Virus record (IMG/VR): IMGVR_UViG_3300035670_000177 | Span: 1 to 64,000 of that record | Source of the DNA: a virus | DNA length: 64,000 nucleotides | Direction: 5' to 3' (one strand) | Shown here: positions 1 through 64,000 of the stretch, one piece after another | Layout of the letters: each line of letters opens with the position of its first letter | Numbering within the stretch: the first letter of the stretch is position 1 | Notes under the pieces: generated by a model | Told to the model about the DNA's origin: nothing | Databases searched by the model: none | Seen by the model: the letters and a program-made list of their open reading frames with translations, nothing else | Translations under genes and position numbers: made by a program

Positions 1-108
1 ATCGTGGTACAATATGATGTATCTCAAAGTAACCTTCGTGTTGACTTTTATCAAGTCCTCTTAATCTAGCTTTCTCAACTAAAGCATCATAAATTTTCTT
101 GTAATTCA
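1..108 (-). CDS. HNH homing endonuclease, N-terminal part (runs off the left edge)
   Basis: This is the first 36 codons of a leftward gene, read from a TTG start at 106-108. The peptide opens LNYKKIYDALVEKARLRG and ends EIHHIVPR at the window edge. That N-terminus, ending in an E-x-HH-x-(V/I)-P motif, is typical of small phage HNH nucleases, where the two histidines belong to the metal-binding ββα fold. A GGAAAG sits about 10 bases upstream of the TTG. The frame stays open further upstream without an ATG, so the start is uncertain. A clear promoter (251-279) precedes it, leaving a leader of about 135 bases. The catalytic remainder lies outside the window. Confidence 0.6.
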
Positions 109-250
109 AAACTAAATCTTTCCATTTAATTAGAAAGCGCCCTACCTCACCAACCGTATTTCTACAGCCTCATGTTTGGCTTTACGGAACGCTTGTAACT
201 AAATAAAGCAGAGGCCACCGAAGCAACATACTTTCTTAAACTGTCTATAC

Positions 251-279
251 AGTATAATGCGAAGTTGCTAATTTTGCAA
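251..279 (-). promoter_or_regulatory. sigma70-type promoter, leftward
   Basis: On the minus strand TTGCAA (279-274), 17-base spacer, TATACT (256-251). It would drive the HNH gene at the left edge. The -35 lies inside a small dyad (GTTGC/GCAAC) and the -10 overlaps the palindrome TATACTGTATA. Confidence 0.6.
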
Positions 280-303
280 CCCCTTATAACAAATAATTTT
301 AAA

Positions 304-672
304 TTAATTAACTTCTTCTGAATCTTCGGAGGATTCTTGTCCAACAGCTTTTAGATATTGGCGAACCATAAGATCACGATTACGCCCTGTGATATTAAAA
401 TCACGCTTCAGAACATGCTTAAAATCGTCCCAACTCATTTCATCAAGCTGCTCTTTAGTGTAAAGCTCTTGAATACGTTGGAATTGGAAGCCTGGGGTAT
501 TTTCCATAAGCTCTTCAGTCTCAAAGAGAAACCAGGCACCATAAGGGAATCGCATGCAAGGTACTTTATTTTCCATTATCTTAGCTCCCTTGTTTGCAAT
601 AGTTGTGCAATTCTTAAGAAAGCTAAAGCCGATACTATCGTTCCCTGTTACGTACACCATATATTTATTCAA
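304..672 (-). CDS. Hypothetical protein, 122 aa
   Basis: I do not recognise the family. The start is read as TTG at 670-672, because GGAG lies 9 bases upstream; the first ATG (658-660) is 21 bases from that site. The protein is soluble, with an acidic C-terminal tail (ESSEDSEE) and no membrane segment. It follows the HNH-AP2 gene directly (stop and start about one base apart) and is probably co-transcribed with it. Confidence 0.7.
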   Translation of the reverse strand: MNKYMVYVTGNDSIGFSFLKNCTTIANKGAKIMENKVPCMRFPYGAWFLFETEELMENTPGFQFQRIQELYTKEQLDEMSWDDFKHVLKRDFNITGRNRDLMVRQYLKAVGQESSEDSEEVN

Positions 673-1293
673 TTAAATTATCTCCTTATTGTATGGATTA
701 TATCTGCTAATAAGAGCTTTGGATACAATAATGTTATCTTGCATAGAAGCTAACTCTATGGCTTTTTCATATTTATAAAATTTATAAGTTCTATGGGCTT
801 CTTCTATGTCATCAAATACACCAAGGTGAACGGATTCACCAAAAAGGTTATTACAGCTGGACACATATTTACCGCACTGTTTATGGTAATGTACCCCGAG
901 CGGATAATCTCCTCTCAGACTTTTTCTGTCTGTTAAGAAATTATTTACCGCCCTTGTAACAAACACACAAGTATTTGGCCCATATATTTTATTACCCGGA
1001 ACTAATAGATCCTTATCTAAAAACTTACCTTGCCAGTCTTGATCCTCCATCCAAGACTTGAACTGAGAAAAGTAAATCCAATCCTCGTGTACTGAGCATC
1101 CCAAATAACAGCGAAATTTACCAGAATACGCTCTATTAAAAATAGAGTACCAAACTGAATAAAATGGACATTTCCAAATCTGCTTACTTTTCTTATTTCC
1201 GTATTCGTCAAGGTATGTTTCATTTCGGGTTATTTTATAGTCTGTGTCATTAACTCCGATACCTTGTATTAACTTACTTCCACTGATTTGCAT
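673..1293 (-). CDS. HNH-type homing endonuclease with C-terminal AP2 domain, 206 aa
   Basis: The N-terminal two thirds carry the phage HNH pattern: a W-Y-S-I-F-N-R block, a conserved C-S-V-H-E-D-W segment, then GNKIYGPNTCVFVT. The C-terminal part (GVHYHK..., about residues 140-185) matches the AP2 DNA-binding fold often fused to such nucleases. The ATG at 1291-1293 is chosen because AAAGAGG lies 8 bases upstream; longer in-frame readings run into the structured leader. Such enzymes cut cognate phage DNA at an uninterrupted site and spread their own gene by repair. The leader just upstream (1299-1458) is shared with the HNH gene at 3723. Confidence 0.75.
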   Translation of the reverse strand: MQISGSKLIQGIGVNDTDYKITRNETYLDEYGNKKSKQIWKCPFYSVWYSIFNRAYSGKFRCYLGCSVHEDWIYFSQFKSWMEDQDWQGKFLDKDLLVPGNKIYGPNTCVFVTRAVNNFLTDRKSLRGDYPLGVHYHKQCGKYVSSCNNLFGESVHLGVFDDIEEAHRTYKFYKYEKAIELASMQDNIIVSKALISRYNPYNKEII

Positions 1294-1298
1294 ATTTA

Positions 1299-1458
1299 AA
1301 ACCTCTTTAGTCAAACTACCTGTGAGTCGCAACAGGTCGTCTCAACACACCTACCCAAAGATAGTTTGCTGAAAAGGTCTTTCCTGTTGGACAGTTTTAA
1401 AGGCTGTTGCGCAGCCATTGGGGCTATACATTCTGAGAATAATTTGATAGAATGTATA
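1299..1458 (-). ncRNA. Structured 5' leader, family 1 copy A
   Basis: On the minus strand this begins with a 10-bp hairpin (1449-1458 with 1425-1434, 14-base loop). A core follows whose ends pair as an 8-bp helix CGCAACAG/CTGTTGCG (1404-1411 with 1328-1335). Inside are GTCCAACAG and a small hairpin CTATC-TTTG-GGTAG. It ends in CAGGTAGTTTGACTAAAGAGG, which includes the ribosome binding site of the HNH-AP2 gene. The same arrangement with different stem sequences occurs at 4162-4319. Function unknown; translational control or an intron-like remnant are both possible. Confidence 0.55.
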
Positions 1459-1759
1459 ACCTTTTAAAAATTATTTTATGCGAACATCCTTATTTAAAAG
1501 ATGTTCAGGAAAAGAACTTATCCCCGTTCTTCCCAAAACGATGAGTAAACCCCTTTATAGGAATAGTTGTTTTGTTTTAATGAGGAATTTAAGAATAGTT
1601 GTTACGGCGTCCACGCTGGCCTGACCCGTAACTCTTTCCTCACATAGGCTGAGGAATCTCTCCACCTGACCGTCTTTCCGATCTGCCATTTAAATTGTGG
1701 TCCGCCAGAACCACGGGCTTCTACTAGGCAAGTAGATACCAGACCTTGCGATCTAGTGC
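1459..1759. other. Non-coding stretch with several hairpins
   Basis: No credible ORF over 300 bases between the HNH leader and tRNA-Thr. Three short hairpins are visible: TTCCTCA/TGAGGAA (1636-1642 with 1650-1656), GTGGT/ACCAC (1697-1701 with 1710-1714) and CTACT/AGTAG (1721-1725 with 1731-1735). It lies next to the terminase candidate, so a packaging site or a structured RNA are options. I recognise no known RNA family. Confidence 0.4.
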
Positions 1760-1833
1760 TGGAGGCCAAATAGAGAATTGAACTCTACTCTGCACATTAC
1801 AAGTGTGCTGCATCACCACAATGCTTTAAGGCC
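1760..1833 (-). tRNA. tRNA-Thr (UGU)
   Basis: A 74-base cloverleaf with encoded CCA. D arm GCAT/ATGC, anticodon stem GCACA/TGTGC with loop CTTGTAA (anticodon TGT), T arm TAGAG/CTCTA with loop TTCAATT. The acceptor stem GGCCTTA against TTTGGCC has two adjacent U-U mismatches, so it may be decaying or depend on lax recognition. Its 5' end is 8 bases from the stop of the terminase candidate, so it is probably co-transcribed. Confidence 0.8.
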
Positions 1834-1841
1834 TTATTCTT

Positions 1842-2234
1842 TTAGTCTTTCTTCTCGTTGTGGATCATCGTCAACGAAAATCGCTTTGGAGGCTCAGTAG
1901 CACCAACAGAATTATCTTCTTCTGGTGTATCTTCTGTATTCTCTTCCAAAGACTTCTTAATCGTATTTCTACGCTGTTCTTCGTTGATGGCAGCGGAAGT
2001 TGTTGAAACCACACGTTCCACAATCCACTTGGCTGAGCTTAACTGGTCCTTTGGGATATCTTCACCGTTAATTGATTTCTCAATAATAGCAAGAGCAGGA
2101 TCTTCAAGCCTTGAAAGCTTTGTTAGGAGTTTACGAAGTTCACTCTTACGAACTCTTGGTCCCCTGATGCCTTTTCGATTGATATTGTCAGGGTTGCTAC
2201 TGAAACCCTGAGTATTATTCTTAGGCGCTGGCAA
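1842..2234 (-). CDS. Putative terminase small subunit, 130 aa
   Basis: The N-terminus (TQGFSSNPDNINRKG) resembles the opening of many phage small terminase subunits, and a basic helical stretch PRVRKSELRKLLTKL follows. The middle is helical and the C-terminus acidic and low in complexity (EENTEDTPEEDN). Length fits the family, which recognises the packaging site and loads the large subunit. No large subunit is in the window; it would be expected further left on the same strand. ATG at 2232-2234; the upstream signal is AAGAGGTACTAAAA. The call rests on sequence character only and could be wrong. Confidence 0.45.
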   Translation of the reverse strand: MPAPKNNTQGFSSNPDNINRKGIRGPRVRKSELRKLLTKLSRLEDPALAIIEKSINGEDIPKDQLSSAKWIVERVVSTTSAAINEEQRRNTIKKSLEENTEDTPEEDNSVGATEPPKRFSLTMIHNEKKD

Positions 2235-2302
2235 TTTTTAGTACCTCTTATTATTCTTTACTTTCTTTGTAAAAACTACTCAGAGAATAGGCTTTAGAAA
2301 GA

Positions 2303-2492
2303 AGTCTATATGAGAGGAGAAAGACACATATAGACTTGGAAGCGGCTGTATACAGGAGGAGAAACAATACACAGCCTATAGGCGTTCAACTACAAACAAG
2401 GAGAAAATCTGTAGCTGAACATTCACGCATTACTGAGGAGGATTTTACTTTTTAGCGTGAAGAAGACTTTAAATAAAATTACAGAGGAAGTC
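2303..2492. repeat. Array of four (possibly five) hairpins with Shine-Dalgarno-like loops
   Basis: Four consecutive inverted repeats with unrelated stems: 2303-2312/2327-2336 (10 bp), 2344-2349/2371-2376 (6 bp), 2384-2394/2410-2420 (10 of 11) and 2422-2428/2455-2461 (7 bp). Each loop carries on the plus strand GAGGAGAAA, AGGAGGAGAAA, AAGGAGAAAA or GAGGAGG, which is the word this phage uses as its ribosome binding site. On the minus strand the loops read TTTCTCCTC. A weaker fifth stem (2465-2469/2488-2492) encloses CAGAGG. The motif recurs every 36-44 bases and no start codon follows any copy. No strong plus-strand promoter is visible; the flanking tRNAs and terminase gene are leftward. Confidence 0.7.
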
Positions 2493-2653
2493 GCACGGAT
2501 CTGTTAGTTAACGAATCTAATCGCTGCATGTCCAGAGCACATAACGTTTTAAGTTATATCCGCTTCCAATAGATTGTGTGTTAATCTATCCGTCCAAAGG
2601 TGGTAGCCCTAAAACACACAAGCATTCCCAAATCGTCTTACGTCTGTAATGGT
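2493..2653. other. Non-coding spacer with two hairpins
   Basis: Lies between the hairpin array and tRNA-Trp. Two stems with 7-base loops: ATAAC/GTTAT (2541-2545 with 2553-2557) and ATAGATT/AATCTAT (2569-2575 with 2583-2589). No ORF and no recognised RNA family. Confidence 0.4.
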
Positions 2654-2729
2654 TGGCGAACAGGTAAGGACTCGAACCTTAATCGCATGGCTTTGGAGGC
2701 CAGCATCTTGCCGATTAGAACACCTGAAC
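2654..2729 (-). tRNA. tRNA-Trp (CCA), structurally degenerate
   Basis: A 76-base tRNA with encoded CCA. T arm TAAGG/CCTTA with loop TTCGAGT; anticodon loop CTCCAAA (anticodon CCA). The acceptor GTTCAGG against CCTGTTC has two adjacent U-U mismatches, the anticodon stem opens with a C-U mismatch, and only three D-stem pairs form. It may be a decaying copy. It sits 3 bases downstream of tRNA-Arg, as in a polycistronic tRNA transcript. Confidence 0.75.
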
Positions 2730-2732
2730 ATT

Positions 2733-2807
2733 TGGCAGCCGTACTTGGATTCAAACCAAGTCGATCTCTTTAGAAGAGAGATATGCTCTTCCTTACATCA
2801 TACGGCT
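2733..2807 (-). tRNA. tRNA-Arg (UCU)
   Basis: A 75-base cloverleaf with a perfect acceptor stem (AGCCGTA/TACGGCT), D stem ATGT/GCAT, anticodon stem TCTCT/AGAGA with loop CTTCTAA, T arm CTTGG/CCAAG and encoded CCA. It reads AGA codons, which AT-rich phages often use more than their hosts. Confidence 0.92.
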
Positions 2808-2813
2808 GTAAAT

Positions 2814-2890
2814 TGGCTGGCTATCTTGGGTTCGAACCAAGGACATTCGCATTAACAGTGCGATGCAACTACCGACTGTGCTAATAGCCA
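2814..2890 (-). tRNA. tRNA-Asn (GUU)
   Basis: A 77-base cloverleaf: acceptor TGGCTAT/ATAGCCA, anticodon stem TCGCA/TGCGA with loop CTGTTAA, T arm CTTGG/CCAAG with loop TTCGAAC, encoded CCA. All stems pair. Six bases separate it from tRNA-Arg. Confidence 0.93.
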
Positions 2891-2899
2891 CTTAAAACA

Positions 2900-2974
2900 T
2901 GGTCAACGAGGACAGAATTGAACTGTCATCCAGAGCTTATGAGGCACCAGCTTTTACCATTAAGCTACTCGTTG
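2900..2974 (-). tRNA. tRNA with CAU anticodon (Met type)
   Basis: A 75-base cloverleaf: acceptor CAACGAG/CTCGTTG, D stem GCTT/AAGC, anticodon loop CTCATAA, T arm GACAG/CTGTC, encoded CCA. The anticodon stem GGTGC/GCTCT has a U-U mismatch and a wobble pair. Whether it serves elongator Met or, after lysidine modification, Ile AUA cannot be decided here. It is the 5'-most tRNA of the leftward cluster and lies about 50 bases downstream of the hammerhead. Confidence 0.88.
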
Positions 2975-3023
2975 TGAATAAGTGCTCTGCTCACCCTCCA
3001 AACTCGATTAGGCTTTTAGGAGG

Positions 3024-3079
3024 CTAAGAGACTATGTTTTCATAGTTTCACCAGAATCTCACCGGCTCATCAGTCTTAG
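3024..3079 (-). ncRNA. Hammerhead self-cleaving ribozyme, stem I open
   Basis: Read on the minus strand from 3079: stem I strand CTAAGA, core CTGATGA (3073-3067), stem II GCCGG/CTGGT with loop TGAGATT, core GAAA (3049-3046), stem III CTATG-AAAA-CATAG, then U (3031), C17 (3030), and the other stem I strand TCTTAG, which pairs fully with CTAAGA. All catalytic-core positions match the hammerhead consensus. The only deviation is a G-U rather than G-C pair at the base of stem II. Predicted cleavage is between 3030 and 3029. The RNA would be cut about 55 bases upstream of the first tRNA. Confidence 0.88.
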
Positions 3080-3513
3080 TAATAAGTGCCTAACCTGTGT
3101 ACCTACTTGCAGAGCGTTGGTACAGTACGACTATAAATTCATTGCACCCTAAAGTCATAAAAGCAGGAGTTAAGGAATTACCTACATTTCTGTATTCTTT
3201 AGGACGACTTTATCAGAGTTGACTTGTTTTAATAACTTATCGGAGGCCAAAATAAGCTTTCAAACAGAGGGTCTTCACAGATATCTCATTCTGATTTTTA
3301 AAATTGCCTTTCGGCCAACAAAGTCCCTAGCGTCTGCTAGGCTACGGTGTAATTAGTGTAAGCCTACACCATCTCTCACCCTGTCTTTTCGTAGAACTAC
3401 TAAACCGTATCCGCCCTCGTAGTCGTAGCTCGGATTTAGCATCCATGTTGGAAGGACTGGTCTACTCGCCAACGTATTACGCCGCGTATGAACGTAATAT
3501 CCGTATTGCTCTT
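3080..3513. other. Non-coding stretch, structured, upstream of the hammerhead
   Basis: No convincing ORF. Visible pairings include CCTAAAG with CTTTAGG enclosing about 45 bases (near 3148-3206), CCTAGC-GTCT-GCTAGG (near 3327-3342) and GGTGTA with TACACC (near 3345-3370). On the minus strand GCC-GAAA-GGC is followed by a T/A-rich run near 3290-3310, which could act as a weak terminator. No tRNA with a T arm is present. Confidence 0.4.
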
Positions 3514-3726
3514 TTAACAAGTCACTTGGACTTTAGACCAATCAAAATCACTAAGCTTTGGAATACTAGGAGTTACAGTAATTTGATTTCGATCAGGAGT
3601 CTTCTTATCAAACACAAGCTTCAAATGATCTTTAATAATCTGCCATTGCTTTTCTGAGATAGTGTCAGTGTTAGCAATTTCTACGAAGCCTTGGAGCCAG
3701 TATGTGAAATCCGTTGCATTATTCAT
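3514..3726 (-). CDS. Small conserved phage protein, 70 aa
   Basis: The N-terminus NATDFTYWLQGFVEI and the following EKQWQIIKDHLKLVF recall a short family common in tailed phages; its function is unknown to me. ATG at 3724-3726 with AGAGG upstream. The start overlaps the stop of the HNH gene (ATGA), so the two are translationally coupled. No membrane segment. Confidence 0.75.
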   Translation of the reverse strand: MNNATDFTYWLQGFVEIANTDTISEKQWQIIKDHLKLVFDKKTPDRNQITVTPSIPKLSDFDWSKVQVTC

Positions 3727-4157
3727 CTTGATGCCTCTAAATATTCTATAGTCTTTAGGAGGAGATTAGTATCATCTTTAAACTTACCAATACCTATATT
3801 GCACTCACAGCATAACAAACCTCTAACCACGCCTGTTGTATGACAATGGTCTACATTCAGAGTGTATAGAGGCGAGTCTCCACATATTGCACAAGAGTAG
3901 TTTTGAGAAACTAACATTTCATCATAGTCTTCTTGTGTCATACCATAGTTTTTAAAAAGATGATGTCCCTTTGCCGTAGCACGCATCTTCTCTTTTACTT
4001 CAGGATTATTCTCGTATCGCATCTTTGTTTCTATTCTTCTACAAATCTTGCATTTCAGCCGTCTACGCTTCTCTGGTCTGTTCTTAGACCTATATTCACC
4101 AAAATAATCCAAGGGTAAACACAAATTACAAGTGTTGCAAACTCTAGTTTCTTCCAA
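3723..4157 (-). CDS. Endonuclease VII-like HNH nuclease, 144 aa
   Basis: An N-terminal zinc-finger-like part (CNTCNLCLP..., CKICRR) precedes a recombination endonuclease VII fold. The family signature is clear: YGMTQEDYDEML, CAICG, LNVDHCHTTGVVRGLLC and CNIGIGKFKDD, with paired CxxC zinc ligands and the D-H-C-H catalytic turn. In phages the family includes Holliday-junction resolvases (T4 gp49) and free-standing homing enzymes. The start codon is TTG (4155-4157), 6 bases after AAAGAGG, the same signal used by the HNH-AP2 gene. The structured leader suggests a mobile nuclease rather than a resolvase. Confidence 0.8.
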   Translation of the reverse strand: MEETRVCNTCNLCLPLDYFGEYRSKNRPEKRRRLKCKICRRIETKMRYENNPEVKEKMRATAKGHHLFKNYGMTQEDYDEMLVSQNYSCAICGDSPLYTLNVDHCHTTGVVRGLLCCECNIGIGKFKDDTNLLLKTIEYLEASR

Positions 4158-4161
4158 ACTA

Positions 4162-4319
4162 AACCTCTTTAGTCAAACTACCTGATAAGCCGCAACAGGG
4201 ACGTTCAACTAACCCTACTTAAAAAGTAGCTTGCTAAAGAAGTCTTACTGTTGGACGTTTTTTAACGACTGTTGCGCAGCCGATTAATTAAGCATAGGAC
4301 AGATTTTATTCCATCCTAT
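4162..4319 (-). ncRNA. Structured 5' leader, family 1 copy B
   Basis: Counterpart of 1299-1458. Minus strand: a hairpin ATAGGA/TCCTAT with a 14-base loop (4314-4319 with 4294-4299), then an 8-bp helix CGCAACAG/CTGTTGCG (4269-4276 with 4191-4198) enclosing GTCCAACAG and a hairpin CTACTT-TTT-AAGTAG. It ends in the same CAGGTAGTTTGACTAAAGAGG. The inner hairpin differs in sequence from copy A but keeps its pairing, which points to a folded RNA. It leads straight into the TTG start of the endonuclease VII-like gene. Confidence 0.55.
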
Positions 4320-4351
4320 ACGCTATAGTATAACACCATTTATCAAACAGA

Positions 4352-4558
4352 TCAAGCACTTTCTTCATTTTCATAAGAAATACTTATGAATTCAAACTCT
4401 GTAAGATTTTGGAACTGATATTCATGCACTTCACAACTGTGAGGGTTGTAAGCAACACCTCTACAATCATGACACATATCTTCAGGAAGTCCGTCAGGAC
4501 GACTCATCATCAGTTCTGTATCTGTTAGAAAGCAATCACATGCAATACATTTACTCAT
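4352..4558 (-). CDS. Small zinc-finger protein, 68 aa
   Basis: Two CxxC-type pairs (CIACDC near the N-terminus, CHDC near residue 33) separated by about 25 residues suggest one treble-clef or ribbon zinc site. The start at 4556-4558 is preferred because GAGGAA lies just upstream; it overlaps the 3' end of the preceding gene by about 8 bases. Function not recognised. Confidence 0.75.
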   Translation of the reverse strand: MSKCIACDCFLTDTELMMSRPDGLPEDMCHDCRGVAYNPHSCEVHEYQFQNLTEFEFISISYENEESA

Positions 4559-4937
4559 ATTCCTCTTCATCACCCGTGTAGATTTCTACATGACCGAATG
4601 ATAGAGTGCTTCCATCTGACGAACATTCAAAATCTTTTTCAAATTTAACCAAGGTGCATCCAAAAGGTTCACCACCACCTTGCCACAACTCTTTAGGGAC
4701 AATACCAATCAAGCCTGCGTCAACAGGGAAATTAGCACCAATGCTGCTAGGATAAACGCCATCACCGTAAGCTGTGCCGTATGCGACAACCTTCAGTCCA
4801 TTAATTGCAATATCTTCACCATCGTTCCAATACTGCTCACAGAAATCACCAACCCAATCGAAACCATCTAAGTGGTCTTCCGACAGCACATAACAGCAAT
4901 CACCAATGTAATATTCACCAGCTTCTAAAATAACCAT
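4551..4937 (-). CDS. Conserved hypothetical protein, 128 aa
   Basis: A β-rich acidic protein with EYYIGDCCYVL at the N-terminus and VDAGLIGIVP in the middle. I have the impression of a widespread phage and bacterial family but cannot name it. The first ATG (4935-4937) follows AAAAGGAGATGTATC. It heads a two-gene operon with the zinc-finger gene. Confidence 0.75.
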   Translation of the reverse strand: MVILEAGEYYIGDCCYVLSEDHLDGFDWVGDFCEQYWNDGEDIAINGLKVVAYGTAYGDGVYPSSIGANFPVDAGLIGIVPKELWQGGGEPFGCTLVKFEKDFECSSDGSTLSFGHVEIYTGDEEEYE

Positions 4938-5000
4938 GATACATCTCCTTTTGTTTAAGTATGATCTATTGTAGCAACGAATCTTTAGTTTGTAAAGCCC

Positions 5001-5405
5001 TCAGAGAAATTTATTTTCTTCTTTATCAAAAATAGAGGATCCATTCCATTTAAAAGCCTTCTCTGTTTTCGATTCAAACATGTACCAAAACTCTAGTGCC
5101 AGTTGTTCATCAAAATCTTGTTTTGAATTTTTACCGTAGGTCTTGTTGTATAAAGAAGAAAGAGATTCTTTATCCCAAAGCAGAACGGCTTTCTCCATAG
5201 CATATGCTTGATCTTCTGTTAGATTCTCAACAACCTTAAAAACATTGAATTTATATTTCCCATGTTTAAACAAATCCCTGTTCAGTTCAGCACAACTACT
5301 TCTTCCCGATGTGCAGTGTAACAATCTGTCCTTCTTCCCTTTTCCTACATAAACCAAAAGATCATTAACTACACAAGCATAAACATAATATTCTTTATTT
5401 ATCAT
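5001..5405 (-). CDS. GIY-YIG nuclease, 134 aa
   Basis: The N-terminal half fits a GIY-YIG domain: YYVYACVV (GIY strand), LVYVGKGKKDRLLHC (YIG strand, with the following Arg and His), then a helix with EKA near residue 75 as the likely metal-binding glutamate. Similar small proteins are free-standing homing nucleases of the Seg type. The ribosome binding site is poor (AATAAAG), and an A/T-rich leader about 80 bases long separates the ATG from the folded element at 5486-5585. Confidence 0.75.
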   Translation of the reverse strand: MINKEYYVYACVVNDLLVYVGKGKKDRLLHCTSGRSSCAELNRDLFKHGKYKFNVFKVVENLTEDQAYAMEKAVLLWDKESLSSLYNKTYGKNSKQDFDEQLALEFWYMFESKTEKAFKWNGSSIFDKEENKFL

Positions 5406-5485
5406 CTTTATTATCTTATTTACTATTATTTCTTTAGTTATCTAATATTATTATTACTTAATCTTATATACTTCCAAACTGAGTT

Positions 5486-5585
5486 CAGATAAGAACTTCA
5501 GATAAAAGAAACCCTTACCCAGCCATACAAAGCTAACGCTCTGCCTAAGACTGAGTAGAGTACCTTATCTGATAGCTTTTATCTG
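5486..5585 (-). ncRNA. Structured element, family 2 copy A, upstream of the GIY-YIG gene
   Basis: Enclosed by long-range pairing of CAGATAAG and CAGATAAAAG (5486-5493, 5499-5508) with CTTATCTG and CTTTTATCTG (5564-5571, 5576-5585). On the minus strand the core reads GTCTTAGG, hairpin CAGAGC-GTTA-GCTTTG, then TATGGCTGGGTAA. The same core with a compensatory hairpin occurs at 40711-40798. It sits about 80 bases upstream of the leftward start codon, in 5' leader position. Confidence 0.6.
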
Positions 5586-6028
5586 CCTCTATCCGTTGTG
5601 AATAGATCTTCCAAACTTGAGACGAGATTAAGAGAGCCTTAGCTCTGTGGTCTGCACGGATAACACAGCCACCTTCAGGACAATGACACGTTCAAAGCAT
5701 TGTCTTGCTACATTGCATATCGCACAGCCTTGACGGGCTGACAGGGAGGTAGTAGCTTTCAGTTTACCTTGCAGACTGTCCCATCACTCACAGTAGTCCG
5801 CTTGTTTAAGCTTATCGCTGCCAGGTCATGTAGGAAGCTTGTGTTTCCACAACACCACCACACTAGCCGACCAACATGCCGATTCACACAAAGCAGTGAA
5901 CTCTTTTTAACTAACCCATCTATTATGACAGCTTTTTAAATAGATAGCAAGTCTTTTAAATCTTTTTATCACCTTACCTATATAATTCTACCATGATAAG
6001 CTTATTTTGTATAGTACCGTTCGTCGGA
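5586..6028. other. Long non-coding control region, left of the divergent promoters
   Basis: No ORF. If the leftward promoter near 6030-6059 is used, this is the long 5' leader of the GIY-YIG operon. Hairpins include AGAGC/GCTCT (near 5631-5645), GACAATG/CATTGTC (near 5681-5706) and CAGCC-TTGACG-GGCTG (near 5748-5763), whose loop contains a -35-like word. A direct repeat CTTCCAAACT followed by GAG occurs at 5471 and 5608. Confidence 0.45.
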
Positions 6029-6059
6029 AATATAGAGACTCAACACTTCCACACGTCAA
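6029..6059 (-). promoter_or_regulatory. Leftward promoter of a divergent pair
   Basis: Minus strand TTGACG (6059-6054) with TATATT (6034-6029) at a long 19-base spacing, or TCTATA at 17. It would transcribe the control region and the leftward GIY-YIG gene. Its -35 is one arm of the dyad ACGTCAAC/GTTGACGT shared with the rightward promoter. Confidence 0.45.
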
Positions 6060-6083
6060 CCTAAAAATTCATAAAAATAGATG

Positions 6084-6111
6084 TTGACGTAGGGTGGATC
6101 TGTGGTAGAAT
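6084..6111 (+). promoter_or_regulatory. Rightward early promoter
   Basis: TTGACG (6084-6089), 16-base spacer, TAGAAT (6106-6111), about 32 bases before the first rightward gene. An A/T-rich tract upstream (6061-6082) resembles an UP element and separates the two arms of the dyad ACGTCAAC (6053-6060) and GTTGACGT (6083-6090). Confidence 0.75.
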
Positions 6112-6143
6112 GACACCATCAACAACGAAATGGAGGTGTTTTT

Positions 6144-6638
6144 ATGAAATTCTTAGATTGGCTTTTTGGAGGACAATCACAACCTAAACGGGTTGTTAGG
6201 AATCCAGAAGATAAAGAGCTTGTGATGGTAGGAGAACCTGTAATCTCCTTTGTAAAATGTTTGAAATCTGACCCTAAACGGTTTAAGGTTTCCACTTATT
6301 CAGAGATGTACGCAGAGAACTCAGGAAAATGGCCACCTATCTACACTTGGATGCGTAATCGTTGGGGTCATACTGGTTACTATAAGCTTACTGATCGCAA
6401 ACAAGGAGATGAATATTATGCCATTATTCACAAAGGCGAAATCTACAGTGTAAGTGGTTTAAAGTTCTCTCTGAATGCTTGGGAAAGACGATATGTCATG
6501 AAAGCTTTCTATGGATTTCGACAAAAAGCCAAAGACCGTAAATTAGAAATGGTTCGACGTAAAATGGATAAGATTCGAGAAGAGCAAGAGAGTATTGGGA
6601 AACTAGAACGTGCAAAACTAATGGAGAAATTTCAATGA
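6144..6638 (+). CDS. Hypothetical protein, 164 aa, first gene of the rightward operon
   Basis: A basic soluble protein. A short MKFLDWLFGG N-terminus precedes a middle rich in aromatic residues (KWPPIYTWMRNRWG), and the C-terminus is a long charged helix rich in K, R and E (about residues 125-164). Not recognised. ATG follows TGGAGGTG. Its first position behind a strong promoter suggests an early, host-directed role, which is only an inference. Confidence 0.8.
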   Translation: MKFLDWLFGGQSQPKRVVRNPEDKELVMVGEPVISFVKCLKSDPKRFKVSTYSEMYAENSGKWPPIYTWMRNRWGHTGYYKLTDRKQGDEYYAIIHKGEIYSVSGLKFSLNAWERRYVMKAFYGFRQKAKDRKLEMVRRKMDKIREEQESIGKLERAKLMEKFQ

Positions 6639-6877
6639 ACATCAAACAATTTATCAAATTCTTGCAAACCCTTCCACAAGATGCTACTGTACAAGTGTTG
6701 TCCCACTCAAGAGGGACAGGCTACTACGATCAAGGAGGAACTTGCTCTGTAGAAGATTTCTCTGTAGAATGTAATGAGTTTCAGCGAGGAGATAAATGGG
6801 CTTATGGGGAGCACTATGAGCTTACAACAGACAGCAGTGGACAAATGTATCTTCAATTAGGAGTGATGGATAAATGA
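6635..6877 (+). CDS. Hypothetical protein, 80 aa
   Basis: Overlaps the previous gene by ATGA. The N-terminus MNIKQFIKFLQTLPQDA followed by TVQVLSH resembles a small phage family with an LxxLPxDA start; its function is unknown. Confidence 0.75.
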   Translation: MNIKQFIKFLQTLPQDATVQVLSHSRGTGYYDQGGTCSVEDFSVECNEFQRGDKWAYGEHYELTTDSSGQMYLQLGVMDK

Positions 6878-7059
6878 GCCACGAGTTAGCAGACCGTGAT
6901 GTGCAAGAAGTTTATACGGGATATGTCTCTTGGAATAAAGAGTTTGTTGTGCATATCAATTATTGGGCTGACACATCAAGCACGTACTACACGCGAGAGG
7001 ATTTAGAGTATATGCTTCGTGTCTTGGACGGATTGGAAGAAGGAGTACAACTAAAGTGA
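6874..7059 (+). CDS. Hypothetical protein, 61 aa
   Basis: ATGA overlap with the previous gene. Acidic and Trp/Tyr-rich (YVSWNKEFVVHINYWAD). Not recognised. Confidence 0.7.
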   Translation: MSHELADRDVQEVYTGYVSWNKEFVVHINYWADTSSTYYTREDLEYMLRVLDGLEEGVQLK

Positions 7060-7217
7060 AAACACAACCAAACACACACGGAGGTTGGATGCATTTCGTG
7101 CAGCAAGTTAAAGAACTGATTGACTATCCCTTGACCTCTGATGATTACAGTTTGATGATGCGAGAATATTACATTCTTGGGAAGAAACCAGAAGATTTTG
7201 TGAATAGGGAGAAATGA
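7056..7217 (+). CDS. Small hypothetical protein, 53 aa, GTG start
   Basis: The frame runs from GTG at 7056 (overlapping the previous stop as GTGA) to TGA at 7215-7217, filling an otherwise empty gap. AAGGAG lies 10 bases upstream. The peptide ends YYILGKKPEDFVNREK. Not recognised. Confidence 0.6.
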   Translation: MKTQPNTHGGWMHFVQQVKELIDYPLTSDDYSLMMREYYILGKKPEDFVNREK

Positions 7218-7218
7218 T

Positions 7219-7428
7219 ATGAAACGTGTTATCAGTTATAGCTATAGAACCTTTGATCTTGGATGTGGTTGCTGTTCTGATTCATCATCTACATATGATT
7301 TGTTTGAAGATGGCAAAATGGTTGGTGATGATCTTTGGTGTCCGGTTATGGAAAATGAAGAAGAGCTTAGGGAATATCTTGCACATCTGGAACCATTTGA
7401 TGTAGACTCAGATTCACAATATTTTTAA
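7219..7428 (+). CDS. Small cysteine-containing protein, 69 aa
   Basis: A CGCC cluster at about residues 16-19 and an acidic C-terminus. Possibly metal-binding. One base separates it from the previous stop. Confidence 0.7.
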   Translation: MKRVISYSYRTFDLGCGCCSDSSSTYDLFEDGKMVGDDLWCPVMENEEELREYLAHLEPFDVDSDSQYF

Positions 7429-7439
7429 AGGAGGGTGAT

Positions 7440-8021
7440 ATGAAATATGAACTAATGGCTTTCCATCCATTTACTGGAGAACGTGTAACAATCGTGATGA
7501 GTGAGTTTGTTCACAAAGCTTACCAATTTGCAAAGAATGCACACAAAGACCAGAAACGTAAATATACTTTTGAGCCTTATATCAATCATCCTGTTGAAGT
7601 GATGCAGATTGTTTCGACTGTCCCGCACACAGAAGAAATGCTTGCTGCTGCTCTGCTGCACGATGTAGTTGAAGATTGCGGTGTACAGCTTCAAGAGATT
7701 TTTGATACCTTTAGCCCAAATGTGTGTTATATGGTAAATGATCTTTCTGACGTATCTTCACCAGAAGATGGCAACAGGGCAACACGAAAGGCTAAAGATC
7801 GTAATTGGATTGCAGGTGCAAAAGCACGTTCTAAAACAATCAAACTTGCAGACCTAATCAGCAACAGCCGTTCAATCGTAAAATACGATAAAGATTTTGC
7901 TCGTGTGTACATAAAAGAGAAAGAATTGCTTCTTGAAGTGTTGACAGAAGGTGATGCTACGTTATATGCTCAAGCAAAGCAAATCGTAGAAGAAGCTAAG
8001 AAGCAGTTGGGACTAGAATGA
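7440..8021 (+). CDS. HD-domain hydrolase, SpoT/MESH1-like (p)ppGpp hydrolase family, 193 aa
   Basis: A compact HD fold: AYQFAKNAHKDQKRKYTFEPYINHP, ALLHDVVEDCG and IKLADLISNSRSI supply the H...HD...D metal ligands in the order of RelA/SpoT hydrolase and small alarmone hydrolase domains. No synthetase or regulatory domain is attached. Family members remove the 3' pyrophosphate of (p)ppGpp in a Mn-dependent way, which here could blunt the stringent response during infection. Substrate is inferred, and other nucleotide substrates remain possible. AGGAGGGTGAT precedes the ATG. Confidence 0.8.
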   Translation: MKYELMAFHPFTGERVTIVMSEFVHKAYQFAKNAHKDQKRKYTFEPYINHPVEVMQIVSTVPHTEEMLAAALLHDVVEDCGVQLQEIFDTFSPNVCYMVNDLSDVSSPEDGNRATRKAKDRNWIAGAKARSKTIKLADLISNSRSIVKYDKDFARVYIKEKELLLEVLTEGDATLYAQAKQIVEEAKKQLGLE

Positions 8022-8215
8022 AAATTGATCTAGGCTATCTCGGTACTGTTGATCTTGAGCCGATGGAAACAGAAGTAATGGCAAATGAAGGGTTTCTAGT
8101 TGTTTTGTCTGGCTACACACCTTGTGGTATTCGAGTACACGGAGTTGTTGACCATAAAGAGTGGAACAGTTATCCAACCACTTGGAACAATGCAATCTTG
8201 ATTAAGATTAACTAA
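8018..8215 (+). CDS. Hypothetical protein, 65 aa
   Basis: Overlaps the HD hydrolase stop by ATGA, so probably translated with it. β-rich (GFLVVLSGYTPCGIRVHG). Not recognised. Confidence 0.7.
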   Translation: MKIDLGYLGTVDLEPMETEVMANEGFLVVLSGYTPCGIRVHGVVDHKEWNSYPTTWNNAILIKIN

Positions 8216-8327
8216 GGGAAATAACCTATAAAAACGCTTTCAAAACTCTAAGCAGTAGAGTAGGATGGAAAACAAGAGAAGTCGTTTATTTAGGCTGTAA
8301 AACACAAGTAAAAGAGGAGATTTGAAC

Positions 8328-8684
8328 GTGAATATTTGGATTGTACAGGGTAGCTCTGGTCAATATGACGATTATTGGACTTGGGCACACAAAGCTTTCT
8401 ACTCTTATGAGGCTGCACAAGCTTGGATTGACAGACAAGCAAAAGTGGATTATCAAGCTCTAGAAGAGTTGGAAGTCCTATCTTTTGAATACCGAGCATC
8501 ATTGTCAACTGAAGGAATCGAGACAGATGAGCAATGGGAAGCTTTTTACGCTGAAGAAGAAAAGATGGTAAAGAGAGCTATAGAGGAAATTCAAGCGAAG
8601 TATCCAAATGCTGACTTGACACAGGATTATGACTTTAACGGCTATCGTGTGATTGAACAACCAATTGAACTTGAGGGGATTTGA
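8328..8684 (+). CDS. Hypothetical protein, 118 aa
   Basis: The GTG at 8328 is preferred, 8 bases after GAGGAG; a TTG at 8322 is too close. An acidic, Tyr/Trp-rich N-terminus (IWIVQGSSGQYDDYWTW) is followed by helices. It resembles a small family of phage proteins with an IW.V.G..G.YSD..EW start, of unknown role. Confidence 0.75.
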   Translation: MNIWIVQGSSGQYDDYWTWAHKAFYSYEAAQAWIDRQAKVDYQALEELEVLSFEYRASLSTEGIETDEQWEAFYAEEEKMVKRAIEEIQAKYPNADLTQDYDFNGYRVIEQPIELEGI

Positions 8685-8861
8685 ATGATGTTTAAAGCAG
8701 GAGATGTGGTGCAATTGAAATCAGGTGGTCCGCTGATGACTATCATTGTTGTGGACTACCCTGACACGGAGCGAGAAACTATTAATGTAGTCTGGTTTAA
8801 TTCACAAAATGATATTTGCTATGAAACTGTAAAAGCTTTTGCATTGGAGAAAACAAAATGA
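8685..8861 (+). CDS. DUF2158/YodC-like protein, 58 aa
   Basis: The opening MMFKAGDVVQLKSGGPLMTI is the signature of the DUF2158 (YodC) family, short SH3-like β proteins common in phages and enterobacteria. Later residues (VVWFNS...YETVKAFALEK) also fit. The biochemical role is not established. The start follows the previous stop directly and the end overlaps the next gene by ATGA. Confidence 0.8.
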   Translation: MMFKAGDVVQLKSGGPLMTIIVVDYPDTERETINVVWFNSQNDICYETVKAFALEKTK

Positions 8862-9097
8862 GACAAGAAGATATTGATTTCTTTAATCGTATAGACCCAA
8901 AGAAAGAGAATGGGTCTATCCAAGCAATTCTTTCAGAAGGTAATCTACAAGCATTGAGCTTTGAGAGCGTTTCCAAACGCATTATTATGAATCTTCTGAA
9001 TGATAGACAAGCTATTTTGACGGAGAATAAAGTGATGTCGAGCTACCTTAAGAAGATTGGTCATTACACTGCTGAAGCGATTGGACTAAAACAATGA
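8858..9097 (+). CDS. Hypothetical protein, 79 aa
   Basis: Predicted mostly helical and soluble, no motif recognised. ATGA overlaps at both ends place it firmly in the operon. Confidence 0.7.
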   Translation: MRQEDIDFFNRIDPKKENGSIQAILSEGNLQALSFESVSKRIIMNLLNDRQAILTENKVMSSYLKKIGHYTAEAIGLKQ

Positions 9098-9183
9098 AAT
9101 GGTCTGACCTACTGACAAGAAAAGATATTGAAAACTTGTTGAAATTAGCGTACTATCGTACTTTTAAAGGAGAGAAGAAATGA
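9094..9183 (+). CDS. Micro-ORF, 29 aa
   Basis: An ATG overlapping the previous stop and a TGA overlapping the next start (both ATGA) fill the gap exactly. The basic peptide MKWSDLLTRKDIENLL could be a real microprotein or a coupling device. Confidence 0.45.
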   Translation: MKWSDLLTRKDIENLLKLAYYRTFKGEKK

Positions 9184-9554
9184 GTGATGTACGAAAGGTT
9201 GTAGGTGATATTAATGAAAAATTATTTAATGAGTCGGTGTCGGATATGGATTATTTCCGCTTTCTTGAGTTGACTTGCACGCCATCTGGTGATTTCATTA
9301 AGTACATGGGACATTTCATCTGGGACTCTGAGAACGATTACCGTGAATGGGTTGACGATGAGCAGGAACCACTAGAAGGCTATCTAATCAAACAAATGAT
9401 TGAAATTAATAAAGTGATTGTTAATAGTCTTCGTGTTCTTGACAAACGATATAAAGCAATTGCTAGAGTTATGGACAACCGATTGAAAGGTGATGAGCTT
9501 CGTGTGGATATTCTAGAACGAACACAAGAATTTATGGACAATCAAGACAAGTAA
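9180..9554 (+). CDS. Hypothetical protein, 124 aa
   Basis: A helical acidic protein with a conserved-looking segment MGHFIWDSENDYREWVDDE. ATG after AAAGGAGAGAAGA. Not recognised. Confidence 0.7.
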   Translation: MSDVRKVVGDINEKLFNESVSDMDYFRFLELTCTPSGDFIKYMGHFIWDSENDYREWVDDEQEPLEGYLIKQMIEINKVIVNSLRVLDKRYKAIARVMDNRLKGDELRVDILERTQEFMDNQDK

Positions 9555-9569
9555 AACAGGAGAATTAAG

Positions 9570-9782
9570 ATGAGTGGTAAATTTGTAAGCTTGGTAATGG
9601 TGGATCGTCAGTCAGATAATCTAGACGAAGAATGGGGTCGTGGTTTTAAAGGAATTACACATCTAGAGTTTGAAACAGTGCAAGACGCACGACAGTTCTT
9701 CTTAGAACAAGACCGTCTATACCAAGATGGTATTTGGAAAGATACTCGGTTTGTCATGGTTCCATTTATGGGTAATAAATAA
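9570..9782 (+). CDS. Hypothetical protein, 70 aa
   Basis: Small αβ protein with AGGAGAATTAAG upstream of the ATG. Not recognised. Confidence 0.7.
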   Translation: MSGKFVSLVMVDRQSDNLDEEWGRGFKGITHLEFETVQDARQFFLEQDRLYQDGIWKDTRFVMVPFMGNK

Positions 9783-9783
9783 G

Positions 9784-10110
9784 ATGATTTACATTCTCGC
9801 TTACTTAACCTGCGGCGTATGCTCTTTTTATCTTTTAAAATCATTCCTCTATCGCATCACAAAGGATCAAGGAGGGTTGTTCCATTGCATTCAGGAGTTG
9901 TTTGAGCAAATGGACAAAGAAGAAATTAAAAAGAAAGGATACGCCGACAGTTCATGGAAACTAGCTGATGAAAATACGATGTTGGCTGTTGTTCATACAC
10001 TATTTTTGATTATTAACCTAGCTATTTGGCCAATTGTACTTGTAGCTTTGCTTTATTGGATGTATACTGGTGCTACTTGGGATGAATTGATTTATGAGGA
10101 GAAAGAATGA
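9784..10110 (+). CDS. Membrane protein, 108 aa, two transmembrane segments
   Basis: The ATG at 9784, just after the previous stop, gives MIYILAYLTCGVCSFYLLKS, a first membrane helix. A second hydrophobic helix (about residues 68-92) precedes an acidic tail. The middle is soluble and charged. Likely inserted in the host inner membrane; role unknown. Confidence 0.7.
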   Translation: MIYILAYLTCGVCSFYLLKSFLYRITKDQGGLFHCIQELFEQMDKEEIKKKGYADSSWKLADENTMLAVVHTLFLIINLAIWPIVLVALLYWMYTGATWDELIYEEKE

Positions 10111-10295
10111 AAACTGTAAAACATAATTTTATGTCTTTGGAGATTGGTGAAAAGTTTAGACATATTGATTTTGACGATGAACGGATTTTCACTAAAGTAA
10201 CTAGAGGCCGTTATCGTGATCAATTTGGATTCGAAGACTTTATGATGGATGCCCTAACTAAACGCTGGATTAAAGTGGAAGACGAAGATGAGTAA
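10107..10295 (+). CDS. Hypothetical protein, 62 aa
   Basis: ATGA overlap upstream. A β-rich small protein (FRHIDFDDERIFTKV). Not recognised. Confidence 0.65.
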   Translation: MKTVKHNFMSLEIGEKFRHIDFDDERIFTKVTRGRYRDQFGFEDFMMDALTKRWIKVEDEDE

Positions 10296-10572
10296 TGTCC
10301 TTAGAGATGCAATTATGCAGTTATACCGCGATAGTCCAGAAATTCTTTATGTGCTTAGTCAAGTGGATTTTACACAGCTTAATACTAAGTTTCAGGCTGA
10401 ACTGGACCAACGAATAGATAGAACTACTTATCAAAAAGTGGAGGATTTTCTTGCAACATCTGAATATTTGCTATACTGTGAATCTATCCAATCTGCAAGC
10501 ATGGCAATGACTCAAGATTTAGCTAAGCTTATTGAATTCGTACTTAACAAACCTAAAGGAGAAGTTAATTAA
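10288..10572 (+). CDS. Hypothetical protein, 94 aa
   Basis: All-helical character, overlapping the previous gene by 8 bases. Not recognised. Confidence 0.65.
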   Translation: MSNVLRDAIMQLYRDSPEILYVLSQVDFTQLNTKFQAELDQRIDRTTYQKVEDFLATSEYLLYCESIQSASMAMTQDLAKLIEFVLNKPKGEVN

Positions 10573-10886
10573 TGAAATTTAGTATCCGTCTAACTGAACA
10601 AGAATGTAAAGATGTATTTGGAACTATCAAGGCAGAACATCATTTTCCAATTGTGATTAATGGACGTAAGTTTGACTGCCATATAGCGACTATGTCAAGC
10701 TACTCAAACGGTAACGGTTGGTTTGGTCCAGCAAGCATGGAGCTAGAAATTGACGGCTATGGTGAAGACAAGGAAGCACAAGAAATTGCACAAGCTAAGG
10801 CTGAAGTCAATCGTACAAAGGAAGCACATAAAGAAGCTCAACGTAAACTAAGTGCTTTGATGGAGGAAGAGAATGGAAATTCGTAA
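10572..10886 (+). CDS. Hypothetical protein, 104 aa, C-terminal coiled coil
   Basis: A β-rich N-terminal part and a long charged helix from about residue 64 (EAQEIAQAKAEVNRTKEAHK) that could form a coiled coil. Preceded by AAAGGAGAAGTTAATTA. Confidence 0.7.
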   Translation: MKFSIRLTEQECKDVFGTIKAEHHFPIVINGRKFDCHIATMSSYSNGNGWFGPASMELEIDGYGEDKEAQEIAQAKAEVNRTKEAHKEAQRKLSALMEEENGNS

Positions 10887-11061
10887 AATTATCAGAACTT
10901 ACGAAGTGGATATGCAGTGTGACAATTGTGGTGTTGGTGAAATGCGATCTGACGGCACTAAACTCCTGAGTTATCCACCTAAGTATCCTCACGTCTGTAA
11001 TAATTGTGGACGTAAGGAAAATTATGGTAAATCTTACCCTTCAATTGAATATGGAGAATAA
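10873..11061 (+). CDS. Zinc-ribbon protein, 62 aa
   Basis: Two CxxC pairs (CDNC at about 16-19 and CNNC at about 43-46) make one zinc ribbon. Similar minimal ribbons are frequent in phage early regions. The start overlaps the preceding gene by 14 bases. Confidence 0.75.
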   Translation: MEIRKIIRTYEVDMQCDNCGVGEMRSDGTKLLSYPPKYPHVCNNCGRKENYGKSYPSIEYGE

Positions 11062-11064
11062 ATC

Positions 11065-11379
11065 TTGAGTACCAAACAGCAATATCAATCCGTCCTAGAG
11101 GATATGAATGGCTTAGAGGGTCAATTTGATTTATCTGTTGCACTTATTTCATCGCTTGATGATGGGAGTGAGGTGTTTAGCCACACCTCGGACATTTACA
11201 CACAAATTGCTAACATTAAATCATGGAGTAGTAGTAAGATAAATGAGATTGAGAAGCAAGAGATGCTTGAGGGATTTTTAGCAGGGATGAGGGGTTTGTT
11301 TATTGAATATGGGGCTAAGCTTGAAATCGTGAGTGCTGCTGAGGGATCAGGTTACGGTCTTGCGTATGGGGGGGAGTAG
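11065..11379 (+). CDS. Hypothetical protein, 104 aa, TTG start
   Basis: TTG at 11065 follows TGGAGAATAAATC. Predicted helical and soluble. Not recognised. Confidence 0.65.
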   Translation: MSTKQQYQSVLEDMNGLEGQFDLSVALISSLDDGSEVFSHTSDIYTQIANIKSWSSSKINEIEKQEMLEGFLAGMRGLFIEYGAKLEIVSAAEGSGYGLAYGGE

Positions 11380-11473
11380 TGAGAGTGTTGGGTTTAAGCT
11401 AACAATTGAGAAAGAAGGGTTGACAGTTTCTAAAATCTATGACAAACTGTCTCTACAAGCTGAAGACTTGTAA
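11366..11473 (+). CDS. Micro-ORF, 35 aa
   Basis: ATG within the 3' end of the previous gene; the peptide opens MGGSSESVGFKLTIEK. The Shine-Dalgarno context is weak. It fills the gap before phoH. Confidence 0.35.
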   Translation: MGGSSESVGFKLTIEKEGLTVSKIYDKLSLQAEDL

Positions 11474-11499
11474 AATAAATTAATAGAAGGAAATTTATC

Positions 11500-12303
11500 G
11501 TGGGAAGTCGTGAACGCATGATTATGATGGAAGTTGATGGTGTTGAGGTAGAGCTACCACGTAAGAGGACCAAAAAGACAAGGAATGGCGGTGTAAAACC
11601 TGAAATTAAGGAGAAGTTTGCAGAAGCTCGGAATAATCCACCTCCTGTAGTAGCTAAGACAGCAAAACAGAAGGAATATTTCAAACTGCTAGAAGATCCT
11701 GAAGTAAAAGCTATTGTCTGCCTAGGTCTGCATGGAACGGGGAAAACCTTTTGTGCTGCTGTAGTTGCGGCAGATAAGTTCCGTAAAAATGAGATTCAGC
11801 AAATCATTGTTGCTCGTGCTTATGTACAGACAGGCAAAACATCAGGCTATAAACCCGGCAGTAGTTTGCAGAAATTATATCCATATGTTCGAAATGTCCT
11901 TGATACAATTAAGAGTCGTATTGGCGATGGTGCTTACGAAGTTGCTTTGAAGGATGGGGAGTCTGGAGAAATTCAGGTACAAGAGGTTGAAAGTATCAGA
12001 GGTCGCTCCTTCGACCTGCCCAGCTATCTCATAATTGATGAAGCTCAACAAAGTACAGAAGAGGAAATGAAGAGTATCGTAACGCGGGTTTCTGATAATT
12101 GTAAGCTAATTCTATGCGGTGATATTTTGCAGAAGGATATTCAAGGCGAATCCGGTCTTGAATGGTTCATGAAATTCAGCAAACGACACAACTTGAAAGG
12201 CGTTGCTGTGATTGACTTCTCAGATCCAAGCGAGATTGTACGTGGAGGGCTTGTTCGAGATATTGCGATTGGTTTAATGAAAGATAGAGAGAATAATGAA
12301 TAA
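11500..12303 (+). CDS. phoH: PhoH-like P-loop ATPase, 267 aa
   Basis: Walker A GLHGTGKT (about residues 77-84), Walker B YLIIDEAQ and a downstream arginine-containing segment match the PhoH family, a superfamily 1-like ATPase core very common in phages. PhoH proteins bind ATP and have been linked to RNA metabolism and phosphate stress; the phage role is not settled. The N-terminus carries a basic stretch (PRKRTKKTRNGG). Start is GTG at 11500 after AGAAGGAAATTTATC. The 3' end is overlapped by an HNH gene. Confidence 0.88.
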   Translation: MGSRERMIMMEVDGVEVELPRKRTKKTRNGGVKPEIKEKFAEARNNPPPVVAKTAKQKEYFKLLEDPEVKAIVCLGLHGTGKTFCAAVVAADKFRKNEIQQIIVARAYVQTGKTSGYKPGSSLQKLYPYVRNVLDTIKSRIGDGAYEVALKDGESGEIQVQEVESIRGRSFDLPSYLIIDEAQQSTEEEMKSIVTRVSDNCKLILCGDILQKDIQGESGLEWFMKFSKRHNLKGVAVIDFSDPSEIVRGGLVRDIAIGLMKDRENNE

Positions 12304-13324
12304 TCAAGTTAAAGATATTGCAGGTGAGAGATTTGGTAGCCTTGTTGCAATAGAACCAACTGGAAAGTCTGACTCAAGTAGAAGTGCGATTTGGCTGTGT
12401 ATTTGTGATTGTGGCAATGAGCACGAAGCTGTTTCTAAAAGCCTAAGAAGTGGTCATACAAAGTCGTGTGGGTGTTACTCTTTCAGGCCAAGGAAATACC
12501 AACCAGAAGTAGGAGTAACATACGGATACTTAACTTATGTAAGTGAAGCTCCAAGGATTGTTCGGCCGTCTAAAACTGTGAAGGCTGGTAATTTTACTTG
12601 TATTTGCGGAAAAGAGGTTGTAAAATCTTTTCAAGAAGTTTGTAGCGGAAACATCACCTCCTGCGGTTGTATGAAAGGTAAGGCTGGTATTGCAGATATA
12701 ACGGGACAAAAATTTGATCGACTTACTGCAATTAAAAGAACAGAGGAAAAACGTACTGGAGGATACTTCTGGGAGTGTGTATGTGACTGTGGTAATACAA
12801 GACTTGCTACCGTAGGTGCTTTAAACTCAGGACAAGCACGATCTTGTGGTTGTTTACGGGTTGATATGAATACTACTCATGGTATGACAAAAACTCCGAC
12901 ATATATGTCTTACAGGAGTATGTTGGAAAGAGTCGGTAATCCTAAGTTTGACGAATGGTACAGCGATGTAGAAATTCACCCTGATTGGGATATGGATAAA
13001 GGAGGTTCTTTTGAAAATTTCTTACGAGACATGGGAGAACGGCCAGAAGGGACAAGTTTAAACAGGATTAACGGTGCTAAAATATATTCCAAGGATACTT
13101 GTGAATGGGCAACTTTGAGCATGCAATCTTTTGATCAAAAGCGCAGCAAAGTTAACACATCAGGTCGAACTGGAGTGTTCCAAGTTAAAGAGACTGGAAG
13201 ATGGGTGGCCCAAATCAAGAAAAATGGTAAAGTTATTCAGGTGTATAGGGGCGACTCTTTTGAAGAGGCCTGTGAAGCACGCACAAAAGCAGAAATTGAA
13301 TATTTTGGATTTTCAAAGGAGTAA
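12296..13324 (+). CDS. HNH-like homing endonuclease with three zinc repeats and an AP2 domain, 342 aa
   Basis: Three tandem N-terminal modules share the pattern G-x-(R/K)-F-x-x-L ... CxCDCG ... SCGC (about residues 8-60, 70-122 and 127-180; the middle one lacks the DCG form). A nuclease-like region follows (THGMTKTPTYMSYRSMLERV ... SLNRINGAKIYS), then a C-terminal AP2 domain (TSGRTGVFQVKETGRWVAQI). The array is typical of free-standing phage homing enzymes. It overlaps the end of phoH by 8 bases and separates phoH from the ClpP-like gene. Confidence 0.8.
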   Translation: MNNQVKDIAGERFGSLVAIEPTGKSDSSRSAIWLCICDCGNEHEAVSKSLRSGHTKSCGCYSFRPRKYQPEVGVTYGYLTYVSEAPRIVRPSKTVKAGNFTCICGKEVVKSFQEVCSGNITSCGCMKGKAGIADITGQKFDRLTAIKRTEEKRTGGYFWECVCDCGNTRLATVGALNSGQARSCGCLRVDMNTTHGMTKTPTYMSYRSMLERVGNPKFDEWYSDVEIHPDWDMDKGGSFENFLRDMGERPEGTSLNRINGAKIYSKDTCEWATLSMQSFDQKRSKVNTSGRTGVFQVKETGRWVAQIKKNGKVIQVYRGDSFEEACEARTKAEIEYFGFSKE

Positions 13325-13328
13325 CAAA

Positions 13329-14087
13329 ATGGCAGAAGAAAATATTTTTCCAATGATTAACGACCAATGCCCAGTAGGACATTCAACTCAAGTTATCAAC
13401 TCGTTTGATATTGTACTTGATGAGAATATTCGTGAACCTGCTTATTATCGAGATGCTTTCCAAGTATTGCGGCAAGCCCAAGCAGGGGACCGCGTAAACT
13501 TCTTCATCAATAATTCCGGGGGCCGACTTGATACTGCTGTTTGCTTCGTGAACCTTATGAAGGAAACACAAGCGGAAGTTTATGCTTACTTAGAAGGTGA
13601 TACTCATTCGGCTGCATCGATCATTGCATTAAACGCCCACATGATCCAAGTTAAACCCTACGCAAGTATGATGATTCATCACGCAAGTTTTGGTTCAGGC
13701 GGGACCGTGCAGAACGTAATGGATCATGTAAACTTCACCAGCAAGCAAACTGAGCGACTGATCCGAGACACCTATAAATTTTTCTTGACAGACACGGAGT
13801 TGGATGAAGTAATTCGTAATCGTGAAATCTGGCTTACGGATGAAGAAATTGGTGAACGGTTAGAGATTATGTTTGAAGCCCGTGCTAACGAGCCTTGTGA
13901 TTGTGGTCAATGCGGTATTAATCCAGAAGAAGACTTCGAGATGCCGACTCTTGATAACATGATCGCTGACGCAGTTGCACAAGGGATTGAGCAATACGAA
14001 AAGAAAAAGCTTGACGCTGAGAAGAAAGCTGCTCGTAAGACTAAACCAAAAAGTACTATTGCAGAAAAATCTGAGAAACCAGAATAA
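13329..14087 (+). CDS. ClpP-like serine protease, 252 aa
   Basis: Start ATG 13329 after GGAGTAACAAA; an upstream in-frame extension inside the HNH gene is rejected. The ClpP/crotonase fold is visible: FFINNSGG (oxyanion strand), GDTHSAASIIALNA with the catalytic Ser, and MMIHHASFG with the catalytic His. A C-terminal extension has a Cys-rich patch (CDCGQCG) and a Lys-rich tail. Phage ClpP-like enzymes are often head-maturation proteases, but here it sits in an early operon next to phoH, which suggests a regulatory or host-directed role (inference). Confidence 0.8.
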   Translation: MAEENIFPMINDQCPVGHSTQVINSFDIVLDENIREPAYYRDAFQVLRQAQAGDRVNFFINNSGGRLDTAVCFVNLMKETQAEVYAYLEGDTHSAASIIALNAHMIQVKPYASMMIHHASFGSGGTVQNVMDHVNFTSKQTERLIRDTYKFFLTDTELDEVIRNREIWLTDEEIGERLEIMFEARANEPCDCGQCGINPEEDFEMPTLDNMIADAVAQGIEQYEKKKLDAEKKAARKTKPKSTIAEKSEKPE

Positions 14088-14093
14088 TTTCAG

Positions 14094-14123
14094 TTGACAG
14101 AAGATAGTGTGCTGCTTTAGTAT
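14094..14123 (+). promoter_or_regulatory. sigma70-type promoter with -10 inside a dyad
   Basis: TTGACA (14094-14099), 18-base spacer, TAGTAT (14118-14123). Inverted repeat GTGTGC (14107-14112) and GCACAC (14126-14131) encloses the -10. Drives the genes from 14151. Confidence 0.7.
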
Positions 14124-14150
14124 GGGCACACTTGATTCAAAGGAGGTGAT

Positions 14151-14444
14151 ATGTCTAAAGAAATCAAAGTAACTGTTGTTGAAGCTTCTGGGATTGATGA
14201 TTATAGTGACGATGAAGGCTTTACTTTCAAACATCCAGCAAAATACTATTTTGTAAACGCATTGGGTCAATATATTTATATTCATACTCGTGATATGAAA
14301 GTTGCTGTCGAATACATTAAAGAAAACTATGATGGCCGTTACACTGTTCGTACCGCTAAGGAAAGCAAATCGGATAATAATTATACCTGCACTGGAACAA
14401 CATCGAGGCGGGGTACTGCTAGCCACCTTCGACCAACTGTTTAG
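14151..14444 (+). CDS. Hypothetical protein, 97 aa
   Basis: ATG after AAAGGAGGTGAT, the best ribosome binding site in this area. An αβ protein with a basic disordered C-terminus (TSRRGTASHLRPTV). Not recognised. Confidence 0.7.
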   Translation: MSKEIKVTVVEASGIDDYSDDEGFTFKHPAKYYFVNALGQYIYIHTRDMKVAVEYIKENYDGRYTVRTAKESKSDNNYTCTGTTSRRGTASHLRPTV

Positions 14445-14452
14445 GAGGATAT

Positions 14453-14668
14453 ATGAGAGTAAAAATAGAAAAGGTTCTGGATTTACTGAGACAGCTTGAA
14501 GAAATTAATAAATACCCCATTGATCAAATTGAGTGGATTTACAATAACGAGTCTGTTAAAGTTAGCAAGAAAGAAATTGAAGACTGGAAATTCACTGGGC
14601 TTTCTAACGTGAGTTTTATAGAAATTATTCTGACAGGAGAACTTGAAAAGTGCGTAACAAAGACTTAA
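14453..14668 (+). CDS. Hypothetical protein, 71 aa
   Basis: ATG after AGGAGGATAT. Soluble and helical. Not recognised. Confidence 0.65.
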   Translation: MRVKIEKVLDLLRQLEEINKYPIDQIEWIYNNESVKVSKKEIEDWKFTGLSNVSFIEIILTGELEKCVTKT

Positions 14669-14889
14669 TCAAAAAGCTAAGTATGTTTGACCCAGAAGGG
14701 ATTGTAGTATTGCGAAATTCAGAAGGCAATTCACCTACACTCCATAACGTAGAACAAGAGGAAGGTGTTCACGACCTTGATGGTTGGGATTTGCTTGGTG
14801 ATTGGAGGAATGTAAAAGAAATGGAAGATTTTTATGGATCTTCTGATAGTGATCCTCTAGCTTTCGTTAGTCTTATTGTATTGTCTTAA
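14650..14889 (+). CDS. Hypothetical protein, 79 aa, GTG start
   Basis: GTG at 14650 after CAGGAGAACTTGAAAA, overlapping the previous gene. The N-terminus DLIKKLSMFDPEGIVVL resembles small phage proteins with an L...L..FDPD..V pattern. Confidence 0.65.
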   Translation: MRNKDLIKKLSMFDPEGIVVLRNSEGNSPTLHNVEQEEGVHDLDGWDLLGDWRNVKEMEDFYGSSDSDPLAFVSLIVLS

Positions 14890-14898
14890 GGGGGTTGT

Positions 14899-15138
14899 AT
14901 GCTATTAGTTCTTCTTTACCTAAGTATCGGTTTTGTTTTTGGCTGCTTCGTGGTTTACAAAATGCTAGATGTTTGGGGTTGGGATGATCTGCTTGAGGAT
15001 TTCAATAAGCGTCTAAAAGGTAAACATACAGAACTTAACGTATTTAAGTTGTCATTTCCAATTTTCACAGTTTCGACAATTACATTTACTTGGCCTTACT
15101 TTATTTACTTGTTTGTAAATAAGAAGTATTTCAAATGA
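14899..15138 (+). CDS. Membrane protein, 79 aa, two transmembrane segments
   Basis: Hydrophobic segments at about residues 1-22 and 52-72 flank a charged cytoplasmic-type loop. Likely a small inner-membrane protein; function unknown. Confidence 0.7.
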   Translation: MLLVLLYLSIGFVFGCFVVYKMLDVWGWDDLLEDFNKRLKGKHTELNVFKLSFPIFTVSTITFTWPYFIYLFVNKKYFK

Positions 15139-15551
15139 AAGACATTTACAAACTAGCCTTGATGGATATGGCTTGCAGATTTGGAGAGACATCGTTTGCA
15201 ACAAGGCTTAAAGTTGGAAGTTTGATTTATAAAAATGGCTCAGTAATATCGTTAGGTTGTAACGGCCAGCCTCCTGGGTGGGAAACAGAAGTTTGTGAAG
15301 ATGAAAATGGTAATACGTTACCAACTGTAAGGCATTCTGAAGATGCGGCGCTACAGAAGCTTTGGAGAAGCACAGAAACCGCTGAAGGTGCCGAAATATT
15401 CATTTCACACAAACCGTGTTTGGCTTGCAGTATCAAAATTGTTACAGCAGGAATTAATAAAGTCTACTACCGTCACGAATACCGCTGTAACAATGGTTTA
15501 GAATATCTATTGAAGCATAACGTTTCTATTGAGAGAATTAATCAAAATTAA
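15135..15551 (+). CDS. Deoxycytidylate deaminase-like enzyme, 138 aa
   Basis: Cytidine/dCMP deaminase fold: VRHSEDAAL gives the His and catalytic Glu (HxE), and HKPCLACSIKI gives the PCxxC zinc cysteines. It resembles dCMP deaminases that make dUMP, the substrate of the ThyX encoded at 57981. ATGA overlap with the previous gene. A second, divergent deaminase is at 35134. Confidence 0.85.
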   Translation: MKDIYKLALMDMACRFGETSFATRLKVGSLIYKNGSVISLGCNGQPPGWETEVCEDENGNTLPTVRHSEDAALQKLWRSTETAEGAEIFISHKPCLACSIKIVTAGINKVYYRHEYRCNNGLEYLLKHNVSIERINQN

Positions 15552-15552
15552 C

Positions 15553-15581
15553 TTGCACATCCCGATTTGGTGAGGTATTCT
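15553..15581 (+). promoter_or_regulatory. sigma70-type promoter nested in a hairpin
   Basis: TTGCAC (15553-15558), 17-base spacer, TATTCT (15576-15581). The inverted repeat ATCCCGAT (15559-15566) and ATCGGGAT (15593-15600) surrounds the -10 and is followed by TTATTGTTTATA, so a read-through RNA could terminate here while an RNA started here could not fold the stem. Confidence 0.7.
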
Positions 15582-15636
15582 ATCTCTACTGGATCGGGAT
15601 TTATTGTTTATAGGACTTTTAAATGGAGGAAAGAAA

Positions 15637-15810
15637 ATGGCTACAAAGAAGCAGATTTATGCAGAACTCATTGCTCTGCAAAAGAATCTAGAGAAAGCTT
15701 GTAATCGAGCAGAACGCATTAGTCAGAAAATAGACATTCCATCGTTTGCTGAACTGTTCTTTATCAAGACTCAGTTAGACGAAATCATAGAGATGGCTAA
15801 GAGTAAGTAA
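15637..15810 (+). CDS. Small helical protein, 57 aa
   Basis: ATG after TGGAGGAAAGAAA. Two helices with coiled-coil character (LQKNLEKACNRAERI). Not recognised. Confidence 0.7.
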   Translation: MATKKQIYAELIALQKNLEKACNRAERISQKIDIPSFAELFFIKTQLDEIIEMAKSK

Positions 15811-15828
15811 ATTTAAGGAGAACAAATA

Positions 15829-16032
15829 ATGTACAACGAACACACCGAAGAAGAAATCATCACTCTATATCATAAAGTTGCAAGAGAGCTTAGTTTCTTC
15901 AATGCAGCAGAGGGAGCTTCATGGTATGCTGAATCTGTTGCACGAAATACTTGTCAAAAAGTTTACCGGGAATTGTGTGAAGAATTTAAATCCCGCAATA
16001 TTCAAATTCCACAAGGCGATTATCTGATTTAG
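15829..16032 (+). CDS. Hypothetical protein, 67 aa
   Basis: ATG after AAGGAGAACAAATA. Helical, acidic. Not recognised. Confidence 0.7.
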   Translation: MYNEHTEEEIITLYHKVARELSFFNAAEGASWYAESVARNTCQKVYRELCEEFKSRNIQIPQGDYLI

Positions 16033-16042
16033 GAGATGTGCA

Positions 16043-16279
16043 ATGAACACAGAAGCTAAATACGAATCAATCAAACGTATTAACAAACAGTTGCTTGAGT
16101 ACGCATCGTGCCGTCCCGAATGGCACAGGCAGCTTCACGGAGACAGAGAGCTTCATGAGACAATGCAGCTTGCAAAACAGCTTTTAGCTCAAACAGAATA
16201 CGAATTAGCACTTGAAGAAGCTGAACGACTTGAGCTATACTTTGCTGGTGATTCAATCGCATTACACAATATGGAGTAA
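16043..16279 (+). CDS. Hypothetical protein, 78 aa
   Basis: ATG after AGGAGATGTGCA. Entirely helical and charged. Not recognised. Confidence 0.7.
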   Translation: MNTEAKYESIKRINKQLLEYASCRPEWHRQLHGDRELHETMQLAKQLLAQTEYELALEEAERLELYFAGDSIALHNME

Positions 16280-16282
16280 GAA

Positions 16283-16489
16283 ATGCCTTATGTAATCAGT
16301 TTTAATGATGAAACCGAAAAGTTTGTGATGGATGGGTATGAAGAAACCTATATTGGTGAGCATTTCATGAGTATCGCTAGAAATGAATGTTTAGAAGCAG
16401 AGGTCACATCAGCAATTTGTGAATCTCATGTACTAGCCATTCTTCGTGGTAATGGTGTTGAAATTGAACTTGTAGATATTGATTGGTAG
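16283..16489 (+). CDS. Hypothetical protein, 68 aa
   Basis: Starts three bases after the previous stop with a weak GGAGTAAGAA signal. Small acidic protein, not recognised. Confidence 0.65.
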   Translation: MPYVISFNDETEKFVMDGYEETYIGEHFMSIARNECLEAEVTSAICESHVLAILRGNGVEIELVDIDW

Positions 16490-16514
16490 TTTTTACAAAA
16501 CAAAGGAGAACAAA

Positions 16515-16913
16515 ATGGAAATTAAAAACACAACCACTATTCAACTAGCTAGCCTTGACGCATTCTGCCTAGAATTAGGGTATAAACGCACTGTTGATGG
16601 CCTTCGTTACGAATTCATCTACCCTGTTAAAACAGGTGAACGATTCATCAGCCTACGATCAGCAGCAGAGCTTCACAATACTCGTTGGGTTTATCATAAA
16701 GTAGCAAAGCTTTATTTCCCACCAGATCATTGGGGTAAGGCTAATACAGATTCTCCGTTTAAGCTCTCTGCCTATGAATATGAGAAAAGTCAAGCTAGAA
16801 AAATTATTGAATTTGTGCATTTACAAAAGACTAACGATGGTCGGATTGTCACGCAAAGTCATCAAGTCAAATTTCGGTGTGCGTTTTATTATGAACAATT
16901 TCTGGAGGATTGA
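16515..16913 (+). CDS. Hypothetical protein, 132 aa
   Basis: ATG 16515 after AAAGGAGAACAAA is preferred over an upstream in-frame start. Mixed αβ protein, no motif recognised. Confidence 0.7.
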   Translation: MEIKNTTTIQLASLDAFCLELGYKRTVDGLRYEFIYPVKTGERFISLRSAAELHNTRWVYHKVAKLYFPPDHWGKANTDSPFKLSAYEYEKSQARKIIEFVHLQKTNDGRIVTQSHQVKFRCAFYYEQFLED

Positions 16914-16916
16914 GTT

Positions 16917-17084
16917 ATGATGAACTCTGAACGCTCAGCTCTCTTAGAGAAAATTAAACAAGCAGAACATAAAGCTACTGAACAGTTTTACTTGGGCTTA
17001 CGTAAGGCATTAGGTGTTGTTAATCGTGCTGATTATCTTACAGAAGAACAGAAGCAGAAGCTTGCAGAGGACTTCTTGAAATGA
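16917..17084 (+). CDS. Small helical protein, 55 aa
   Basis: Frame from ATG 16917 to TGA 17082-17084, overlapping the next start (ATGA). A long amphipathic helix (ALLEKIKQAEHKATEQF). Not recognised. Confidence 0.6.
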   Translation: MMNSERSALLEKIKQAEHKATEQFYLGLRKALGVVNRADYLTEEQKQKLAEDFLK

Positions 17085-17551
17085 TTCGTCGAATTGCAGC
17101 GCTTCGTTATGTTTGTAAGAAATACAATCTAGGTTACAACTGGAAGATTAACCATTTCAAAGATGTAGGTGCTATTTGCTGGCGTGTAAATGAAGAAACT
17201 GCACGATATGAATGGCTTGAAGTGAGCTTGTTTAGTAAGAACTTTTGGGATATTCTCTGGCACGAAGTAGGACACCTGTGCTTGAAGCGCTCGATGGATT
17301 ACCAATCCAAACATTGCGAGTCTTTGGGGATTTCTTGGAGATGGGGTGCAATGGCTTCTGATGTTTTGATGGCTGAGGAAGCTTTAGCGTCTAAATTCTC
17401 AATCCGTATGCAGAAAGGCAAAGCTGACAAGAAATGGCTTGAGAAATGTTGGCACAGCTATACAAGCTGGATTATGAAAGACTATACAGAATCAGAAAAT
17501 CTCGATTTACATGTATCAACAATTGCTAGATATGTGAAGGTATTCAAATGA
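17081..17551 (+). CDS. Zincin-type metallopeptidase-like protein, 156 aa
   Basis: The motif WHEVGHLC (about residues 61-68) is an HExxH zinc site and is followed by EEALAS in a helix, which could supply the third ligand. The size suits a minimal zincin domain such as those in phage toxin- or repressor-cleaving proteins. The substrate is unknown. ATGA overlaps join it to both neighbours. Confidence 0.7.
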   Translation: MIRRIAALRYVCKKYNLGYNWKINHFKDVGAICWRVNEETARYEWLEVSLFSKNFWDILWHEVGHLCLKRSMDYQSKHCESLGISWRWGAMASDVLMAEEALASKFSIRMQKGKADKKWLEKCWHSYTSWIMKDYTESENLDLHVSTIARYVKVFK

Positions 17552-17700
17552 TCGAAGAAGTGAGACTGTACTCTACAGTGGCAGGTGAACTAGTAAAGCT
17601 TGTACAGACAGAGACACCAAAATGCTTTGTAGAATATGAGCAATATTTAGCTTTGGAGAAAGCTTACAAAGAACTTGTGGAGAAAGAGAATGACAACTGA
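17548..17700 (+). CDS. Small helical protein, 50 aa
   Basis: ATGA overlap with the zincin gene; the end overlaps the next start. Acidic helices. Not recognised. Confidence 0.6.
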   Translation: MIEEVRLYSTVAGELVKLVQTETPKCFVEYEQYLALEKAYKELVEKENDN

Positions 17701-17905
17701 TAACCTTAAGCAAATCCATCTGACAAACATCAATAACAAACCTGAGTTATACATTGACGGTCTAATTATACTTGACAAGATAAATTCAGTATATTTCCAA
17801 GATGCTATTTATCGAGCACGAGATAATACGATTGTTACAAGTACAGGACCTAAAAAGATTATTGATTTGGTGCAACGTGGCTTTACGGTTTACTATTTGA
17901 GTTAG
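17690..17905 (+). CDS. Hypothetical protein, 71 aa
   Basis: ATG 17690 is preferred, after GTGGAGAAAGAGA. β-rich (PELYIDGLIILDKINSVYF). Not recognised. Confidence 0.65.
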   Translation: MTTDNLKQIHLTNINNKPELYIDGLIILDKINSVYFQDAIYRARDNTIVTSTGPKKIIDLVQRGFTVYYLS

Positions 17906-17913
17906 GATGACTT

Positions 17914-18078
17914 ATGGAAATTACACACATTCCTAGAGGATTTATGTGCTGTGTTTGTGAGAAAGCCTTAGAGAATTGTAGTAAGCTTCCTTTCAACACA
18001 ACGCAAGTGATTCACGTTTTCAAAAATGACAAACTCAAAGAAGTGAAATGTTCTGAATTTAAGGAGAAACAAAAATGA
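17914..18078 (+). CDS. Small cysteine-containing protein, 54 aa
   Basis: ATG after TTAGGATGACTT; CCVC at about residues 12-15 plus two further Cys suggest a metal site. The stop overlaps the next start (ATGA). Confidence 0.6.
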   Translation: MEITHIPRGFMCCVCEKALENCSKLPFNTTQVIHVFKNDKLKEVKCSEFKEKQK

Positions 18079-18476
18079 TTAAAGGAACGAGAAATCAGTT
18101 GGGAAATGTCTCAAACAGGTTCCAGACAAATACCAAGCGCGTGTTGGCTGTTTGTTCGGCAGGACTTTTACGTTCACCAACTACAGCTAATATTCTTCAC
18201 AAGGAATTTGGTTTTAACACAAGGGCTTGCGGCAGTTGTAAAAAGTTTGCATTAATCCCAATCAGTGAAGCTCTTATCCTTTGGGCTGATGAAATTGTTT
18301 TTGTAAACCACGACAATTGGTTTGACTTAGACGAGGAAGAACAAAACCTGATTCGTGATTCAGAAATTACAGTTCGTATTTTAGACATCCCAGACGAACA
18401 CTGCTGGGGTGAACCAGAACTTGAACAGGAGATTATTAAACAATGGAAAGCAAGCAAAGCAGCAATAAATCTATGA
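18075..18476 (+). CDS. Low-molecular-weight protein tyrosine phosphatase-like protein, 133 aa
   Basis: VCSAGLLRSPTTANIL (about residues 27-42) fits the P-loop C-x5-R-(S/T) of LMW-PTP and arsenate-reductase-type enzymes. Downstream WADEIVFV and a final acidic helix resemble predicted protein tyrosine phosphatases of about 110 aa. The general acid Asp is not certain. It might act on host phosphotyrosine proteins; that is inference. Confidence 0.7.
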   Translation: MIKGTRNQLGNVSNRFQTNTKRVLAVCSAGLLRSPTTANILHKEFGFNTRACGSCKKFALIPISEALILWADEIVFVNHDNWFDLDEEEQNLIRDSEITVRILDIPDEHCWGEPELEQEIIKQWKASKAAINL

Positions 18477-18571
18477 GTCGTGAAGAGCTAAAAGAAATGC
18501 TGAATCGCCAGAAAGAGGTTGAGTTTTATAAGCATCAAGATCGAGTAGCTGGCAGAAGTCAGCAATCCTAG
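18443..18571 (+). CDS. Micro-ORF, 42 aa
   Basis: In-frame ATGs at 18443 and 18473, AGGAG 11 bases before the first. Charged helix (REELKEMLNRQKEVEFY). Overlaps the phosphatase-like gene. Confidence 0.45.
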   Translation: MESKQSSNKSMSREELKEMLNRQKEVEFYKHQDRVAGRSQQS

Positions 18572-18583
18572 AGGACGTTAATA

Positions 18584-18847
18584 ATGAAACCCTTCATAGC
18601 TTTTTCTTTCATTATAGCTTTAACAGCATGTGCCAATACACAACCTAGATTGAATGGAAGTGGTACACAATATCAAGCTTGGCAAACACAAGTATTAGAA
18701 GAATGTGCTAGGAAAGCAGCTACAATTACTGTACAATTAATGGAAGAAAAGGCTAAGAATGGAATTTATTTGAATGTTGAGCAGGGATATGTTATAAACA
18801 GATATGTATTAGAGCTTTGTTATAAGAGGAATGGGATTGTAATATGA
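18584..18847 (+). CDS. Small lipoprotein, 87 aa
   Basis: Signal peptide MKPFIAFSFIIALTAC with a lipobox LTA-C at residue 16, so processing would leave a lipid-anchored protein of about 72 aa. Two further Cys may form a disulfide. ATG after AGAGGACGTTAATA. Its neighbours are soluble enzymes, so it is not an obvious spanin. Confidence 0.75.
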   Translation: MKPFIAFSFIIALTACANTQPRLNGSGTQYQAWQTQVLEECARKAATITVQLMEEKAKNGIYLNVEQGYVINRYVLELCYKRNGIVI

Positions 18848-20088
18848 AAATTAACGGGGAAGAAGAAATGAGTAACGAAAATTTTGAACTGATTGACAGT
18901 TTTGGTAAGCCTATTAAGGCTTGGACTAAAGGCGTTCCCGTAGAAGAGGCAGCTAAACAGCAACTACGAAATATTGCAAGTATGCCTTTCATCCATGAAC
19001 ACGTTGCAGTGATGCCAGATGTGCACTTTGGTATGGGAGCTACAGTAGGTAGTGTAATTGCTACAACAGGTGCTATTATCCCAGCGGCAGTGGGTGTAGA
19101 CATTGGTTGCGGAATGATCGCACAAGAAACGTCGCTACGAGCAAAAGACTTACCTGATAATCTTGCAGCTATTCGTTCAGATATTGAGCGTGCAATTCCT
19201 CATGGATTTGTCACAACTCCGGGACGAGCAATTAAAGGTGGTTGGGAAGTTGCACCAAACTCTGTTATCTCTCGCTACCGTGGGCTTGCAGATCGATACG
19301 AAAAGATTGTAGAAAAGCACCCCAAGATTAATCACAAAAGCCCTCTAAAACAAATGGGAAGTCTTGGTGGAGGAAATCACTTTATTGAAATCTGCCTCGA
19401 TGAACGTGATGTAGTTTGGGTTATGCTTCATTCGGGCAGTCGAGGGCCGGGAAACAAGATTGGTGAATACTTTATTGAAAAAGCAAAAGAGGAAATGCTT
19501 AAAAACAATGTACACCTTCTAGACAAAGATTTGTCTTATCTTGTAGAAGGCTCAGAGCTTTTTGAGGACTATTGCGAAGCTGTTTCATGGGCACAAGATT
19601 ATGCTATGGAAAACCGTCTACAGATGATGGAACTAACTTTGTCGGTCCTTCGTAAGCACCTGCCGTCTTTCACACTAGCAAAAAGCGCTGTTAATGCCCA
19701 CCACAACTATGTTTCAAAAGAACACCACTTTGGATCGGATGTATTGGTAACTCGTAAAGGTGCAGTAAAAGCAGGACTTGGTGATCTTGGTATTATTCCA
19801 GGCTCCATGGGTGCTAAAAGCTTTATTGTAAAAGGTAAAGGTAATAAAGAATCTTTCTGCTCTTGTTCTCATGGTGCTGGTCGTAAAATGAGTCGTGGGG
19901 AAGCAAAGCGAACGTTCACAGTAGAAGACCATGTAAAAGCAACCAAGGGTGTTGAGTGCCGTAAAGATAAAGACGTTATCGATGAAACTCCAGCAGCTTA
20001 CAAGGATATTGATGCTGTAATGCTTGCTCAAGCTGATTTGGTAGAGGTATTGCACACACTACGCCAAGTTCTTTGTGTTAAGGGGTAG
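18844..20088 (+). CDS. rtcB: RtcB-type tRNA/RNA ligase, 414 aa
   Basis: Full-length RtcB of the phage and bacterial type: HVAVMPDVHFGMGATVGSV, GVDIGCGM with the metal-binding Asp/Cys, GGGNHFIEI, and SCSHGAGRKMSR with the guanylated His region near the C-terminus. RtcB joins 2',3'-cyclic phosphate or 3'-phosphate ends to 5'-OH ends with GTP and Mn2+, repairing cleaved tRNAs. A second ATG at 18868 follows GGGGAAGAAGAA and may be the real start. The window also contains a hammerhead, whose products have exactly these termini. Confidence 0.93.
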   Translation: MKINGEEEMSNENFELIDSFGKPIKAWTKGVPVEEAAKQQLRNIASMPFIHEHVAVMPDVHFGMGATVGSVIATTGAIIPAAVGVDIGCGMIAQETSLRAKDLPDNLAAIRSDIERAIPHGFVTTPGRAIKGGWEVAPNSVISRYRGLADRYEKIVEKHPKINHKSPLKQMGSLGGGNHFIEICLDERDVVWVMLHSGSRGPGNKIGEYFIEKAKEEMLKNNVHLLDKDLSYLVEGSELFEDYCEAVSWAQDYAMENRLQMMELTLSVLRKHLPSFTLAKSAVNAHHNYVSKEHHFGSDVLVTRKGAVKAGLGDLGIIPGSMGAKSFIVKGKGNKESFCSCSHGAGRKMSRGEAKRTFTVEDHVKATKGVECRKDKDVIDETPAAYKDIDAVMLAQADLVEVLHTLRQVLCVKG

Positions 20089-20091
20089 ACA

Positions 20092-20289
20092 ATGATTTTG
20101 GAATATCATGTGATGTCTGAATGTGAACAGAATTTACTAGACATAGAACTAGAAACACGGGATAAGTTAGATATTGACTTATATAGTGAAGGTCCATTTG
20201 CTTGTTATAACTCTATACAATTGAGTAAACGACAGGTTGAACACTTGATTGATCAACTTATGGTATTCCATTCAGAAATGGAGGATTAA
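20092..20289 (+). CDS. Hypothetical protein, 65 aa
   Basis: Acidic αβ protein, 3 bases after rtcB. Not recognised. Confidence 0.65.
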   Translation: MILEYHVMSECEQNLLDIELETRDKLDIDLYSEGPFACYNSIQLSKRQVEHLIDQLMVFHSEMED

Positions 20290-20291
20290 AC

Positions 20292-20426
20292 ATGATTGAA
20301 ATCACAGAAGAAATGAAACAAGCTGCACAGCAAGCTAAGAAAGACAAGATTGCTTATGCTAAAGAATATCTTGATTTAGATTGGGGTGATGATGAGAAGC
20401 ATTGGCGTGAGCTTAGTAAGACGTGA
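20292..20426 (+). CDS. Small acidic protein, 44 aa
   Basis: ATG 20292 after ATGGAGGATTAAAC to TGA 20424-20426. Helical (EEMKQAAQQAKKDKIAYAKE). Not recognised. Confidence 0.55.
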   Translation: MIEITEEMKQAAQQAKKDKIAYAKEYLDLDWGDDEKHWRELSKT

Positions 20427-20485
20427 ATATGTGTGCTATTATGTGTTTCGTTTAAATTAATGCTGAAAAAGACGGGGTAAATGGT

Positions 20486-20821
20486 ATGGAACTTGAGACG
20501 GAAGAACAATTCTTTGATAGAATGCGAGAATTGGCAAGAGAAATTGATAGTAACCAAAGAGATTATGTGGCCTCAAACGGGTGCTATGCTGAATCTGGCT
20601 ACGACTTCTTTGAACAACAAGTAAGAGAAGAATTTGAAGAATATGCTCGAAGACAGGGTTATGATATTACACGAAATAGGGAGTACAGCTTCTTCTACGC
20701 TGACGGTAGGACAGAAGATGCTTGGAGAATGTATCATCAAGCTCATGTAAGGGGTAGGGAGTTTCAGATTAAAAGGATTGAAGCTTCGCTTAATACTAGA
20801 TTGGTTGGACACGAAGGTTAA
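20486..20821 (+). CDS. Hypothetical protein, 111 aa
   Basis: Highly charged helical protein. A possible weak promoter (TTAGTA-18-TATTAT) lies about 50 bases upstream. Not recognised. Confidence 0.65.
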   Translation: MELETEEQFFDRMRELAREIDSNQRDYVASNGCYAESGYDFFEQQVREEFEEYARRQGYDITRNREYSFFYADGRTEDAWRMYHQAHVRGREFQIKRIEASLNTRLVGHEG

Positions 20822-20826
20822 ATAAC

Positions 20827-21144
20827 ATGGAAAAGATTATTTATGTTGTAAAGCGATATGAACTGGCAGACACAGGTCTAATTGATTACCCAAATGTCCT
20901 TCAAATCTTTGATGAGAAAGCTTTTGTATCTCAACAAGATGCACAAGACTATAAGAATTCCCTAGATCCAACAGACGATGGTTTTGAATACACTTGTCCT
21001 TGTGGATGTGGTGATGTACACTGGCGTTCTTGGGAAGTAGAACCGCTTGTTCTGTCTTTGCCTGGCTTACCTAAACAAGAAAAGCTGGGTAATGAGTTTG
21101 CACAAATGATTGAGGATAACTTCTGGGAGTTGGTGATTAAATGA
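20827..21144 (+). CDS. Hypothetical protein with CxCGCG motif, 105 aa
   Basis: The segment YTCPCGCGDVHWRSW (about residues 57-71) looks like a small metal-binding knuckle. Otherwise αβ. Not recognised. Confidence 0.7.
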   Translation: MEKIIYVVKRYELADTGLIDYPNVLQIFDEKAFVSQQDAQDYKNSLDPTDDGFEYTCPCGCGDVHWRSWEVEPLVLSLPGLPKQEKLGNEFAQMIEDNFWELVIK

Positions 21145-21413
21145 AATACAGAGTAACGCTAGAATACGGCCTATACGAACCACAGTTTCGAGAGTGGTTT
21201 ATTTGGAAGAACACTTCTTACCCCTCGGTAAGCTTCCATACGCTTGAAGAAGCGTTAGAGGAAATCGAAGCACACAAGAAAATGCTTTCAAACCGAGGTA
21301 AACAAGTTGTGTGGGAAAGCAATCCAATTCCAAGCGAAGGGTATAACATTAATTTCTTTACGGATGTTGAACGACCTAAGACGCCTCCTGTAAAACCACC
21401 GAAGGGCAGATAA
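21141..21413 (+). CDS. Hypothetical protein, 90 aa
   Basis: ATGA overlap upstream. Basic, Pro-rich C-terminus (RPKTPPVKPPKGR). Not recognised. Confidence 0.65.
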   Translation: MKYRVTLEYGLYEPQFREWFIWKNTSYPSVSFHTLEEALEEIEAHKKMLSNRGKQVVWESNPIPSEGYNINFFTDVERPKTPPVKPPKGR

Positions 21414-21414
21414 G

Positions 21415-21597
21415 ATGAGCGATTACAAAGATAATCATGATCTATTCCTTGAAGAATGGGGAACACCAGAACAGAAAGCTCAATTAGCTGACCGAAGGGA
21501 ACGAATGCAAGAGTTCCTAAAAGATATCCAAGTGTTGACTGTTGAAGATGCAATAAAGAGGAGTTTTAATTTTGATTATTTTCAAAACAAGCAATGA
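21415..21597 (+). CDS. Hypothetical protein, 60 aa
   Basis: Charged helical protein following GGGCAGATAAG. The 3' end overlaps the next small gene. Confidence 0.6.
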   Translation: MSDYKDNHDLFLEEWGTPEQKAQLADRRERMQEFLKDIQVLTVEDAIKRSFNFDYFQNKQ

Positions 21598-21718
21598 CCC
21601 TGTAAAGTCTTGTCAATTATACAGAGAATTGGGGTGTAGTCATGTGGACGGAATGTTGTGTGATTTCCCTAAATGCAGCATGTTGAAAGATTACAAAGAA
21701 GTAAAGGAGAAAAGGTAA
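21572..21718 (+). CDS. Small cysteine-rich protein, 48 aa, TTG start
   Basis: TTG 21572 after AAGAGGAGTTTTAATT. Four Cys spaced through the peptide (SCQ, GCS, LCD, KCS) suggest one metal site. Stop overlaps the next ATG. Confidence 0.5.
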   Translation: MIIFKTSNDPVKSCQLYRELGCSHVDGMLCDFPKCSMLKDYKEVKEKR

Positions 21719-21810
21719 TGTTCTTCTTAGGGTTGATAGTCGGAATTATTACAGTGGTAGTTATCGGGATAGCTTTAATTTATGATGCGTTTATGAATAA
21801 TAAACTATGA
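21718..21810 (+). CDS. Single-pass membrane micropeptide, 30 aa
   Basis: ATG 21718 after AAAGGAGAAAAGGTA. Almost the whole peptide is one hydrophobic helix (GLIVGIITVVVIGIALIY), so it is probably a bitopic membrane peptide. Overlaps the next gene by ATGA. Confidence 0.6.
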   Translation: MFFLGLIVGIITVVVIGIALIYDAFMNNKL

Positions 21811-21989
21811 CAAACATTCTTAAATTCCAGCCTAAAGAAAAGAAAGAATGGATTGGACAAATATCCTTGACATTCCATGTGCAAACAGATATTCTTGATG
21901 ACGGAAGTGTTTGGTATCGTGTTGGCACACAAAACCTTCGGGATAAAGAAATTATTTGGGATGAGTGGAGGAAGGTGGATGAAATATAG
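21807..21989 (+). CDS. Hypothetical protein, 60 aa
   Basis: ATGA overlap upstream. β-rich (WIGQISLTFHVQTDILDDGS). Not recognised. Confidence 0.6.
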   Translation: MTNILKFQPKEKKEWIGQISLTFHVQTDILDDGSVWYRVGTQNLRDKEIIWDEWRKVDEI

Positions 21990-22185
21990 ACAACGAGATT
22001 GTGACTGGTGCACAAAGGAGTGGGAAGGATACGAAACAAAGCCCGGATACTATCAGTACATTGAAGGTGGGACTTTTGAAATCTGTGGAGCTTGCAACGG
22101 AACAGCTTTGATTGACGATCATTGTTATTGCTATGCACGTTACAGCGGTGAGTGTTGCTGTGACTACAGAGGCTGGGATGAATAA
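21979..22185 (+). CDS. Cysteine-rich zinc-finger protein, 68 aa
   Basis: ATG 21979 after GTGGAGGAAGGTGG is preferred. Pairs CDWC, CGAC, CYCY and CCCD could ligate two zinc ions, similar to DnaJ-type or treble-clef knuckles. Not recognised. Confidence 0.65.
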   Translation: MKYRQRDCDWCTKEWEGYETKPGYYQYIEGGTFEICGACNGTALIDDHCYCYARYSGECCCDYRGWDE

Positions 22186-22409
22186 TGCCCAAACACGAAC
22201 GATCAGAATACATGAAAGGTGTTCTCTTCGCTGAAGAGCAGAAAGAGGTTGGTTGGATGTTTAAGGGTTGTAATTACGAAGAACAGAGCTTAGAATGGCA
22301 ATGGAGTTCTTCTGAAGGCTGTGAGAAACCAAGGCAGATTCTCTTTGCAGAGAATGAATTCTTCGATGGTGTAATTGATTATCAGAAACATATTGAGAGG
22401 TTGGAATGA
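22185..22409 (+). CDS. Hypothetical protein, 74 aa
   Basis: Contains a central SEYMKGVLFAEEQKEVGWMFK segment (central part about residues 7-27). Acidic. Not recognised. Confidence 0.6.
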   Translation: MPKHERSEYMKGVLFAEEQKEVGWMFKGCNYEEQSLEWQWSSSEGCEKPRQILFAENEFFDGVIDYQKHIERLE

Positions 22410-22600
22410 TTTATCTTGTGATTTGTTTGTGGGTACTAGGGTCAATCTTGTGTTATGCTTCATTAGCAGAAGAGCCTATGGAGATTGGAGAAAAGGTTGC
22501 ATGGATTGTCTTATGGCCGTTCCTGACAGCGTCTGGAGTTGTGTTAGGTGTAACGCTCTGGATTTATGAGACTATTACTGGAAAGAAAGTGAGGTTTTAA
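22406..22600 (+). CDS. Small membrane protein, 64 aa
   Basis: Two hydrophobic helices (about residues 1-20 and 30-52) with a basic C-terminus. ATGA overlap upstream. Inner-membrane location likely. Confidence 0.65.
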   Translation: MIYLVICLWVLGSILCYASLAEEPMEIGEKVAWIVLWPFLTASGVVLGVTLWIYETITGKKVRF

Positions 22601-22843
22601 ATGAAATATAAATATAAGCAAGGCGATGAGGTTGCCCTATACTCAGTCTGTGGTGGGGAAATGGGAATCAAAGTTGTGGTATATACGTGTTACACTTCAG
22701 ATGAAGAGAATCATCCAGCAGCACCTCACAATAGGTACGTGGTTTATCGACCGAAGAACAACGGGAATTTGATTGACTACCATCTGTACGATGTATCTGA
22801 AAATGAGCTGGGCGAACGTCGAGAAGGAAATATTGATCTATGA
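22601..22843 (+). CDS. Hypothetical protein, 80 aa
   Basis: β-rich, opening MKYKYKQGDEVALYSVCGGE, similar in style to small SH3-like phage proteins. ATGA overlap downstream. Confidence 0.65.
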   Translation: MKYKYKQGDEVALYSVCGGEMGIKVVVYTCYTSDEENHPAAPHNRYVVYRPKNNGNLIDYHLYDVSENELGERREGNIDL

Positions 22844-23130
22844 ATGTACAAATGGTTCCATCAGTCACTGAGAATGAAGCTTGGGAAGCTTTGAATGCTA
22901 AATTCGGAGAGCAATTCGTCATTCCTCCTACTTGTTATTTCGAATATTGGGCATATCCGCAAGTGTTTGGTAGTACAGCAGGACCATTTAAGGGTAAGAT
23001 TGCAGGGCAAGCAATGACAACATTTATAATTGAAGCATGGGCTGTGGATGATCTGGCTGTATTGTTCTGTCAAGGGAAGATTGTTAAAGTGTGTAATGAG
23101 TGGGAAGGTCCACAGAGTGTGAGGATTTGA
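22840..23130 (+). CDS. Hypothetical protein, 96 aa
   Basis: αβ protein with several Trp and aromatic residues. Not recognised. Confidence 0.65.
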   Translation: MNVQMVPSVTENEAWEALNAKFGEQFVIPPTCYFEYWAYPQVFGSTAGPFKGKIAGQAMTTFIIEAWAVDDLAVLFCQGKIVKVCNEWEGPQSVRI

Positions 23131-23131
23131 G

Positions 23132-23326
23132 ATGAAGTTTAAAGACAAGCTTATTGATTTAATGCTTAAACAGGCTGAATTTGAGGAATCAAATCACGAA
23201 TACATTAACCCTCACCTGCTTGGGGCTATCCTCAGCGGTCTATATGATGTGGGCTATATGAAAACCCTTACAGTAGAGGATCAAGTTAAATTGGATAAAT
23301 TTGTAAGTGATATGTGGGGAGCATAA
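23132..23326 (+). CDS. Hypothetical protein, 64 aa
   Basis: Helical, soluble. Starts 1 base after the previous stop. Not recognised. Confidence 0.6.
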   Translation: MKFKDKLIDLMLKQAEFEESNHEYINPHLLGAILSGLYDVGYMKTLTVEDQVKLDKFVSDMWGA

Positions 23327-23327
23327 C

Positions 23328-23525
23328 ATGGGATACAAACTAGACTACTATATCGAACGTCAGCTGTATGATGAATTTGGTGGACAAGAGCTTTACATGG
23401 AAGAAATACATATTACAGGGAACGGGGTTACGGATACAGTTAGCCTTAAACAAGGTGATATGTATATTACAATGACTAACACACAAGCTATTGAGCTTCG
23501 TGAACTACTTGGAAGGGTTTCTTGA
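23328..23525 (+). CDS. Hypothetical protein, 65 aa
   Basis: ATG 23328 after GGGGAGCATAAC is preferred to an overlapping upstream start. β-rich. Not recognised. Confidence 0.6.
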   Translation: MGYKLDYYIERQLYDEFGGQELYMEEIHITGNGVTDTVSLKQGDMYITMTNTQAIELRELLGRVS

Positions 23526-23746
23526 TGAATAAAGAATACGATTTTAAACTGGATGTAGATGACTGGATTCAAGTGGGAGATACACGATTCTTTGAAATTG
23601 AAGCTAGTCCTGAACAAGTAGACAGGTTTATTAAAGATAACGAATTGTTTAAGGATGCACATTCAGGTTGTGTATGTGATTGTGAGGTCAACTATGGTGG
23701 TAGTTGTAAGAATCCTAAAGCTTATTTGAGTGGAGGTTGTAAATAA
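23525..23746 (+). CDS. Small protein with C-terminal Cys cluster, 73 aa
   Basis: ATG 23525, overlapping the previous stop. The last 25 residues contain CVCDC...SCK...GC, a likely metal site. Not recognised. Confidence 0.6.
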   Translation: MNKEYDFKLDVDDWIQVGDTRFFEIEASPEQVDRFIKDNELFKDAHSGCVCDCEVNYGGSCKNPKAYLSGGCK

Positions 23747-24087
23747 TGTTATTGAGTGCTGTGTATGAGCAATATGATCGTGATGATTTGGAAACTATGT
23801 TATGGGAAAAGCATTGTGAGATTGTAAGCTTGAAAACTTTACTCGCTACGTGTATTGAAGAAATGCATGAACTGGGGAGTGATAAACATGATCTTATGAA
23901 ATTGATCGAAGATCAGCACAGAACTGATTGGAGCTATAATGCAAACTACTCTGTAGGTGCATACAACCAAATGAGGAAATACATTGCTGAGCTTGAGAAT
24001 CTTGTAGGTAAAGAAGGAGCTTTGAAGATTAGAAACAATCCTTGTCAATACTTGTGTTCTTGGTGGGACGCAACAGAACCAAAATAA
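23746..24087 (+). CDS. Hypothetical protein, 113 aa
   Basis: Long helical protein, last gene before a strong terminator. Not recognised. Confidence 0.65.
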   Translation: MLLSAVYEQYDRDDLETMLWEKHCEIVSLKTLLATCIEEMHELGSDKHDLMKLIEDQHRTDWSYNANYSVGAYNQMRKYIAELENLVGKEGALKIRNNPCQYLCSWWDATEPK

Positions 24088-24091
24088 AATA

Positions 24092-24110
24092 AGCCCCGAA
24101 AGGGGCTTTA
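24092..24110 (+). terminator. Intrinsic terminator
   Basis: AGCCCC-GAAA-GGGGCT followed by TTA, directly after the gene ending at 24087. Confidence 0.75.
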
Positions 24111-24127
24111 GTCATTTAGGAGAAAAT

Positions 24128-24409
24128 ATGTTTATCCCTTACACAGAAAAAGTATTAAAGCTTAGAGAAAATAAAGACTATCTTGGATACGGCATAGCAC
24201 GAAGAGAACAAGTCTTAGCTTTTACAGGACCACTGCAATACCAAACTCCCGCTGTAGAAACACTTGCACTGAGAAAGAACCAAGATGAACCGTGTGCCAA
24301 ATATCGAGAAGTTATGAGACTAGCCTTACAATTCAAATGTCTATGGGGAGAGAAGCAATTAGAAGAGGATGCAAGAAGAGTACATGAACTTACAAACAAA
24401 GAAAGATAG
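24128..24409 (+). CDS. Hypothetical protein, 93 aa
   Basis: ATG after AGGAGAAAAT. Basic, helical. Its 3' end overlaps the next gene by about 26 bases. Confidence 0.65.
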   Translation: MFIPYTEKVLKLRENKDYLGYGIARREQVLAFTGPLQYQTPAVETLALRKNQDEPCAKYREVMRLALQFKCLWGEKQLEEDARRVHELTNKER

Positions 24410-24935
24410 GTATGATGGAACCTTTGTATTCAATGAGGACACAGGAGAAATCCTAGTACACGTACCTAATCTTAAACCAAAGAAGAGGGTAGTTCCTATT
24501 GAGAGGTACATAGGAGTGGATACCAAATATCCTAAAGACTGCATAACGGCTGATAGCCTGTTAGCTGCTACATCTGTGATTGATGCTTATGTGAAAGACA
24601 AAGCAGTTGTCTCATCTCATGTTCTTCTTGAGTGTGTTGTGCAAGGACTTCTAACACCGCAAGAAGCGAAGCTTTTGAAGTACATCATCACAAACTGTAC
24701 AGCATGGAATATCTACATAGGATCAACTAAAGATCTAACCACTTCTGGAATCCAAGAGAAGAACCTAACAAGACTTCTAACATCTATGAGTCCAAATATC
24801 TTAAGGATTAGAGAAAGGAATAAACCACAAAGAGGGGATATTGTTATTGAATTCAGCCCCTTCTATGGCTGGAGAGGAGACAACGAACTTCGTACTGGAG
24901 CACTGAATAATTGGTATGGGATGGCAGATACTTGA
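24384..24935 (+). CDS. Winged-helix RepL-like protein, 183 aa
   Basis: The C-terminal half has a winged-helix pattern (LTTSGIQEKNLTRLLTSMSP, then IVIEFSPFYGWRGD), reminiscent of RepL-type plasmid replication initiators, in which a helix-turn-helix is followed by an NP-x-(Y/F)-x-x-(R/K)-G end. The start is ambiguous: ATGs at 24369 and 24384 are in frame and no clear Shine-Dalgarno is seen. It is the last rightward gene before a long non-coding region with dyads, a plausible place for an initiator. A transcription factor is the alternative. Confidence 0.45.
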   Translation: MNLQTKKDRYDGTFVFNEDTGEILVHVPNLKPKKRVVPIERYIGVDTKYPKDCITADSLLAATSVIDAYVKDKAVVSSHVLLECVVQGLLTPQEAKLLKYIITNCTAWNIYIGSTKDLTTSGIQEKNLTRLLTSMSPNILRIRERNKPQRGDIVIEFSPFYGWRGDNELRTGALNNWYGMADT

Positions 24936-25311
24936 CTTCTCCGCATTTTTGCGAACGAGATAACCCTCTACCCCTTATAATTCAAGGGTGTTAAAATCTT
25001 CTATACATATTAATAGACTAGAAGGAAATATCCAACATCCCTCTGAGAGAACATGCTTGTTTAGGTGTTCTCTATTGATGCTTGTATAAGAAATATGTAA
25101 GGATGATTTTAGGTAAGTTCCGACCAACCAGATATCTAGTAACAGGTCTTAACACCTTACCACCCCCACTACCAAATAGCAACTAACTTTATCGAATATC
25201 TAATAAAACATTTCTATCAGAACCTTCCAATCGACAGCTTGTCTCTTAAACACAGTAATTAAGACTTCCTCTATTAGAACTAATTAGTTAATAGAATAGA
25301 GCTATTAGTGG
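24936..25311. other. Non-coding, A/T-rich convergent junction
   Basis: No ORF. A hairpin AGAGAAC with GTTCTCT (near 25049-25076) and other short dyads are visible. Rightward transcription from region 3 and leftward transcription from region 5 meet here. Adjacent to the RepL-like gene, so part of an origin is possible. Confidence 0.4.
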
Positions 25312-25340
25312 AGACGAAAGAAAGCCCCAGTGAAGGGGCT
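25312..25340 (-). terminator. Intrinsic terminator for the gene at 25362
   Basis: Minus strand AGCCCC (25340-25335), loop, GGGGCT (25328-25323), then TTCTTTCG. Confidence 0.75.
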
Positions 25341-25361
25341 AGTTTGGAGGGGATTGTTTAG

Positions 25362-25505
25362 TCAGTCTTCTTCGACTGGATATGGTCCCATGATGTCATC
25401 TGTCTGCATGGCCTTCTTAACATCTTCGATAGACCAGTCTGATGGGAATTCAACCTTTTGAGAAGAGCCGTCAGCGTAAAAAGCAAAGAAGGTATTGAAA
25501 GACAT
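25362..25505 (-). CDS. Small acidic protein, 47 aa
   Basis: ATG 25503-25505 after AAGGAGAAACAAA. Its own promoter (25549-25577) and terminator make it monocistronic. The peptide has SIEDVKKAMQTDDI. Not recognised. Confidence 0.7.
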   Translation of the reverse strand: MSFNTFFAFYADGSSQKVEFPSDWSIEDVKKAMQTDDIMGPYPVEED

Positions 25506-25548
25506 TTTGTTTCTCCTTAGTTGAGACGTTCTGTCTCTGTATGTGTTC

Positions 25549-25577
25549 AGTATAAGAGAACTAGACAAGGCAGTCAA
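25549..25577 (-). promoter_or_regulatory. sigma70-type promoter, leftward
   Basis: TTGACT (25577-25572), 17-base spacer, TATACT (25554-25549). A short GTTC/GAAC dyad flanks the -10. Confidence 0.65.
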
Positions 25578-25884
25578 GAAGAAAAATAAAGAAATTTAAG
25601 AAAAGATCATTTAAAGAATTTATCAGTTAAGAATGTGTTATTAAGATGTTCTATTGCTCCCATTCTGACGAATGGTAGAGAATAAATTCAAGAAAATCCT
25701 GGAAAGGGGTTGACTTTTTAAAGGGAATGTTGTTCGTGCTTAACTCAACACAAGTGTTTCGTACGCAATCCGAACGTATAAATAGTGACTAAATACTCTT
25801 ATCAAGTCACGTTGTAGACCTTACCAGGTAAGGCTTTCACTGTTTAGTTAGGTATTGATAAAGTGTTTGTTTAGTGAAGAATGG
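25578..25884. other. Non-coding region with dyads; possible replication origin
   Basis: No ORF. CCTTACC-A-GGTAAGG is a near-perfect dyad (25819-25825 with 25827-25833). GTGACT...AGTCAC (near 25784-25810) is another. GTTTAGT occurs twice near 25840-25875. A/T-rich. No iteron array is evident. Confidence 0.35.
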
Positions 25885-25912
25885 AAACAAGAATGCCCGT
25901 CTAATGACGGGC
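25885..25912 (-). terminator. Intrinsic terminator
   Basis: Minus strand GCCCGTC-ATTA-GACGGGC (25912-25895) then ATTCTTGTTT. Ends the small gene at 25954. The palindromic stem could also work rightward. Confidence 0.7.
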
Positions 25913-25953
25913 TATTGTGAAGTGTGTATTTAGCGGTTAGATGTTGGTTATCG

Positions 25954-26100
25954 TCAGATTTTGAATATTCTTGTGACCACTAACCTTATTTCATATTCAG
26001 AGAACATTTTGTATAGCCATTGTGAGATTTCTTCTCCTGTCTGAAATTCTTGCTCAAAGCTGTTATCAATAGAGTCGAGAAAATAATTCACAATAAACAT
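25954..26100 (-). CDS. Small hypothetical protein, 48 aa
   Basis: ATG 26098-26100 after AAAGGTGTAATC, stop TGA 25954-25956, followed by a terminator. Acidic N-terminal part and a β-like C-terminus (EIRLVVTRIFKI). Confidence 0.6.
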   Translation of the reverse strand: MFIVNYFLDSIDNSFEQEFQTGEEISQWLYKMFSEYEIRLVVTRIFKI

Positions 26101-26110
26101 GATTACACCT

Positions 26111-26395
26111 TTACAGTTTGATTGTGACAGTTAGCATATAGCTACCAGTGACAGTTACATTTTCTGGTAACTGGTCGAGTTTAAACGACTTGCCAATACC
26201 CATCTCTTTAAGGATCATCTTTGCACGGACGTTCAGAATGTCTGCTTTTACTCTGCCCGAGAACATACGATGAGACTGTGCATCTTTTATGTGAGAGATT
26301 TTGAATGTTTCAGGCAAGAATACTTCTTTGTGAGAGAAAGAATCGTCCATGTTGTAGATGTCTACGGCTTTGGTTTTGAATTCGATGTGGGTCAT
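26111..26395 (-). CDS. Hypothetical protein, 94 aa
   Basis: αβ protein ending in GSYMLTVTIKL. ATG after AAAGAAAATG-type context. Preceded by its own promoter at 26430-26457. Not recognised. Confidence 0.7.
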   Translation of the reverse strand: MTHIEFKTKAVDIYNMDDSFSHKEVFLPETFKISHIKDAQSHRMFSGRVKADILNVRAKMILKEMGIGKSFKLDQLPENVTVTGSYMLTVTIKL

Positions 26396-26429
26396 TTTCT
26401 TTACTCGGTTTGTTGTCTTTCTGTGTGTA

Positions 26430-26457
26430 ATTCTAGCAGACTGAGATTAAAGGTCAA
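26430..26457 (-). promoter_or_regulatory. sigma70-type promoter, leftward
   Basis: TTGACC (26457-26452), 16-base spacer, TAGAAT (26435-26430), upstream of the gene at 26111-26395. Confidence 0.65.
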
Positions 26458-26466
26458 GCATTACTT

Positions 26467-26781
26467 TCAATTATTTTTGATCTTTTCTTGTGCTACTTTA
26501 TTCACCTTCTCGGCAAGGCTGATGACGAAATGTTCTTGTGTGTTGTATTCAGACAGGAAATCAATGGTGATAGATTGATCGCCATGAGTAAGGCACAAGA
26601 TGCCGCTAGACTTGCATACAAGAGCCCAGTAAGTGCCTGCATTAGGCGAATAGACAATCTCTTCAGCCTGATAAACAGATTCACCGTTGCGAGTGTAGTT
26701 TGGAGAATCAATCCAATTGAAAGACATTGCTTTCAATTGAGCTTTGACAAGAGCGTATTTAGCAGATTGAAGAGTGTTCAT
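26467..26781 (-). CDS. Hypothetical protein, 104 aa
   Basis: αβ protein with a central β-rich domain (SPNAGTYWALVCKSSGILCL) and a Lys-rich end. A promoter-like TTACAA-16-TAAAAT lies about 45 bases upstream on the minus strand. Not recognised. Confidence 0.65.
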   Translation of the reverse strand: MNTLQSAKYALVKAQLKAMSFNWIDSPNYTRNGESVYQAEEIVYSPNAGTYWALVCKSSGILCLTHGDQSITIDFLSEYNTQEHFVISLAEKVNKVAQEKIKNN

Positions 26782-26933
26782 TTATTTGCATCCTGTATCT
26801 GTTTGTTGTCTTGATGGAATTGATTTTACAGATATTCAGCCGACTTGTAAGGCGCTATTTTCATAAATTTATGGTTATTTTCATTACTACGCCCTGGACA
26901 CGCCGCACCTGGGTGACCGCTTCTTATAGGCAT

Positions 26934-26956
26934 GAAAAAGCCCCAGTTAAGGGGCT
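26934..26956 (-). terminator. Intrinsic terminator for the gene at 26975
   Basis: Minus strand AGCCCC-TTAACT-GGGGCT followed by TTTTC. Confidence 0.75.
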
Positions 26957-26974
26957 TAATTTTGTGTGTTTGTA

Positions 26975-27196
26975 TTACATCATGCCTTTGTGCCAGTTCA
27001 GGGCTCCATGTTGGCGAATGCTTTTTATGGCAGCTTGGCAAGCTTCTTTTGTACCGCCTTGCACAGGGCAAAAACTATACCTGTGAGTGTCCACAATCTT
27101 GAGGGTATATTGACGGCCTTCCGGCATGTATTCGCGCTTTTCTACTACTGCAATAGTGTGCAAAGAGATGCGGATTTCGCAAGATTGAAAAGACAT
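26975..27196 (-). CDS. Hypothetical protein, 73 aa
   Basis: Small basic αβ protein (RQYTLKIVDTHRYSFCPVQGG). The flanking DNA at 26885-26930 and 27200-27250 is more GC-rich than its surroundings, which may mark a recent insertion. Confidence 0.65.
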   Translation of the reverse strand: MSFQSCEIRISLHTIAVVEKREYMPEGRQYTLKIVDTHRYSFCPVQGGTKEACQAAIKSIRQHGALNWHKGMM

Positions 27197-27340
27197 GGTG
27201 AATCTCTCCTGGCCCGGGTGATCAGGTGGCCTGCCTGTGGGGCTTGATTGCCTCCGATGTGTGTATATTAGGCTTTTCCTTCGTAAGAGTAAAGAGATTT
27301 TTTAAATCGATAGCCTCGTCAAGGGCTTTTAGAGGAAAAT

Positions 27341-27368
27341 ACTATAAAGAAAGCAGAAATCCAGTCAA
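27341..27368 (-). promoter_or_regulatory. sigma70-type promoter, leftward
   Basis: TTGACT (27368-27363), 16-base spacer, TATAGT (27346-27341), about 145 bases upstream of the gene at 26975-27196. Confidence 0.6.
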
Positions 27369-27371
27369 GCA

Positions 27372-27593
27372 CTATTTCCAATTATTTAGATACAAGCGAG
27401 GTTTTCCGTACTCATCTTTCAATGCTTGGCTATGGAGATTTCTAACGTTCCACTGTGCAACAACAAGATCTAAGTCTTGACTTGACTTTGTTTTATAACC
27501 ACAATTTTCACATTCTACTAAGTAACCTGTATCGGTTTCAAATCCCACAGTAGCGCACCCGCCGCAATCACAATGAGAGAGACTTTCTGACAT
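27372..27593 (-). CDS. Lar-like zinc-ribbon protein, 73 aa
   Basis: The pattern CDCGG ... CENCGYKT ... VVAQWNVRN is that of the Lar/restriction-alleviation family: two CxxC-type zinc pairs and the closing W-N-x-R. Founding Lar protein of Rac prophage modulates type I restriction. Whether this homologue acts on restriction is not known. ATG after CAAGGAGATACAGAAA. Confidence 0.65.
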   Translation of the reverse strand: MSESLSHCDCGGCATVGFETDTGYLVECENCGYKTKSSQDLDLVVAQWNVRNLHSQALKDEYGKPRLYLNNWK

Positions 27594-27625
27594 TTTCTGT
27601 ATCTCCTTGAAATTTGAATAATTTT

Positions 27626-27862
27626 CTAATATTCATCCACAACACACTTAAAGCTAGCTTCTACAATCTTTCCTTCCATAGCAACAGCTTTATAACGCTC
27701 GACTGCATCTTTATACATCTGAGCATAACTCTCATTCTTACTATCTTGATATTCCTCATGCATACGTTCAATGCAATCTTGTTTAGTGAGCTTATAGTCA
27801 ATGACATACTCTTCACTCTGTACATGAGTCGAGAAAGTGAGGATGAGAGCGTAAGTGATCAT
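27626..27862 (-). CDS. Small secreted or membrane-anchored protein, 78 aa
   Basis: Short hydrophobic N-terminus MITYALILTFSTHVQS resembles a signal peptide cleaved near residue 16. Two Cys could form a disulfide. Preceded by a promoter with a dyad around its -10. Confidence 0.6.
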   Translation of the reverse strand: MITYALILTFSTHVQSEEYVIDYKLTKQDCIERMHEEYQDSKNESYAQMYKDAVERYKAVAMEGKIVEASFKCVVDEY

Positions 27863-27898
27863 GATGTTGTCCTTTGGTGTTTGCTTTCGATATGTGTA

Positions 27899-27927
27899 AG
27901 CTTAGTGGAAAGCTCTCTGTGTGTCAA
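27899..27927 (-). promoter_or_regulatory. sigma70-type promoter with -10 inside a dyad
   Basis: TTGACA (27927-27922), 17-base spacer, TAAGCT (27904-27899). Minus-strand arms GCTTTC (27913-27908) and GAAAGC (27888-27883) enclose the -10. Confidence 0.65.
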
Positions 27928-27957
27928 GGGTTATTTGAGAGCTTTCTGTAAATTTAG

Positions 27958-28173
27958 TTAATAATTCTCAATGTCCAGGCTGATAGCAGACATCGTTGTC
28001 ATAGCCTTAAGAAGCTCTTGCATTTCGTATTCGGATGGTTTCCTGTATCCTGAGAACTCAAACACACGACCATCATTGTCTGTGATAGCCTCTGTCAAGG
28101 CAGACATAAAGCAATCTGGTCCAAGGTCTTCAATCAAGGCTTTGATCATATTAGTTGCAAGAGTATTACTCAT
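27958..28173 (-). CDS. Hypothetical protein, 71 aa
   Basis: Start 28171-28173 after ACAGGAGATGCACAA is preferred over a much longer upstream reading. Helical with an acidic middle. Not recognised. Confidence 0.65.
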   Translation of the reverse strand: MSNTLATNMIKALIEDLGPDCFMSALTEAITDNDGRVFEFSGYRKPSEYEMQELLKAMTTMSAISLDIENY

Positions 28174-28189
28174 TTGTGCATCTCCTGTG

Positions 28190-28357
28190 TTATAGACTGT
28201 CAAAAGCGATTGGTGTATACGTGACGTAGTTACTACTAACGCTTGTAAACACTTTGTTATACTTAGCTTGCCAATGTGGGACAGCCAATACAACGTTCTG
28301 ACGGATACCGTCGGCATTCATAAGCTTTGTGTGTATGAAGACAATAAGAGTTTTCAT
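28190..28357 (-). CDS. Small hypothetical protein, 55 aa
   Basis: ATG 28355-28357 to TAA 28190-28192. β-rich (MKTLIVFIHTKLMNADGIRQ). The Shine-Dalgarno is weak (GGAATC, 13 bases away), so it may be coupled to the previous gene. Confidence 0.5.
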   Translation of the reverse strand: MKTLIVFIHTKLMNADGIRQNVVLAVPHWQAKYNKVFTSVSSNYVTYTPIAFDSL

Positions 28358-28362
28358 TTAAT

Positions 28363-28533
28363 TCAGATTCCAAAGCGGTGAGTGAGGATGCTGTCCCGTG
28401 CCTTCGGAGTCATCTTGTTGCCATAACGGTGAGATTCACGGATAGCTGCATGGGCACGTTCTGCTTCAGAGAAACTGATTTTGTTATCACGAAAGGCTTG
28501 TTGAATTCGTGCATCCAGTGCTTGCATGTTCAT
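28363..28533 (-). CDS. Small basic helical protein, 56 aa
   Basis: Start 28531-28533 after TAGGAGAAACAGC. Helical, rich in Arg and Ala (AERAHAAIRESHRYG). Not recognised. Confidence 0.65.
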   Translation of the reverse strand: MNMQALDARIQQAFRDNKISFSEAERAHAAIRESHRYGNKMTPKARDSILTHRFGI

Positions 28534-28573
28534 GCTGTTTCTCCTAAAGAGTGTTTCTGTCTTTGTTAAACAA

Positions 28574-28603
28574 ATCATAGCCCCCATCCACCATCCATGT
28601 CAA
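28574..28603 (-). promoter_or_regulatory. sigma70-type promoter, leftward
   Basis: TTGACA (28603-28598), 18-base spacer, TATGAT (28579-28574), upstream of the gene at 28363-28533. Confidence 0.7.
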
Positions 28604-28667
28604 GCATTTTTAGGCTGGTATCAAGCCTTTTCACAAAGAATTTTTCATTTATTTCGTACATTTTCTG

Positions 28668-28696
28668 TTGACAAGGCAAGGAGGATTTGCCATAAT
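28668..28696 (+). promoter_or_regulatory. Rightward promoter inside the leftward block
   Basis: TTGACA (28668-28673), 17-base spacer, CATAAT (28691-28696). A dyad GGCAA-GGAGGAT-TTGCC occupies the spacer. A transcript would meet a hairpin at 28778-28791 after about 90 bases. Confidence 0.5.
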
Positions 28697-28703
28697 GAAC
28701 TCA

Positions 28704-28795
28704 CACAAGGCGAGGATAGTAGCTCGGAGACAAACACCTAACTCGTCTATAGAAAAGCATAAGGGTATAAAAGAAAAGAGCCTTTCGGCTCCTCT
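28704..28795 (+). ncRNA. Candidate small RNA, about 90 bases
   Basis: Predicted product of the promoter at 28668, ending at the GAGCC/GGCTC hairpin. No leaderless ORF of note. Purely a prediction from promoter and hairpin positions. Confidence 0.3.
28768..28791 (-). terminator. Intrinsic terminator for the gene at 28809
   Basis: Minus strand GAGCC-GAAA-GGCTC followed by TTTTCTTTT. Confidence 0.8.
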
Positions 28796-28808
28796 CCTTC
28801 TTGCTTCC

Positions 28809-29060
28809 TTAGAAATCGCTGTTGTCACACCTAGCTTCAGCAACAAAGCGGATACGACCGTTGATGGTCATTGCAGCCTGTACAGTCCAGTTGTTCTCAG
28901 TACCGTACACCATCACGCTAACACCTTCTTTAACCTCTACGCTACCAATCTTACCAGCGGCTACCAACACAGCTTGAGAACGATCATTCATCACTTTACG
29001 AAGACCAGTGAAGATGGTATCCATGGTGACTGCTTTGTGGTTGGATTTGAAGTTTTGCAT
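28809..29060 (-). CDS. Hypothetical protein, 83 aa
   Basis: αβ protein with its own promoter (29096-29124) and terminator. ATG after GGAGCAACAGCC. Not recognised. Confidence 0.7.
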   Translation of the reverse strand: MQNFKSNHKAVTMDTIFTGLRKVMNDRSQAVLVAAGKIGSVEVKEGVSVMVYGTENNWTVQAAMTINGRIRFVAEARCDNSDF

Positions 29061-29095
29061 GGCTGTTGCTCCGTGTGCTTGCTTTGTATGGGTTT

Positions 29096-29124
29096 ATTAT
29101 TTGGCCTTTTCAGACACCTGTCAA
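29096..29124 (-). promoter_or_regulatory. sigma70-type promoter, leftward
   Basis: TTGACA (29124-29119), 17-base spacer, AATAAT (29101-29096). Confidence 0.7.
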
Positions 29125-29145
29125 CATTTATTTTGTAAATTTTAA

Positions 29146-29295
29146 TTAATTCTTTTTGGTTACAATCTCAGCCTTAGCCTCAGTCGGATAACCAAGATGC
29201 TCCAGCAGCATCAAGACGGCGCTGTAGTTCATGAAGCCACCAACCTTTTCAATACCGATCACTTTACCTTCATGGATGATTTTGTAAGTTTTCAT
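29146..29295 (-). CDS. Small hypothetical protein, 49 aa
   Basis: ATG 29293-29295 after CCGGAGATAAGAC, stop TAA 29146-29148. αβ (MKTYKIIHEGKVIGIEKVGG). Not recognised. Confidence 0.65.
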   Translation of the reverse strand: MKTYKIIHEGKVIGIEKVGGFMNYSAVLMLLEHLGYPTEAKAEIVTKKN

Positions 29296-29343
29296 GTCTT
29301 ATCTCCGGTTAGGCGAGGCTTTTACGCCCTGTTGTGATTGATT

Positions 29344-29607
29344 CTACAGAGATACAGACAGGTCGTCAAGCATCTTTTTAGCTTTTCTTTTCTCTATTTT
29401 ATGTTTAATCCTAAGTTTTGCTTCTTCTCGCTGTTGTCCTGCAGAAGGTAGCATTAGACGTAATTCTAGAAACTCTGTAGCCTCTTCCTGGGTCATCCAA
29501 AGAATACCAGCATATTGGAGATGTGGATTGTGTGGCGCTTGATTCATTCGAGATTCAGCTAGAGCGCCTAACTCATTCATCCGTGCGATGATTTCTTGTT
29601 CTGTCAT
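29344..29607 (-). CDS. Hypothetical helical protein, 87 aa
   Basis: Helical with a basic C-terminal helix (LRIKHKIEKRKAKKMLDDL). Overlap-free junction with the upstream gene. Not recognised. Confidence 0.65.
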   Translation of the reverse strand: MTEQEIIARMNELGALAESRMNQAPHNPHLQYAGILWMTQEEATEFLELRLMLPSAGQQREEAKLRIKHKIEKRKAKKMLDDLSVSL

Positions 29608-29610
29608 TTC

Positions 29611-29805
29611 TCAATCTCCATAAAACCCGCTGCAGTCGCAATTCACATTGCTACTCGGCTGTTTCCTTGATTCCCAAACGTCATCACTATTAAGCTTAGA
29701 AAAGCCATATTCCGTATCAACTACATCGTAACCATCCCCACACCACTTATACAAACGTTCTGTCTTCCTGTCATATTTATAGCATGAATCACTGTTTGGA
29801 TGCAT
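29611..29805 (-). CDS. Hypothetical protein, 64 aa
   Basis: Tyr- and Asp-rich small protein with a Cys pair near the end (NCDCSG). Not recogn­ised. Confidence 0.6.
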   Translation of the reverse strand: MHPNSDSCYKYDRKTERLYKWCGDGYDVVDTEYGFSKLNSDDVWESRKQPSSNVNCDCSGFYGD

Positions 29806-29820
29806 TGTACCAATGCGGTA

Positions 29821-29919
29821 TCAAACAGTATTGCTTTCAATGTAAGAGACTGTTAATAGAATGTAGTTGTACTGATCGATAAATAAACGGTATTGATCTT
29901 GCTCTTTGATACTATTCAT
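29821..29919 (-). CDS. Micro-ORF, 32 aa
   Basis: ATG 29917-29919 overlaps the stop of the preceding gene (ATGA-like). It fills the gap between two larger genes. Confidence 0.35.
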   Translation of the reverse strand: MNSIKEQDQYRLFIDQYNYILLTVSYIESNTV

Positions 29920-30149
29920 TCTTCTACCCCTATACCTAAAGACCGTAAAACTTCGACGACTTCTTGTCTGTAGTAAGGGAACAGGAATGGTAGCTTAACT
30001 TTGACAGATTTTCTAGAGGATACCCAAGCTTCATATGCTTTTTGCGTACTATAAAATTTATATGAGCCATCTTCAAGTAACTTAAGATTAAAAACTCCTT
30101 CTCCTTTTGCCCACTCTTCAAAAGAGTTCTTGATTGCATCTTCCATCAC
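29916..30149 (-). CDS. Hypothetical protein, 77 aa
   Basis: αβ protein (SYKFYSTQKAYEAWVSSRKS). ATG after GGAGGCGTTGTG, within the 3' end of the upstream gene. Not recognised. Confidence 0.65.
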   Translation of the reverse strand: MMEDAIKNSFEEWAKGEGVFNLKLLEDGSYKFYSTQKAYEAWVSSRKSVKVKLPFLFPYYRQEVVEVLRSLGIGVEE

Positions 30150-30331
30150 AACGCCTCCACATAATTACGTTTAAAACCCCTCACAACATTATTCTTACGC
30201 TTATTTGTCTTTTGTTTATATATGATGTCTCTTTCATATTCGTGGTTACACGAATTACTAGAAGGCCGAATAGCTTCAAAAGAGATGTGTGTTTCATTCA
30301 TGTTGTGAAGCATTGCGTAGTTGATTTTCAT
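30146..30331 (-). CDS. Hypothetical protein, 61 aa
   Basis: Small basic protein with a C-terminal KQKTNKRKNNVVRGFKR stretch. It overlaps the next gene by ATGA-type contact. Not recognised. Confidence 0.6.
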   Translation of the reverse strand: MKINYAMLHNMNETHISFEAIRPSSNSCNHEYERDIIYKQKTNKRKNNVVRGFKRNYVEAL

Positions 30332-30550
30332 TTAGCTGTCCTTGTTCATCCAATTTGCAATAGCTTCGATCCAACCAGCATTATGCATTCCATAAGAAAA
30401 CATACCAAACCCGATACCTACAAATGGTGCACAAGCAATAGCCCATGCACTGCCCAACAGCATGAAGAACATACTTGAGGATAAAACAAGAATCAATGCA
30501 GGAATAACTAGCCACTTAGTTTTTGATTTCATTTCAATTCTCCACAACAC
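30332..30550 (-). CDS. Membrane protein, 72 aa
   Basis: Two hydrophobic segments (about residues 11-33 and 35-58) and short soluble ends. Likely inner-membrane. Function unknown. Confidence 0.65.
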   Translation of the reverse strand: MLWRIEMKSKTKWLVIPALILVLSSSMFFMLLGSAWAIACAPFVGIGFGMFSYGMHNAGWIEAIANWMNKDS

Positions 30551-30680
30551 TAAGGCTTCTCATATAAAGAAAGGCTTCTTGATAAGAGTCAAACCATTCA
30601 ATCCCGGCGTACAACCAACCTGCGGGGGTCATAACCCAATCTTTAACGATCCAAAAGCCATCTTCCTCAACGATTTCCAT
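30534..30680 (-). CDS. Hypothetical protein, 48 aa
   Basis: The ATG at 30678-30680 after GAGGCTTCAG is preferred over a TTG/ATG further up. Trp-rich (GFWIVKDWVMTPAGWLYAG). Not recognised. Confidence 0.55.
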   Translation of the reverse strand: MEIVEEDGFWIVKDWVMTPAGWLYAGIEWFDSYQEAFLYMRSLSVVEN

Positions 30681-30816
30681 CTGAAGCCTCACCATTAATT
30701 TTAGATTGCCACACACCATTTTCCCGCCAAAGCTTGTAGCTCTGTTTTATGCTGGCAGCTAAGGCTTCCCTCTGCCAAGTTTGAATGCTTTGTAGAGCTT
30801 TGTCAAGACTTTTCAT
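30667..30816 (-). CDS. Small hypothetical protein, 49 aa
   Basis: ATG 30814-30816 to TGA 30667-30669, overlapping the next start. Helical (MKSLDKALQSIQTWQREALA). Not recognised. Confidence 0.55.
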   Translation of the reverse strand: MKSLDKALQSIQTWQREALAASIKQSYKLWRENGVWQSKINGEASDGNR

Positions 30817-30828
30817 GATCATTTATCC

Positions 30829-31065
30829 TTAAGGAAGCAATGCGTGGCATTCGCCAGTTTGGATGTAGACAGCACGTTGCTGGAATGTAAAAGTGTGGTC
30901 CCATTCACCAGCTTCAATGTCGTCCATCCGTTTTAGCGTTGATTCAACATAACTATTAATATCATTCACCTTAACATCTCCACTGATAGCTTCATCAATG
31001 CATGCTTGAGTATTATCAAGGAACCATTGACGCGTTTGCATAATAGTTTCTTTTGTGATGTTCAT
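30829..31065 (-). CDS. Conserved small phage protein, 78 aa
   Basis: Helical, with RQWFLDNTQACIDEAISG and a C-terminal YIQTGECHALLP. The character is that of a recurrent short phage family, but I cannot name it. ATG after AAAAGGAATTCACT. Confidence 0.65.
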   Translation of the reverse strand: MNITKETIMQTRQWFLDNTQACIDEAISGDVKVNDINSYVESTLKRMDDIEAGEWDHTFTFQQRAVYIQTGECHALLP

Positions 31066-31077
31066 AGTGAATTCCTT

Positions 31078-31698
31078 TTAAAAGACTAATTTTGCTGCTG
31101 TTAGGGCTATTGTGCTGCAAACCACGAAGTATGTAAATTGATGATTATTAATCCAATCTGCCACTTTCGATAGGCTCAGACTATTACTAGGCTTTTTAAC
31201 GTCTTTAAAACGATTTCCCTCTATAGCAGTACGTTTGCTTGTCTTAGAGCTTTTCTCGCTTTTTACGTGTGTTTTTCCCAAAGAAATAGCTTCTTCGTCT
31301 TCGATTTCAAAGGGAGCACGTACAGATTTTGCTTTAGCTAACAGAATTTCAGCTTTAGCTCGTTTAGAGCTAATCACAGAGAGAAGCATAGAATACTCAT
31401 CAATGTCGATGTTTCCTTTTTGATATTCAGCTACCAATTCTTTCATTTGATTTGTAAGCGTAGTGACACGCTTAGCTTGTGGAAGAATCCGATCTTGAAT
31501 GCTGACAGATGGTTTCTTTTTAGGCTTACGAGCTTCAATAGTTTCATCACTGAAAGCACCAACACGAGCACGGCCTTGTTTGTCGAATGTAGCGATGTCA
31601 ACAGATTTATCACCACGATATTGACCATTACCACCTGACCATTGATTGTGGTCGCTGGCTGCATCAATCCACGAAGGCTGAATGTACATGCGGGTCAT
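31078..31698 (-). CDS. Putative tail-anchored membrane protein, 206 aa
   Basis: Mostly polar and basic, with a helical middle (NQMKELVAEYQKGNIDIDEY) and one hydrophobic segment at the extreme C-terminus (FVVCSTIALTAAKLVF). The N-terminus is likely cytoplasmic. It starts after TTTGGAGGTTTATC, directly behind a hairpin-nested promoter. Not recognised. Confidence 0.65.
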   Translation of the reverse strand: MTRMYIQPSWIDAASDHNQWSGGNGQYRGDKSVDIATFDKQGRARVGAFSDETIEARKPKKKPSVSIQDRILPQAKRVTTLTNQMKELVAEYQKGNIDIDEYSMLLSVISSKRAKAEILLAKAKSVRAPFEIEDEEAISLGKTHVKSEKSSKTSKRTAIEGNRFKDVKKPSNSLSLSKVADWINNHQFTYFVVCSTIALTAAKLVF

Positions 31699-31708
31699 GA
31701 TAAACCTC

Positions 31709-31748
31709 CAAAAACAAGAAAACCCTAAGACTTGTGATCATCTTAGGG
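31709..31748 (-). terminator. Terminator hairpin containing a promoter -10
   Basis: Minus strand CCCTAAGA (31748-31741), 10-base loop, TCTTAGGG (31730-31723), then TTTTCTTGTTTTT. It should end transcripts of the gene at 31765, while the -10 TAAGAT of the next promoter overlaps its 5' arm. Confidence 0.75.
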
Positions 31749-31768
31749 CTTCATAAGATTTGTGTCAA
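31740..31768 (-). promoter_or_regulatory. sigma70-type promoter nested in a terminator
   Basis: TTGACA (31768-31763), 17-base spacer, TAAGAT (31745-31740). Transcripts would start near 31733, in the hairpin loop, so they lack the 5' arm. Confidence 0.75.
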
Positions 31769-32082
31769 CCTTTATTTTGTTCTGGGTAGATACAAATCGA
31801 GAAGATTTTACCCAAACCGGCAGACCATGCATATTCAATGCGAAGGTAGCTCATACCACCAAGCTCAACAGGATAGAAGTCAAAATGACTGTAAACACCA
31901 CGACCAGCTTTCAGCATCTCTTGTGACAAGGAAGCATGGCAACGTTTCACACCATCCTCTTCCCATTCTTTGACCATCATGCCAGTTTCTTTTGCAACTT
32001 CAAGAAAGCGAGTAAGCCGTTTTTCGTAGGAGTTAACAGGGTTTTTGCTGTAGATGATCTGTGCAGTAGAGAAGTTGCGCAT
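31765..32082 (-). CDS. Hypothetical protein, 105 aa
   Basis: αβ protein with YAWSAGLGKIFSICIYPEQN at the end. Its own promoter (32139-32167) and terminator flank it. Not recognised. Confidence 0.7.
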   Translation of the reverse strand: MRNFSTAQIIYSKNPVNSYEKRLTRFLEVAKETGMMVKEWEEDGVKRCHASLSQEMLKAGRGVYSHFDFYPVELGGMSYLRIEYAWSAGLGKIFSICIYPEQNKG

Positions 32083-32138
32083 GATTTCGACTCCGTTGAT
32101 TTGCTTTGATTCTTGGATGTTTGATCCGGTATGTGCTA

Positions 32139-32167
32139 ATCTTAGCCGGTCTTCATAGTCGTGTCAA
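32139..32167 (-). promoter_or_regulatory. sigma70-type promoter, leftward
   Basis: TTGACA (32167-32162), 17-base spacer, TAAGAT (32144-32139), the -10 lying within the small palindrome GCTAAGATTAGC. Confidence 0.7.
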
Positions 32168-32186
32168 CATATGTTTCCAGTAAATA

Positions 32187-32405
32187 TTACGAATTACTGC
32201 TACAAAACTCTATACCAAGGTGCGTAACAGATAAATTACCATTTGTCAACCTTACTTTGAATTCGTTGTTATGATTTGGTCTGCTTTCAATTTTTGACGT
32301 AAGCAGAGCAGCCAAAGGCTCATCTACGACTTCTCCGAAATGCTCCTCAAGGAATTCAGAAATCACCACCTTAAAATAGTAACGCCTCTTCATATCTTGA
32401 TTCAT
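32187..32405 (-). CDS. Hypothetical protein, 72 aa
   Basis: Helical N-terminus (YYFKVVISEFLEEHFGEVVD) and β C-terminus. Its ATG overlaps the upstream gene's stop. Not recognised. Confidence 0.65.
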   Translation of the reverse strand: MNQDMKRRYYFKVVISEFLEEHFGEVVDEPLAALLTSKIESRPNHNNEFKVRLTNGNLSVTHLGIEFCSSNS

Positions 32406-32713
32406 TTAAATACTTCCACATACATCTGAGATTCTTTATCAAATGTCCAGCTTCTACCTAGCACTGTATAATCCGCTTTATCGTCTGCGAAAGCTTTAGC
32501 ACCAACGCCACAAGCTTTACGAAGCTCTAGTATTTCAGACGAGGCGTAGCGACCAGAGAGGCTTGCCCTCTCGACCTCTTGAGCACACACATTGAAATAG
32601 CTATTAAACAAAGCCTCCTTTTGTTTTGTATGTGCTGTGTACCGGTCGTATGTTCCGAAGGCTGTAAACGAAGTGGCAGCCAACAGTGCTGAGATTGATA
32701 GGAGTTTATTCAA
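32402..32713 (-). CDS. Exported or membrane-anchored protein, 103 aa
   Basis: N-terminal hydrophobic segment MNKLLSISALLAATSFTAFG looks like a signal peptide or anchor. Two Cys in the mature part (CAQE, CGVG). Overlaps both neighbours by 4 bases. Not recognised. Confidence 0.65.
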   Translation of the reverse strand: MNKLLSISALLAATSFTAFGTYDRYTAHTKQKEALFNSYFNVCAQEVERASLSGRYASSEILELRKACGVGAKAFADDKADYTVLGRSWTFDKESQMYVEVFK

Positions 32714-32934
32714 TTGAGGGCCTCCTTGATATTACTAATAAAGTTAGACTTCTCTTCCGGCGTCAGATCACAAGAAAGTTCTTCAACCAAAGTCATGACA
32801 AGCCATTGGGTAAACTCCACTTCTGCAATAATCCCATCTGCAATTCGTACAGCCTCTACGAAACTGACTTGATCCATATCAGACAAGGCAAAAGCCAGAT
32901 CATTAACAGAAACTTCTACATTAAAACGTGGCAT
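32710..32934 (-). CDS. Hypothetical protein, 74 aa
   Basis: Acidic helical protein (LAFALSDMDQVSFVEAVR). Not recognised. Confidence 0.65.
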   Translation of the reverse strand: MPRFNVEVSVNDLAFALSDMDQVSFVEAVRIADGIIAEVEFTQWLVMTLVEELSCDLTPEEKSNFISNIKEALN

Positions 32935-33272
32935 TATTTCTTCTCCTTTTTAATAGTTTCTTGCAATTGTTCTGCTTCTTTTTGCAATTCTGCCAGCTTA
33001 GCCATTACATTGTCAAGCTGCTCTTCAGCCTTTGATTTTTCTTTAAAAACTTCGGCCTCAAGAATGTACTGAATTCCATAGTAATTGATGTTACTGATCC
33101 CTGAAAATTTTTCAATATATTTATTGTAAATTTCTTGTTTGGGGTCTAGTAAAGCTTTCAATTCTTTATATAAATCTGTTGTAACATCACCATTAGTTTT
33201 AGAAATTACAGCATACAAACGAAGTGCTTCACGGGCACTCACAGAAAAACTTACGATATCTTCTTTCTTCAT
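32934..33272 (-). CDS. Coiled-coil protein, 112 aa
   Basis: The C-terminal third (about residues 73-112, KEKSKAEEQLDNVMAKLAEL) is a strong coiled coil with a Lys-rich end. The ATG follows TAGGAGATATAAG. Not recognised. Confidence 0.65.
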   Translation of the reverse strand: MKKEDIVSFSVSAREALRLYAVISKTNGDVTTDLYKELKALLDPKQEIYNKYIEKFSGISNINYYGIQYILEAEVFKEKSKAEEQLDNVMAKLAELQKEAEQLQETIKKEKK

Positions 33273-33292
33273 CTTATATCTCCTAATTTAAA

Positions 33293-33529
33293 TTAATTTA
33301 GCCTTTCAGACTGCTTGCCAGCAAACTTGTCTGTGCAAACATTGTACACAGCTTCAATCTCTTTTGCAAGCTCTATTTCATCTGATTGACTGATTGTTCT
33401 GTCAATCGAATAGGCTTCTGTGAGGCTCAAGCTTCTTTGGTAAGCAGCATACAGAAACTCATGTGAGCTTTGTTTGAGCATCAATCCATAGCTGTTACGG
33501 ATGTAGGCTATTTTCTCTGAGGTTGTCAT
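33293..33529 (-). CDS. Hypothetical protein, 78 aa
   Basis: Helical, one Cys. ATG after TGGAGAGACACA. Not recognised. Confidence 0.65.
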   Translation of the reverse strand: MTTSEKIAYIRNSYGLMLKQSSHEFLYAAYQRSLSLTEAYSIDRTISQSDEIELAKEIEAVYNVCTDKFAGKQSERLN

Positions 33530-33542
33530 TGTGTCTCTCCAA

Positions 33543-33746
33543 TCAACACTGGACGCTTTCAGGCGTGATACCGAAGTTCTGAATCACATAATCTATACCA
33601 GACCCCTTAGCAACGTCAAGAACCATTGTAGCAGGTTCATCGTAAGGGTACACAGTGGATGGGAGGTCCGTATAGATAAGCACCCTATCAGTCCCGCATT
33701 GACGTTCAATAACCAAGATTCGATTTACACTAAAAGACAGGTTCAT
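33543..33746 (-). CDS. Hypothetical protein, 67 aa
   Basis: β-rich (MNLSFSVNRILVIERQCG) with a helical end. ATG after TGAGGAGTAGTAG. Not recognised. Confidence 0.65.
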   Translation of the reverse strand: MNLSFSVNRILVIERQCGTDRVLIYTDLPSTVYPYDEPATMVLDVAKGSGIDYVIQNFGITPESVQC

Positions 33747-33749
33747 CTA

Positions 33750-33968
33750 CTACTCCTCAATAAGCTTCTCAAGAATCACACGGCTACTATCGCTCAATCC
33801 TTTGTCGTTGTCAAGGATGTGCTGCACTAAAAGCTTTTGACCTTCGTGGGCTTTGATGCCTAGCGTCTGAGCTGCCTGAAAAGCGTTGTCAGCAAGCATC
33901 CATTTGTCTTCAATCAACACCTTTTGACGCCCCGAAGGAAGACTTAGCCACCACTCGTTGAAATTCAT
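33750..33968 (-). CDS. Hypothetical protein, 72 aa
   Basis: The start NFNEWWLSLPSGRQKVLIED resembles a small phage family with a W-W-x-x-x-P opening; role unknown. ATGA overlap with the upstream gene. Confidence 0.65.
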   Translation of the reverse strand: MNFNEWWLSLPSGRQKVLIEDKWMLADNAFQAAQTLGIKAHEGQKLLVQHILDNDKGLSDSSRVILEKLIEE

Positions 33969-34213
33969 TTCAAATCCTCTTTGTTTACATACACTTTAAC
34001 CCAAGACTGTTCTCCGTTGGCGACAGCCAACATCCCAGACGCATAAAGCTTCCCTGATGGTGTTACGTAGCCGTATAGGGCGTACTCCTTATCGGTCTCA
34101 TCAAACAGAAGACGAAGTTCGTTAGCCATTTCTTGTCGAACCGGACGACCTTCTGCTGCATCCCGTTCAAAGGCAGCAATAGCCATGTTCAGAATTGCAC
34201 GTACATTACTCAT
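33965..34213 (-). CDS. Hypothetical protein, 82 aa
   Basis: αβ protein. Starts just after the gene at 34217, with GAGGAATAAGAG before the ATG. Not recognised. Confidence 0.65.
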   Translation of the reverse strand: MSNVRAILNMAIAAFERDAAEGRPVRQEMANELRLLFDETDKEYALYGYVTPSGKLYASGMLAVANGEQSWVKVYVNKEDLK

Positions 34214-34216
34214 CTC

Positions 34217-34522
34217 TTATTCCTCAAATTCAATGTCAACAGATCCGCATTTCACATGGCGCAGATTGTTAAGGTTCACATTAACCCATTTTTCGTTTGT
34301 TACGTCAACCATTGTGTAAAGATTTGGTTTGTGAGCCACTGTGTTTGCTTGAGCCTTAGAGGCATGACCAGCAGCAAACATATTGTGTTGCATGTGTTTA
34401 CCAGTACAAGCGCGGACTTCTCCGTTGGATTTCACCCATTCAATGCTGTAGAAGCGACCAGCAAAGCTGTCCAACAGTTCACGTTTAGCTTGAATCGACA
34501 TTTTGTATTTCATGATGTTCAT
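34217..34522 (-). CDS. Conserved hypothetical protein, 101 aa
   Basis: Basic β-rich protein: RFYSIEWVKSNGEVRACTGK suggests a small family with an FxxxxxxKxxGExRxxxxR pattern seen in other phages. Driven by the promoter at 34549-34577. ATG after ACTGGAGATGAAC. Confidence 0.7.
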   Translation of the reverse strand: MNIMKYKMSIQAKRELLDSFAGRFYSIEWVKSNGEVRACTGKHMQHNMFAAGHASKAQANTVAHKPNLYTMVDVTNEKWVNVNLNNLRHVKCGSVDIEFEE

Positions 34523-34548
34523 CTCCAGTGATTTGCTTTGTAAAACGA

Positions 34549-34577
34549 ATCATAGCTCCATCAGCACGCTGTGTCAA
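34549..34577 (-). promoter_or_regulatory. sigma70-type promoter, leftward
   Basis: TTGACA (34577-34572), 17-base spacer, TATGAT (34554-34549). Confidence 0.75.
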
Positions 34578-34587
34578 CACATTTTTC

Positions 34588-34624
34588 AAAAATAAAAATA
34601 GGGGAGGGCTATCGCCCAGTCCCC
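34588..34624 (-). terminator. Intrinsic terminator
   Basis: Minus strand GGGGACTGGGC-GATA-GCCCTCCCC (34624-34601) followed by TATTTTTATTTTT. Ends the operon whose last gene is at 34626. Confidence 0.85.
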
Positions 34625-34625
34625 A

Positions 34626-34877
34626 TTATTCCAATTCATCAAAAATTCCAGCTTCTACCAACGTTTTGTGAATATTGTGTAATGCTATCCAATACTCCTT
34701 TGTGTCTTGATTGCTGTGTTCGGGGATGTCAGACCACAAATGAAGCTGCTGAGAGTAAGCCACAAGACCAAGGCTTAGACCATACTGCTGATCTTGAATG
34801 GCAGTAATAATATTTTCGTTTGTCTCCCCTTCAAGCATTTGTTCTAGGATTTGTAAAGCTTTTTCTTTGTTATACAT
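34626..34877 (-). CDS. Hypothetical protein, 83 aa
   Basis: Start at 34875-34877, overlapping the upstream stop. Helical and acidic. Not recognised. Confidence 0.65.
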   Translation of the reverse strand: MYNKEKALQILEQMLEGETNENIITAIQDQQYGLSLGLVAYSQQLHLWSDIPEHSNQDTKEYWIALHNIHKTLVEAGIFDELE

Positions 34878-35131
34878 TACCAATCCTTTTCAAATGTAAA
34901 TGTTTCATTTGTGAATCGACGTAATACATCAGTACACATCTTAAAACGGTCGTGGTAAACAAGGCCCAGTGTTTTACATTTCAATGCCGTCTGCCGGTAT
35001 TTGTTTGCTCTTTCACGATTAAATTTATTGTTCACTCTTGAGGTTGCAAGTTCTGCAAACAACATCAAACGATCAAACTTGTCCAACCAATTCTCAAGAA
35101 CTCGTTTTGCTTCCTGTTCATGCCACATCAT
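34877..35131 (-). CDS. Hypothetical protein, 84 aa
   Basis: Start 35129-35131 after TTGGAGAATGATT. Helical, Arg-rich middle (NKFNRERANKYRQTALKCK). Not recognised. Confidence 0.65.
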   Translation of the reverse strand: MMWHEQEAKRVLENWLDKFDRLMLFAELATSRVNNKFNRERANKYRQTALKCKTLGLVYHDRFKMCTDVLRRFTNETFTFEKDW

Positions 35132-35133
35132 AA

Positions 35134-35508
35134 TCATTCTCCAATAGTTACTTGAACACTTGTAATAAATGCTGTTTCAGCGATTGCCAGTCTACAGCTC
35201 GGACAAGGCCAAGCATCCATCTTCTGTCCCTTACTACCTACTCTTGCCACATACAATGTACAATCTTTAGGGTTCATTTTAGCAGCTTTAATAATAGATG
35301 CAAGCTCACTATGGAGGTAACAGCGTTCTGGATCAAAACCAGCCTTTACACTGTAATGCTTCTGTAGCGTGTGGCTTTTCTCATACAGATTTTGGCTTTC
35401 ACTAAGGATTTTACCACGTTTAGAAACGATTAGTGAGTACACCCTTGCTCTCCCCTTGATATAGGGAATCGAGCGTGCTTTGTCTGTGCAGAGCTGTATA
35501 AAAGACAT
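35134..35508 (-). CDS. Second cytidine/dCMP deaminase-superfamily protein, 124 aa
   Basis: CYLHSELASIIKAAK gives the HxE active site and WPCPSCRLAI the PCxxC zinc cysteines. The N-terminus YSLIVSKRGKILSESQN fits the first β-hairpin. It is clearly different from the deaminase at 15135: it is shorter and the spacing between motifs differs. The substrate could be a free nucleotide, a base, or nucleic acid. It lies amid unknown small genes. Confidence 0.75.
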   Translation of the reverse strand: MSFIQLCTDKARSIPYIKGRARVYSLIVSKRGKILSESQNLYEKSHTLQKHYSVKAGFDPERCYLHSELASIIKAAKMNPKDCTLYVARVGSKGQKMDAWPCPSCRLAIAETAFITSVQVTIGE

Positions 35509-35810
35509 TATCCAAATTTCTCTTTCAGTCTTTCATATTCTTTTCGCTCCCTAGCCTCTTGTTTCTCTTTCTTGACTTTTGCTTCTGCTTTTTCTCTGGT
35601 TTCTTTCTTCAGTCGCTTTTGGTATTCTTGTTCTGTCTCTTCTCTTTGAATAATAATGCGAGCGCAGATATTGCTGTAACCAGAATCGATATCTAAATCA
35701 GCGTCACCATATTCCGCAATAAGCTTATCTAGCTGTTCTCTCATTTCAAACAAACTGCTCGAATAAACTAATTCATCTACATCTTTAAAGTCTTCTACCA
35801 TCTTTTTCAT
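35508..35810 (-). CDS. Charged coiled-coil protein, 100 aa
   Basis: C-terminal half is an almost uninterrupted K/E/R helix (about residues 58-100), the N-terminal half acidic. Not recognised. Confidence 0.65.
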   Translation of the reverse strand: MKKMVEDFKDVDELVYSSSLFEMREQLDKLIAEYGDADLDIDSGYSNICARIIIQREETEQEYQKRLKKETREKAEAKVKKEKQEARERKEYERLKEKFG

Positions 35811-35823
35811 AGTATTTCTCCTT

Positions 35824-36024
35824 TTAATCCCACTTCATAATTTCATCAATAACAGCAGGTGATAAATAATCATCATAATCTTGATCTTCTACGGGCGAGA
35901 TTGAAACAACTCCGACGCCTTGAGCCATCCAAGAAATAACTTGAAGGCCTGTATCATTCAAGTATTGGACGGCTTCTTTCAAGTTATTAAGCGCAATCAA
36001 TTGATCTTCAGTATAACGACTCAT
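35824..36024 (-). CDS. Hypothetical protein, 66 aa
   Basis: αβ protein, ATG after GGGAGAGATATT. Not recognised. Confidence 0.65.
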   Translation of the reverse strand: MSRYTEDQLIALNNLKEAVQYLNDTGLQVISWMAQGVGVVSISPVEDQDYDDYLSPAVIDEIMKWD

Positions 36025-36036
36025 AATATCTCTCCC

Positions 36037-36240
36037 TTACAAATTAAATTCTTTCGCTGCTCTTAATAACAAACACCCTAATGCACGAGACTGCATCAAA
36101 TAACCCTTCTCATTCCTAACACAAGCTTCAGACGAATAAAGCCTCCATGCTTGTGTATTATCACATTTATGCAATACAAATCCTGCTTCAATGAGGGATT
36201 GTTTGATTGTTGAGGCATAAGTGCGCATAATTAATCCCAA
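36037..36240 (-). CDS. Hypothetical protein, 67 aa
   Basis: Small, two to three Cys; starts within the 3' end of the upstream gene. Internal ATGs make the true start uncertain. Not recognised. Confidence 0.6.
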   Translation of the reverse strand: MGLIMRTYASTIKQSLIEAGFVLHKCDNTQAWRLYSSEACVRNEKGYLMQSRALGCLLLRAAKEFNL

Positions 36241-36452
36241 ATGCCAAAGGCTTGATACTTAATAGAGTCCACAAAACCACAACCTTGACTCATCTCGCAA
36301 CGAATGTCCATCTTCAACACAACTTCACCATCGTTCTTGTCTACAACATAGACAGTTTCTTGGTCTTGTGATTCATAAATAATAATCCCACGACTTTCAA
36401 ATTTCTTGTAGACAACATTGCCGTCGATAGTAAAGCTAATTTCTACGTTCAT
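36231..36452 (-). CDS. Hypothetical protein, 73 aa
   Basis: Start 36450-36452 after TGGGAGAAAACC is preferred to a longer reading that runs through the promoter. β-rich. Not recognised. Confidence 0.65.
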   Translation of the reverse strand: MNVEISFTIDGNVVYKKFESRGIIIYESQDQETVYVVDKNDGEVVLKMDIRCEMSQGCGFVDSIKYQAFGIWD

Positions 36453-36486
36453 GGTTTTCTCCCAGAGCTGCTGTTTTGTTGAGGTA

Positions 36487-36515
36487 ATTATTGCACACAA
36501 AAGAAAGCCCGTCAA
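36487..36515 (-). promoter_or_regulatory. sigma70-type promoter, leftward
   Basis: TTGACG (36515-36510), 17-base spacer, AATAAT (36492-36487). A long dyad AGCCCATT/AATGGGCT (36525-36532 with 36566-36573) lies just upstream, between this promoter and the end of the gene at 36590. Confidence 0.7.
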
Positions 36516-36589
36516 TGGTAGGGAAGCCCATTTAACCACAGAGCTTATTAAAAGATTCTATAGCTAATGGGCTGTTAGATTGACAAAGG

Positions 36590-37555
36590 CTATTTAGTTC
36601 GAAAGCTAATCAGCTTACGTTCCGCTGCTTGATACCGTTCATAGCCTTTAGATTTATTCGTAATGCGGTCAGGGGCATACCATGAAATCTGTTCAATTGT
36701 TGGATTGATTGGTTCATGCTTTACAATCTCAACAATCTTTGGTTTTGAGGATGTTTCTACTGAGTAACGAAGCTCTCCATTTGAATACCAGGGACGTAAG
36801 AACAAATCAACCCACTTATCATCTACAACTTCAATCCATTCTCCGTAAGTTTGTTCCCGAGTGCTACTATGCCAAGATCGATAAGAATAATTATAACCAC
36901 GAACATTCCAAGTAGCTTTCACTTTACCAAGATAGTAATATTCGTGTTTGTCTTCAAAGAACTTCACCCAATCACCAGCCTTAATATCTTTAATGGAAAT
37001 TAGCTTGTTAGCCAAAGTATCCATTTGATCAAGTGTAATCAAGTAAGGCTCTGAATTGATTGGAAGCAAAATGTGGTTATTACCTTCTCGTCCCCAACAA
37101 CATTCTTGTTGAACAACACCACTAACAACAGTTGTGTGATGTAAAAGAGTTGCAAGGTTATCTGTGGGAATTTCGACTGTGAAATTACGAGGATCTTTTA
37201 CACGAAATAGTTTATTGCTTGTACTCCAACGAGCAACAGAAGATCCTACATAAAATCCTGTAAGAGGTGTGTTGTCGTAAATGAACTCTTCACCTTTTCG
37301 TGCTGGAATTACATGATCTACAATGACATGACCTTGTTCATCACGTTCATAATCGTATGAAGTTTTAGCGTCAGGTTTTAGTTTATAAACGTTCTGCGGA
37401 CCAACAGATGCCCATGAACGGCCTGTTGCTTGCATCTTGGCGATGTTTGCAAGTGGTTGTCCGTCTTTTCCTTCTGCGTAGGGTGACATATAGGCAAGCT
37501 CATCTTCCCTATCTACGCCTTTAACTACGAATAGTTGCTTTGCAATATTAATCAT
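36590..37555 (-). CDS. Hypothetical protein, 321 aa, largest gene of the leftward block
   Basis: Soluble β-rich protein without signal or membrane segment. Conspicuous parts are NAALHHT-like LATLLHHTTVV, GDWVKFFEDKHEYYYLGKV (an SH3-like strand pattern) and a C-terminal basic end. Not recognised. ATG after TAGGAGAAGAG. It overlaps the HTH gene by 8 bases, so the two are probably co-expressed. Confidence 0.7.
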   Translation of the reverse strand: MINIAKQLFVVKGVDREDELAYMSPYAEGKDGQPLANIAKMQATGRSWASVGPQNVYKLKPDAKTSYDYERDEQGHVIVDHVIPARKGEEFIYDNTPLTGFYVGSSVARWSTSNKLFRVKDPRNFTVEIPTDNLATLLHHTTVVSGVVQQECCWGREGNNHILLPINSEPYLITLDQMDTLANKLISIKDIKAGDWVKFFEDKHEYYYLGKVKATWNVRGYNYSYRSWHSSTREQTYGEWIEVVDDKWVDLFLRPWYSNGELRYSVETSSKPKIVEIVKHEPINPTIEQISWYAPDRITNKSKGYERYQAAERKLISFRTK

Positions 37556-37748
37556 TCTCTTCTCCTAAACTAATTAATCTTTCTTTTACGTCTGTTAGAC
37601 GCTCTCCCAACAAAATCTTAGCTCTCACTTTCTCTTTATCAATGCAAACAATATCAGCAATTTGAGACAATGTAAATCCCTCTTGCCTAAGATTGTAACA
37701 ACGGATAGCTTGAGCGTGTGAACGTTTCTGTGATCCTGATCCTGGCAT
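37548..37748 (-). CDS. Small helix-turn-helix protein, 66 aa
   Basis: AIRCYNLRQEGFTLSQIADI followed by CIDKEKVRAKIL has the spacing of a helix-turn-helix of the resolvase/sigma-4 type. It may be a small DNA-binding regulator or the DNA-binding part left from a homing enzyme. Overlaps the neighbour at 37748. Confidence 0.6.
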   Translation of the reverse strand: MPGSGSQKRSHAQAIRCYNLRQEGFTLSQIADIVCIDKEKVRAKILLGERLTDVKERLISLGEEND

Positions 37749-37939
37749 TAGAATTTACTCTGAAATTCTTGATCTTCCCATTCAATGTAATCAACTTCTA
37801 CTTGAACATTCGCCCAATCCAATACTTCTTGAGCTAACTGATTGAATGTGTCGTGACCAGAATAAATTACTCGTCCTTGATCGTCTTGAACAATAGTCCA
37901 ATAGCCTGATTCTGGTGTGTTTACAATTAGTTTACTCAT
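37748..37939 (-). CDS. Hypothetical protein, 63 aa
   Basis: αβ acidic protein (YWTIVQDDQGRVIYSGH). Not recognised. Confidence 0.6.
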   Translation of the reverse strand: MSKLIVNTPESGYWTIVQDDQGRVIYSGHDTFNQLAQEVLDWANVQVEVDYIEWEDQEFQSKF

Positions 37940-38119
37940 TTATTCAAAATCTCCACATTCAACTTCATAATTACCCCAGCAGTTTTCACGATACCATTCT
38001 GCTTCATCTGCATCAAGGTCTTCAAGAGCCATTGATTCAAGATGTTGTTTACTAATCCACTTGTTAATCGAATAGGCTACTTCCGCCATGATTTCTTGCT
38101 TACGTTCTTTGCTAATCAT
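37940..38119 (-). CDS. Small acidic protein, 59 aa
   Basis: ATG 38117-38119 after GGAGATATTAA, stop TAA 37940-37942, overlapping the upstream gene. Helical (RKQEIMAEVAYSINKWISK). Not recognised. Confidence 0.6.
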   Translation of the reverse strand: MISKERKQEIMAEVAYSINKWISKQHLESMALEDLDADEAEWYRENCWGNYEVECGDFE

Positions 38120-38291
38120 TTAATATCTCCAATTCTTGTACATAATAGCAGCAGTCAGCTTTAGGTACTTTCCCTTGCATTTCATCCTTTCGTTTGTTTG
38201 CAGTAGATGGACAATCATAAGCTTCGATTAACTTAGTACCATATCCATTACCTCCCCAAACTTCAACATATAATACATAAATTGTTTTCAT
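38112..38291 (-). CDS. Small hypothetical protein, 59 aa
   Basis: ATG 38289-38291 to TAG 38112-38114. αβ, with a C-terminal CCYYVQELEIL. ATGA contact with the gene upstream. Confidence 0.6.
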   Translation of the reverse strand: MKTIYVLYVEVWGGNGYGTKLIEAYDCPSTANKRKDEMQGKVPKADCCYYVQELEILND

Positions 38292-38371
38292 TTATGATTT
38301 CTCCACCACCATTGCGTTACAGACAAGCAGATCATACCCATCATAAAACCTGCGTAGTAATCAATATTCAT
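38288..38371 (-). CDS. Membrane micropeptide, 27 aa
   Basis: ATG 38369-38371 after GAGGAGGATATTAA. Hydrophobic (GFMMGMICLSVTQWWW) with a basic end; probably membrane-associated. ATGA overlaps at both ends. Confidence 0.5.
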   Translation of the reverse strand: MNIDYYAGFMMGMICLSVTQWWWRNHK

Positions 38372-38571
38372 TTAATATCCTCCTCTCGCACAGCAATCAA
38401 GACGCAATATTTGTTTCGTGGTATATATTGCTCACAAGCTGCGATAATAGCATCATTCTGTTTCTTTTCCAATACAGCTGGTGTTCCACCAATACGCCAA
38501 GCAAGGAACAAAAGCATAAGGATAGCACCTACACAAAACCAGAAAGCTCTCCAGCCAATATCAAACAACAT
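38368..38571 (-). CDS. Small membrane-anchored protein, 67 aa
   Basis: Start 38569-38571 after GGAAGGGGGATTGATT. N-terminal transmembrane helix (about residues 6-26) and a soluble tail with two Cys. Not recognised. Confidence 0.6.
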   Translation of the reverse strand: MLFDIGWRAFWFCVGAILMLLFLAWRIGGTPAVLEKKQNDAIIAACEQYIPRNKYCVLIAVREEDIK

Positions 38572-38573
38572 AA

Positions 38574-38792
38574 TCAATCCCCCTTCCAATAACGTAAAAC
38601 ATAAGCATCTTCATTAGTGAGAAAGCTAATCACTTCATACTTAACACCCGGAAGATTGTAAACATCTGAACAACCCCAAGTAGCACCGAATTCGTTCTTA
38701 AGCCATTCTGTTTCTCTTGATTCTTTACAACGGAATTGTAGAAACTTACGGAGGTGCTCTGTTAACTCTGATTCTTCTATTTCAATCCACAT
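38574..38792 (-). CDS. Hypothetical protein, 72 aa
   Basis: αβ, acidic. ATG after AGAGGAATAAATA. Not recognised. Confidence 0.6.
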   Translation of the reverse strand: MWIEIEESELTEHLRKFLQFRCKESRETEWLKNEFGATWGCSDVYNLPGVKYEVISFLTNEDAYVLRYWKGD

Positions 38793-38795
38793 TAT

Positions 38796-39002
38796 TTATT
38801 CCTCTGGGTAAGTCATGTGTGCCCAATGAGTAACATCCCACATTTCAAGATGTTCACCAAAGCGACTATCCCAAATAGTGAAAACATCGTCTTTAATGTG
38901 AGCAATATCAATCTGTTGTCCACCACAATGAGCGGGATAGCACACAAGATAGTCGCCATAAACAACAGGCATCTTGTCTTTCACACTAATCCATTCAATC
39001 AT
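38796..39002 (-). CDS. DUF551-like protein, 68 aa (paralogue 1)
   Basis: Start at 39000-39002 gives MIEWISVKDKMPVVYGDYLV and ends VTHWAHMTYPEE. The W-I-x-V-x-D-x-x-P opening and V-T-H-W ending are the DUF551 signature, a small family widespread in phages and prophages without a known function. It overlaps the similar gene at 38995 by 8 bases. Confidence 0.7.
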   Translation of the reverse strand: MIEWISVKDKMPVVYGDYLVCYPAHCGGQQIDIAHIKDDVFTIWDSRFGEHLEMWDVTHWAHMTYPEE

Positions 39003-39201
39003 TTGAATACTCTTCCGGAAAATTAGCTTCTGCCCAATACAGAGCATCTACAATCACACCTTCAACAAGGAAGTAGCCCGGATCGTCGCCATTTTTATAA
39101 TAACGTGCTTCTTGAATCTGTGGAAAACCTGCTGTAGTGAACACAAAATAGTGACCCCAATCAGAAGGCATTTCATCGTTTACGTTAGTCCAGTTAATCA
39201 T
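38995..39201 (-). CDS. DUF551-like protein, 68 aa (paralogue 2)
   Basis: Start 39199-39201 after AAAAGGAGAAAACG. Opens MINWTNVNDEMPSDWGHYFV and ends DALYWAEANFPEE, parallel to its neighbour, so the pair looks like a tandem duplication. A longer in-frame start (39276) is less likely. Confidence 0.65.
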   Translation of the reverse strand: MINWTNVNDEMPSDWGHYFVFTTAGFPQIQEARYYKNGDDPGYFLVEGVIVDALYWAEANFPEEYSND

Positions 39202-39282
39202 TCGTTTTCTCCTTTTATATTCTTCAATATTTTTGTTCCTAGCTTCTCGACAAGCTCTTTCTAAACCAGCGCCCACACGAGT

Positions 39283-39498
39283 CTATTCCTTCCCATCATG
39301 ATTCTTAGGTCCATACTGATGAATGACCACTTGTTTACCTTTGTTCTTTTCATTGATGTAGATATCAATTGCATAGTATGCAGACTCAATATCTTTGTAA
39401 TATTCATACCAACCATGATTGATGTTAACCCAAAGAAAACCAAACTTCTTCATTTGAGGGTAATACCAATCACCCACCTGTTTAATTCGATATCTCAT
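39283..39498 (-). CDS. Hypothetical protein, 71 aa
   Basis: Aromatic-rich β protein (GDWYYPQMKKFGFLWVNINH). ATGA overlap upstream. Not recognised. Confidence 0.6.
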   Translation of the reverse strand: MRYRIKQVGDWYYPQMKKFGFLWVNINHGWYEYYKDIESAYYAIDIYINEKNKGKQVVIHQYGPKNHDGKE

Positions 39499-39677
39499 AG
39501 CCTAACTCCACAATATCCAGCCACAATTATAATGACAAGTGCTAGACAGAAAGCCATAACACCGTAAGTCAACCCTTTAATCTCTTGTCTGCCAAAGATG
39601 TCAAATCCTGATGCGATAGAGCACACACCAAACACAATACAAATGAAAGCTGCGATGTAAATAAAATCAGCCATCAT
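39495..39677 (-). CDS. Membrane protein, 60 aa
   Basis: Two hydrophobic helices (about residues 5-24 and 36-58). ATGA overlap upstream. Not recognised. Confidence 0.6.
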   Translation of the reverse strand: MMADFIYIAAFICIVFGVCSIASGFDIFGRQEIKGLTYGVMAFCLALVIIIVAGYCGVRL

Positions 39678-39871
39678 TCACTCCAGTAAGTCAAGTCTTC
39701 AAGGACGGCTTCAACAGGATCATATTCAGAACGTTCCTCATACAAAGCTTCTGCAAATCCATAGGCTGTTACAGTGTCAACGCCTTTAGAATGATATGCG
39801 TTGAAGGCTTTAGCAATCCACATAATGCGTTCAACGTCTTGTTTGGTCATCATTTTGTGTAGGTTGGTCAT
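39674..39871 (-). CDS. Hypothetical protein, 65 aa
   Basis: Start 39869-39871 after CGGGGATTCTGAA; the longer reading would cross the promoter. Helical, acidic C-terminus. First gene behind the promoter at 39904-39932. Confidence 0.65.
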   Translation of the reverse strand: MTNLHKMMTKQDVERIMWIAKAFNAYHSKGVDTVTAYGFAEALYEERSEYDPVEAVLEDLTYWSE

Positions 39872-39903
39872 TTCAGAATCCCCGAATAGTTTTGATGTGC
39901 TTA

Positions 39904-39932
39904 TCATAGGACAAAAGAAAAGGGCCGTCAAG
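39904..39932 (-). promoter_or_regulatory. sigma70-type promoter; -35 lies in a terminator loop
   Basis: TTGACG (39932-39927), 17-base spacer, TATGAT (39909-39904). The -35 is part of the loop and arm of the terminator hairpin of the upstream gene. Confidence 0.75.
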
Positions 39933-39937
39933 GCCCC
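39912..39937 (-). terminator. Intrinsic terminator for the DUF3223 gene
   Basis: Minus strand GGGCC-TTGAC-GGCCC (39937-39923) then TTTTCTTTT. It overlaps the next promoter. Confidence 0.75.
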
Positions 39938-39940
39938 ATT

Positions 39941-40618
39941 TTAAAAATTGTAGCTTTTTGATTTCTTACGCTGTAGGTTTACCTTGTTCAGCACAATGCG
40001 GTACTCTGCAACCTCGTGATGGTATTCAACAAATTTATTCAGAAGCTCTTGATCCTCCATAATCCAAACCGTTGCATTGTCACCAGGATGATGAATAACT
40101 AGAGATTCGCTAGAAATGTTGTGAATGTCGATAAAATCCTTGACAATTTCATTGAACTGTTTAGGGTAGTGGTCAATGTGACTGTCTTTCTTCCTGACCT
40201 TTAAGTTTGTTTCTGGACAAATCACGTAACCTTTCGAATCACCGAACTCATTAAAATAGGTATCTTTATAATCAATTGTCTGATCGTTTATAGCTGCACG
40301 GAAGATATCTTTAATCTTACCTTCTTTTGATTGTGAACTAATTGCTTTCACATAACTAAAATCAGTTACAGAACCATCAGCACGAAGTACATAGAATTGA
40401 CGATTACGAGGATTGATTAGGCAAGTACGAACACCAATCTTATACCCATCTCCTTGAGTCTTTTCATCATAACAATCATGCATTTTAAGGACATCGTTAA
40501 TTACTTCAAACCACTCACCATACAACTCAGAATTAAGTTTTGCATTGTTTAGTACAAACTTACAATAATTCTTTAGTGTTTGTTTAGTTTTAAATTCCAT
40601 ACCACCAGCTTCTACCAT
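39941..40618 (-). CDS. DUF3223 (DCL-like) protein, probable HNH-type nuclease, 225 aa
   Basis: The N-terminal 95 residues (KTKQTLKNYCKFVLNN, then GEWFEVINDVLKMHDCYDEK) resemble DUF3223, the DCL domain. The C-terminal half has CPETNLKVRKKDSHIDHYPKQF followed by a helix, a typical arrangement of DCL-HNH phage nucleases in which DH is catalytic. Start may be 40618 or an ATG at 40600. First gene left of the divergent region; a folded element lies about 93 bases upstream. Confidence 0.65.
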   Translation of the reverse strand: MVEAGGMEFKTKQTLKNYCKFVLNNAKLNSELYGEWFEVINDVLKMHDCYDEKTQGDGYKIGVRTCLINPRNRQFYVLRADGSVTDFSYVKAISSQSKEGKIKDIFRAAINDQTIDYKDTYFNEFGDSKGYVICPETNLKVRKKDSHIDHYPKQFNEIVKDFIDIHNISSESLVIHHPGDNATVWIMEDQELLNKFVEYHHEVAEYRIVLNKVNLQRKKSKSYNF

Positions 40619-40710
40619 CTCTTTACTCTCTTTTATATTTACTTAGGTTTGTTTTACATCTTTATTTGTTTACTTATTCTTTATATCTAATACATATCGT
40701 CTTAGATTAA

Positions 40711-40798
40711 AGCTTAGGAAAGATAGATTTATCCCAGCAATTGCCATACAAGAGTATCCTCTTGCCTAGACAAAAGCTTAATCTATCTCTCCTAAGCT
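40711..40798 (-). ncRNA. Structured element, family 2 copy B, upstream of the DUF3223 gene
   Basis: A 19-bp helix with one mismatch (40711-40729 with 40780-40798) encloses on the minus strand GTCTAGG, hairpin CAAGAG-GATA-CTCTTG, TATGGC and GCTGGGATAA. Copy A at 5486-5585 has the same single-stranded words around a hairpin of different sequence, so the pairing is conserved rather than the bases. Confidence 0.6.
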
Positions 40799-40902
40799 GT
40801 CAACATCTCATCGTCTTGAGTTGTCGCCTAGGCCATCATTAGGACGGAAGCTACCTGTTTGTAAGCATAGCCAAGATTGCTCATCATTCCACACGAAAAA
40901 GA

Positions 40903-40930
40903 TTGACGTGCGTCACCGATCCCCTATAAT
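40903..40930 (+). promoter_or_regulatory. Strong sigma70-type promoter, rightward
   Basis: TTGACG (40903-40908), 16-base spacer, TATAAT (40925-40930). The next start codon is over 330 bases away, so the immediate product is untranslated RNA. Confidence 0.8.
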
Positions 40931-40936
40931 GAGCTT

Positions 40937-41060
40937 CGATTCAGGTTGGCCGAGGATCTTCCCTCTTCATAGCCTTTAAGACAGAGCCGGTGAGTGATAG
41001 CTAATTAGCTAGCCCTAAAACGGGCAAATGACATTTCTCTCTCTGTCCGATACGCCATAA
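40937..41060 (+). ncRNA. Candidate structured small RNA
   Basis: Downstream of the promoter, ACAGAG and CTCTGT (near 40981-40986 and 41042-41047) close a domain holding the palindrome TAGCTAATTAGCTA and hairpin GCCC-TAAAAC-GGGC. No ribosome binding site plus start is evident. No clear terminator seen, so the 3' end is a guess. Confidence 0.4.
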
Positions 41061-41263
41061 AACAACGTAGGCATCTATTCTATCACGAATCACCTAGAAT
41101 ACAAGAGATAAATATTCTTTTTATTCAGCCTTTAGGAGATATATTCTCTCTTATTTACACAATCTATCAACCCTACACCATCCTATTGAAAATCTTAATT
41201 AGACTCCTAAGCCAAGAGGTGTAGAATAGAACGTATCGAAAACACAAACACGGAGATATACAG

Positions 41264-41668
41264 ATGGAATACAAAATCACACAGAAAGTCCTTGATCTGG
41301 TAGAAAAATTATTCAAAGAAGGCTACACTGGTACTGTTGAAATTACGAAAGGTTATGCAACAGGAACAGCAAAACACCTTGAAGATAGCCTGTCTGTACA
41401 GCTTTCCGGCTTCTGCAAGGAACATCTCTATATGGTAGAGACGGTAGGTGAAGGCTATGGTGCCAATTGCGTGATGTTCGTTGGTCGCTATGATGAGCTT
41501 GGTCTTGCTGAAGACCCCAATGTTGAAACTGTTGTTGACATCGCTTGGCGAAAATACAAGACTTACAAAGACCGTGGTTACGGTATGCCTAATGAATTCG
41601 AAAGTCTGTTTATAAAATACGGCTACCTGAAGAAGAAGGTTGTTGAAGTCTACGAAGAACAAGACTAA
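41264..41668 (+). CDS. Hypothetical protein, 134 aa
   Basis: αβ protein, ATG after ACGGAGATATACAG. First gene of the right-hand rightward block. Not recognised. Confidence 0.7.
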   Translation: MEYKITQKVLDLVEKLFKEGYTGTVEITKGYATGTAKHLEDSLSVQLSGFCKEHLYMVETVGEGYGANCVMFVGRYDELGLAEDPNVETVVDIAWRKYKTYKDRGYGMPNEFESLFIKYGYLKKKVVEVYEEQD

Positions 41669-41731
41669 ACACCCCTTTTACCAGGGAAATACAGCTAAAA
41701 TAAACGCTTTAGCACACAAGACATACAGAGC

Positions 41732-41760
41732 TTGCGCTTAGAGAAGAAATGCACTAGAAT
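41732..41760 (+). promoter_or_regulatory. sigma70-type promoter
   Basis: TTGCGC (41732-41737), 17-base spacer, TAGAAT (41755-41760). Hairpin AACGTC-TTT-GACGTT follows in the leader of the next gene. Confidence 0.7.
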
Positions 41761-41809
41761 GTGTGAAAAACCTGAGGATAAACGTCTTTGACGTTAACGG
41801 AGATTTGTA

Positions 41810-42106
41810 ATGAAAGAAAAGCTGAAAACCTTGTTTGAAAATTACCGAGGCACTGATTGGGGAATGGCCGCTGAGAAAATTGGTGATAACGTTCTTGAAA
41901 TTGTTCGAGATTTTGAAGAGGAAGTTGCTAGAAACGACGAATGTTGGAATGCTGTCATCAACTACATGCTTGGTAAAGGTTACACAGAAGAACCTCTTGA
42001 ATTCCTACGCTGTTGGAATGAAGGTAATTTCGATGCTTTGCGTGAAGAGTGGCCTGATGCACCAAAAGAAATTTACTATGCTGATCCTTTGTACAAAGGT
42101 GAATAA
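41810..42106 (+). CDS. Hypothetical protein, 98 aa
   Basis: Acidic helical protein, ATG after ACGGAGATTTGTA. Not recognised. Confidence 0.7.
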   Translation: MKEKLKTLFENYRGTDWGMAAEKIGDNVLEIVRDFEEEVARNDECWNAVINYMLGKGYTEEPLEFLRCWNEGNFDALREEWPDAPKEIYYADPLYKGE

Positions 42107-42117
42107 GGAGAATTGAG

Positions 42118-42357
42118 ATGAGTGTTTTAACCTACCAACCAAGTCCAGAGCTTGGAGAAGTGAAAGTCGGAGATATGGTCAGCACACACGACAGCCAAGG
42201 ATTCTTGATGGGGATGGTACGTGTAACTAAAGTAGCTAAGAGTTACATCAAAACTGAATGTGGTCGCCAATGGACGGTTGATTATGGTGAGTGGATTGCT
42301 TGCTTCCATGGCAATAAACCAGAAAGCTACCCTTTCCCGAATATTCGTAAAGTATAA
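42118..42357 (+). CDS. Hypothetical protein, 79 aa
   Basis: β-rich with SH3-like character (GEVKVGDMVSTHDSQGFLMG). ATG after AAGGAGAATTGAG. Not recognised. Confidence 0.7.
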   Translation: MSVLTYQPSPELGEVKVGDMVSTHDSQGFLMGMVRVTKVAKSYIKTECGRQWTVDYGEWIACFHGNKPESYPFPNIRKV

Positions 42358-42369
42358 AGGAGATAAAAG

Positions 42370-42591
42370 ATGAGTAAAATTACGCTGCTGTACTTCAAAG
42401 ACACGGGCAAATGGGCATACGAAGGCACCTTGGAATTCCCCGATGATGGGAATATGTACGAACTGCGGGACTTGGTGAAGTCACTGGAGGACCAGCGGAA
42501 GCTTCCCGGTCTTGCTTCCGGTTCATGGGATGGTCCAATCTATATTGATTCTTCTTTACATCCCAAAGGCTTTCCACAATTGATTCTGTAA
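42370..42591 (+). CDS. Hypothetical protein, 73 aa
   Basis: αβ protein, ATG after AAAGGAGATAAAAG. Somewhat more GC-rich than its neighbours. Not recognised. Confidence 0.7.
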   Translation: MSKITLLYFKDTGKWAYEGTLEFPDDGNMYELRDLVKSLEDQRKLPGLASGSWDGPIYIDSSLHPKGFPQLIL

Positions 42592-42595
42592 ACGC

Positions 42596-42624
42596 TTGAC
42601 ACAGACCACAGAATGATGTTTAAT
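42596..42624 (+). promoter_or_regulatory. sigma70-type promoter
   Basis: TTGACA (42596-42601), 17-base spacer, TTTAAT (42619-42624), ahead of the operon starting at 42658. Confidence 0.7.
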
Positions 42625-42657
42625 AAGCCTAACGAAACGAAATGAGGAAGCAGCATC

Positions 42658-42951
42658 ATGAGACACGAAATAGCTATCGACAACATCATTCTGACCTGTG
42701 ACATTCACAGCTACATCAAGAAGTCTCCTGATTTCAACACGCTTGATAGCGACTGGGATGCAAGGGGTTATGAAGAGCTTGACTTCACTGTTGAAAGTGC
42801 TCTTGAGCTTGACGAAGACGGACTACCTTTTGATTTATCTTCGACTGAGATTGACAAGCTGATGGCTGATGAGTGGTTTGTGAAGCTTATGCAGGAACGG
42901 CTAAAGAAAGAGATTTTGAAAATTATTGAAGCTGAGAAGGAGAATGAATGA
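42658..42951 (+). CDS. Hypothetical protein, 97 aa
   Basis: Strongly acidic αβ protein. ATG after GAGGAAGCAGCATC. Overlaps the next gene by 4 bases. Confidence 0.7.
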   Translation: MRHEIAIDNIILTCDIHSYIKKSPDFNTLDSDWDARGYEELDFTVESALELDEDGLPFDLSSTEIDKLMADEWFVKLMQERLKKEILKIIEAEKENE

Positions 42952-43523
42952 TGAGCAAGATTACAGCGTTTAAAGATTTACTGAAGGTTGTTAAGAAACA
43001 TAAAGATTTCCTGTCTGAGGAACAGTTGTATCTTAATCCTAAAACTCTTGAGGGCATGATTCGTGCTCTTGAAGTGAGCGAACGCTTCGGCGTTGAGCTT
43101 TCTCATACACAAGGCGGAGATTGGCTACAGCTTAAGAATGTCTACGATGAATGGACACGACTGGGGTTGTTTGGTGAGAAGTATGGTCGTACAATCTCCT
43201 GGTCAGACGACGGCAGTCAGCCTGTAGATGAATGGCTGTTTAAGATCAGCTTTACAACCGGTGCTTATATCTTTGGTGAGGGCGGTCTTTTTGACAAGAG
43301 CTATCCAAAGAAAACCTTCGATGCGTTCTTTGCTGAGTTGAAATCCTTTGGACCTGTATTTGTAGATTCAGCTAACCATTCGCTGTATTTCCGTGAGGAT
43401 AATTCTAAAGCTGTTTACGAAGCTTTTTGGGATATCTTCAATAAGTACAAGAAAATGGTAAGCGAAGAAATGAAAGAACAACGCAAGCAAGAGATACTTA
43501 AAGAGTTGGAAGGACTTCAATGA
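42948..43523 (+). CDS. Hypothetical protein, 191 aa
   Basis: Soluble mixed protein with a Glu/Lys-rich C-terminal helix. Contains FFAELKSFGPVFVDSANHSL. Not recognised. Confidence 0.7.
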   Translation: MMSKITAFKDLLKVVKKHKDFLSEEQLYLNPKTLEGMIRALEVSERFGVELSHTQGGDWLQLKNVYDEWTRLGLFGEKYGRTISWSDDGSQPVDEWLFKISFTTGAYIFGEGGLFDKSYPKKTFDAFFAELKSFGPVFVDSANHSLYFREDNSKAVYEAFWDIFNKYKKMVSEEMKEQRKQEILKELEGLQ

Positions 43524-43735
43524 TGAAAATCGTAGATTGGTTCTTCAATAATTGGTGGGGTGGCGTTATTCTAGCTACTCTTGTCTGCACAACAAGCGAC
43601 ATCATTGTGTTTGGTAATAAGGTGGAGTTTGCTAATACATACATAGAAGGCATTAAGCTTTGTGAGGAGAAGAGTAAGTCACAATGCCTGTTGATGGTGG
43701 TGCCTGTAGATAAAATTAAAGGAGTTGAAGAGTGA
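43520..43735 (+). CDS. Small membrane-anchored protein, 71 aa
   Basis: N-terminal hydrophobic segment (about residues 8-29) and a soluble tail with two Cys. Overlaps both neighbours by 4 bases. Not recognised. Confidence 0.65.
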   Translation: MMKIVDWFFNNWWGGVILATLVCTTSDIIVFGNKVEFANTYIEGIKLCEEKSKSQCLLMVVPVDKIKGVEE

Positions 43736-44118
43736 TTACTAAATTTGTAGATATTTTAATGCAACACCAAGAAGAATTGAAAGGATTTTTTGTAAAACAT
43801 CCAGATAATTACAAAGATATTGTAAAGGCTGTTATTAGCTTGATTAGTATGTATAATGATAGTTATGAATCGCCAGACCCTGATTTGATTCATGAGATTG
43901 ATGACGGTGATTATCAAGGAACTTTGGTATATATTATTGCATCAAAAGGCTATCAGCCTGACACATACTGGGCTGTGAAAGTAGGGTATGGTAGTTGCTC
44001 TGGTTGTGATACACTGGAAGCTATTCGTGATTACAGCGATGATGTCCCGGATGAGCAACAGGTTAAAGATTACATGACTTTGTGCCTTCATATTATTCAA
44101 GGCTTGAAGGAAATCTAA
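43732..44118 (+). CDS. Hypothetical protein, 128 aa, GTG start
   Basis: GTG start overlapping the previous stop (GTGA), AAAGGAG upstream. Helical with a central β part. Not recognised. Confidence 0.7.
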   Translation: MITKFVDILMQHQEELKGFFVKHPDNYKDIVKAVISLISMYNDSYESPDPDLIHEIDDGDYQGTLVYIIASKGYQPDTYWAVKVGYGSCSGCDTLEAIRDYSDDVPDEQQVKDYMTLCLHIIQGLKEI

Positions 44119-44387
44119 TGACATTCAAAGTAAACATTGAACACGGGGTCTGCGGAGCAGACAGTACAAGCCTGTACACAACAGATGAGCTTATTTCCTA
44201 TGGGCTTTCTGGCTGTCTTTATGCTGGAGAGACAGATTTGACAGCATTTGTCGAACAGATAGTGTCACATTATGAAACTAAGTGTGTAGCACATGACACA
44301 GATATTAATGATCTAGAAGACGATGCTTATAGTCGTGGGCGTAGTGAATTGCTAGATGAGATTAAGAATTATTTGGAGAATATTTAA
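44118..44387 (+). CDS. Hypothetical protein, 89 aa
   Basis: ATG 44118 follows directly on the previous stop, with AAGGAAATCTA before it. Acidic αβ protein. Not recognised. Confidence 0.65.
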   Translation: MTFKVNIEHGVCGADSTSLYTTDELISYGLSGCLYAGETDLTAFVEQIVSHYETKCVAHDTDINDLEDDAYSRGRSELLDEIKNYLENI

Positions 44388-45343
44388 TGGAACAAGTATT
44401 GAAGGCTATTAGTATTAATGATTTGGGTGTTGTGGTTGTAAAGCTTCCTACGGGTACATATTTGATCGATGGTGAAGTTGTTGTATCGGAGTACAGCTAT
44501 AATCAAGCACAGCGAGAAATTGCCGTTAAAGATTTGGAAAACATCCGAACAATTTCCACAGTTACACATAAGACTCATTATGTTTCTGAAGCTGGGGATA
44601 CTTTGTCAGTTAACGATTACCAAGAACAGTTGATTAAACTGTCCAAGTATTCAACTTTTGATGGTGCTGATGAGGATGAACACACATGGGAATCTCTTGA
44701 GGATGAATTTGCCTATCGTAAATTTAAGCAGACATGGAAAGTTGTCTACAAGAAAGAAACTATCTATTCAGAGCCTATGCTTGTAGATAAGACACATATT
44801 CGTCAAGACACAGGTAATCCATACATCGTAGCTGGATATCTTACCGGGCGGGCTGATGTTCCTCTGTACAGCTATTCTCGTACACAAGCAATGCACCATC
44901 TTGTATCAGATAAGTTTAAAAGTCTTGGTATGGATTTTGTTAAAGGGGTAAGCTATAGTTCCACCGAAGGCAAGAAAGTTTGGGGTAATTCGGATCATTC
45001 TGGGTTTGAATACTTAGTAGCTTTTGGTAAATACATCATCGGTAAAAATCTTGTAGCCAAAACTCGTGGAGAGTTTAAAGGCTCTCTTGAGCAATTACAG
45101 AAAACGTTCCAAGAAGATAAGAAATGGATTGAAGATTTGATTCAAACACATTATAATCTTCACTTTAGGAATGAATCAGCTTCAACTATGCTGCTAAGTG
45201 AAGTATACAATGGTGTGAAAACTTGCTTGAATTATGTGAATACCATAGACGTTAAGGTTAAGTCGGAAACAAGTAAACGTAGTGTAGTACAACAACTTAC
45301 TAAACTACTTGATGCTGTAAATAAAGAAATCCTTGAGAAGTAG
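44387..45343 (+). CDS. Hypothetical protein, 318 aa
   Basis: Soluble. The middle (KGVSYSSTEGKKVWGNSDHS...) and a helical C-terminus give no family I recognise. The position just upstream of the helicase suggests a link to replication, not more than that. Confidence 0.7.
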   Translation: MEQVLKAISINDLGVVVVKLPTGTYLIDGEVVVSEYSYNQAQREIAVKDLENIRTISTVTHKTHYVSEAGDTLSVNDYQEQLIKLSKYSTFDGADEDEHTWESLEDEFAYRKFKQTWKVVYKKETIYSEPMLVDKTHIRQDTGNPYIVAGYLTGRADVPLYSYSRTQAMHHLVSDKFKSLGMDFVKGVSYSSTEGKKVWGNSDHSGFEYLVAFGKYIIGKNLVAKTRGEFKGSLEQLQKTFQEDKKWIEDLIQTHYNLHFRNESASTMLLSEVYNGVKTCLNYVNTIDVKVKSETSKRSVVQQLTKLLDAVNKEILEK

Positions 45344-45355
45344 GGAGGCTTTTAA

Positions 45356-45556
45356 ATGAACGTGACAAAACATTCTAGTAAGAACAGTACTTCTAAAGGT
45401 AGGATGCTGAAAGAATTGAAGAAACATCTTGATGCAGGGGCAACACAAATCGCTATTACATTGGAAGAGGATGAGGGTGATTCTTCGAAAAATGTGTATA
45501 TGCTTGTTGTGCATGGGGTTAAATCTGAGGACCAGCAAAGCGAACAAAACTCATGA
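45356..45556 (+). CDS. Hypothetical protein, 66 aa
   Basis: ATG after GGGAGGCTTTTAA. αβ, acidic end. Overlaps an alternative helicase start by ATGA. Confidence 0.65.
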   Translation: MNVTKHSSKNSTSKGRMLKELKKHLDAGATQIAITLEEDEGDSSKNVYMLVVHGVKSEDQQSEQNS

Positions 45557-45588
45557 CTTACCAAAAGAAATTTAAAAAGGAGAATTAC

Positions 45589-47154
45589 GTGCAATCTATT
45601 GAGTCAATTGAAGACGTTCTGACTTATCCTATTAAGGCCATCCCAGAGCGGGGTATTAAACAATTTACAGCAGAACATTTCGAAATCCGCACACTGTTTT
45701 CTGAAGCTAGCGGCAAAGTAGAAGCTTACTATTTCCCTGTAAAGAAAGAAGGGAAAATTATTGGCTTCAGTAAGCGAGATATGCGTTATCCTAAAAAACA
45801 TGATAACCACTTCTCAGCAGTCGGTAACGTTGATATTAAATCTGATCTTTGGGGTCAAGATAAGTGTAAAGCAGGTAAGACCTTAATCATCACTGAAGGT
45901 CAATTTGATGCTGCAATCACTTGGCAAGCTCTTATGGAGCACCAAAAGAATCCTGGCGAATACGTTCCAAACGTAGTTAGTATCGGCTTCGGGACTAAGA
46001 ATGCCGCTGAACACGTAGGCAACAATCTTGATTTTGTAGAAAAGTATTCTGAAGCCCGGATCGTCTTTGATGGTGATGAAGCTAAACCAGCAGAAGCCAA
46101 GAAAGGCATTATGAAAGGCAAGGAAGCAACTGGCGAAGTTTGCCTTTTGCTGGGCAGTCGTGCTAAAGTAGTTGAACTGGAAAAAGACAAAGACCCTTGC
46201 GACTACAAGGATAATCTTAAAGAGCTTAGCCGTCTTGTTAGCTGGACTGCTAAAGAATATGCACCGGAAGTATTGATTCGTGGTGGTATTGGTCTTGATA
46301 ACCTCTTGACTCCCGTTGAATCTGGTACGATGGTTAGTTGCTTGCCTGAAACAATGCGAGTTATGCATGGTCTGCGACCAGCAGAGCTTACTGTAATCCT
46401 TGCTCCTACAAACGTCGGGAAATCTACAATTTGCCGTGAAGTGCAGTATGCTCTTGCAAAAGATGGTAAGCATGTTGCTAACTACTTCATCGAAGAAGAT
46501 AGTAAGAAAACTCAACAAGCAATGATTGCACTTGATAATAATGTTCTTCTACCTAAATTCCGAGAAGATCCAAACATTATTACCCGTGAAGCTGCTGAAA
46601 AGAGTTACATGGAGCTTATTGATAATGGACGTACTCTTTGGATCGACACAGCACAGACTTTCGGTAAGCTCACCCCAAAAGAGTTTATCAAGAGCCTGAA
46701 GTGGGCACATGCAATGGGAGCTGAGTTTGCTATCCTTGACCACATCAGTATGATCTTTAGTGCATCAGAGAATGATAATGAACGTAAAGAGATTGACCAG
46801 CTTCTGACAGAGCTTGCAGCTTTTGTAACAACTACACGAATGCATTTGATTGTAGTGGCTCACATTAAGCGTATGCCAATCATCGCACCAAAAGATAAAG
46901 AAGGTAATGTCAAGTATCCTTACTGGGTTAAAGTAGATAAGGAAGCAGGCCGTGGTTCTGGTGCTTTTGAACAGCTAGCACACAACATTATTGTCCTTGA
47001 GCCTGAGATTCTTGAAAGTGGTGATCGTGGGCGCATGCGGACAAGGGTTGTAAAAAACCGTGAGTGGGGTTATATTGGTTTGGGTGATGTACTTACCATG
47101 CATCCTGTAACTGGTCGATTGGTAAATGCAAAGACGAATGAAGAAGAATTTTAA
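45589..47154 (+). CDS. T7 gp4-like TOPRIM/DnaB-type helicase, 521 aa
   Basis: GTG 45589 sits 6 bases after AAGGAG; the longer ATG (45553) has no such signal. A TOPRIM domain (about residues 95-180) shows LIITEGQFDA and IVFDGDEAK. A RecA-like hexameric helicase domain follows, with Walker A LAPTNVGKST (about residues 270-280), Walker B FAILDHISMI and the downstream ARG-region VKNREWGYIG. The order is that of T7 gene 4, but the N-terminal zinc-binding primase module of about 60 residues is absent. It should unwind the fork; primer synthesis may need another factor. Confidence 0.9.
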   Translation: MQSIESIEDVLTYPIKAIPERGIKQFTAEHFEIRTLFSEASGKVEAYYFPVKKEGKIIGFSKRDMRYPKKHDNHFSAVGNVDIKSDLWGQDKCKAGKTLIITEGQFDAAITWQALMEHQKNPGEYVPNVVSIGFGTKNAAEHVGNNLDFVEKYSEARIVFDGDEAKPAEAKKGIMKGKEATGEVCLLLGSRAKVVELEKDKDPCDYKDNLKELSRLVSWTAKEYAPEVLIRGGIGLDNLLTPVESGTMVSCLPETMRVMHGLRPAELTVILAPTNVGKSTICREVQYALAKDGKHVANYFIEEDSKKTQQAMIALDNNVLLPKFREDPNIITREAAEKSYMELIDNGRTLWIDTAQTFGKLTPKEFIKSLKWAHAMGAEFAILDHISMIFSASENDNERKEIDQLLTELAAFVTTTRMHLIVVAHIKRMPIIAPKDKEGNVKYPYWVKVDKEAGRGSGAFEQLAHNIIVLEPEILESGDRGRMRTRVVKNREWGYIGLGDVLTMHPVTGRLVNAKTNEEEF

Positions 47155-47163
47155 GGAGTAAAG

Positions 47164-49626
47164 ATGTTCATCGACATTAGCTGGGACCGTGAAACAACTG
47201 GTCTTCTAGATGAAACGGCTATTGATTACACTCAAAGCCCATACAAACTACGAGACACTTTTAAGACAAACTGTATTGTTGTTGAAGAACATCAGACAGG
47301 TAAAATTATTGCTTTCTATGACGGTCCTAAGTACATTCTCGATGGCCGTCGTTATGAAGAAAAAGGAGAGCATGGGACTTATATTCTTGAAAATTATGTT
47401 CCTCAAGAATATGAGCACCATCCACTCAAAGCTTTTAAGGAATATGTTCTTAAAACAAATATTCGAAAAGTAGTTGCACACAACCAAATCAACTTCGACT
47501 TGCTGGTTGGTAAGCTTGAAGAGGATATGGATTATACAATTGAGGCTGATACTTGGTGTGGTAAGGAAGTTGAATTTGAGGATACACTTGTACTCTCAAA
47601 AACGCTAAACCCTGACCGCTTCGGTGGCCACAGTTTGGAGAAACTTTCTGAAAAGGTAAGCATTCAGAAGATTGATTTTCGTAAACACATGCCAGCAGAT
47701 ATCCGCTTCTTGGAATTTGCAGCCGATGAGTTGTATTATTGCATTTATGACGTTAAAGCCAACACTCAAGTTTACTATTATCTTGACAAAGAGCGTGAAG
47801 GTTGGGATTGGAAAGATGCGATTAGCCTTGAAAAGTCTGTTGCGGAATTGATTACTCGGCAAACACACCGAGGTTTTAAGTTTGACAAAGAGCTTGCAGA
47901 GAAAAATGTAAAAGAGCTGGATGCTTTGATGGAAGAAAGGCGGCTTCGTGTTGAGCCTGTTCTACCTAAACGCCCAGCTACAAAAGCTTTTATGAAAGAT
48001 TTCACTCCGCCTGTTCGTCAGTTCAAGAAAGATCGAAGCGTTGCAGCAGACCTTGTAAAGTTTGCAGATAAGGTTGGAGCAGAGCTTAAGCTTGACGAAG
48101 AGAATGTACCGGTTGAGTTTATTTTTCAGGGTAAGAGTTATTCTTTACCATTGAAGACTGAACCGCTTGTTACTGAGATGGATGCTACAATCGATGATAC
48201 AACGCACATTAAAGAGTGGCTTTGCAGTTTAGGTTGGTCGCCCCAAGAGTATAAAGAGAAGGACTTGTCAACAGACACGAAAAAGATTAAGCTAATTCAT
48301 GAAAAGCTTGTAGCTGCAATTGATCGTTATGTTGCTCAAACTCTTGCAAGTAACTTCTGTGATGATCGTTGCGACCATTTGGATACAACAAGGCAAAAAC
48401 TAAAATCTGCTCTTATGAAACGTGCAGAGTCAGGACGAGCTATTAAGGTACTGACAAATCCAAGCTTCACTGTAGGGCAAGACAAGGAAATGGACCCCGG
48501 CCTTGAAGTAATTGCTGAGAAATTTCCTTTTGTACGTGATGTTGTAGAGTACCTAACTTATAAACATCGTCGTAACAGTATTCTTGGTGGAGGTTTGGAA
48601 TGGGATGAAGATGAAGAACCGGAAAAAGGATATATCGCTTCTGTTCGTCAAGATGGGCGTATTCCAACACCAGCAGATACTTGCGGGGCTGCTACCAGCC
48701 GTATGAAACATCGTCTGGTGGCCAACATTCCCCGCGTAACGTCTTTGTATGGCGAACCTATGCGAGAGATGTTCTGTGTTGACGATGGTTACTATCAGAT
48801 TGGTTATGACTTCGATAGCCTAGAAGCACGAGAAGAGGCGCATTACTGTTGGAAGTATGAACAAGGAAGTAAAGAATATTGCAACTCTCTTTTGATGGAC
48901 AAACCTTTTGACGTACATACAATGATGGCGAAACGGATTACAGAAATTATTGGACGAGAGTTTGGGCGATCCCCTGCAAAAAACGTTAAATACGGCTGTA
49001 CTTATGGTGCTCAAGCTAAAAAGGTGGCTAAAACTATCGGCAGTGATATTCGTGTTGGTGAGATGGTCTTTAGTGCATTTTGGGAAGCAGCGGCACCGCT
49101 AGATCAACTTAAAAAGCGTCTTGCTGCATATTGGGAAAATCAAGGAGGTAAGAAGTTTATTCTGGGCTTAGATGGTCGTAAGGTTCCAACACGTTCTGCC
49201 CATGCTATCTTGAATTCTTTGTTCCAGAGCGCAGGGGTACTATGTGCAAAACGTGCTATGGTGATCCATGACCGTAAATTGAAAGCTGAAGGTTTGGACG
49301 TTGACTTCTTTAGAGAGGACTGGAAAAATAAGACTTTCTGCCAACAACTGATTGCCTACCATGATGAGGCTCAGATAGAAGTTAAGAGAGAATTGGTACA
49401 GTTTAAAATGTTTGCCACTCAGGAAGAAGCTCAAGCTTTTAAGGATGCTTCAGATAAGATTTGGTCTGACATTAAACCCAACAAAAACGGAGGCGTGTTT
49501 ATTGCGTACTCCCGTCCGGGTGAGCTAGCAGCACAAGCAGTAAAGGAAGCCGGAGAGTATTATAATTTGAATGTTGAATTGACAGCAGGCTACATGGTTC
49601 ATCGAAATTGGGCTGGGTGCCATTGA
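47164..49626 (+). CDS. Family A DNA polymerase with 3'-5' exonuclease, 820 aa
   Basis: N-terminal exonuclease motifs WDRETTGLL (DxE), AHNQINFDLLVGKLE and a later Y-x-x-x-D (YYCIYDVKANTQ). Polymerase motifs: A (GYDFDSLEAREEAHY), B (RSPAKNVKYGCTYG) and C (AYHDEAQIEV, HDE). There is no 5'-3' exonuclease domain; that activity is encoded separately at 53285. Length is above T7 gp5 (704 aa). It is probably the replicative polymerase. An HNH gene follows 9 bases after the stop. Confidence 0.95.
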   Translation: MFIDISWDRETTGLLDETAIDYTQSPYKLRDTFKTNCIVVEEHQTGKIIAFYDGPKYILDGRRYEEKGEHGTYILENYVPQEYEHHPLKAFKEYVLKTNIRKVVAHNQINFDLLVGKLEEDMDYTIEADTWCGKEVEFEDTLVLSKTLNPDRFGGHSLEKLSEKVSIQKIDFRKHMPADIRFLEFAADELYYCIYDVKANTQVYYYLDKEREGWDWKDAISLEKSVAELITRQTHRGFKFDKELAEKNVKELDALMEERRLRVEPVLPKRPATKAFMKDFTPPVRQFKKDRSVAADLVKFADKVGAELKLDEENVPVEFIFQGKSYSLPLKTEPLVTEMDATIDDTTHIKEWLCSLGWSPQEYKEKDLSTDTKKIKLIHEKLVAAIDRYVAQTLASNFCDDRCDHLDTTRQKLKSALMKRAESGRAIKVLTNPSFTVGQDKEMDPGLEVIAEKFPFVRDVVEYLTYKHRRNSILGGGLEWDEDEEPEKGYIASVRQDGRIPTPADTCGAATSRMKHRLVANIPRVTSLYGEPMREMFCVDDGYYQIGYDFDSLEAREEAHYCWKYEQGSKEYCNSLLMDKPFDVHTMMAKRITEIIGREFGRSPAKNVKYGCTYGAQAKKVAKTIGSDIRVGEMVFSAFWEAAAPLDQLKKRLAAYWENQGGKKFILGLDGRKVPTRSAHAILNSLFQSAGVLCAKRAMVIHDRKLKAEGLDVDFFREDWKNKTFCQQLIAYHDEAQIEVKRELVQFKMFATQEEAQAFKDASDKIWSDIKPNKNGGVFIAYSRPGELAAQAVKEAGEYYNLNVELTAGYMVHRNWAGCH

Positions 49627-49635
49627 TGAGGTAAT

Positions 49636-50292
49636 ATGGAAGAGATTTGGAAAGATATTAAAGATTATGAGGGTGTATATCAAGTAAGTAGTAGGGGTAG
49701 GGTGAAGAGATTGCCAACCACAGTCACAATGAGAAATCAGGTAACAGAATGGCAGCAACCTTTGACAGAATATGTCTTCACTCCTTCCTTGGACAGTAAG
49801 GGCTACCCTCAAGTTTTGTTGTCTATTGGCGATAAAAAGAGGGTAGCAAGAGTTCACAGATTGGTTGCAGAGGCTTTTCTACCCGCGCCTTCTGAAAAAT
49901 TAGTTGAAAATTGTCGTAATGCCGGTTTAGACTACGTGCTTGTGAATCACAAAGATACTGTTCGGACAAACAATGAATGGGAAAACCTTGAGTGGTGTAG
50001 CCCTAAATTCAATTGTGATTGGTGCGTCGAGACTGGATCGCACAATACGGAGACTATTAAAGGCTCTCTAAACTACAACGCACAGTTAACCGAGGCCGAT
50101 GTTACTGAAATTGTACAGAAGCTCAGGGCAGGAGGCATCAGTCAGGAAAAGCTTGCAGAACTGTATGGAGTAAAGCAAATTACAATATCTAATATCTGGA
50201 CAGGACGGAGCTGGTCATGGTTTACAGGGATTCCCCGTAAGTCACGAACGAGACGCAAACAAGGAAAATCAGAGTCAATCGCAGAAAGCTAA
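49636..50292 (+). CDS. NUMOD4-HNH homing endonuclease, 218 aa
   Basis: NUMOD4 motif at the start (EIWKDIKDYEGVYQVSSRGR), an HNH core (VARVHRLVAEAFLP, LVNHKDTVRTNNEWENLEW), and a C-terminal helix-turn-helix (ISQEKLAELYGVKQITISNI) of the kind that binds DNA in homing enzymes. It directly follows the polymerase gene, a favoured target for such enzymes in phages. ATG after TGAGGTAATATGG-type context. Confidence 0.88.
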   Translation: MEEIWKDIKDYEGVYQVSSRGRVKRLPTTVTMRNQVTEWQQPLTEYVFTPSLDSKGYPQVLLSIGDKKRVARVHRLVAEAFLPAPSEKLVENCRNAGLDYVLVNHKDTVRTNNEWENLEWCSPKFNCDWCVETGSHNTETIKGSLNYNAQLTEADVTEIVQKLRAGGISQEKLAELYGVKQITISNIWTGRSWSWFTGIPRKSRTRRKQGKSESIAES

Positions 50293-50325
50293 TTGCCACT
50301 AACTGAAAAATAAATAATTTTGTTG

Positions 50326-50354
50326 TAGACAGACCCATTTATAGGTGCTAAAAT
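50326..50354 (+). promoter_or_regulatory. sigma70-type promoter with -10 inside a dyad
   Basis: TAGACA (50326-50331), 17-base spacer, TAAAAT (50349-50354). Arms ACCCATTTAT (50333-50342) and ATAGATGGGT (50353-50362) pair over 10 bases with one wobble. A second small hairpin AGGTTTA...TAAACCT follows at 50364-50381. Confidence 0.65.
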
Positions 50355-50405
50355 AGATGGGTAAGGTTTAAAAATAAACCTCTCAAAAATCAAAGGAGAG
50401 ACGTG

Positions 50406-50594
50406 ATGCTGAACAAAGACAATCAACTGATTGGTAGATACCACTACATGATCAAAGCAGGTGCTGTGGTTAAGTTTGATCAATTTGATGAGGAAGGAGA
50501 AATTATTGGAACAATGGAAGTAACTACAGCAGAAGATATCTGCGTATGGCTTGAAAACACCAAAGTAAATCTCTCAGCTTACAAAAACGTCTAA
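50406..50594 (+). CDS. Hypothetical protein, 62 aa
   Basis: ATG (or the GTG at 50403) after AAAGGAGAGAC. β-rich small protein. Not recognised. Confidence 0.7.
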   Translation: MLNKDNQLIGRYHYMIKAGAVVKFDQFDEEGEIIGTMEVTTAEDICVWLENTKVNLSAYKNV

Positions 50595-50609
50595 CTAAGG
50601 AGAAACAAA

Positions 50610-50786
50610 ATGGCTAAAACTCTATACACCTACGAAATCAATGTAAATGGCTCACCGCTTGTAACTGATCTTGAATCACGAGAGCTTGCAAGGGATGAAT
50701 TGAAGTTGGTGAAGAAAGCTGGTTATACTGATGCAAAGATTTTGCAACGCACTTACAAACTAGAAACTACTAAACAAGTACGCTAA
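50610..50786 (+). CDS. Small hypothetical protein, 58 aa
   Basis: ATG 50610 after AAGGAGAAACAAA, TAA 50784-50786. αβ basic peptide opening MAKTLYTYEINVNGSPLV. Not recognised. Confidence 0.7.
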   Translation: MAKTLYTYEINVNGSPLVTDLESRELARDELKLVKKAGYTDAKILQRTYKLETTKQVR

Positions 50787-50808
50787 CTTAAATAAATAAG
50801 GAGATAAA

Positions 50809-51108
50809 ATGAATATTGGTCTAGAAGAAATTATTCAATACATTGAAATCGTTCCAGAATTTAAACCTGTTGTACGTAAGCTCATTGATGCTCTGAAAGC
50901 TTATGAAGATGAATACAATGAGATTTCAAATTTTGTAATTGATCGAACTGTTGCAAATAAGATTAAAATGTACAAAGCATTCCAAGACGCAGGGATTAGT
51001 GATGACCATGCGTTAGCGCTAACTGTAAATGTATATCAGCAGTTTGAAAAGACTGTTAAAGAATTTGGCAAGAATGTTTCGGCTAGTAAAGCGGACAAGA
51101 AAAGCTAA
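50809..51108 (+). CDS. Hypothetical helical protein, 99 aa
   Basis: All-helical, ATG after AAGGAGATAAA. Precedes the SSB gene. Not recognised. Confidence 0.7.
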   Translation: MNIGLEEIIQYIEIVPEFKPVVRKLIDALKAYEDEYNEISNFVIDRTVANKIKMYKAFQDAGISDDHALALTVNVYQQFEKTVKEFGKNVSASKADKKS

Positions 51109-51179
51109 ATAATCTCGAAAGAGATATCCTCAACAAAGTAATGTGACTAAATAATACACGTAAATAGAGAGAAATAAAT

Positions 51180-51947
51180 ATGACTAAGAAAGCTCAACTG
51201 AAAACTGAAGTAATTGTCCGTGATCTGCCGAAGAAAGGTGATTTCGAAACTCTTAATATCTATCTGAAGAATGTTCCTGTGTTCTATCCGGTAGTACACA
51301 CTCCGAAGGAGAAGTTCCAGAGTAAAGAACGTGAGTTCAGTGTAACGCCTTTTGTGGATGAAGAAGCTAAGGATAAGCTGTTGGACGAAGTGATGGTTAA
51401 CAAGACCTTTGCAGAAGTAGGGGTTTCGAAAACCAGCAAGCCACCCAGGAAGATCAAATATCCACTGAGTTCTCAAGTTGAAGAAGGTAAGGCGAATTAT
51501 GATCTGGTAGATGGTCTTTGGGGTTTCAGTGTAGCTAAAGCTGAATTCTCGAAACAAGGTAATCCTATGAGTGTCAATGTGATTGACCTTGAAGGTAAGC
51601 CATTTACTGAGAACGTTGGCAATGGCTCTATCGTCAATCTGAAGCTGTTTGGATACAAAAATCGAGAAGGTCAGGTTGTAGTTCAACTGGATACTCTGCA
51701 AGTGGTTGAACATGTTCCGTTTGAATCTCGTGGTTCTTCTGATTCGGTAGAAGACGATGTACTTGGTGTGAGTTACCAAGTGAAGAAAGCTGATAAGCCG
51801 GTTGAAGCTAAGGAAGTTCCTGTTGCAGCCAAACAAACTACTAAACAAGCTCCATCACCAGCACAGGATTTTGATCAATTCGATGATGATATTCCGTTTG
51901 CTCCTATCGGGTTACAGGAAGGTAAGATGATCCTGCATATGATCTGA
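51180..51947 (+). CDS. Single-stranded DNA-binding protein-like, 255 aa
   Basis: A β-rich core of about 190 residues followed by a Lys/Ala/Pro-rich linker and DFDQFDDDIPF, the acidic tip by which SSB proteins recruit partners. Unlike most SSBs the tip is not terminal: APIGLQEGKMILHMI follows. The core does not show an obvious bacterial SSB motif, so identification depends on the tail and the replication context. An HNH gene begins in the stop codon (TGATGA). Confidence 0.65.
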   Translation: MTKKAQLKTEVIVRDLPKKGDFETLNIYLKNVPVFYPVVHTPKEKFQSKEREFSVTPFVDEEAKDKLLDEVMVNKTFAEVGVSKTSKPPRKIKYPLSSQVEEGKANYDLVDGLWGFSVAKAEFSKQGNPMSVNVIDLEGKPFTENVGNGSIVNLKLFGYKNREGQVVVQLDTLQVVEHVPFESRGSSDSVEDDVLGVSYQVKKADKPVEAKEVPVAAKQTTKQAPSPAQDFDQFDDDIPFAPIGLQEGKMILHMI

Positions 51948-52375
51948 TGAAGAAGTGTTTTAAGTGTGGGGTTGAAAAACCCCTATCTGAATTCTATAAA
52001 CATCCAAGAATGGCAGACGGAACGGTAAACAAATGCAAGGAATGTAATAAAAAGGATGTAAGAGAAAACAGAGAGCTTAGGCACGACTATTATATTGACT
52101 ATGATCGAAAACGAGGCGGATCAAGACAAGATCCTCAATACCTTAGGGATTACAGAGCTAAGTATCCGAAGAAATATAAAGCCCACTTGGCTGTAGCCAA
52201 TGCTGTTCGGAGCGGAGTATTAGTAAATCCTAGAGTGTGTGAACTTTGTCCTGAAGACTACGCAATTGTTGCTCATCATTGCGATTATGATAAACCTTTG
52301 GAAGTTCTCTGGTTATGCGAGTTTTGCCATAAACAATGGCATAAAGAGAACGGTGAAGGCTTAAATGCAAGTTAG
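51947..52375 (+). CDS. HNH nuclease with N-terminal zinc finger, 142 aa
   Basis: N-terminal CFKCGVEKPLSEFYKHP ... CKECNKK is a zinc finger common in phage HNH proteins. The C-terminus has CELC, VAHHCDYDKP and WLCEFCHKQWH, an HNH ββα core with zinc cysteines. Start overlaps the SSB stop. Probably a free-standing homing endonuclease. Confidence 0.82.
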   Translation: MKKCFKCGVEKPLSEFYKHPRMADGTVNKCKECNKKDVRENRELRHDYYIDYDRKRGGSRQDPQYLRDYRAKYPKKYKAHLAVANAVRSGVLVNPRVCELCPEDYAIVAHHCDYDKPLEVLWLCEFCHKQWHKENGEGLNAS

Positions 52376-52431
52376 CCCTTTCTGATCTAATTACAAAGCA
52401 CAAGGACGTGCATTATTTAAAGGAGAAACAA

Positions 52432-52809
52432 ATGGGTACTGTAGTACGACAAGAGAAGATTGGTGATTCCTCGATTACACTAAGCTTTGAAAACTATCAG
52501 GACTTTCTTGATTATCAAAAGAAAGAACGCGAGCAAGATGCTTTAGATGTAGAAGAGGCAGCTAATCGTCGTAGTGACTTTGTAGTAAATTTCTTTAAAA
52601 CTCCAGACGAATTGCCATGGAATAAATACCAGCTTGTGTTGTCAGAGGAAGAATACTATTATCTGTCTTGCATTCTAGGTCATCTGGTCCCTGCTGGTGA
52701 GATTAGTAAGAGCTTGCTGGATAAAGTAGGCTTGGATGACTTGGCCTGCGAAGATTTTGATAAAGTGGTCTTAACTTGTACTGAAATTAAACTAGTGGAG
52801 AGTAAGTAA
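52432..52809 (+). CDS. Hypothetical protein, 125 aa
   Basis: ATG 52432 after AAAGGAGAAACAA. Acidic helical protein. Not recognised. Confidence 0.7.
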   Translation: MGTVVRQEKIGDSSITLSFENYQDFLDYQKKEREQDALDVEEAANRRSDFVVNFFKTPDELPWNKYQLVLSEEEYYYLSCILGHLVPAGEISKSLLDKVGLDDLACEDFDKVVLTCTEIKLVESK

Positions 52810-52994
52810 TGAGTAGTGTAATTAAACGTCTAGAGGGTGTAGTTGAAAGCTTGAAGAAAACTCGTGACAACGATCAGGCTGAATATGAGCATCATGTAGC
52901 GTCTGCTGAGAGTTATAAAGATAGTGTTATTAATCTCAGTATTGAGATTCAAGAAGTAGAAGAAGCCCTAAATAAACTTAAGGAGAGCAAATAA
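52809..52994 (+). CDS. Coiled-coil protein, 61 aa
   Basis: Predicted two-helix coiled coil throughout (VIKRLEGVVESLKKTRDN). Overlaps both neighbours by one base of stop/start. Not recognised. Confidence 0.65.
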   Translation: MSSVIKRLEGVVESLKKTRDNDQAEYEHHVASAESYKDSVINLSIEIQEVEEALNKLKESK

Positions 52995-53245
52995 TGAAAG
53001 AACGTCAATCACTCTTTGACCGCAGCTACCAGCTAGAACAAGAAATCTTCACCCTTCAAGAAGACTTGAAAGAGTTGAAAGGAGAATTCACCTACCACAA
53101 AGAATATTGTGTAGATGGGTTTGATAAAGAAGAAGTGGCTAAGATCATGAAGGCTGCCAAAGCTAAGGTTAAACAAGATGATCTTCTAGCCAAAGCTGAG
53201 GAACTAAACGAGATTCAGCAGATTCAAGACACTTACTCGAAGTAA
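52994..53245 (+). CDS. Coiled-coil protein, 83 aa
   Basis: Heptad-rich helix (YQLEQEIFTLQEDLKELKG). Last gene before a terminator. Not recognised. Confidence 0.65.
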   Translation: MKERQSLFDRSYQLEQEIFTLQEDLKELKGEFTYHKEYCVDGFDKEEVAKIMKAAKAKVKQDDLLAKAEELNEIQQIQDTYSK

Positions 53246-53252
53246 TTCATAT

Positions 53253-53272
53253 AGGCCCGAAAGGGCCTTTTT
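53253..53272 (+). terminator. Intrinsic terminator
   Basis: AGGCCC-GAAA-GGGCCT followed by TTTTA, 8 bases after the stop at 53245. Confidence 0.85.
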
Positions 53273-53284
53273 AGTGAGGAATAA

Positions 53285-54217
53285 ATGGGGAAGTTACTAG
53301 TAATCGATACCGATACAATCCTATACTCTTCAGCAGCAATGCACCAAGAAAATAATTGCAACGTGATCCACAAAGCATCCGGTAGAGAAAAGCTATTCGC
53401 CTCAAAAACTGCTTTCAACGACTGGATCAAATCTCAAGACAAGTGGTCTAAAGATGAGTTTGATTTCCAGACAGTTAGTAAGGTAGTCGGCGAACCTAGA
53501 TTTGCTTTCCAATCAATCAAACAAAAGATTGAAAATATAATCGAAGAAACCGGTATTAGTGATTTCAAGATTTGTATTGAAGGCGAAGGGAACTTCAGGA
53601 AAGATTTTAAGTCTGAATTCGTGCAATATAAATCTCACCGTCCACCTAAGCCTTTGTTGTTTGATGAGTGTCGTGAGTTCTTGGTCAAGAAGTATAAGAA
53701 ACAACTTATAGAAGCAGTAGGTCGTGAAACAGATGATAATTGCAATATTTTTGCTTGGGAAAGCTACAACAAAGGGTTGACCAAAAGAAATAAAGAAGCT
53801 TCTGATGTTGTTTTGGCTTATGTGGACAAAGATTTAGCTGCCAATAGTCGTGGTTGGATGTTCAACTATTTCAAACCAGAGCAAGGTGTTTTTTGGAATG
53901 ACGGCCTTACTCAGTCCTACAATTTTGCTACGCAGATGTTGACTGGCGATGGTGCAGATGCAATCCCAGGAATTGAGAAGTTATCTGAAGAGATACGAGA
54001 GAAGTATAAGATCAAAACTAAAGGGGTTGGTCCAGCAACAGCAGAAAAGCTTTTAGCTGATTGCAAGACAGAGCAAGAGATTGCACAAAGAGTAAAAGAG
54101 TGTTATGAATCTGCTTGGGAAGATAGATGGGCTAGGCGCATGAATGAGAATGGATTCTTCCTATATCTTCTTCGCAGTGATCAGGATAGTTGGAACATGG
54201 AGAGGTATTTACAATGA
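53285..54217 (+). CDS. 5'-3' exonuclease of the FEN/T7 gp6-like family, 310 aa
   Basis: N-terminal VIDTDTILYSSAA (first acidic cluster), FRKDFKSEFVQYKSHRPPKP (arch basic region), VGRETDDNCNIFAW (second acidic cluster) and LTGDGADAIPGI ... GVGPATAEKLL (third cluster and helix-3-turn-helix) follow the order of phage FEN-type exonucleases. It supplies the activity missing from the polymerase: primer removal and recombination. First gene after a terminator. Confidence 0.88.
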   Translation: MGKLLVIDTDTILYSSAAMHQENNCNVIHKASGREKLFASKTAFNDWIKSQDKWSKDEFDFQTVSKVVGEPRFAFQSIKQKIENIIEETGISDFKICIEGEGNFRKDFKSEFVQYKSHRPPKPLLFDECREFLVKKYKKQLIEAVGRETDDNCNIFAWESYNKGLTKRNKEASDVVLAYVDKDLAANSRGWMFNYFKPEQGVFWNDGLTQSYNFATQMLTGDGADAIPGIEKLSEEIREKYKIKTKGVGPATAEKLLADCKTEQEIAQRVKECYESAWEDRWARRMNENGFFLYLLRSDQDSWNMERYLQ

Positions 54218-54774
54218 ATCCTTGGGAAGAGGCGCCACATATCTGGCCCACTAAATCTAGCTTTTTTACTTTCCTACGTGGAGCACTCAGGCGAGCTATT
54301 TGGGAGAAATGGCCACTTAAGATTGAGTTTAAAAACGAAGTGTGTGACGTTCCGCCAGAAGGTTACAAAGGTCGAGCAAAGTCTGGTGCATATTGCGCCT
54401 TATCTGGTGAATGGGTAGGTAAATCAGCCTCGGAGATAGACCATATTCTTGGCAATGTCTCTTTGAAAGACTGGGAGGACGTACTACCTTTTATCTTACA
54501 CCTCTGTGCATCCAAGGATAATATGCAACTAGTGTCAAAGGAAGCACACAAAATTAAGAGTTATGCTGAAAAGATGGGTATTAGCTTTGAGGAAGCATCG
54601 TATGCCAAGCTCGCAATTGCTTTAGTAAAAGACAAAAAAGATGTTGCGTGGATTAAAGAGAAAGGCTATACTCCTGCTACGTCTAGTGCTAAAAGGCGTT
54701 TGCAAATAGTAGAAATTCTTAAAAGAGAAGCTGAAAACGCTTCAGGAGAACAAGAAAATGCAGAAACTGACTAA
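54214..54774 (+). CDS. HNH-like endonuclease of replication/recombination type, 186 aa
   Basis: ATG 54214 overlaps the exonuclease stop. Core motifs CALSGEWVGKSASEIDHILG and NMQLVSKEAHKIKSYAE resemble a phage HNH family often found beside exonuclease genes and linked to junction processing. Only one Cys pair-like element is seen. Its fixed place between replication genes suggests a housekeeping role, unlike the obvious homing enzymes. Confidence 0.7.
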   Translation: MNPWEEAPHIWPTKSSFFTFLRGALRRAIWEKWPLKIEFKNEVCDVPPEGYKGRAKSGAYCALSGEWVGKSASEIDHILGNVSLKDWEDVLPFILHLCASKDNMQLVSKEAHKIKSYAEKMGISFEEASYAKLAIALVKDKKDVAWIKEKGYTPATSSAKRRLQIVEILKREAENASGEQENAETD

Positions 54775-54931
54775 AGAACAAATGTTAAGTGAGTTAATGA
54801 TTAAACTTGAAACTATTGATGGTAAGCTTAACAAGTTACTAGAAAATCAGCAGGTCGTTGTTGTTAACGAAACACGGGTTTATCCAAACCCAATCCAAGA
54901 TAGTGAGGAGTTCGATGGAGCCTATAAATGA
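54758..54931 (+). CDS. Small coiled-coil protein, 57 aa
   Basis: ATG 54758 after AGGAGAACAAGAAA. Helix with hydrophobic heptads (MLSELMIKLETIDGKLNKLL). Overlaps both neighbours. Confidence 0.55.
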   Translation: MQKLTKEQMLSELMIKLETIDGKLNKLLENQQVVVVNETRVYPNPIQDSEEFDGAYK

Positions 54932-55017
54932 GAGATTATTTCACAAATGTATTAATCGCTGACTTTCTGGAATACACCACTTTCTTCTACGTCTTCTGTA
55001 GCCAGATTGGTATTTAG
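54928..55017 (+). CDS. Micro-ORF, 29 aa
   Basis: ATG 54928 overlaps the previous stop (ATGA), TAG 55015-55017. Aromatic-rich and fairly hydrophobic (FLEYTTFFYVFCSQIG); may touch the membrane. Confidence 0.4.
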   Translation: MRDYFTNVLIADFLEYTTFFYVFCSQIGI

Positions 55018-55019
55018 AT

Positions 55020-55238
55020 ATGGCAGAGATTATTGATCTGTTCCCAAAAGCAGAAAAGAAGTTCTTGAATTATGAAAAGCTAAATGAGCATGACATTCAA
55101 AAGTTTCTAGATGTTCTTGATGAAAGCTTAGAGACATTTATGACCATGAGTCCGCACGAGAAGTATAATTTGTATGCAAGCTTGGTTTCATTCACGCACA
55201 CTAGTCTTGGTATTTTTATGAAAGGAGAGAAGGTTTGA
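55020..55238 (+). CDS. Hypothetical protein, 72 aa
   Basis: Helical, opening MAEIIDLFPKAEK. Weak ribosome binding site. Not recognised. Confidence 0.65.
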   Translation: MAEIIDLFPKAEKKFLNYEKLNEHDIQKFLDVLDESLETFMTMSPHEKYNLYASLVSFTHTSLGIFMKGEKV

Positions 55239-56131
55239 GTAATATTGAATGGAAAGTTGACGCTGTAAAACTAGCTGAAGGTGGTCTTAGCTGGCGTGCA
55301 ATCGCTAAAGAACTTGACGTACCTCGTACGACTGTAAGTGACTTCCTTCGTAAGTATTTTGACACTAACTTCGAACAGTTTACAAAGCCTACAGAAGTAC
55401 ACATGATTCGCAAGGCCGATAAAGAAGAAGATAATTCACGAATTCTTTTGATTAGTGATTTACATATCCCTTATCATCACAAGGATTCAATTGCGTTTCT
55501 TAAGCATTTGAAAGAGAAGTACAACCCAACACGAGTAATCTGTTTAGGGGATGAGGTTGATGCCCATGCCTTGAGTTATCATGATCATGATCCAGACCTT
55601 CCAAGCGCTGGCGATGAGCTTCGTAGAGCAATGCCTGTGATTCAAGAGCTTCACCAGATTTTCCCTAAAATGGATATCATTGAATCCAATCATGGGAGTC
55701 TGATTTGGCGTAAGGCAAAAACAAATGGAATCCCCAAGCATTACATCAAAAGCTATAATGATGTTCTTGGGGTTGACGATGGATGGAAATGGAGCTACGA
55801 TTTAACTGTGAAACTTCCTAACGGTACTTATTGCTACATTCACCACGGGAAGTCAAATGATGTAATTAAAGCAAGTCAGCTTTCTGGTATGTCGGCTGTT
55901 CAGGGCCATTATCACGAGAAGTTTAAGATTGATTATTGGGGTAATGCAACTGGCCTTTACTTTGGTTTGCAGTGTGGCTGTTTGATTGATGATGATGCTT
56001 ACGCATTCAGCTATAACAATTGCAATTTGAAAAGGCCAGTTATCGGCACTGGCTTGATTATTGACAGTCAGCCTATTTTAGAGCCACTTATTATGGATAC
56101 GGAAGGGAATTGGATTGGACCAAGAAGTTAA
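55235..56131 (+). CDS. Metallophosphoesterase with N-terminal helix-turn-helix, 298 aa
   Basis: Residues 1-45 form a helix-turn-helix (GLSWRAIAKELDVPRTTVSD). A calcineurin-like phosphoesterase follows with ISDLHIPYHH, CLGDEVDAH, SNHG, HHGKSN and GHYHEK, the full metal-ligand series. Such fusions occur in phages, where the enzyme may act on DNA or RNA ends. TTG start after AAAGGAGAGAAGG. An HNH gene overlaps the 3' end by 17 bases. Confidence 0.82.
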   Translation: MSNIEWKVDAVKLAEGGLSWRAIAKELDVPRTTVSDFLRKYFDTNFEQFTKPTEVHMIRKADKEEDNSRILLISDLHIPYHHKDSIAFLKHLKEKYNPTRVICLGDEVDAHALSYHDHDPDLPSAGDELRRAMPVIQELHQIFPKMDIIESNHGSLIWRKAKTNGIPKHYIKSYNDVLGVDDGWKWSYDLTVKLPNGTYCYIHHGKSNDVIKASQLSGMSAVQGHYHEKFKIDYWGNATGLYFGLQCGCLIDDDAYAFSYNNCNLKRPVIGTGLIIDSQPILEPLIMDTEGNWIGPRS

Positions 56132-56582
56132 AATTTGTTCTTGCTGTGGTGGAGAAAAAGAGGTAAAATCTTTCGGGAAACATAGCAGAATTTGTCGAGA
56201 GTGTAAGAACGAAAAGCAGAGAATTAAACGTAGACAAAATGGAGATGCTGCAACAAAGAAGTATGAAAAGACTAAGAAAGGTTTTCTCATGCGTTCTTAT
56301 CGGAACATGCTTTCTCGTGTAACAGGGATTCAAAGCAAGAAAGCTCATTTGTACGAAGGGCTTGATATCTTAAGCAAGGAAGAATTTTACGAATGGGCGA
56401 TTAATGATTCTACCTTCAACGCTTTGTTTGAAGAGTATCAAAAGCTAGGGTATGATATGCGATTTGCGCCATCTGTAGATCGTGAAGATTCTTCGAAGGG
56501 TTATAATTTGGATAACATGCGTTGGTTGCCTCATTGGAAGAATTCACAACTTGGCGCATTATCAAAGAGGAGGGAGAAATGA
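56115..56582 (+). CDS. HNH-type homing endonuclease, 155 aa
   Basis: An N-terminal zinc finger (CSCCGGEKEVKSFGKHSRIC, CREC) precedes SYRNMLSRVTG and PSVDREDSSKGYNLDNMRWL, the R-x-D/N-M-R-W core of a phage HNH-like family. TTG start within the phosphoesterase 3' end. No leader element like those of family 1 or 2. Confidence 0.78.
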   Translation: MDQEVKICSCCGGEKEVKSFGKHSRICRECKNEKQRIKRRQNGDAATKKYEKTKKGFLMRSYRNMLSRVTGIQSKKAHLYEGLDILSKEEFYEWAINDSTFNALFEEYQKLGYDMRFAPSVDREDSSKGYNLDNMRWLPHWKNSQLGALSKRREK

Positions 56583-56728
56583 GCAACGACATTGTACTGT
56601 ACCAACGCGTCTCGCATCTTGAAAAAGAACTTGACGAAGTGTTGAAAGAACTGTCACAATTGAAACAGAATTATCAGGAAGTGCTTGATATGTTGCGTTC
56701 GAAAGCCGCAAAGAAGGAGAAGAAATGA
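56579..56728 (+). CDS. Small coiled-coil protein, 49 aa
   Basis: ATG 56579 after AGAGGAGGGAGAA. One coiled-coil helix (HLEKELDEVLKELSQLKQ) with a Lys-rich end. ATGA overlaps at both ends. Confidence 0.65.
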   Translation: MSNDIVLYQRVSHLEKELDEVLKELSQLKQNYQEVLDMLRSKAAKKEKK

Positions 56729-57270
56729 AAGTAATCAAGATTGGGGATAAGTTTAAAGCTACCAGACTTCCCGAGTATTTTAAAGACATGACGGTTGGTA
56801 AGGTTTATACTGTACAAGGGTTTGATGAAGATGGTGATCCTTATTTCAGAGATGACAAGGACGCTAGGAATTTTGCACTAGAGTTTAACAGCATTGAAGA
56901 TTACGGTGTAGTTTGGTTAGATGTAGATTCAATTGAAAAACCAATCCTAGAAGAACGCAAGAAAGATAAAATCCGAATGGAACTTGTAGATCAAGGTTTC
57001 CCATTAGCACTACTTGAACTTGCTAAAGTAATGACGTGGGCTAATCAGAACAAAGGATACAAGGACCATGATTGGAAAAACATCCCAAATGCTGAGAATG
57101 CTTTCAAAGGTGCTGCTGCAAGGCATCGTGTGAAGTTTGATGCACAACGAAGCTTCGGTAATGAAATGCTTGACTGCACTGACGAAGAGAGTGGTATCAT
57201 TCATCTTGCACATGAGGCTTTTAATGTGTTAGCACTACTTGAACTTGCTCTTGTAGGAAAAGTTAAATGA
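56725..57270 (+). CDS. DUF5664-type dATP/dGTP diphosphohydrolase-like protein, 181 aa
   Basis: An N-terminal β domain (about 1-75) is followed by a helical domain with DQGFPLALLELAKVMTWANQ, KGYKDHDWKN, AAARHRVKFD and SGIIHLAHEAFNVLALLELA, the signature of DUF5664. That family is described as dATP/dGTP diphosphohydrolase and appears in phages with nucleotide-pool functions. The extra N-terminal domain is unusual for the short forms. Its neighbours (MazG-like, ThyX, NrdJ) support a nucleotide role. Confidence 0.75.
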   Translation: MKVIKIGDKFKATRLPEYFKDMTVGKVYTVQGFDEDGDPYFRDDKDARNFALEFNSIEDYGVVWLDVDSIEKPILEERKKDKIRMELVDQGFPLALLELAKVMTWANQNKGYKDHDWKNIPNAENAFKGAAARHRVKFDAQRSFGNEMLDCTDEESGIIHLAHEAFNVLALLELALVGKVK

Positions 57271-57488
57271 GTCAAAGTAAAAGACAAAGCTTGATTGAAA
57301 CCATTTCCAATACTTCAATAGGTATGATAGGATCATGGCTTATAACAATGATGTGTTTGATGTTCTTTACAAGTCCAGTTGGTATTGCTACGAGCACAAC
57401 GATTTTATGCACTGTCTGGTCGGTTGGAAGAGGATATTGCCTAAGACGTTATTTCAATAACATGCAACAGAAACAAGTAATTAATTAA
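57267..57488 (+). CDS. Small membrane protein, 73 aa
   Basis: Two adjacent hydrophobic segments (about residues 16-34 and 35-52). ATGA overlap upstream. Not recognised; odd among nucleotide-metabolism genes. Confidence 0.65.
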   Translation: MSQSKRQSLIETISNTSIGMIGSWLITMMCLMFFTSPVGIATSTTILCTVWSVGRGYCLRRYFNNMQQKQVIN

Positions 57489-57501
57489 ATAAGGAAAAGT
57501 A

Positions 57502-57981
57502 GTGAGTAATATTCGCGTAACTCGTTTTAATGTAATCTCCGGTAACGGCCCTCATATGGGCACTGATTATGAATACTGGAAGCAAATCAAAAACCAAGCT
57601 AAGCGTGTTTATGAAGAAGCAAAAGAGCTTCTGGAAGCAGCAGAAGCAGAAGATATGCTTGGTGTGGTGGATGGCTTTGCAGATGTACGTTACACTAATG
57701 AGTACATGGAAGACCTTCTAGTTGCAGGGGAGATTGAAACTAAGAAGGCTTGGGAAGCTGTGTGTAATAACAATGATCAGAAGTTTACTACAAGCTACAC
57801 TTACGTAAGCGAAAGTAAAGAAGCTCTTGAAGATAAAGGTGTTGAGTGCTACATTGATCAGACGCAGTATGAAGGAGAAATCTACTACGTGTGCCGTCGT
57901 AATGAAGATAATAAGATTCTAAAGTTGAAGCATCACCAATCACCTGATCTTTCAGATTTCATTCCGAAGGAGTTCAAGTAA
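57502..57981 (+). CDS. MazG-like nucleotide pyrophosphohydrolase, 159 aa
   Basis: Helical N-terminal half with RVYEEAKELLEAAEAEDMLG and VVDGFADVRYTNEYME: the E-x-x-E ... E/D-x-x-D metal sites of the all-α NTP pyrophosphatase fold. Likely cleaves (d)NTPs to monophosphates, feeding dUMP to ThyX. GTG start after AAGGAAAAGTA. The C-terminal 70 residues form an extra β-containing part. Confidence 0.75.
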   Translation: MSNIRVTRFNVISGNGPHMGTDYEYWKQIKNQAKRVYEEAKELLEAAEAEDMLGVVDGFADVRYTNEYMEDLLVAGEIETKKAWEAVCNNNDQKFTTSYTYVSESKEALEDKGVECYIDQTQYEGEIYYVCRRNEDNKILKLKHHQSPDLSDFIPKEFK

Positions 57982-58676
57982 TGGATTTCAACCCAAAGTA
58001 TTTCAATTTCATCAAAGCTCGTGTAGTGGGCGTAACTGTACCAACTGTTGATTTTATTCCAGACAGCGAAGGGATTATTTCATACTGTGCTCGTGTGTCC
58101 AATCCTTCGAACCAACAGAACTTTGAAAGTGCAGCAGGGCTTCTTAAATACTGTATTAAGAATGGACATTGGTCTGTATTTGATATGGCTAATATTCTGA
58201 TTGAAGTAGAAGCTCCACGAGATATTGCAAGACAAGTATTGCGTCATTCATCAATGAAGTTCCAAGAGTTTTCACAGCGTTATGCAGAAGCTCAAAACTT
58301 CCATGTACGCGAAACTCGACTTCAAGATAAAAAGAATCGTCAGAACAGCATTGAACTTGATCTTACGAATAAAGAAGATTTTGATAAGTATCTTGAATGG
58401 GAAAAGCGGCAAGGTGAGGTGATTGCTCTGGTAAAGAAACACTACGCTTGGGCAATTGAGAATGATATTGCTAAAGAGTGCGCTCGTGTAATCCTTCCAG
58501 AAGGTAATACAATGAGCTACATGTATGCAAACACAACGGTGCGAAGTGCAATTACGTATCTGAATGTTCGTGACGATGAAGGTGTTACACAGAAAGAGCA
58601 TGTGTACTTGGCAAAGGTGATTAAACCTGCTATTATTGAACACTTCCCATTCTTAGAAGAACTGCTGGAGAAATAA
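57981..58676 (+). CDS. thyX: Flavin-dependent thymidylate synthase ThyX, 231 aa
   Basis: Contains QVLRHSSMKFQEFSQRYAEA, the RHR-x7-S ThyX signature in a variant form, preceded by a conserved SVFDMANILIEVEAPRDIAR. ThyX uses FAD, NADPH and methylene-THF to make dTMP from dUMP. Start overlaps the MazG-like gene. Length is normal (200-250 aa). Confidence 0.93.
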   Translation: MDFNPKYFNFIKARVVGVTVPTVDFIPDSEGIISYCARVSNPSNQQNFESAAGLLKYCIKNGHWSVFDMANILIEVEAPRDIARQVLRHSSMKFQEFSQRYAEAQNFHVRETRLQDKKNRQNSIELDLTNKEDFDKYLEWEKRQGEVIALVKKHYAWAIENDIAKECARVILPEGNTMSYMYANTTVRSAITYLNVRDDEGVTQKEHVYLAKVIKPAIIEHFPFLEELLEK

Positions 58677-58677
58677 A

Positions 58678-58872
58678 ATGGAAAACAACATTGACTATGG
58701 CTTCTGTGACTACTTAGACGCTCTTTGGAATATCTATTCTGTACGAAGTGGTATGTCTTTAGCGAATGCTGCAAGGCGCGTCTTAGATATTCGTGAAGAT
58801 GCTCTAGTAGCTTATTTGGATGGTGTTTCAGCACAACAGTTTTATATAGAAGATATTGAGGAAGTAGAATGA
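58678..58872 (+). CDS. Hypothetical protein, 64 aa
   Basis: Acidic helical protein, 1 base after thyX. Not recognised. Confidence 0.65.
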   Translation: MENNIDYGFCDYLDALWNIYSVRSGMSLANAARRVLDIREDALVAYLDGVSAQQFYIEDIEEVE

Positions 58873-59039
58873 ATCTTATTGTTGAATGTGTAGATGATGA
58901 TGCAGAAGGATTTTATCGAGTAATTCTAGAAGACGGTAGTTCATTCGAAGCTGAGGAACTCGGGTATGCTTTCAATGATGCACTAACTTTCCTCGGTTTT
59001 AAAATTCAATACAAAGATGTAGAAGAGTATCCACTATGA
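58869..59039 (+). CDS. Small hypothetical protein, 56 aa
   Basis: ATGA overlaps at both ends. Acidic αβ (MNLIVECVDDDAEGFYRVIL). Not recognised. Confidence 0.6.
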   Translation: MNLIVECVDDDAEGFYRVILEDGSSFEAEELGYAFNDALTFLGFKIQYKDVEEYPL

Positions 59040-59449
59040 GCGAACAAGCAGTAAGCAGCAAGAAGCCACAAGAAGACCTGTTCAATCAATACCTAAGTTT
59101 CAGTGATCTAGACAAACTTCAAGGTTGGAAAGAAGCTTGGAAAAATGGTAACATTGAAGAAGTAGAGAAACTTCTATTTAAAGCAGGAGTAGACTTAGAA
59201 TTTGGTTGGGAAATCGTAGTAAATAATCATCGACCAAGAACATCAAATCTTCCTGTATATGGCCCACGATTTGAATTCAAGGAACGTGAAGATAAAGAGT
59301 TTATTCAGTCAGGTATGAAGGCTGTAGAAGATATCATTAACTCTTGTAGTGACAGCAGTATGCGATTGGAACTTAAAGGTATGTCCCGCAGAGATAACAA
59401 TACTGCAAATGCATGCAAACACGCTGCCTCAGAAAAACCAGAAGTATAA
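59036..59449 (+). CDS. Hypothetical protein, 137 aa
   Basis: Soluble mixed protein directly upstream of the reductase. Not recognised. Confidence 0.7.
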   Translation: MSEQAVSSKKPQEDLFNQYLSFSDLDKLQGWKEAWKNGNIEEVEKLLFKAGVDLEFGWEIVVNNHRPRTSNLPVYGPRFEFKEREDKEFIQSGMKAVEDIINSCSDSSMRLELKGMSRRDNNTANACKHAASEKPEV

Positions 59450-59480
59450 TTTTAACTAAATAGAGAAAGTAAGGAAGCAA

Positions 59481-61703
59481 ATGAATAACGCTGGTAAAAA
59501 CATGATGTCTCAATCTAAATTCTACATGGGCTATTCCCGTTGGATGGAGGTTGAAGGTCGATATGAAACGTGGGAAGAGTCGGTTGAGCGTGTGATGAAC
59601 ATGCACCGAGAAAAATACAAAAATGTAATGTCGGATGAGCTTGAATATTACATCAGCTTTGCTGAACAAGCATACAAAGAAAAGGTTGTCCTTGGAGCAC
59701 AACGAGCACTTCAATTTGGCGGTGAGCAGTTGTTTAAACATGAAGCTCGTATGTACAACTGTTCTGTAAGCCATTGTGATCGTGTTTCATTCTTCCAAGA
59801 GTGTATGTATCTTCTTCTTTGCGGTTGTGGTGTAGGTTTCTCTGTCCAATCACACCACATTGCAAAACTACCAAAGATTCACAAACGCTTTGATAAGAAA
59901 GTAAAAGTTTTCCAAGTTCCAGATACTATTGAAGGTTGGGCTGATGCTTTCGGTGTGCTGCTAGCAAGCTATTTCGTAGATGGTGGTAACTTCCCTGATT
60001 ATAAAGGTTGTCAAGTACACTTTGACTTTAGCAAGATTCGTCCCAAAGGTTCGCTGATTAATGGCGGGTTTAAGGCTCCGGGTCCAGATGGTTTGCGTTC
60101 TGCTCTAGTTAAGTGTGAAGCTCTGCTTGAAAAGCTTGTAGAGAATGAAAAAGAAGCTGTAAGTCTGAAAACAATCACAGCTTATGACTTTGTTATGCAC
60201 ATGAGCGATGCTGTTCTTTCTGGTGGTGTTCGTCGTTCAGCAACTATTTGCTTGTTTGACAAGGACGATCAGTTGATGCTTAAGGCTAAAACTGGAGATT
60301 GGTTCGTAGATAATCCACAACGTGGACGTAGTAACAACTCTGTAATGCTTGTACGTGATGAACTTTCACGGGAAGAATGGGCTGATATTATGAAGTCTGT
60401 AAAAGACTTTGGCGAGCCTGGATTTATCTTCACAGCAAATAAAGAGTTCTGCTATAATCCTTGTGTTGAGATTGGCATGTTACCAGTTGCAGAAGATGGT
60501 GAAAGTGGTTTCCAGTTCTGCAATCTTACAGAGATTAATGGCGGTAAGTGCGTAGATAAAGAATCGTTCTTCCGGGCTTGTAAAGCTGGTGCGATTCTCG
60601 GTACTCTGCAAGCTGGTTACTCAAACTTTAAGTATCTGTCTGACGCAACTCGACGGATTACGGAAAAAGAAGCCCTGCTTGGGGTTAGTATTACAGGCTG
60701 GATGAACAATCCTGATGTCTTGTTTGATGAACAGAACATGATTGATGGTGCAACAGTTGTAAAAGATATCAATGCTGTAGTTGCTTGCCTTCTTGGTATT
60801 AACGCTGCTGCTCGTACAACTGCTGTCAAACCGAGTGGTAATGCCTCTGTTCTCCTTGGCACTGCTTCAGGGATTCACGGTGAACACTCTGCTCGTTACT
60901 TCCGTAATGTGCAGATGAATAAGCAAGATGAGGTGACTGCTCTTCTAGAAGAGACAAACCCTAAAATGGTTGAGTCTTCTGTTTGGAGCAGTAATGGGAC
61001 AGATGTTGTAGTAAGCTTTCCAATTGAAAGTAAAGAGGGTAGCGTATTTAAGTCTGATTTGATGGGTGTGAAACAACTTGATTATGTCAAGAAGGCTCAG
61101 CAATATTGGGTAGAGTACGGCACTAATCTTGATCTGTGTGTAGACAAGAACCTTCGTCATAACGTGAGTAACACTATCACTGTTGACGACTGGGATGAAG
61201 TTGAAGAATACATTTACAAAAACCGCGAATGGTTTGCTGGTATCTCTCTTCTAAGTTCTATGGGTGATCGTGCTTATGTTCAAGCTCCGTTCACTGAGGT
61301 GTTTACAGCAGAACAGATCCTTGAAATGTATGGTGAAGCATCTATGTTTGCTTCTGGTCTGATTGTAGAAGCTCTACATGCTTTCAATGACAATCTGTGG
61401 ATGGCTTGCGATACTGTTCTTGGGTTTGGTTTGAAGCTTGATCCAGAACAATCAAGCGATCTTCTAAAGCGTGATTGGGTGCGGCGAGCTAAGAAATATG
61501 CAGACAACTACTTTGCCGGTGATTTACTGAAGATGACATTCTGTCTCAAGGATTGCTACAATCTTCACAAGTGGGTGAGCATTGAAAAGAATCTGAAAGA
61601 TTTGGATTTCTCTAAAGATCTATCTCAGCAGAAATACACAGAAGTAGATACGATGGGTAGCCAAGCTTGTGCGGGAGGTACTTGTGAAATCAGCTGGTCC
61701 TGA
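59481..61703 (+). CDS. nrdJ: Adenosylcobalamin-dependent (class II) ribonucleoside-triphosphate reductase, 740 aa
   Basis: Monomeric class II reductase of the RTPR type: NCSVSHCDRVSFFQECMYLLLCGCGVGFSV near residues 93-122 in parts, VRRSATI, NPCVEIGMLP (substrate-site NPCxE) and a C-terminal CAGGTCEISWS with the CxxxxC pair that shuttles reducing power from thioredoxin. It makes dNTPs for replication without oxygen dependence but needs host B12. The last codons are overlapped by an HNH gene starting at 61684. Confidence 0.93.
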   Translation: MNNAGKNMMSQSKFYMGYSRWMEVEGRYETWEESVERVMNMHREKYKNVMSDELEYYISFAEQAYKEKVVLGAQRALQFGGEQLFKHEARMYNCSVSHCDRVSFFQECMYLLLCGCGVGFSVQSHHIAKLPKIHKRFDKKVKVFQVPDTIEGWADAFGVLLASYFVDGGNFPDYKGCQVHFDFSKIRPKGSLINGGFKAPGPDGLRSALVKCEALLEKLVENEKEAVSLKTITAYDFVMHMSDAVLSGGVRRSATICLFDKDDQLMLKAKTGDWFVDNPQRGRSNNSVMLVRDELSREEWADIMKSVKDFGEPGFIFTANKEFCYNPCVEIGMLPVAEDGESGFQFCNLTEINGGKCVDKESFFRACKAGAILGTLQAGYSNFKYLSDATRRITEKEALLGVSITGWMNNPDVLFDEQNMIDGATVVKDINAVVACLLGINAAARTTAVKPSGNASVLLGTASGIHGEHSARYFRNVQMNKQDEVTALLEETNPKMVESSVWSSNGTDVVVSFPIESKEGSVFKSDLMGVKQLDYVKKAQQYWVEYGTNLDLCVDKNLRHNVSNTITVDDWDEVEEYIYKNREWFAGISLLSSMGDRAYVQAPFTEVFTAEQILEMYGEASMFASGLIVEALHAFNDNLWMACDTVLGFGLKLDPEQSSDLLKRDWVRRAKKYADNYFAGDLLKMTFCLKDCYNLHKWVSIEKNLKDLDFSKDLSQQKYTEVDTMGSQACAGGTCEISWS

Positions 61704-62307
61704 TTTAGATAAGGCTATCGCTTTATATCTGTCGGGCAGTACAGTGGAAGATGCGAGGGATGTTACTGTCCCTCCAATCACTACTTATTCTTTTTATAAA
61801 GCTTTAGAAGAAAGAGGAATTGAATTCAGAGGAAGGATTTCCAGGAAAATAGAAATTCCAGAAGAAGCTTTGCTTACCTGTAAATCTTGTAAAGAAACTA
61901 AAGAAGCTTTTGAATTTAGTAAGCAACCAAGCAGTAGAATTGGGTATGACACCGCCAGATGTAAAGCTTGTAAAAGAGAGGAAAGAAAAACTGTAGAAGC
62001 TTGGGCTAATAAGCCGATTGTTAAGAAAATCTTTGACCGAGTCAAGGGAAGGGCTGTAAGAAAAGGAATTCCCTTTGACTTAGAATTAGAAGACATAATT
62101 ATTCCTGAAGTCTGTCCTGTTTTTAAAGTACCTTTTATTTACGGAGACCACTCGTGGACATATTCTGTAGATAGGATTAAACCAGAATTAGGTTATGTAA
62201 AAGGTAATATTGTAATAATCTCCAACAAAGCAAATATGATGAAAAATACAGCGACAACGGAGGATATAAAAATGTTATATGAGTGGATGCTGAGCTTGGA
62301 GTTCTAA
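61684..62307 (+). CDS. HNH endonuclease with N-terminal helix-turn-helix, 207 aa
   Basis: GTG 61684 after GCGGGAGGTACTT. An N-terminal HTH-like part (IALYLSGSTVEDARD) is followed by a zinc finger (CKSCKETKEAFEF, CKACKREE) and PEVCPVFKVPF ... YSVDRIKPELGYVKGNIVII, a common phage HNH family with S-V-D-R-I as the active strand. The first 20 bases overlap the reductase gene. Homing role inferred. Confidence 0.82.
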   Translation: MKSAGPDLDKAIALYLSGSTVEDARDVTVPPITTYSFYKALEERGIEFRGRISRKIEIPEEALLTCKSCKETKEAFEFSKQPSSRIGYDTARCKACKREERKTVEAWANKPIVKKIFDRVKGRAVRKGIPFDLELEDIIIPEVCPVFKVPFIYGDHSWTYSVDRIKPELGYVKGNIVIISNKANMMKNTATTEDIKMLYEWMLSLEF

Positions 62308-62499
62308 ATGGACTACGTTGAACTGATGCGAAAGGTTGATGTACAAACAAACGTTACTCATTCTTGCCCAAAATGTGAAAATCCAGTACGCTGTGACATT
62401 TCACTTGGTAAAAGTACATGCTGGTGCTTCAGTGTGCAAAGCAAAGAGCTTGAAATGAATGATCTTTGTATGTGTAAGAAGTGTTTAAAAGAAGCTTGA
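62308..62499 (+). CDS. Cysteine-rich CWC-type protein, 63 aa
   Basis: Cys pattern CPKCENPVRCDISLGKSTCWC ... CMCKKC (in parts) resembles the cysteine-rich CWC family, a small zinc-binding protein of unknown function. Last gene before a terminator. Confidence 0.65.
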   Translation: MDYVELMRKVDVQTNVTHSCPKCENPVRCDISLGKSTCWCFSVQSKELEMNDLCMCKKCLKEA

Positions 62500-62506
62500 T
62501 TTTTAT

Positions 62507-62530
62507 AGCCCCTTAATTGGGGCTTTCTTT
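62507..62530 (+). terminator. Intrinsic terminator
   Basis: AGCCCC-TTAATT-GGGGCT followed by TTCTTT. Confidence 0.8.
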
Positions 62531-62543
62531 GTTAGGAAAGTTT

Positions 62544-63395
62544 ATGATTACGGAGCAAGATTATTTTTGTGGAACCAAGTTTGGTCATGGGGACCATTTG
62601 GAAGTGGTTGGTTGGAAACCTAGTAATAACGGTAGATATAAAAAATACATTGTTAAATGCAGAGTTTGTGCATTGGATACTGAACTCTTTGGTGAGGGAT
62701 TATTTGAAACAGAAAAAGGTAGCTTAGTTAAAGGGAAGATACCATGCGGTTGCAGTAAATACTACTCCCCTACAGAGAGTCAATTCTTGATCCTATGCGC
62801 TAGGGCAGAGCGAACGGCCAAATTTAAATTTATAGGATTGGCAGAGGATTATAAAGGTAAGAATACAAAACTATTATTGCTTTGTGACAATGGACATTTT
62901 TCAAAAGAAATCCTTTATTCTTATCAGGCGTTTGGTGGGCGTTGTAAAGAGTGTGTTAACGAGAGAGTTAGGTTAAAAGAAGATGAAATGGTTCGCAGGT
63001 GTATGTCCACTGGTAATTTTCCAGAAGGTACAACATTTAAGAGGTATTTAGATTATAGTAATAAGTCACCAAGCCTATTTTGGAAAGTTTATTGTCCCGA
63101 TTGTGAAGAGGTTAGTATTTCTCGTGCTCATAATTTAATGAATGGACACAGGCCTTGCAGTTGTAGAAGGAGCTATTCACCCCCATCTTTTGCGTACATA
63201 GATTATATTATGTCAAGTCATTTAGGGCCTTTTGCAATTAAATTTGGTATTACTAATTTTCCAGCAAAGCGATTGCACAGCTTAACTAGAGATTGCACTT
63301 ATATAGTACAGTCTAGCTCTCTTTGGTATTTTGAGGATACAATAGAAAAGATTTTTATGAATTTTGGAGGGGTAAGGTTGACTGAGCCAGGATAA
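62544..63395 (+). CDS. GIY-YIG-like homing endonuclease with zinc repeats, 283 aa
   Basis: ATG 62544 after TTAGGAAAGTTT. Three zinc-binding modules: CRVC...CGCSK, CDNGH...CKEC and CPDC...CSCRR (about residues 40-80, 115-140 and 180-210). A C-terminal GIY-YIG start follows (YIDYIMSSHLGPFAIKFGIT, AKRLHSL). The domain ends soon after, at LTEPG, shorter than a typical 90-residue GIY-YIG, so it could be truncated. Like the protein at 12296 it combines zinc modules with a nuclease. Confidence 0.65.
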   Translation: MITEQDYFCGTKFGHGDHLEVVGWKPSNNGRYKKYIVKCRVCALDTELFGEGLFETEKGSLVKGKIPCGCSKYYSPTESQFLILCARAERTAKFKFIGLAEDYKGKNTKLLLLCDNGHFSKEILYSYQAFGGRCKECVNERVRLKEDEMVRRCMSTGNFPEGTTFKRYLDYSNKSPSLFWKVYCPDCEEVSISRAHNLMNGHRPCSCRRSYSPPSFAYIDYIMSSHLGPFAIKFGITNFPAKRLHSLTRDCTYIVQSSSLWYFEDTIEKIFMNFGGVRLTEPG

Positions 63396-63406
63396 TGTCT
63401 TATCAT

Positions 63407-63447
63407 CACCCGTATCGAGGCGAAAGCTTCCTTACGGGTGCTCTTTT
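63407..63447 (+). terminator. Intrinsic terminator
   Basis: CACCCGTA (63407-63414) with TACGGGTG (63433-63440), inner stem around GAAA, followed by CTCTTTTATC. Confidence 0.8.
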
Positions 63448-63470
63448 ATCTGAGGCTTTGATAAATCAAA

Positions 63471-63767
63471 ATGAATTACGACGAAAGGTGCAGAGAGGAT
63501 TTCAAAACCAATAAAAACTCCTGTATAGCATGGTATCTTATGTCAAGCTATGCTTACTACGTTAAGGACGAAAGCCTTCTGTCTGATCCGGTATTTGATA
63601 AAATGTGCTTGCACATTCTCAACAATTGGGATACACTTGAACACAAGCTTAAGAGCTTTGTACCAAAAGAAAGCCTTTCAGCAGGTACAGGCTATAATAT
63701 TGCTTTCTCAAGCTTTCCTAATGGTTTTGTAAGAGTAATTGAAAATCTGATTGGAGAAATTCATTGA
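63471..63767 (+). CDS. Hypothetical protein, 98 aa, resembling DNA ligase domain Ia
   Basis: AWYLMSSYAYYVKDESLLSD followed by PVFDKMC recalls the helical Ia domain of NAD-dependent ligases (Y-Y..D...SD..YD). No adenylation domain follows, so it is at most a stand-alone domain. The similarity is weak. Confidence 0.55.
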   Translation: MNYDERCREDFKTNKNSCIAWYLMSSYAYYVKDESLLSDPVFDKMCLHILNNWDTLEHKLKSFVPKESLSAGTGYNIAFSSFPNGFVRVIENLIGEIH

Positions 63768-63979
63768 CACCAAAGAAATTGTGGTTTATCTTTGATGGGG
63801 TTGAGGAGGTTTGTGGTCCTTACGATTCTGAAAAGATTGCACAGCAAGAGCTTGACATGTACATTGAAGAGTTATATTTTCTAGACTACTTTCCAAACCC
63901 CTATATTGACTTCATTGAGCAAGACGATTACACTGAGTCAGCATACAAAGAGAAGTTTTATAAAACAAAGGAGAAATAA
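63764..63979 (+). CDS. Hypothetical protein, 71 aa, TTG start
   Basis: TTG 63764 after TTGGAGAAATTCA, overlapping the previous stop. Acidic αβ, Tyr-rich. Not recognised. Confidence 0.65.
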   Translation: MTPKKLWFIFDGVEEVCGPYDSEKIAQQELDMYIEELYFLDYFPNPYIDFIEQDDYTESAYKEKFYKTKEK

Positions 63980-63980
63980 A

Positions 63981-64000
63981 ATGGCTTTTAAATTCCACCG
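63981..64000 (+). CDS. Start of a further gene (runs off the right edge)
   Basis: ATG 63981 after AAAGGAGAAATAAA; six codons (MAFKFH) before the edge. Identity unknown. Confidence 0.6.

Follow-up and report, generated by a model that had tools for sequence, protein, structure and literature searches.

What a hammerhead ribozyme might be doing at the head of a phage tRNA operon is the question raised by the locus described here. Hammerheads are known from phages and prophages, where their functions are largely open (PMC3088659; PMC10085705). The DNA analyzed, referred to below as the window, is a stretch of 64,000 nucleotides (positions 1 to 64,000) from a record of 67,211 bases in the IMG/VR virus collection. 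The DNA polymerase of this record is ~58–59% identical to its counterparts in Pakpunavirus-like Pseudomonas phages, and the record also encodes HNH, endonuclease VII and ribonucleotide reductase, which are ordinary among such phages.

Read directly from the letters, a type I hammerhead core is complete on the minus strand at 3079–3024, with CUGAUGA, GAAA, C17 and three helices; the coordinates, the strand, and the core elements and their order, as given in a preliminary description of this DNA, are borne out by this reading. Its parts are listed here in 5′ to 3′ order, all taken from the sequence, stem III also from the fold, and C17 by hammerhead numbering on the sequence.

3074–3079, minus: 5′ strand of stem I, CTAAGA
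3067–3073, minus: core CTGATGA (CUGAUGA in RNA), C3 to A9
3050–3066, minus: stem II, formed by GCCGG (3066–3062) and CTGGT (3054–3050), with loop TGAGATT (3061–3055)
3047–3049, minus: core GAA, that is G12, A13 and A14
3031–3046, minus: stem III hairpin, formed by ACTATG (3046–3041) and CATAGT (3036–3031) with loop AAAA, and including A15.1-U16.1
3030, minus: C17, the cleavage nucleotide; predicted cut between 3030 and 3029
3024–3029, minus: 3′ strand of stem I, TCTTAG, with which the predicted 3′ cleavage product begins

The features that define type I are thus all in place: C3-U4-G5-A6-N7-G8-A9 as CTGATGA (3073–3067) and G12-A13-A14 as GAA (3049–3047); the A15.1-U16.1 pair as A3046-U3031, followed by a non-G residue at H17 (C3030); and three helices of 6, 5 and 6 bp with stem I open. 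The lengths originally assigned to stems I and II (6 and 5 bp) stand, while stem III, given as 5 bp, has 6 bp when A15.1-U16.1 is counted. The minimum-energy structure of the 56-nt RNA is exactly the hammerhead shape (−11.8 kcal/mol), and the window contains no second type I hammerhead on either strand. The G-U at the base of stem II that had been pointed out before is real in the sequence: it forms pair 10.1-11.1, which is G-C in all 12 sequences of the covariance model described below. At this closing pair of stem II, G-C is strongly preferred and not absolutely required, and a G-U next to the core may slow the predicted cleavage. We regard its assignment to the type I hammerheads as nearly certain, and the ribozyme fold itself is of an ordinary, known kind.

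Stem I extends further than the preliminary description had it. An 8-bp outer helix with one G-U, GGUUAGGC/GCCUAAUC, pairs 3095–3088 with 3013–3006, and folding with flanks shows that it closes an 8/10-nt internal loop within stem I.

3088–3095, minus: 5′ strand of the outer helix, GGTTAGGC (from sequence, fold and chance estimate)
3080–3087, minus: 5′ side of the stem I internal loop, ACTTATTA (from sequence)
3014–3023, minus: 3′ side of the stem I internal loop, CCTCCTAAAA (from sequence)
3006–3013, minus: 3′ strand of the outer helix, GCCTAATC, partner of 3088–3095 (from sequence and fold energy)

Hammerhead and outer helix together have an energy of −22.8 kcal/mol as against −24.5 for the minimum-energy structure, which retains the same outer helix; the extended RNA has alternative folds that are nearly equal in energy. 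A comparable outer helix arises by chance with a frequency of ~0.015 in shuffled flanks and ~0.06 in random window-like sequence. The stem I internal loop and loop II, the putative partners of a loop-loop contact, are both present, the sequence of the latter being recurrent.

Statistical support for the element comes from simulation and from a held-out model. In 4,863 simulated windows that share the dinucleotide make-up of the real one, type I motifs with helices of 4/4/4 bp or longer occurred 19 times (~0.004 per window) and those of 5/5/5 bp or longer twice (~0.0004 per window). With a covariance model prepared from type I hammerheads of other viral sequences (12 of them, not including the window copy), the element scored 31.2 bits (E = 2.6e-7, the E-values of this tool being stated as rough) and was the sole match in the whole 67-kb record. 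The same model scored 26.7 bits on the genome of Pseudomonas phage PaP3 and found no match in the genomes of 17 further cultured phages, the majority of which carry tRNA genes; its background is therefore low. The model sequences had been picked by their pairing, so covariation counts on their alignment do not serve as independent evidence.

The Rfam models behave differently. The element belongs to the same clan as RF00163 (Hammerhead_1) and RF00008 (Hammerhead_3) and has the topology of RF00163, but falls below both gathering scores: at gathering level the window gave no hammerhead match, a family search of the virus's own record returned nothing, and at E up to 10 only RF00008 appeared, at 13.5 bits and in a shifted register. 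Failure to reach threshold had been named beforehand as a result that would count against the element, and formally this is the result obtained; yet the test does not discriminate, since Hammerhead_1, with its cut-off of 34 bits, also under-scores perfect phage hammerheads and gives two of them in another viral contig (L115) no more than 20.8 and 16.7. On the other searched contigs that carry perfect hammerheads, Rfam reported none. The Rfam negative is for that reason uninformative about the window copy; more generally, present Rfam thresholds hide textbook phage hammerheads (17–21 bits versus a gathering score of 34).

The genomic setting of the element is a tRNA array on the same strand, on which ARAGORN and Rfam are concordant: tRNA-Met, -Asn, -Arg and -Trp lie at 2974–2654 and tRNA-Thr at 1833–1760, all minus.

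3514–3726, minus: small upstream ORF, 70 aa, PHROG 28500, function unknown; the nearest upstream gene with database support
2975–3029, minus: 55-nt leader on the tRNA precursor after the predicted cut (from the cut-to-tRNA distance)
2900–2974, minus: tRNA-Met(CAU), first in the array (ARAGORN, Rfam)
2814–2890, minus: tRNA-Asn(GUU) (ARAGORN, Rfam)
2733–2807, minus: tRNA-Arg(UCU) (ARAGORN, Rfam)
2654–2729, minus: tRNA-Trp(CCA) (ARAGORN, Rfam)
1760–1833, minus: tRNA-Thr(UGU), set apart from the array by other sequence (ARAGORN, Rfam)

The predicted cut had been placed about 55 bases upstream of the first tRNA, on its strand, and the distance to tRNA-Met (2974) is indeed 55 nt. The window copy is lineage-specific. 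Six related contigs, recognized through a 130-aa protein and the DNA polymerase, lack it, among them the nearest relatives that share the neighborhood just downstream of the tRNAs (L001–L003); there is therefore no covariation evidence for the window copy. In L001 the stretch upstream of tRNA-Met has CTGACGA and GAAAC and was rejected as a hammerhead, stem II being missing. The one 20-bp match sits within a coding region and was dismissed as chance, and a mobile element or repeat was likewise rejected, the element being present as a single copy in the record.

Whether hammerheads recur beside tRNAs was addressed by scanning viral contigs for the pattern CTGATGAG..GAAAC followed by the T-loop motif GTTCRAWTC, in two distance ranges; the antisense control used the identical pattern with the T-loop motif reverse-complemented. 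The first sense scan yielded 37 stretches, of which 17 contain a true type I hammerhead by the helix rules. Of the 30 stretches from the matched control, none contains a tRNA, and true hammerheads come down to one distinct locus (in two near-identical contigs). In the nearer sense scan 7 of 24 stretches contain true type I hammerheads; these counts are those of pattern scans.

In four families the predicted cut falls 7–8 nt before a tRNA or tRNA-like RNA. Two of these distances are 8 nt: to tRNA-Gly in L042 and its near-copy L045, where the hammerhead occupies the gap between tRNA-Asp and tRNA-Gly, and to tRNA-Lys in L050. The other two are 7 nt, to an Rfam-called tRNA in L044 and, in L037, to a tRNA-like RNA whose 7-bp acceptor stem is perfect. 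Five contigs hold six more cases, in which ribozyme and tRNA are fused and cleavage is predicted right at the mature tRNA 5′ end (tRNA-Tyr in five of the six, tRNA-His in the other).

L115:6478–6760: two tandem tRNA-Tyr with one hammerhead apiece, cut predicted at +1 (offset 0)
L131:2314–2440: tRNA-Tyr, cut predicted at +1 (offset 0)
L132:4377–4240: tRNA-Tyr, cut predicted at +1 (offset 0)
L109:5908–5777: tRNA-Tyr, cut predicted at +1 (offset 0)
L118:12321–12183: tRNA-His, cut predicted one base ahead of position 1 (offset −1), matching the extra G-1 of tRNA-His

The 5′ strand of the tRNA acceptor doubles in these fused cases as the 3′ strand of stem I, and the precursor therefore has no acceptor stem while the ribozyme is folded. 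Offsets of 0 (or −1) in six cases and of 7–8 in four are not expected under random placement in an allowed span of roughly 75 nt. In all the fused cases the tRNA has a GUN anticodon, one of the set modified with queuosine in bacteria.

The window element, at 55 nt, lies outside the 0–8 nt arrangement of all nine of these contigs (L037, L042, L044, L050, L109, L115, L118, L131, L132), and its tie to tRNA processing is therefore weaker than theirs; it is at most a distant-leader variant of the tRNA-linked arrangement. Its nearest parallel, and the only tRNA-linked case farther out, is the first hammerhead of L131, 111 nt before a tRNA-Met. Loop II of the window element (TGAGATT) is identical to that of the hammerheads of L037, where the element sits inside a tRNA array, and of L006, and two C-to-U changes, which turn G-C into G-U pairs, are all that separates its whole stem-loop II block from the L006 one. 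In the cultured-phage collection, a nucleotide search with the window DNA and the other tRNA-hammerhead regions, together with the model search of 17 phages, found no tRNA-linked hammerhead, and a near-tRNA pattern scan of prokaryote genomes returned seven stretches, none of them a true hammerhead by the helix rules.

Other elements were seen in viral contigs. In L038 (7681–7527), L065 (597–747) and L069 (377–224) the sequence ~41 nt past the hammerhead is a tRNA-like RNA (Rfam tRNA, 36–39 bits) whose anticodon loop is shortened; L048 and L055 have a T-loop motif and tRNA-like sequence downstream of theirs; and in L114 (6031–6224) a Y-RNA-like RNA (RF02553 YrlA, 69.7 bits) comes directly after the hammerhead, within a tRNA array. 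L037 carries inside its tRNA cluster a conserved, unannotated 51-nt element (2329–2379, minus) whose flanks can pair (GTATGCAAA/TTTGCATAC); it occurs also in 32 cultured phage records (Aeromonas, Enterobacter, Serratia, Acinetobacter, Salmonella and Pseudomonas), in several of which it sits among annotated tRNAs. Two Pistol ribozymes (Rfam) and at least four type I hammerheads are closely spaced in L051. The whole record of L006 has at least eight type II hammerheads, each just ahead of a gene start, and in L066 (9598–11457) every one of four type I hammerheads sits in the gap from a stop codon to the following ATG, a layout as if polycistronic mRNA were diced between genes.

What is shown directly is the sequence and structure of the element, its held-out model score, its position and its strand, and the fact that the arrangement recurs in other phages. 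On this basis we consider it likely that the window copy is an active type I hammerhead in the leader of a phage tRNA operon, cleaving in cis to separate the upstream mRNA from the tRNA precursor. Minus-strand transcription would proceed from a block of small genes (about 5405 to 3353) to the tRNA array. Its product would fold, stem I taking its extended form (6 bp, internal loop, then 8 bp), and would cleave itself after C17, between 3030 and 3029. The upstream mRNA would be left with a 2′,3′-cyclic phosphate and the tRNA precursor would start with a 5′-OH and the 55-nt leader, which RNase P would then remove at tRNA-Met. The benefit would be a defined, triphosphate-free precursor uncoupled from the mRNA. 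That the window element cuts a tRNA precursor is supported indirectly, by analogy with independent phages in which cuts are predicted 0–8 nt before tRNAs.

The same cleavage could instead have been selected for the sake of the upstream mRNA, for example to give it a defined cyclic-phosphate 3′ end or to limit read-through, with the tRNAs incidental. The distance of 55 nt to tRNA-Met, rather than 0–8 nt, fits this reading, as does the fact that many hammerheads of phages are found between protein genes and away from any tRNA (the eight or more type II elements of L006, the four type I elements of L066); but the window element stands at the boundary of a same-strand tRNA array and shares its loop II with a hammerhead within the tRNA array of another phage (L037), and we consider a role directed at the mRNA unlikely. 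It would be more improbable that the element is a decaying or very slow relic, perhaps of the loss or move of an adjacent tRNA. Such a history would suit the G-U at 10.1-11.1, where 12 of 12 model sequences have G-C, the absence of a hammerhead from close relatives, and a leader longer than in most tRNA-linked cases; the strictly required core residues, however, are all intact, which counts against decay since decay is expected to damage the core too, and stems II and III are fully paired with the loop II sequence preserved.

A chance resemblance has to be weighed as well, for the minimal hammerhead is small and many windows were scanned, each expected at random to hold ~0.004 motifs of the 4/4/4-bp class. 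The helices of the window element are, however, 6/5/6 bp, the outer helix is present, the loop II block matches hammerheads of known type, the held-out E is ~3e-7, and other phages bear the same element at such a location; chance is thus a very remote explanation. Active cleavage in the tRNA operon leader remains the reading that we prefer.

Among known systems, the type I hammerheads of phages and bacteria (Perreault et al., 2011, PMC3088659; e.g. PaP3) share with the window element the core, the open-stem-I topology and the cleavage position. Unlike the window element, the PaP3 copy found here (44037–44110, minus) lies far from the PaP3 tRNA genes (1628–1954). Perreault et al. place hammerheads near integrase and prophage genes, and the word tRNA occurs there solely in the title of a reference (PMC3088659). 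Another comparison is with the tRNA-associated theta ribozymes of gut phages, which are HDV-like, lie at tRNA 3′ ends and have been proposed to act in phage tRNA processing in a paper that makes no mention of hammerheads (Kienbeck et al., 2024, PMC10879173). Both are small self-cleaving ribozymes at phage tRNA genes, cleavage in the window being predicted; theta ribozymes, however, are HDV-like double pseudoknots and cut at the tRNA 3′ end, whereas the window element has a hammerhead core and lies 5′ of the first tRNA. Rfam gave no match to an HDV-like ribozyme in the window. A search of the open-access full-text literature turned up no account of hammerheads placed within phage tRNA arrays; to our knowledge the placement is novel, though subscription papers may have described it earlier.

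RNase P acts in trans and leaves a 5′-phosphate, whereas a hammerhead acts in cis and leaves a 5′-OH. In the fused cases (L109, L115, L118, L131, L132) the predicted cut is on the same bond that RNase P cuts. We tentatively propose, with somewhat less than even confidence, that the array-embedded hammerheads of some phages are cis-acting stand-ins for RNase P that would make the exact mature 5′ end (+1 of tRNA-Tyr, G-1 of tRNA-His) and yield 5′-OH tRNAs without protein or RNase P, the window element being a distant-leader member that would free a tRNA operon from its mRNA.

The repeated placement suggests ribozyme-mediated cutting of tRNA precursors in some phages. The fused cases of other contigs lend it interest. 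Placement at tRNA 5′ ends would give a concrete job to part of the phage and bacterial hammerheads, which are mostly of unknown function, and mirrors that of theta ribozymes at tRNA 3′ ends; it implies that some phage tRNAs could mature without help from RNase P or protein.
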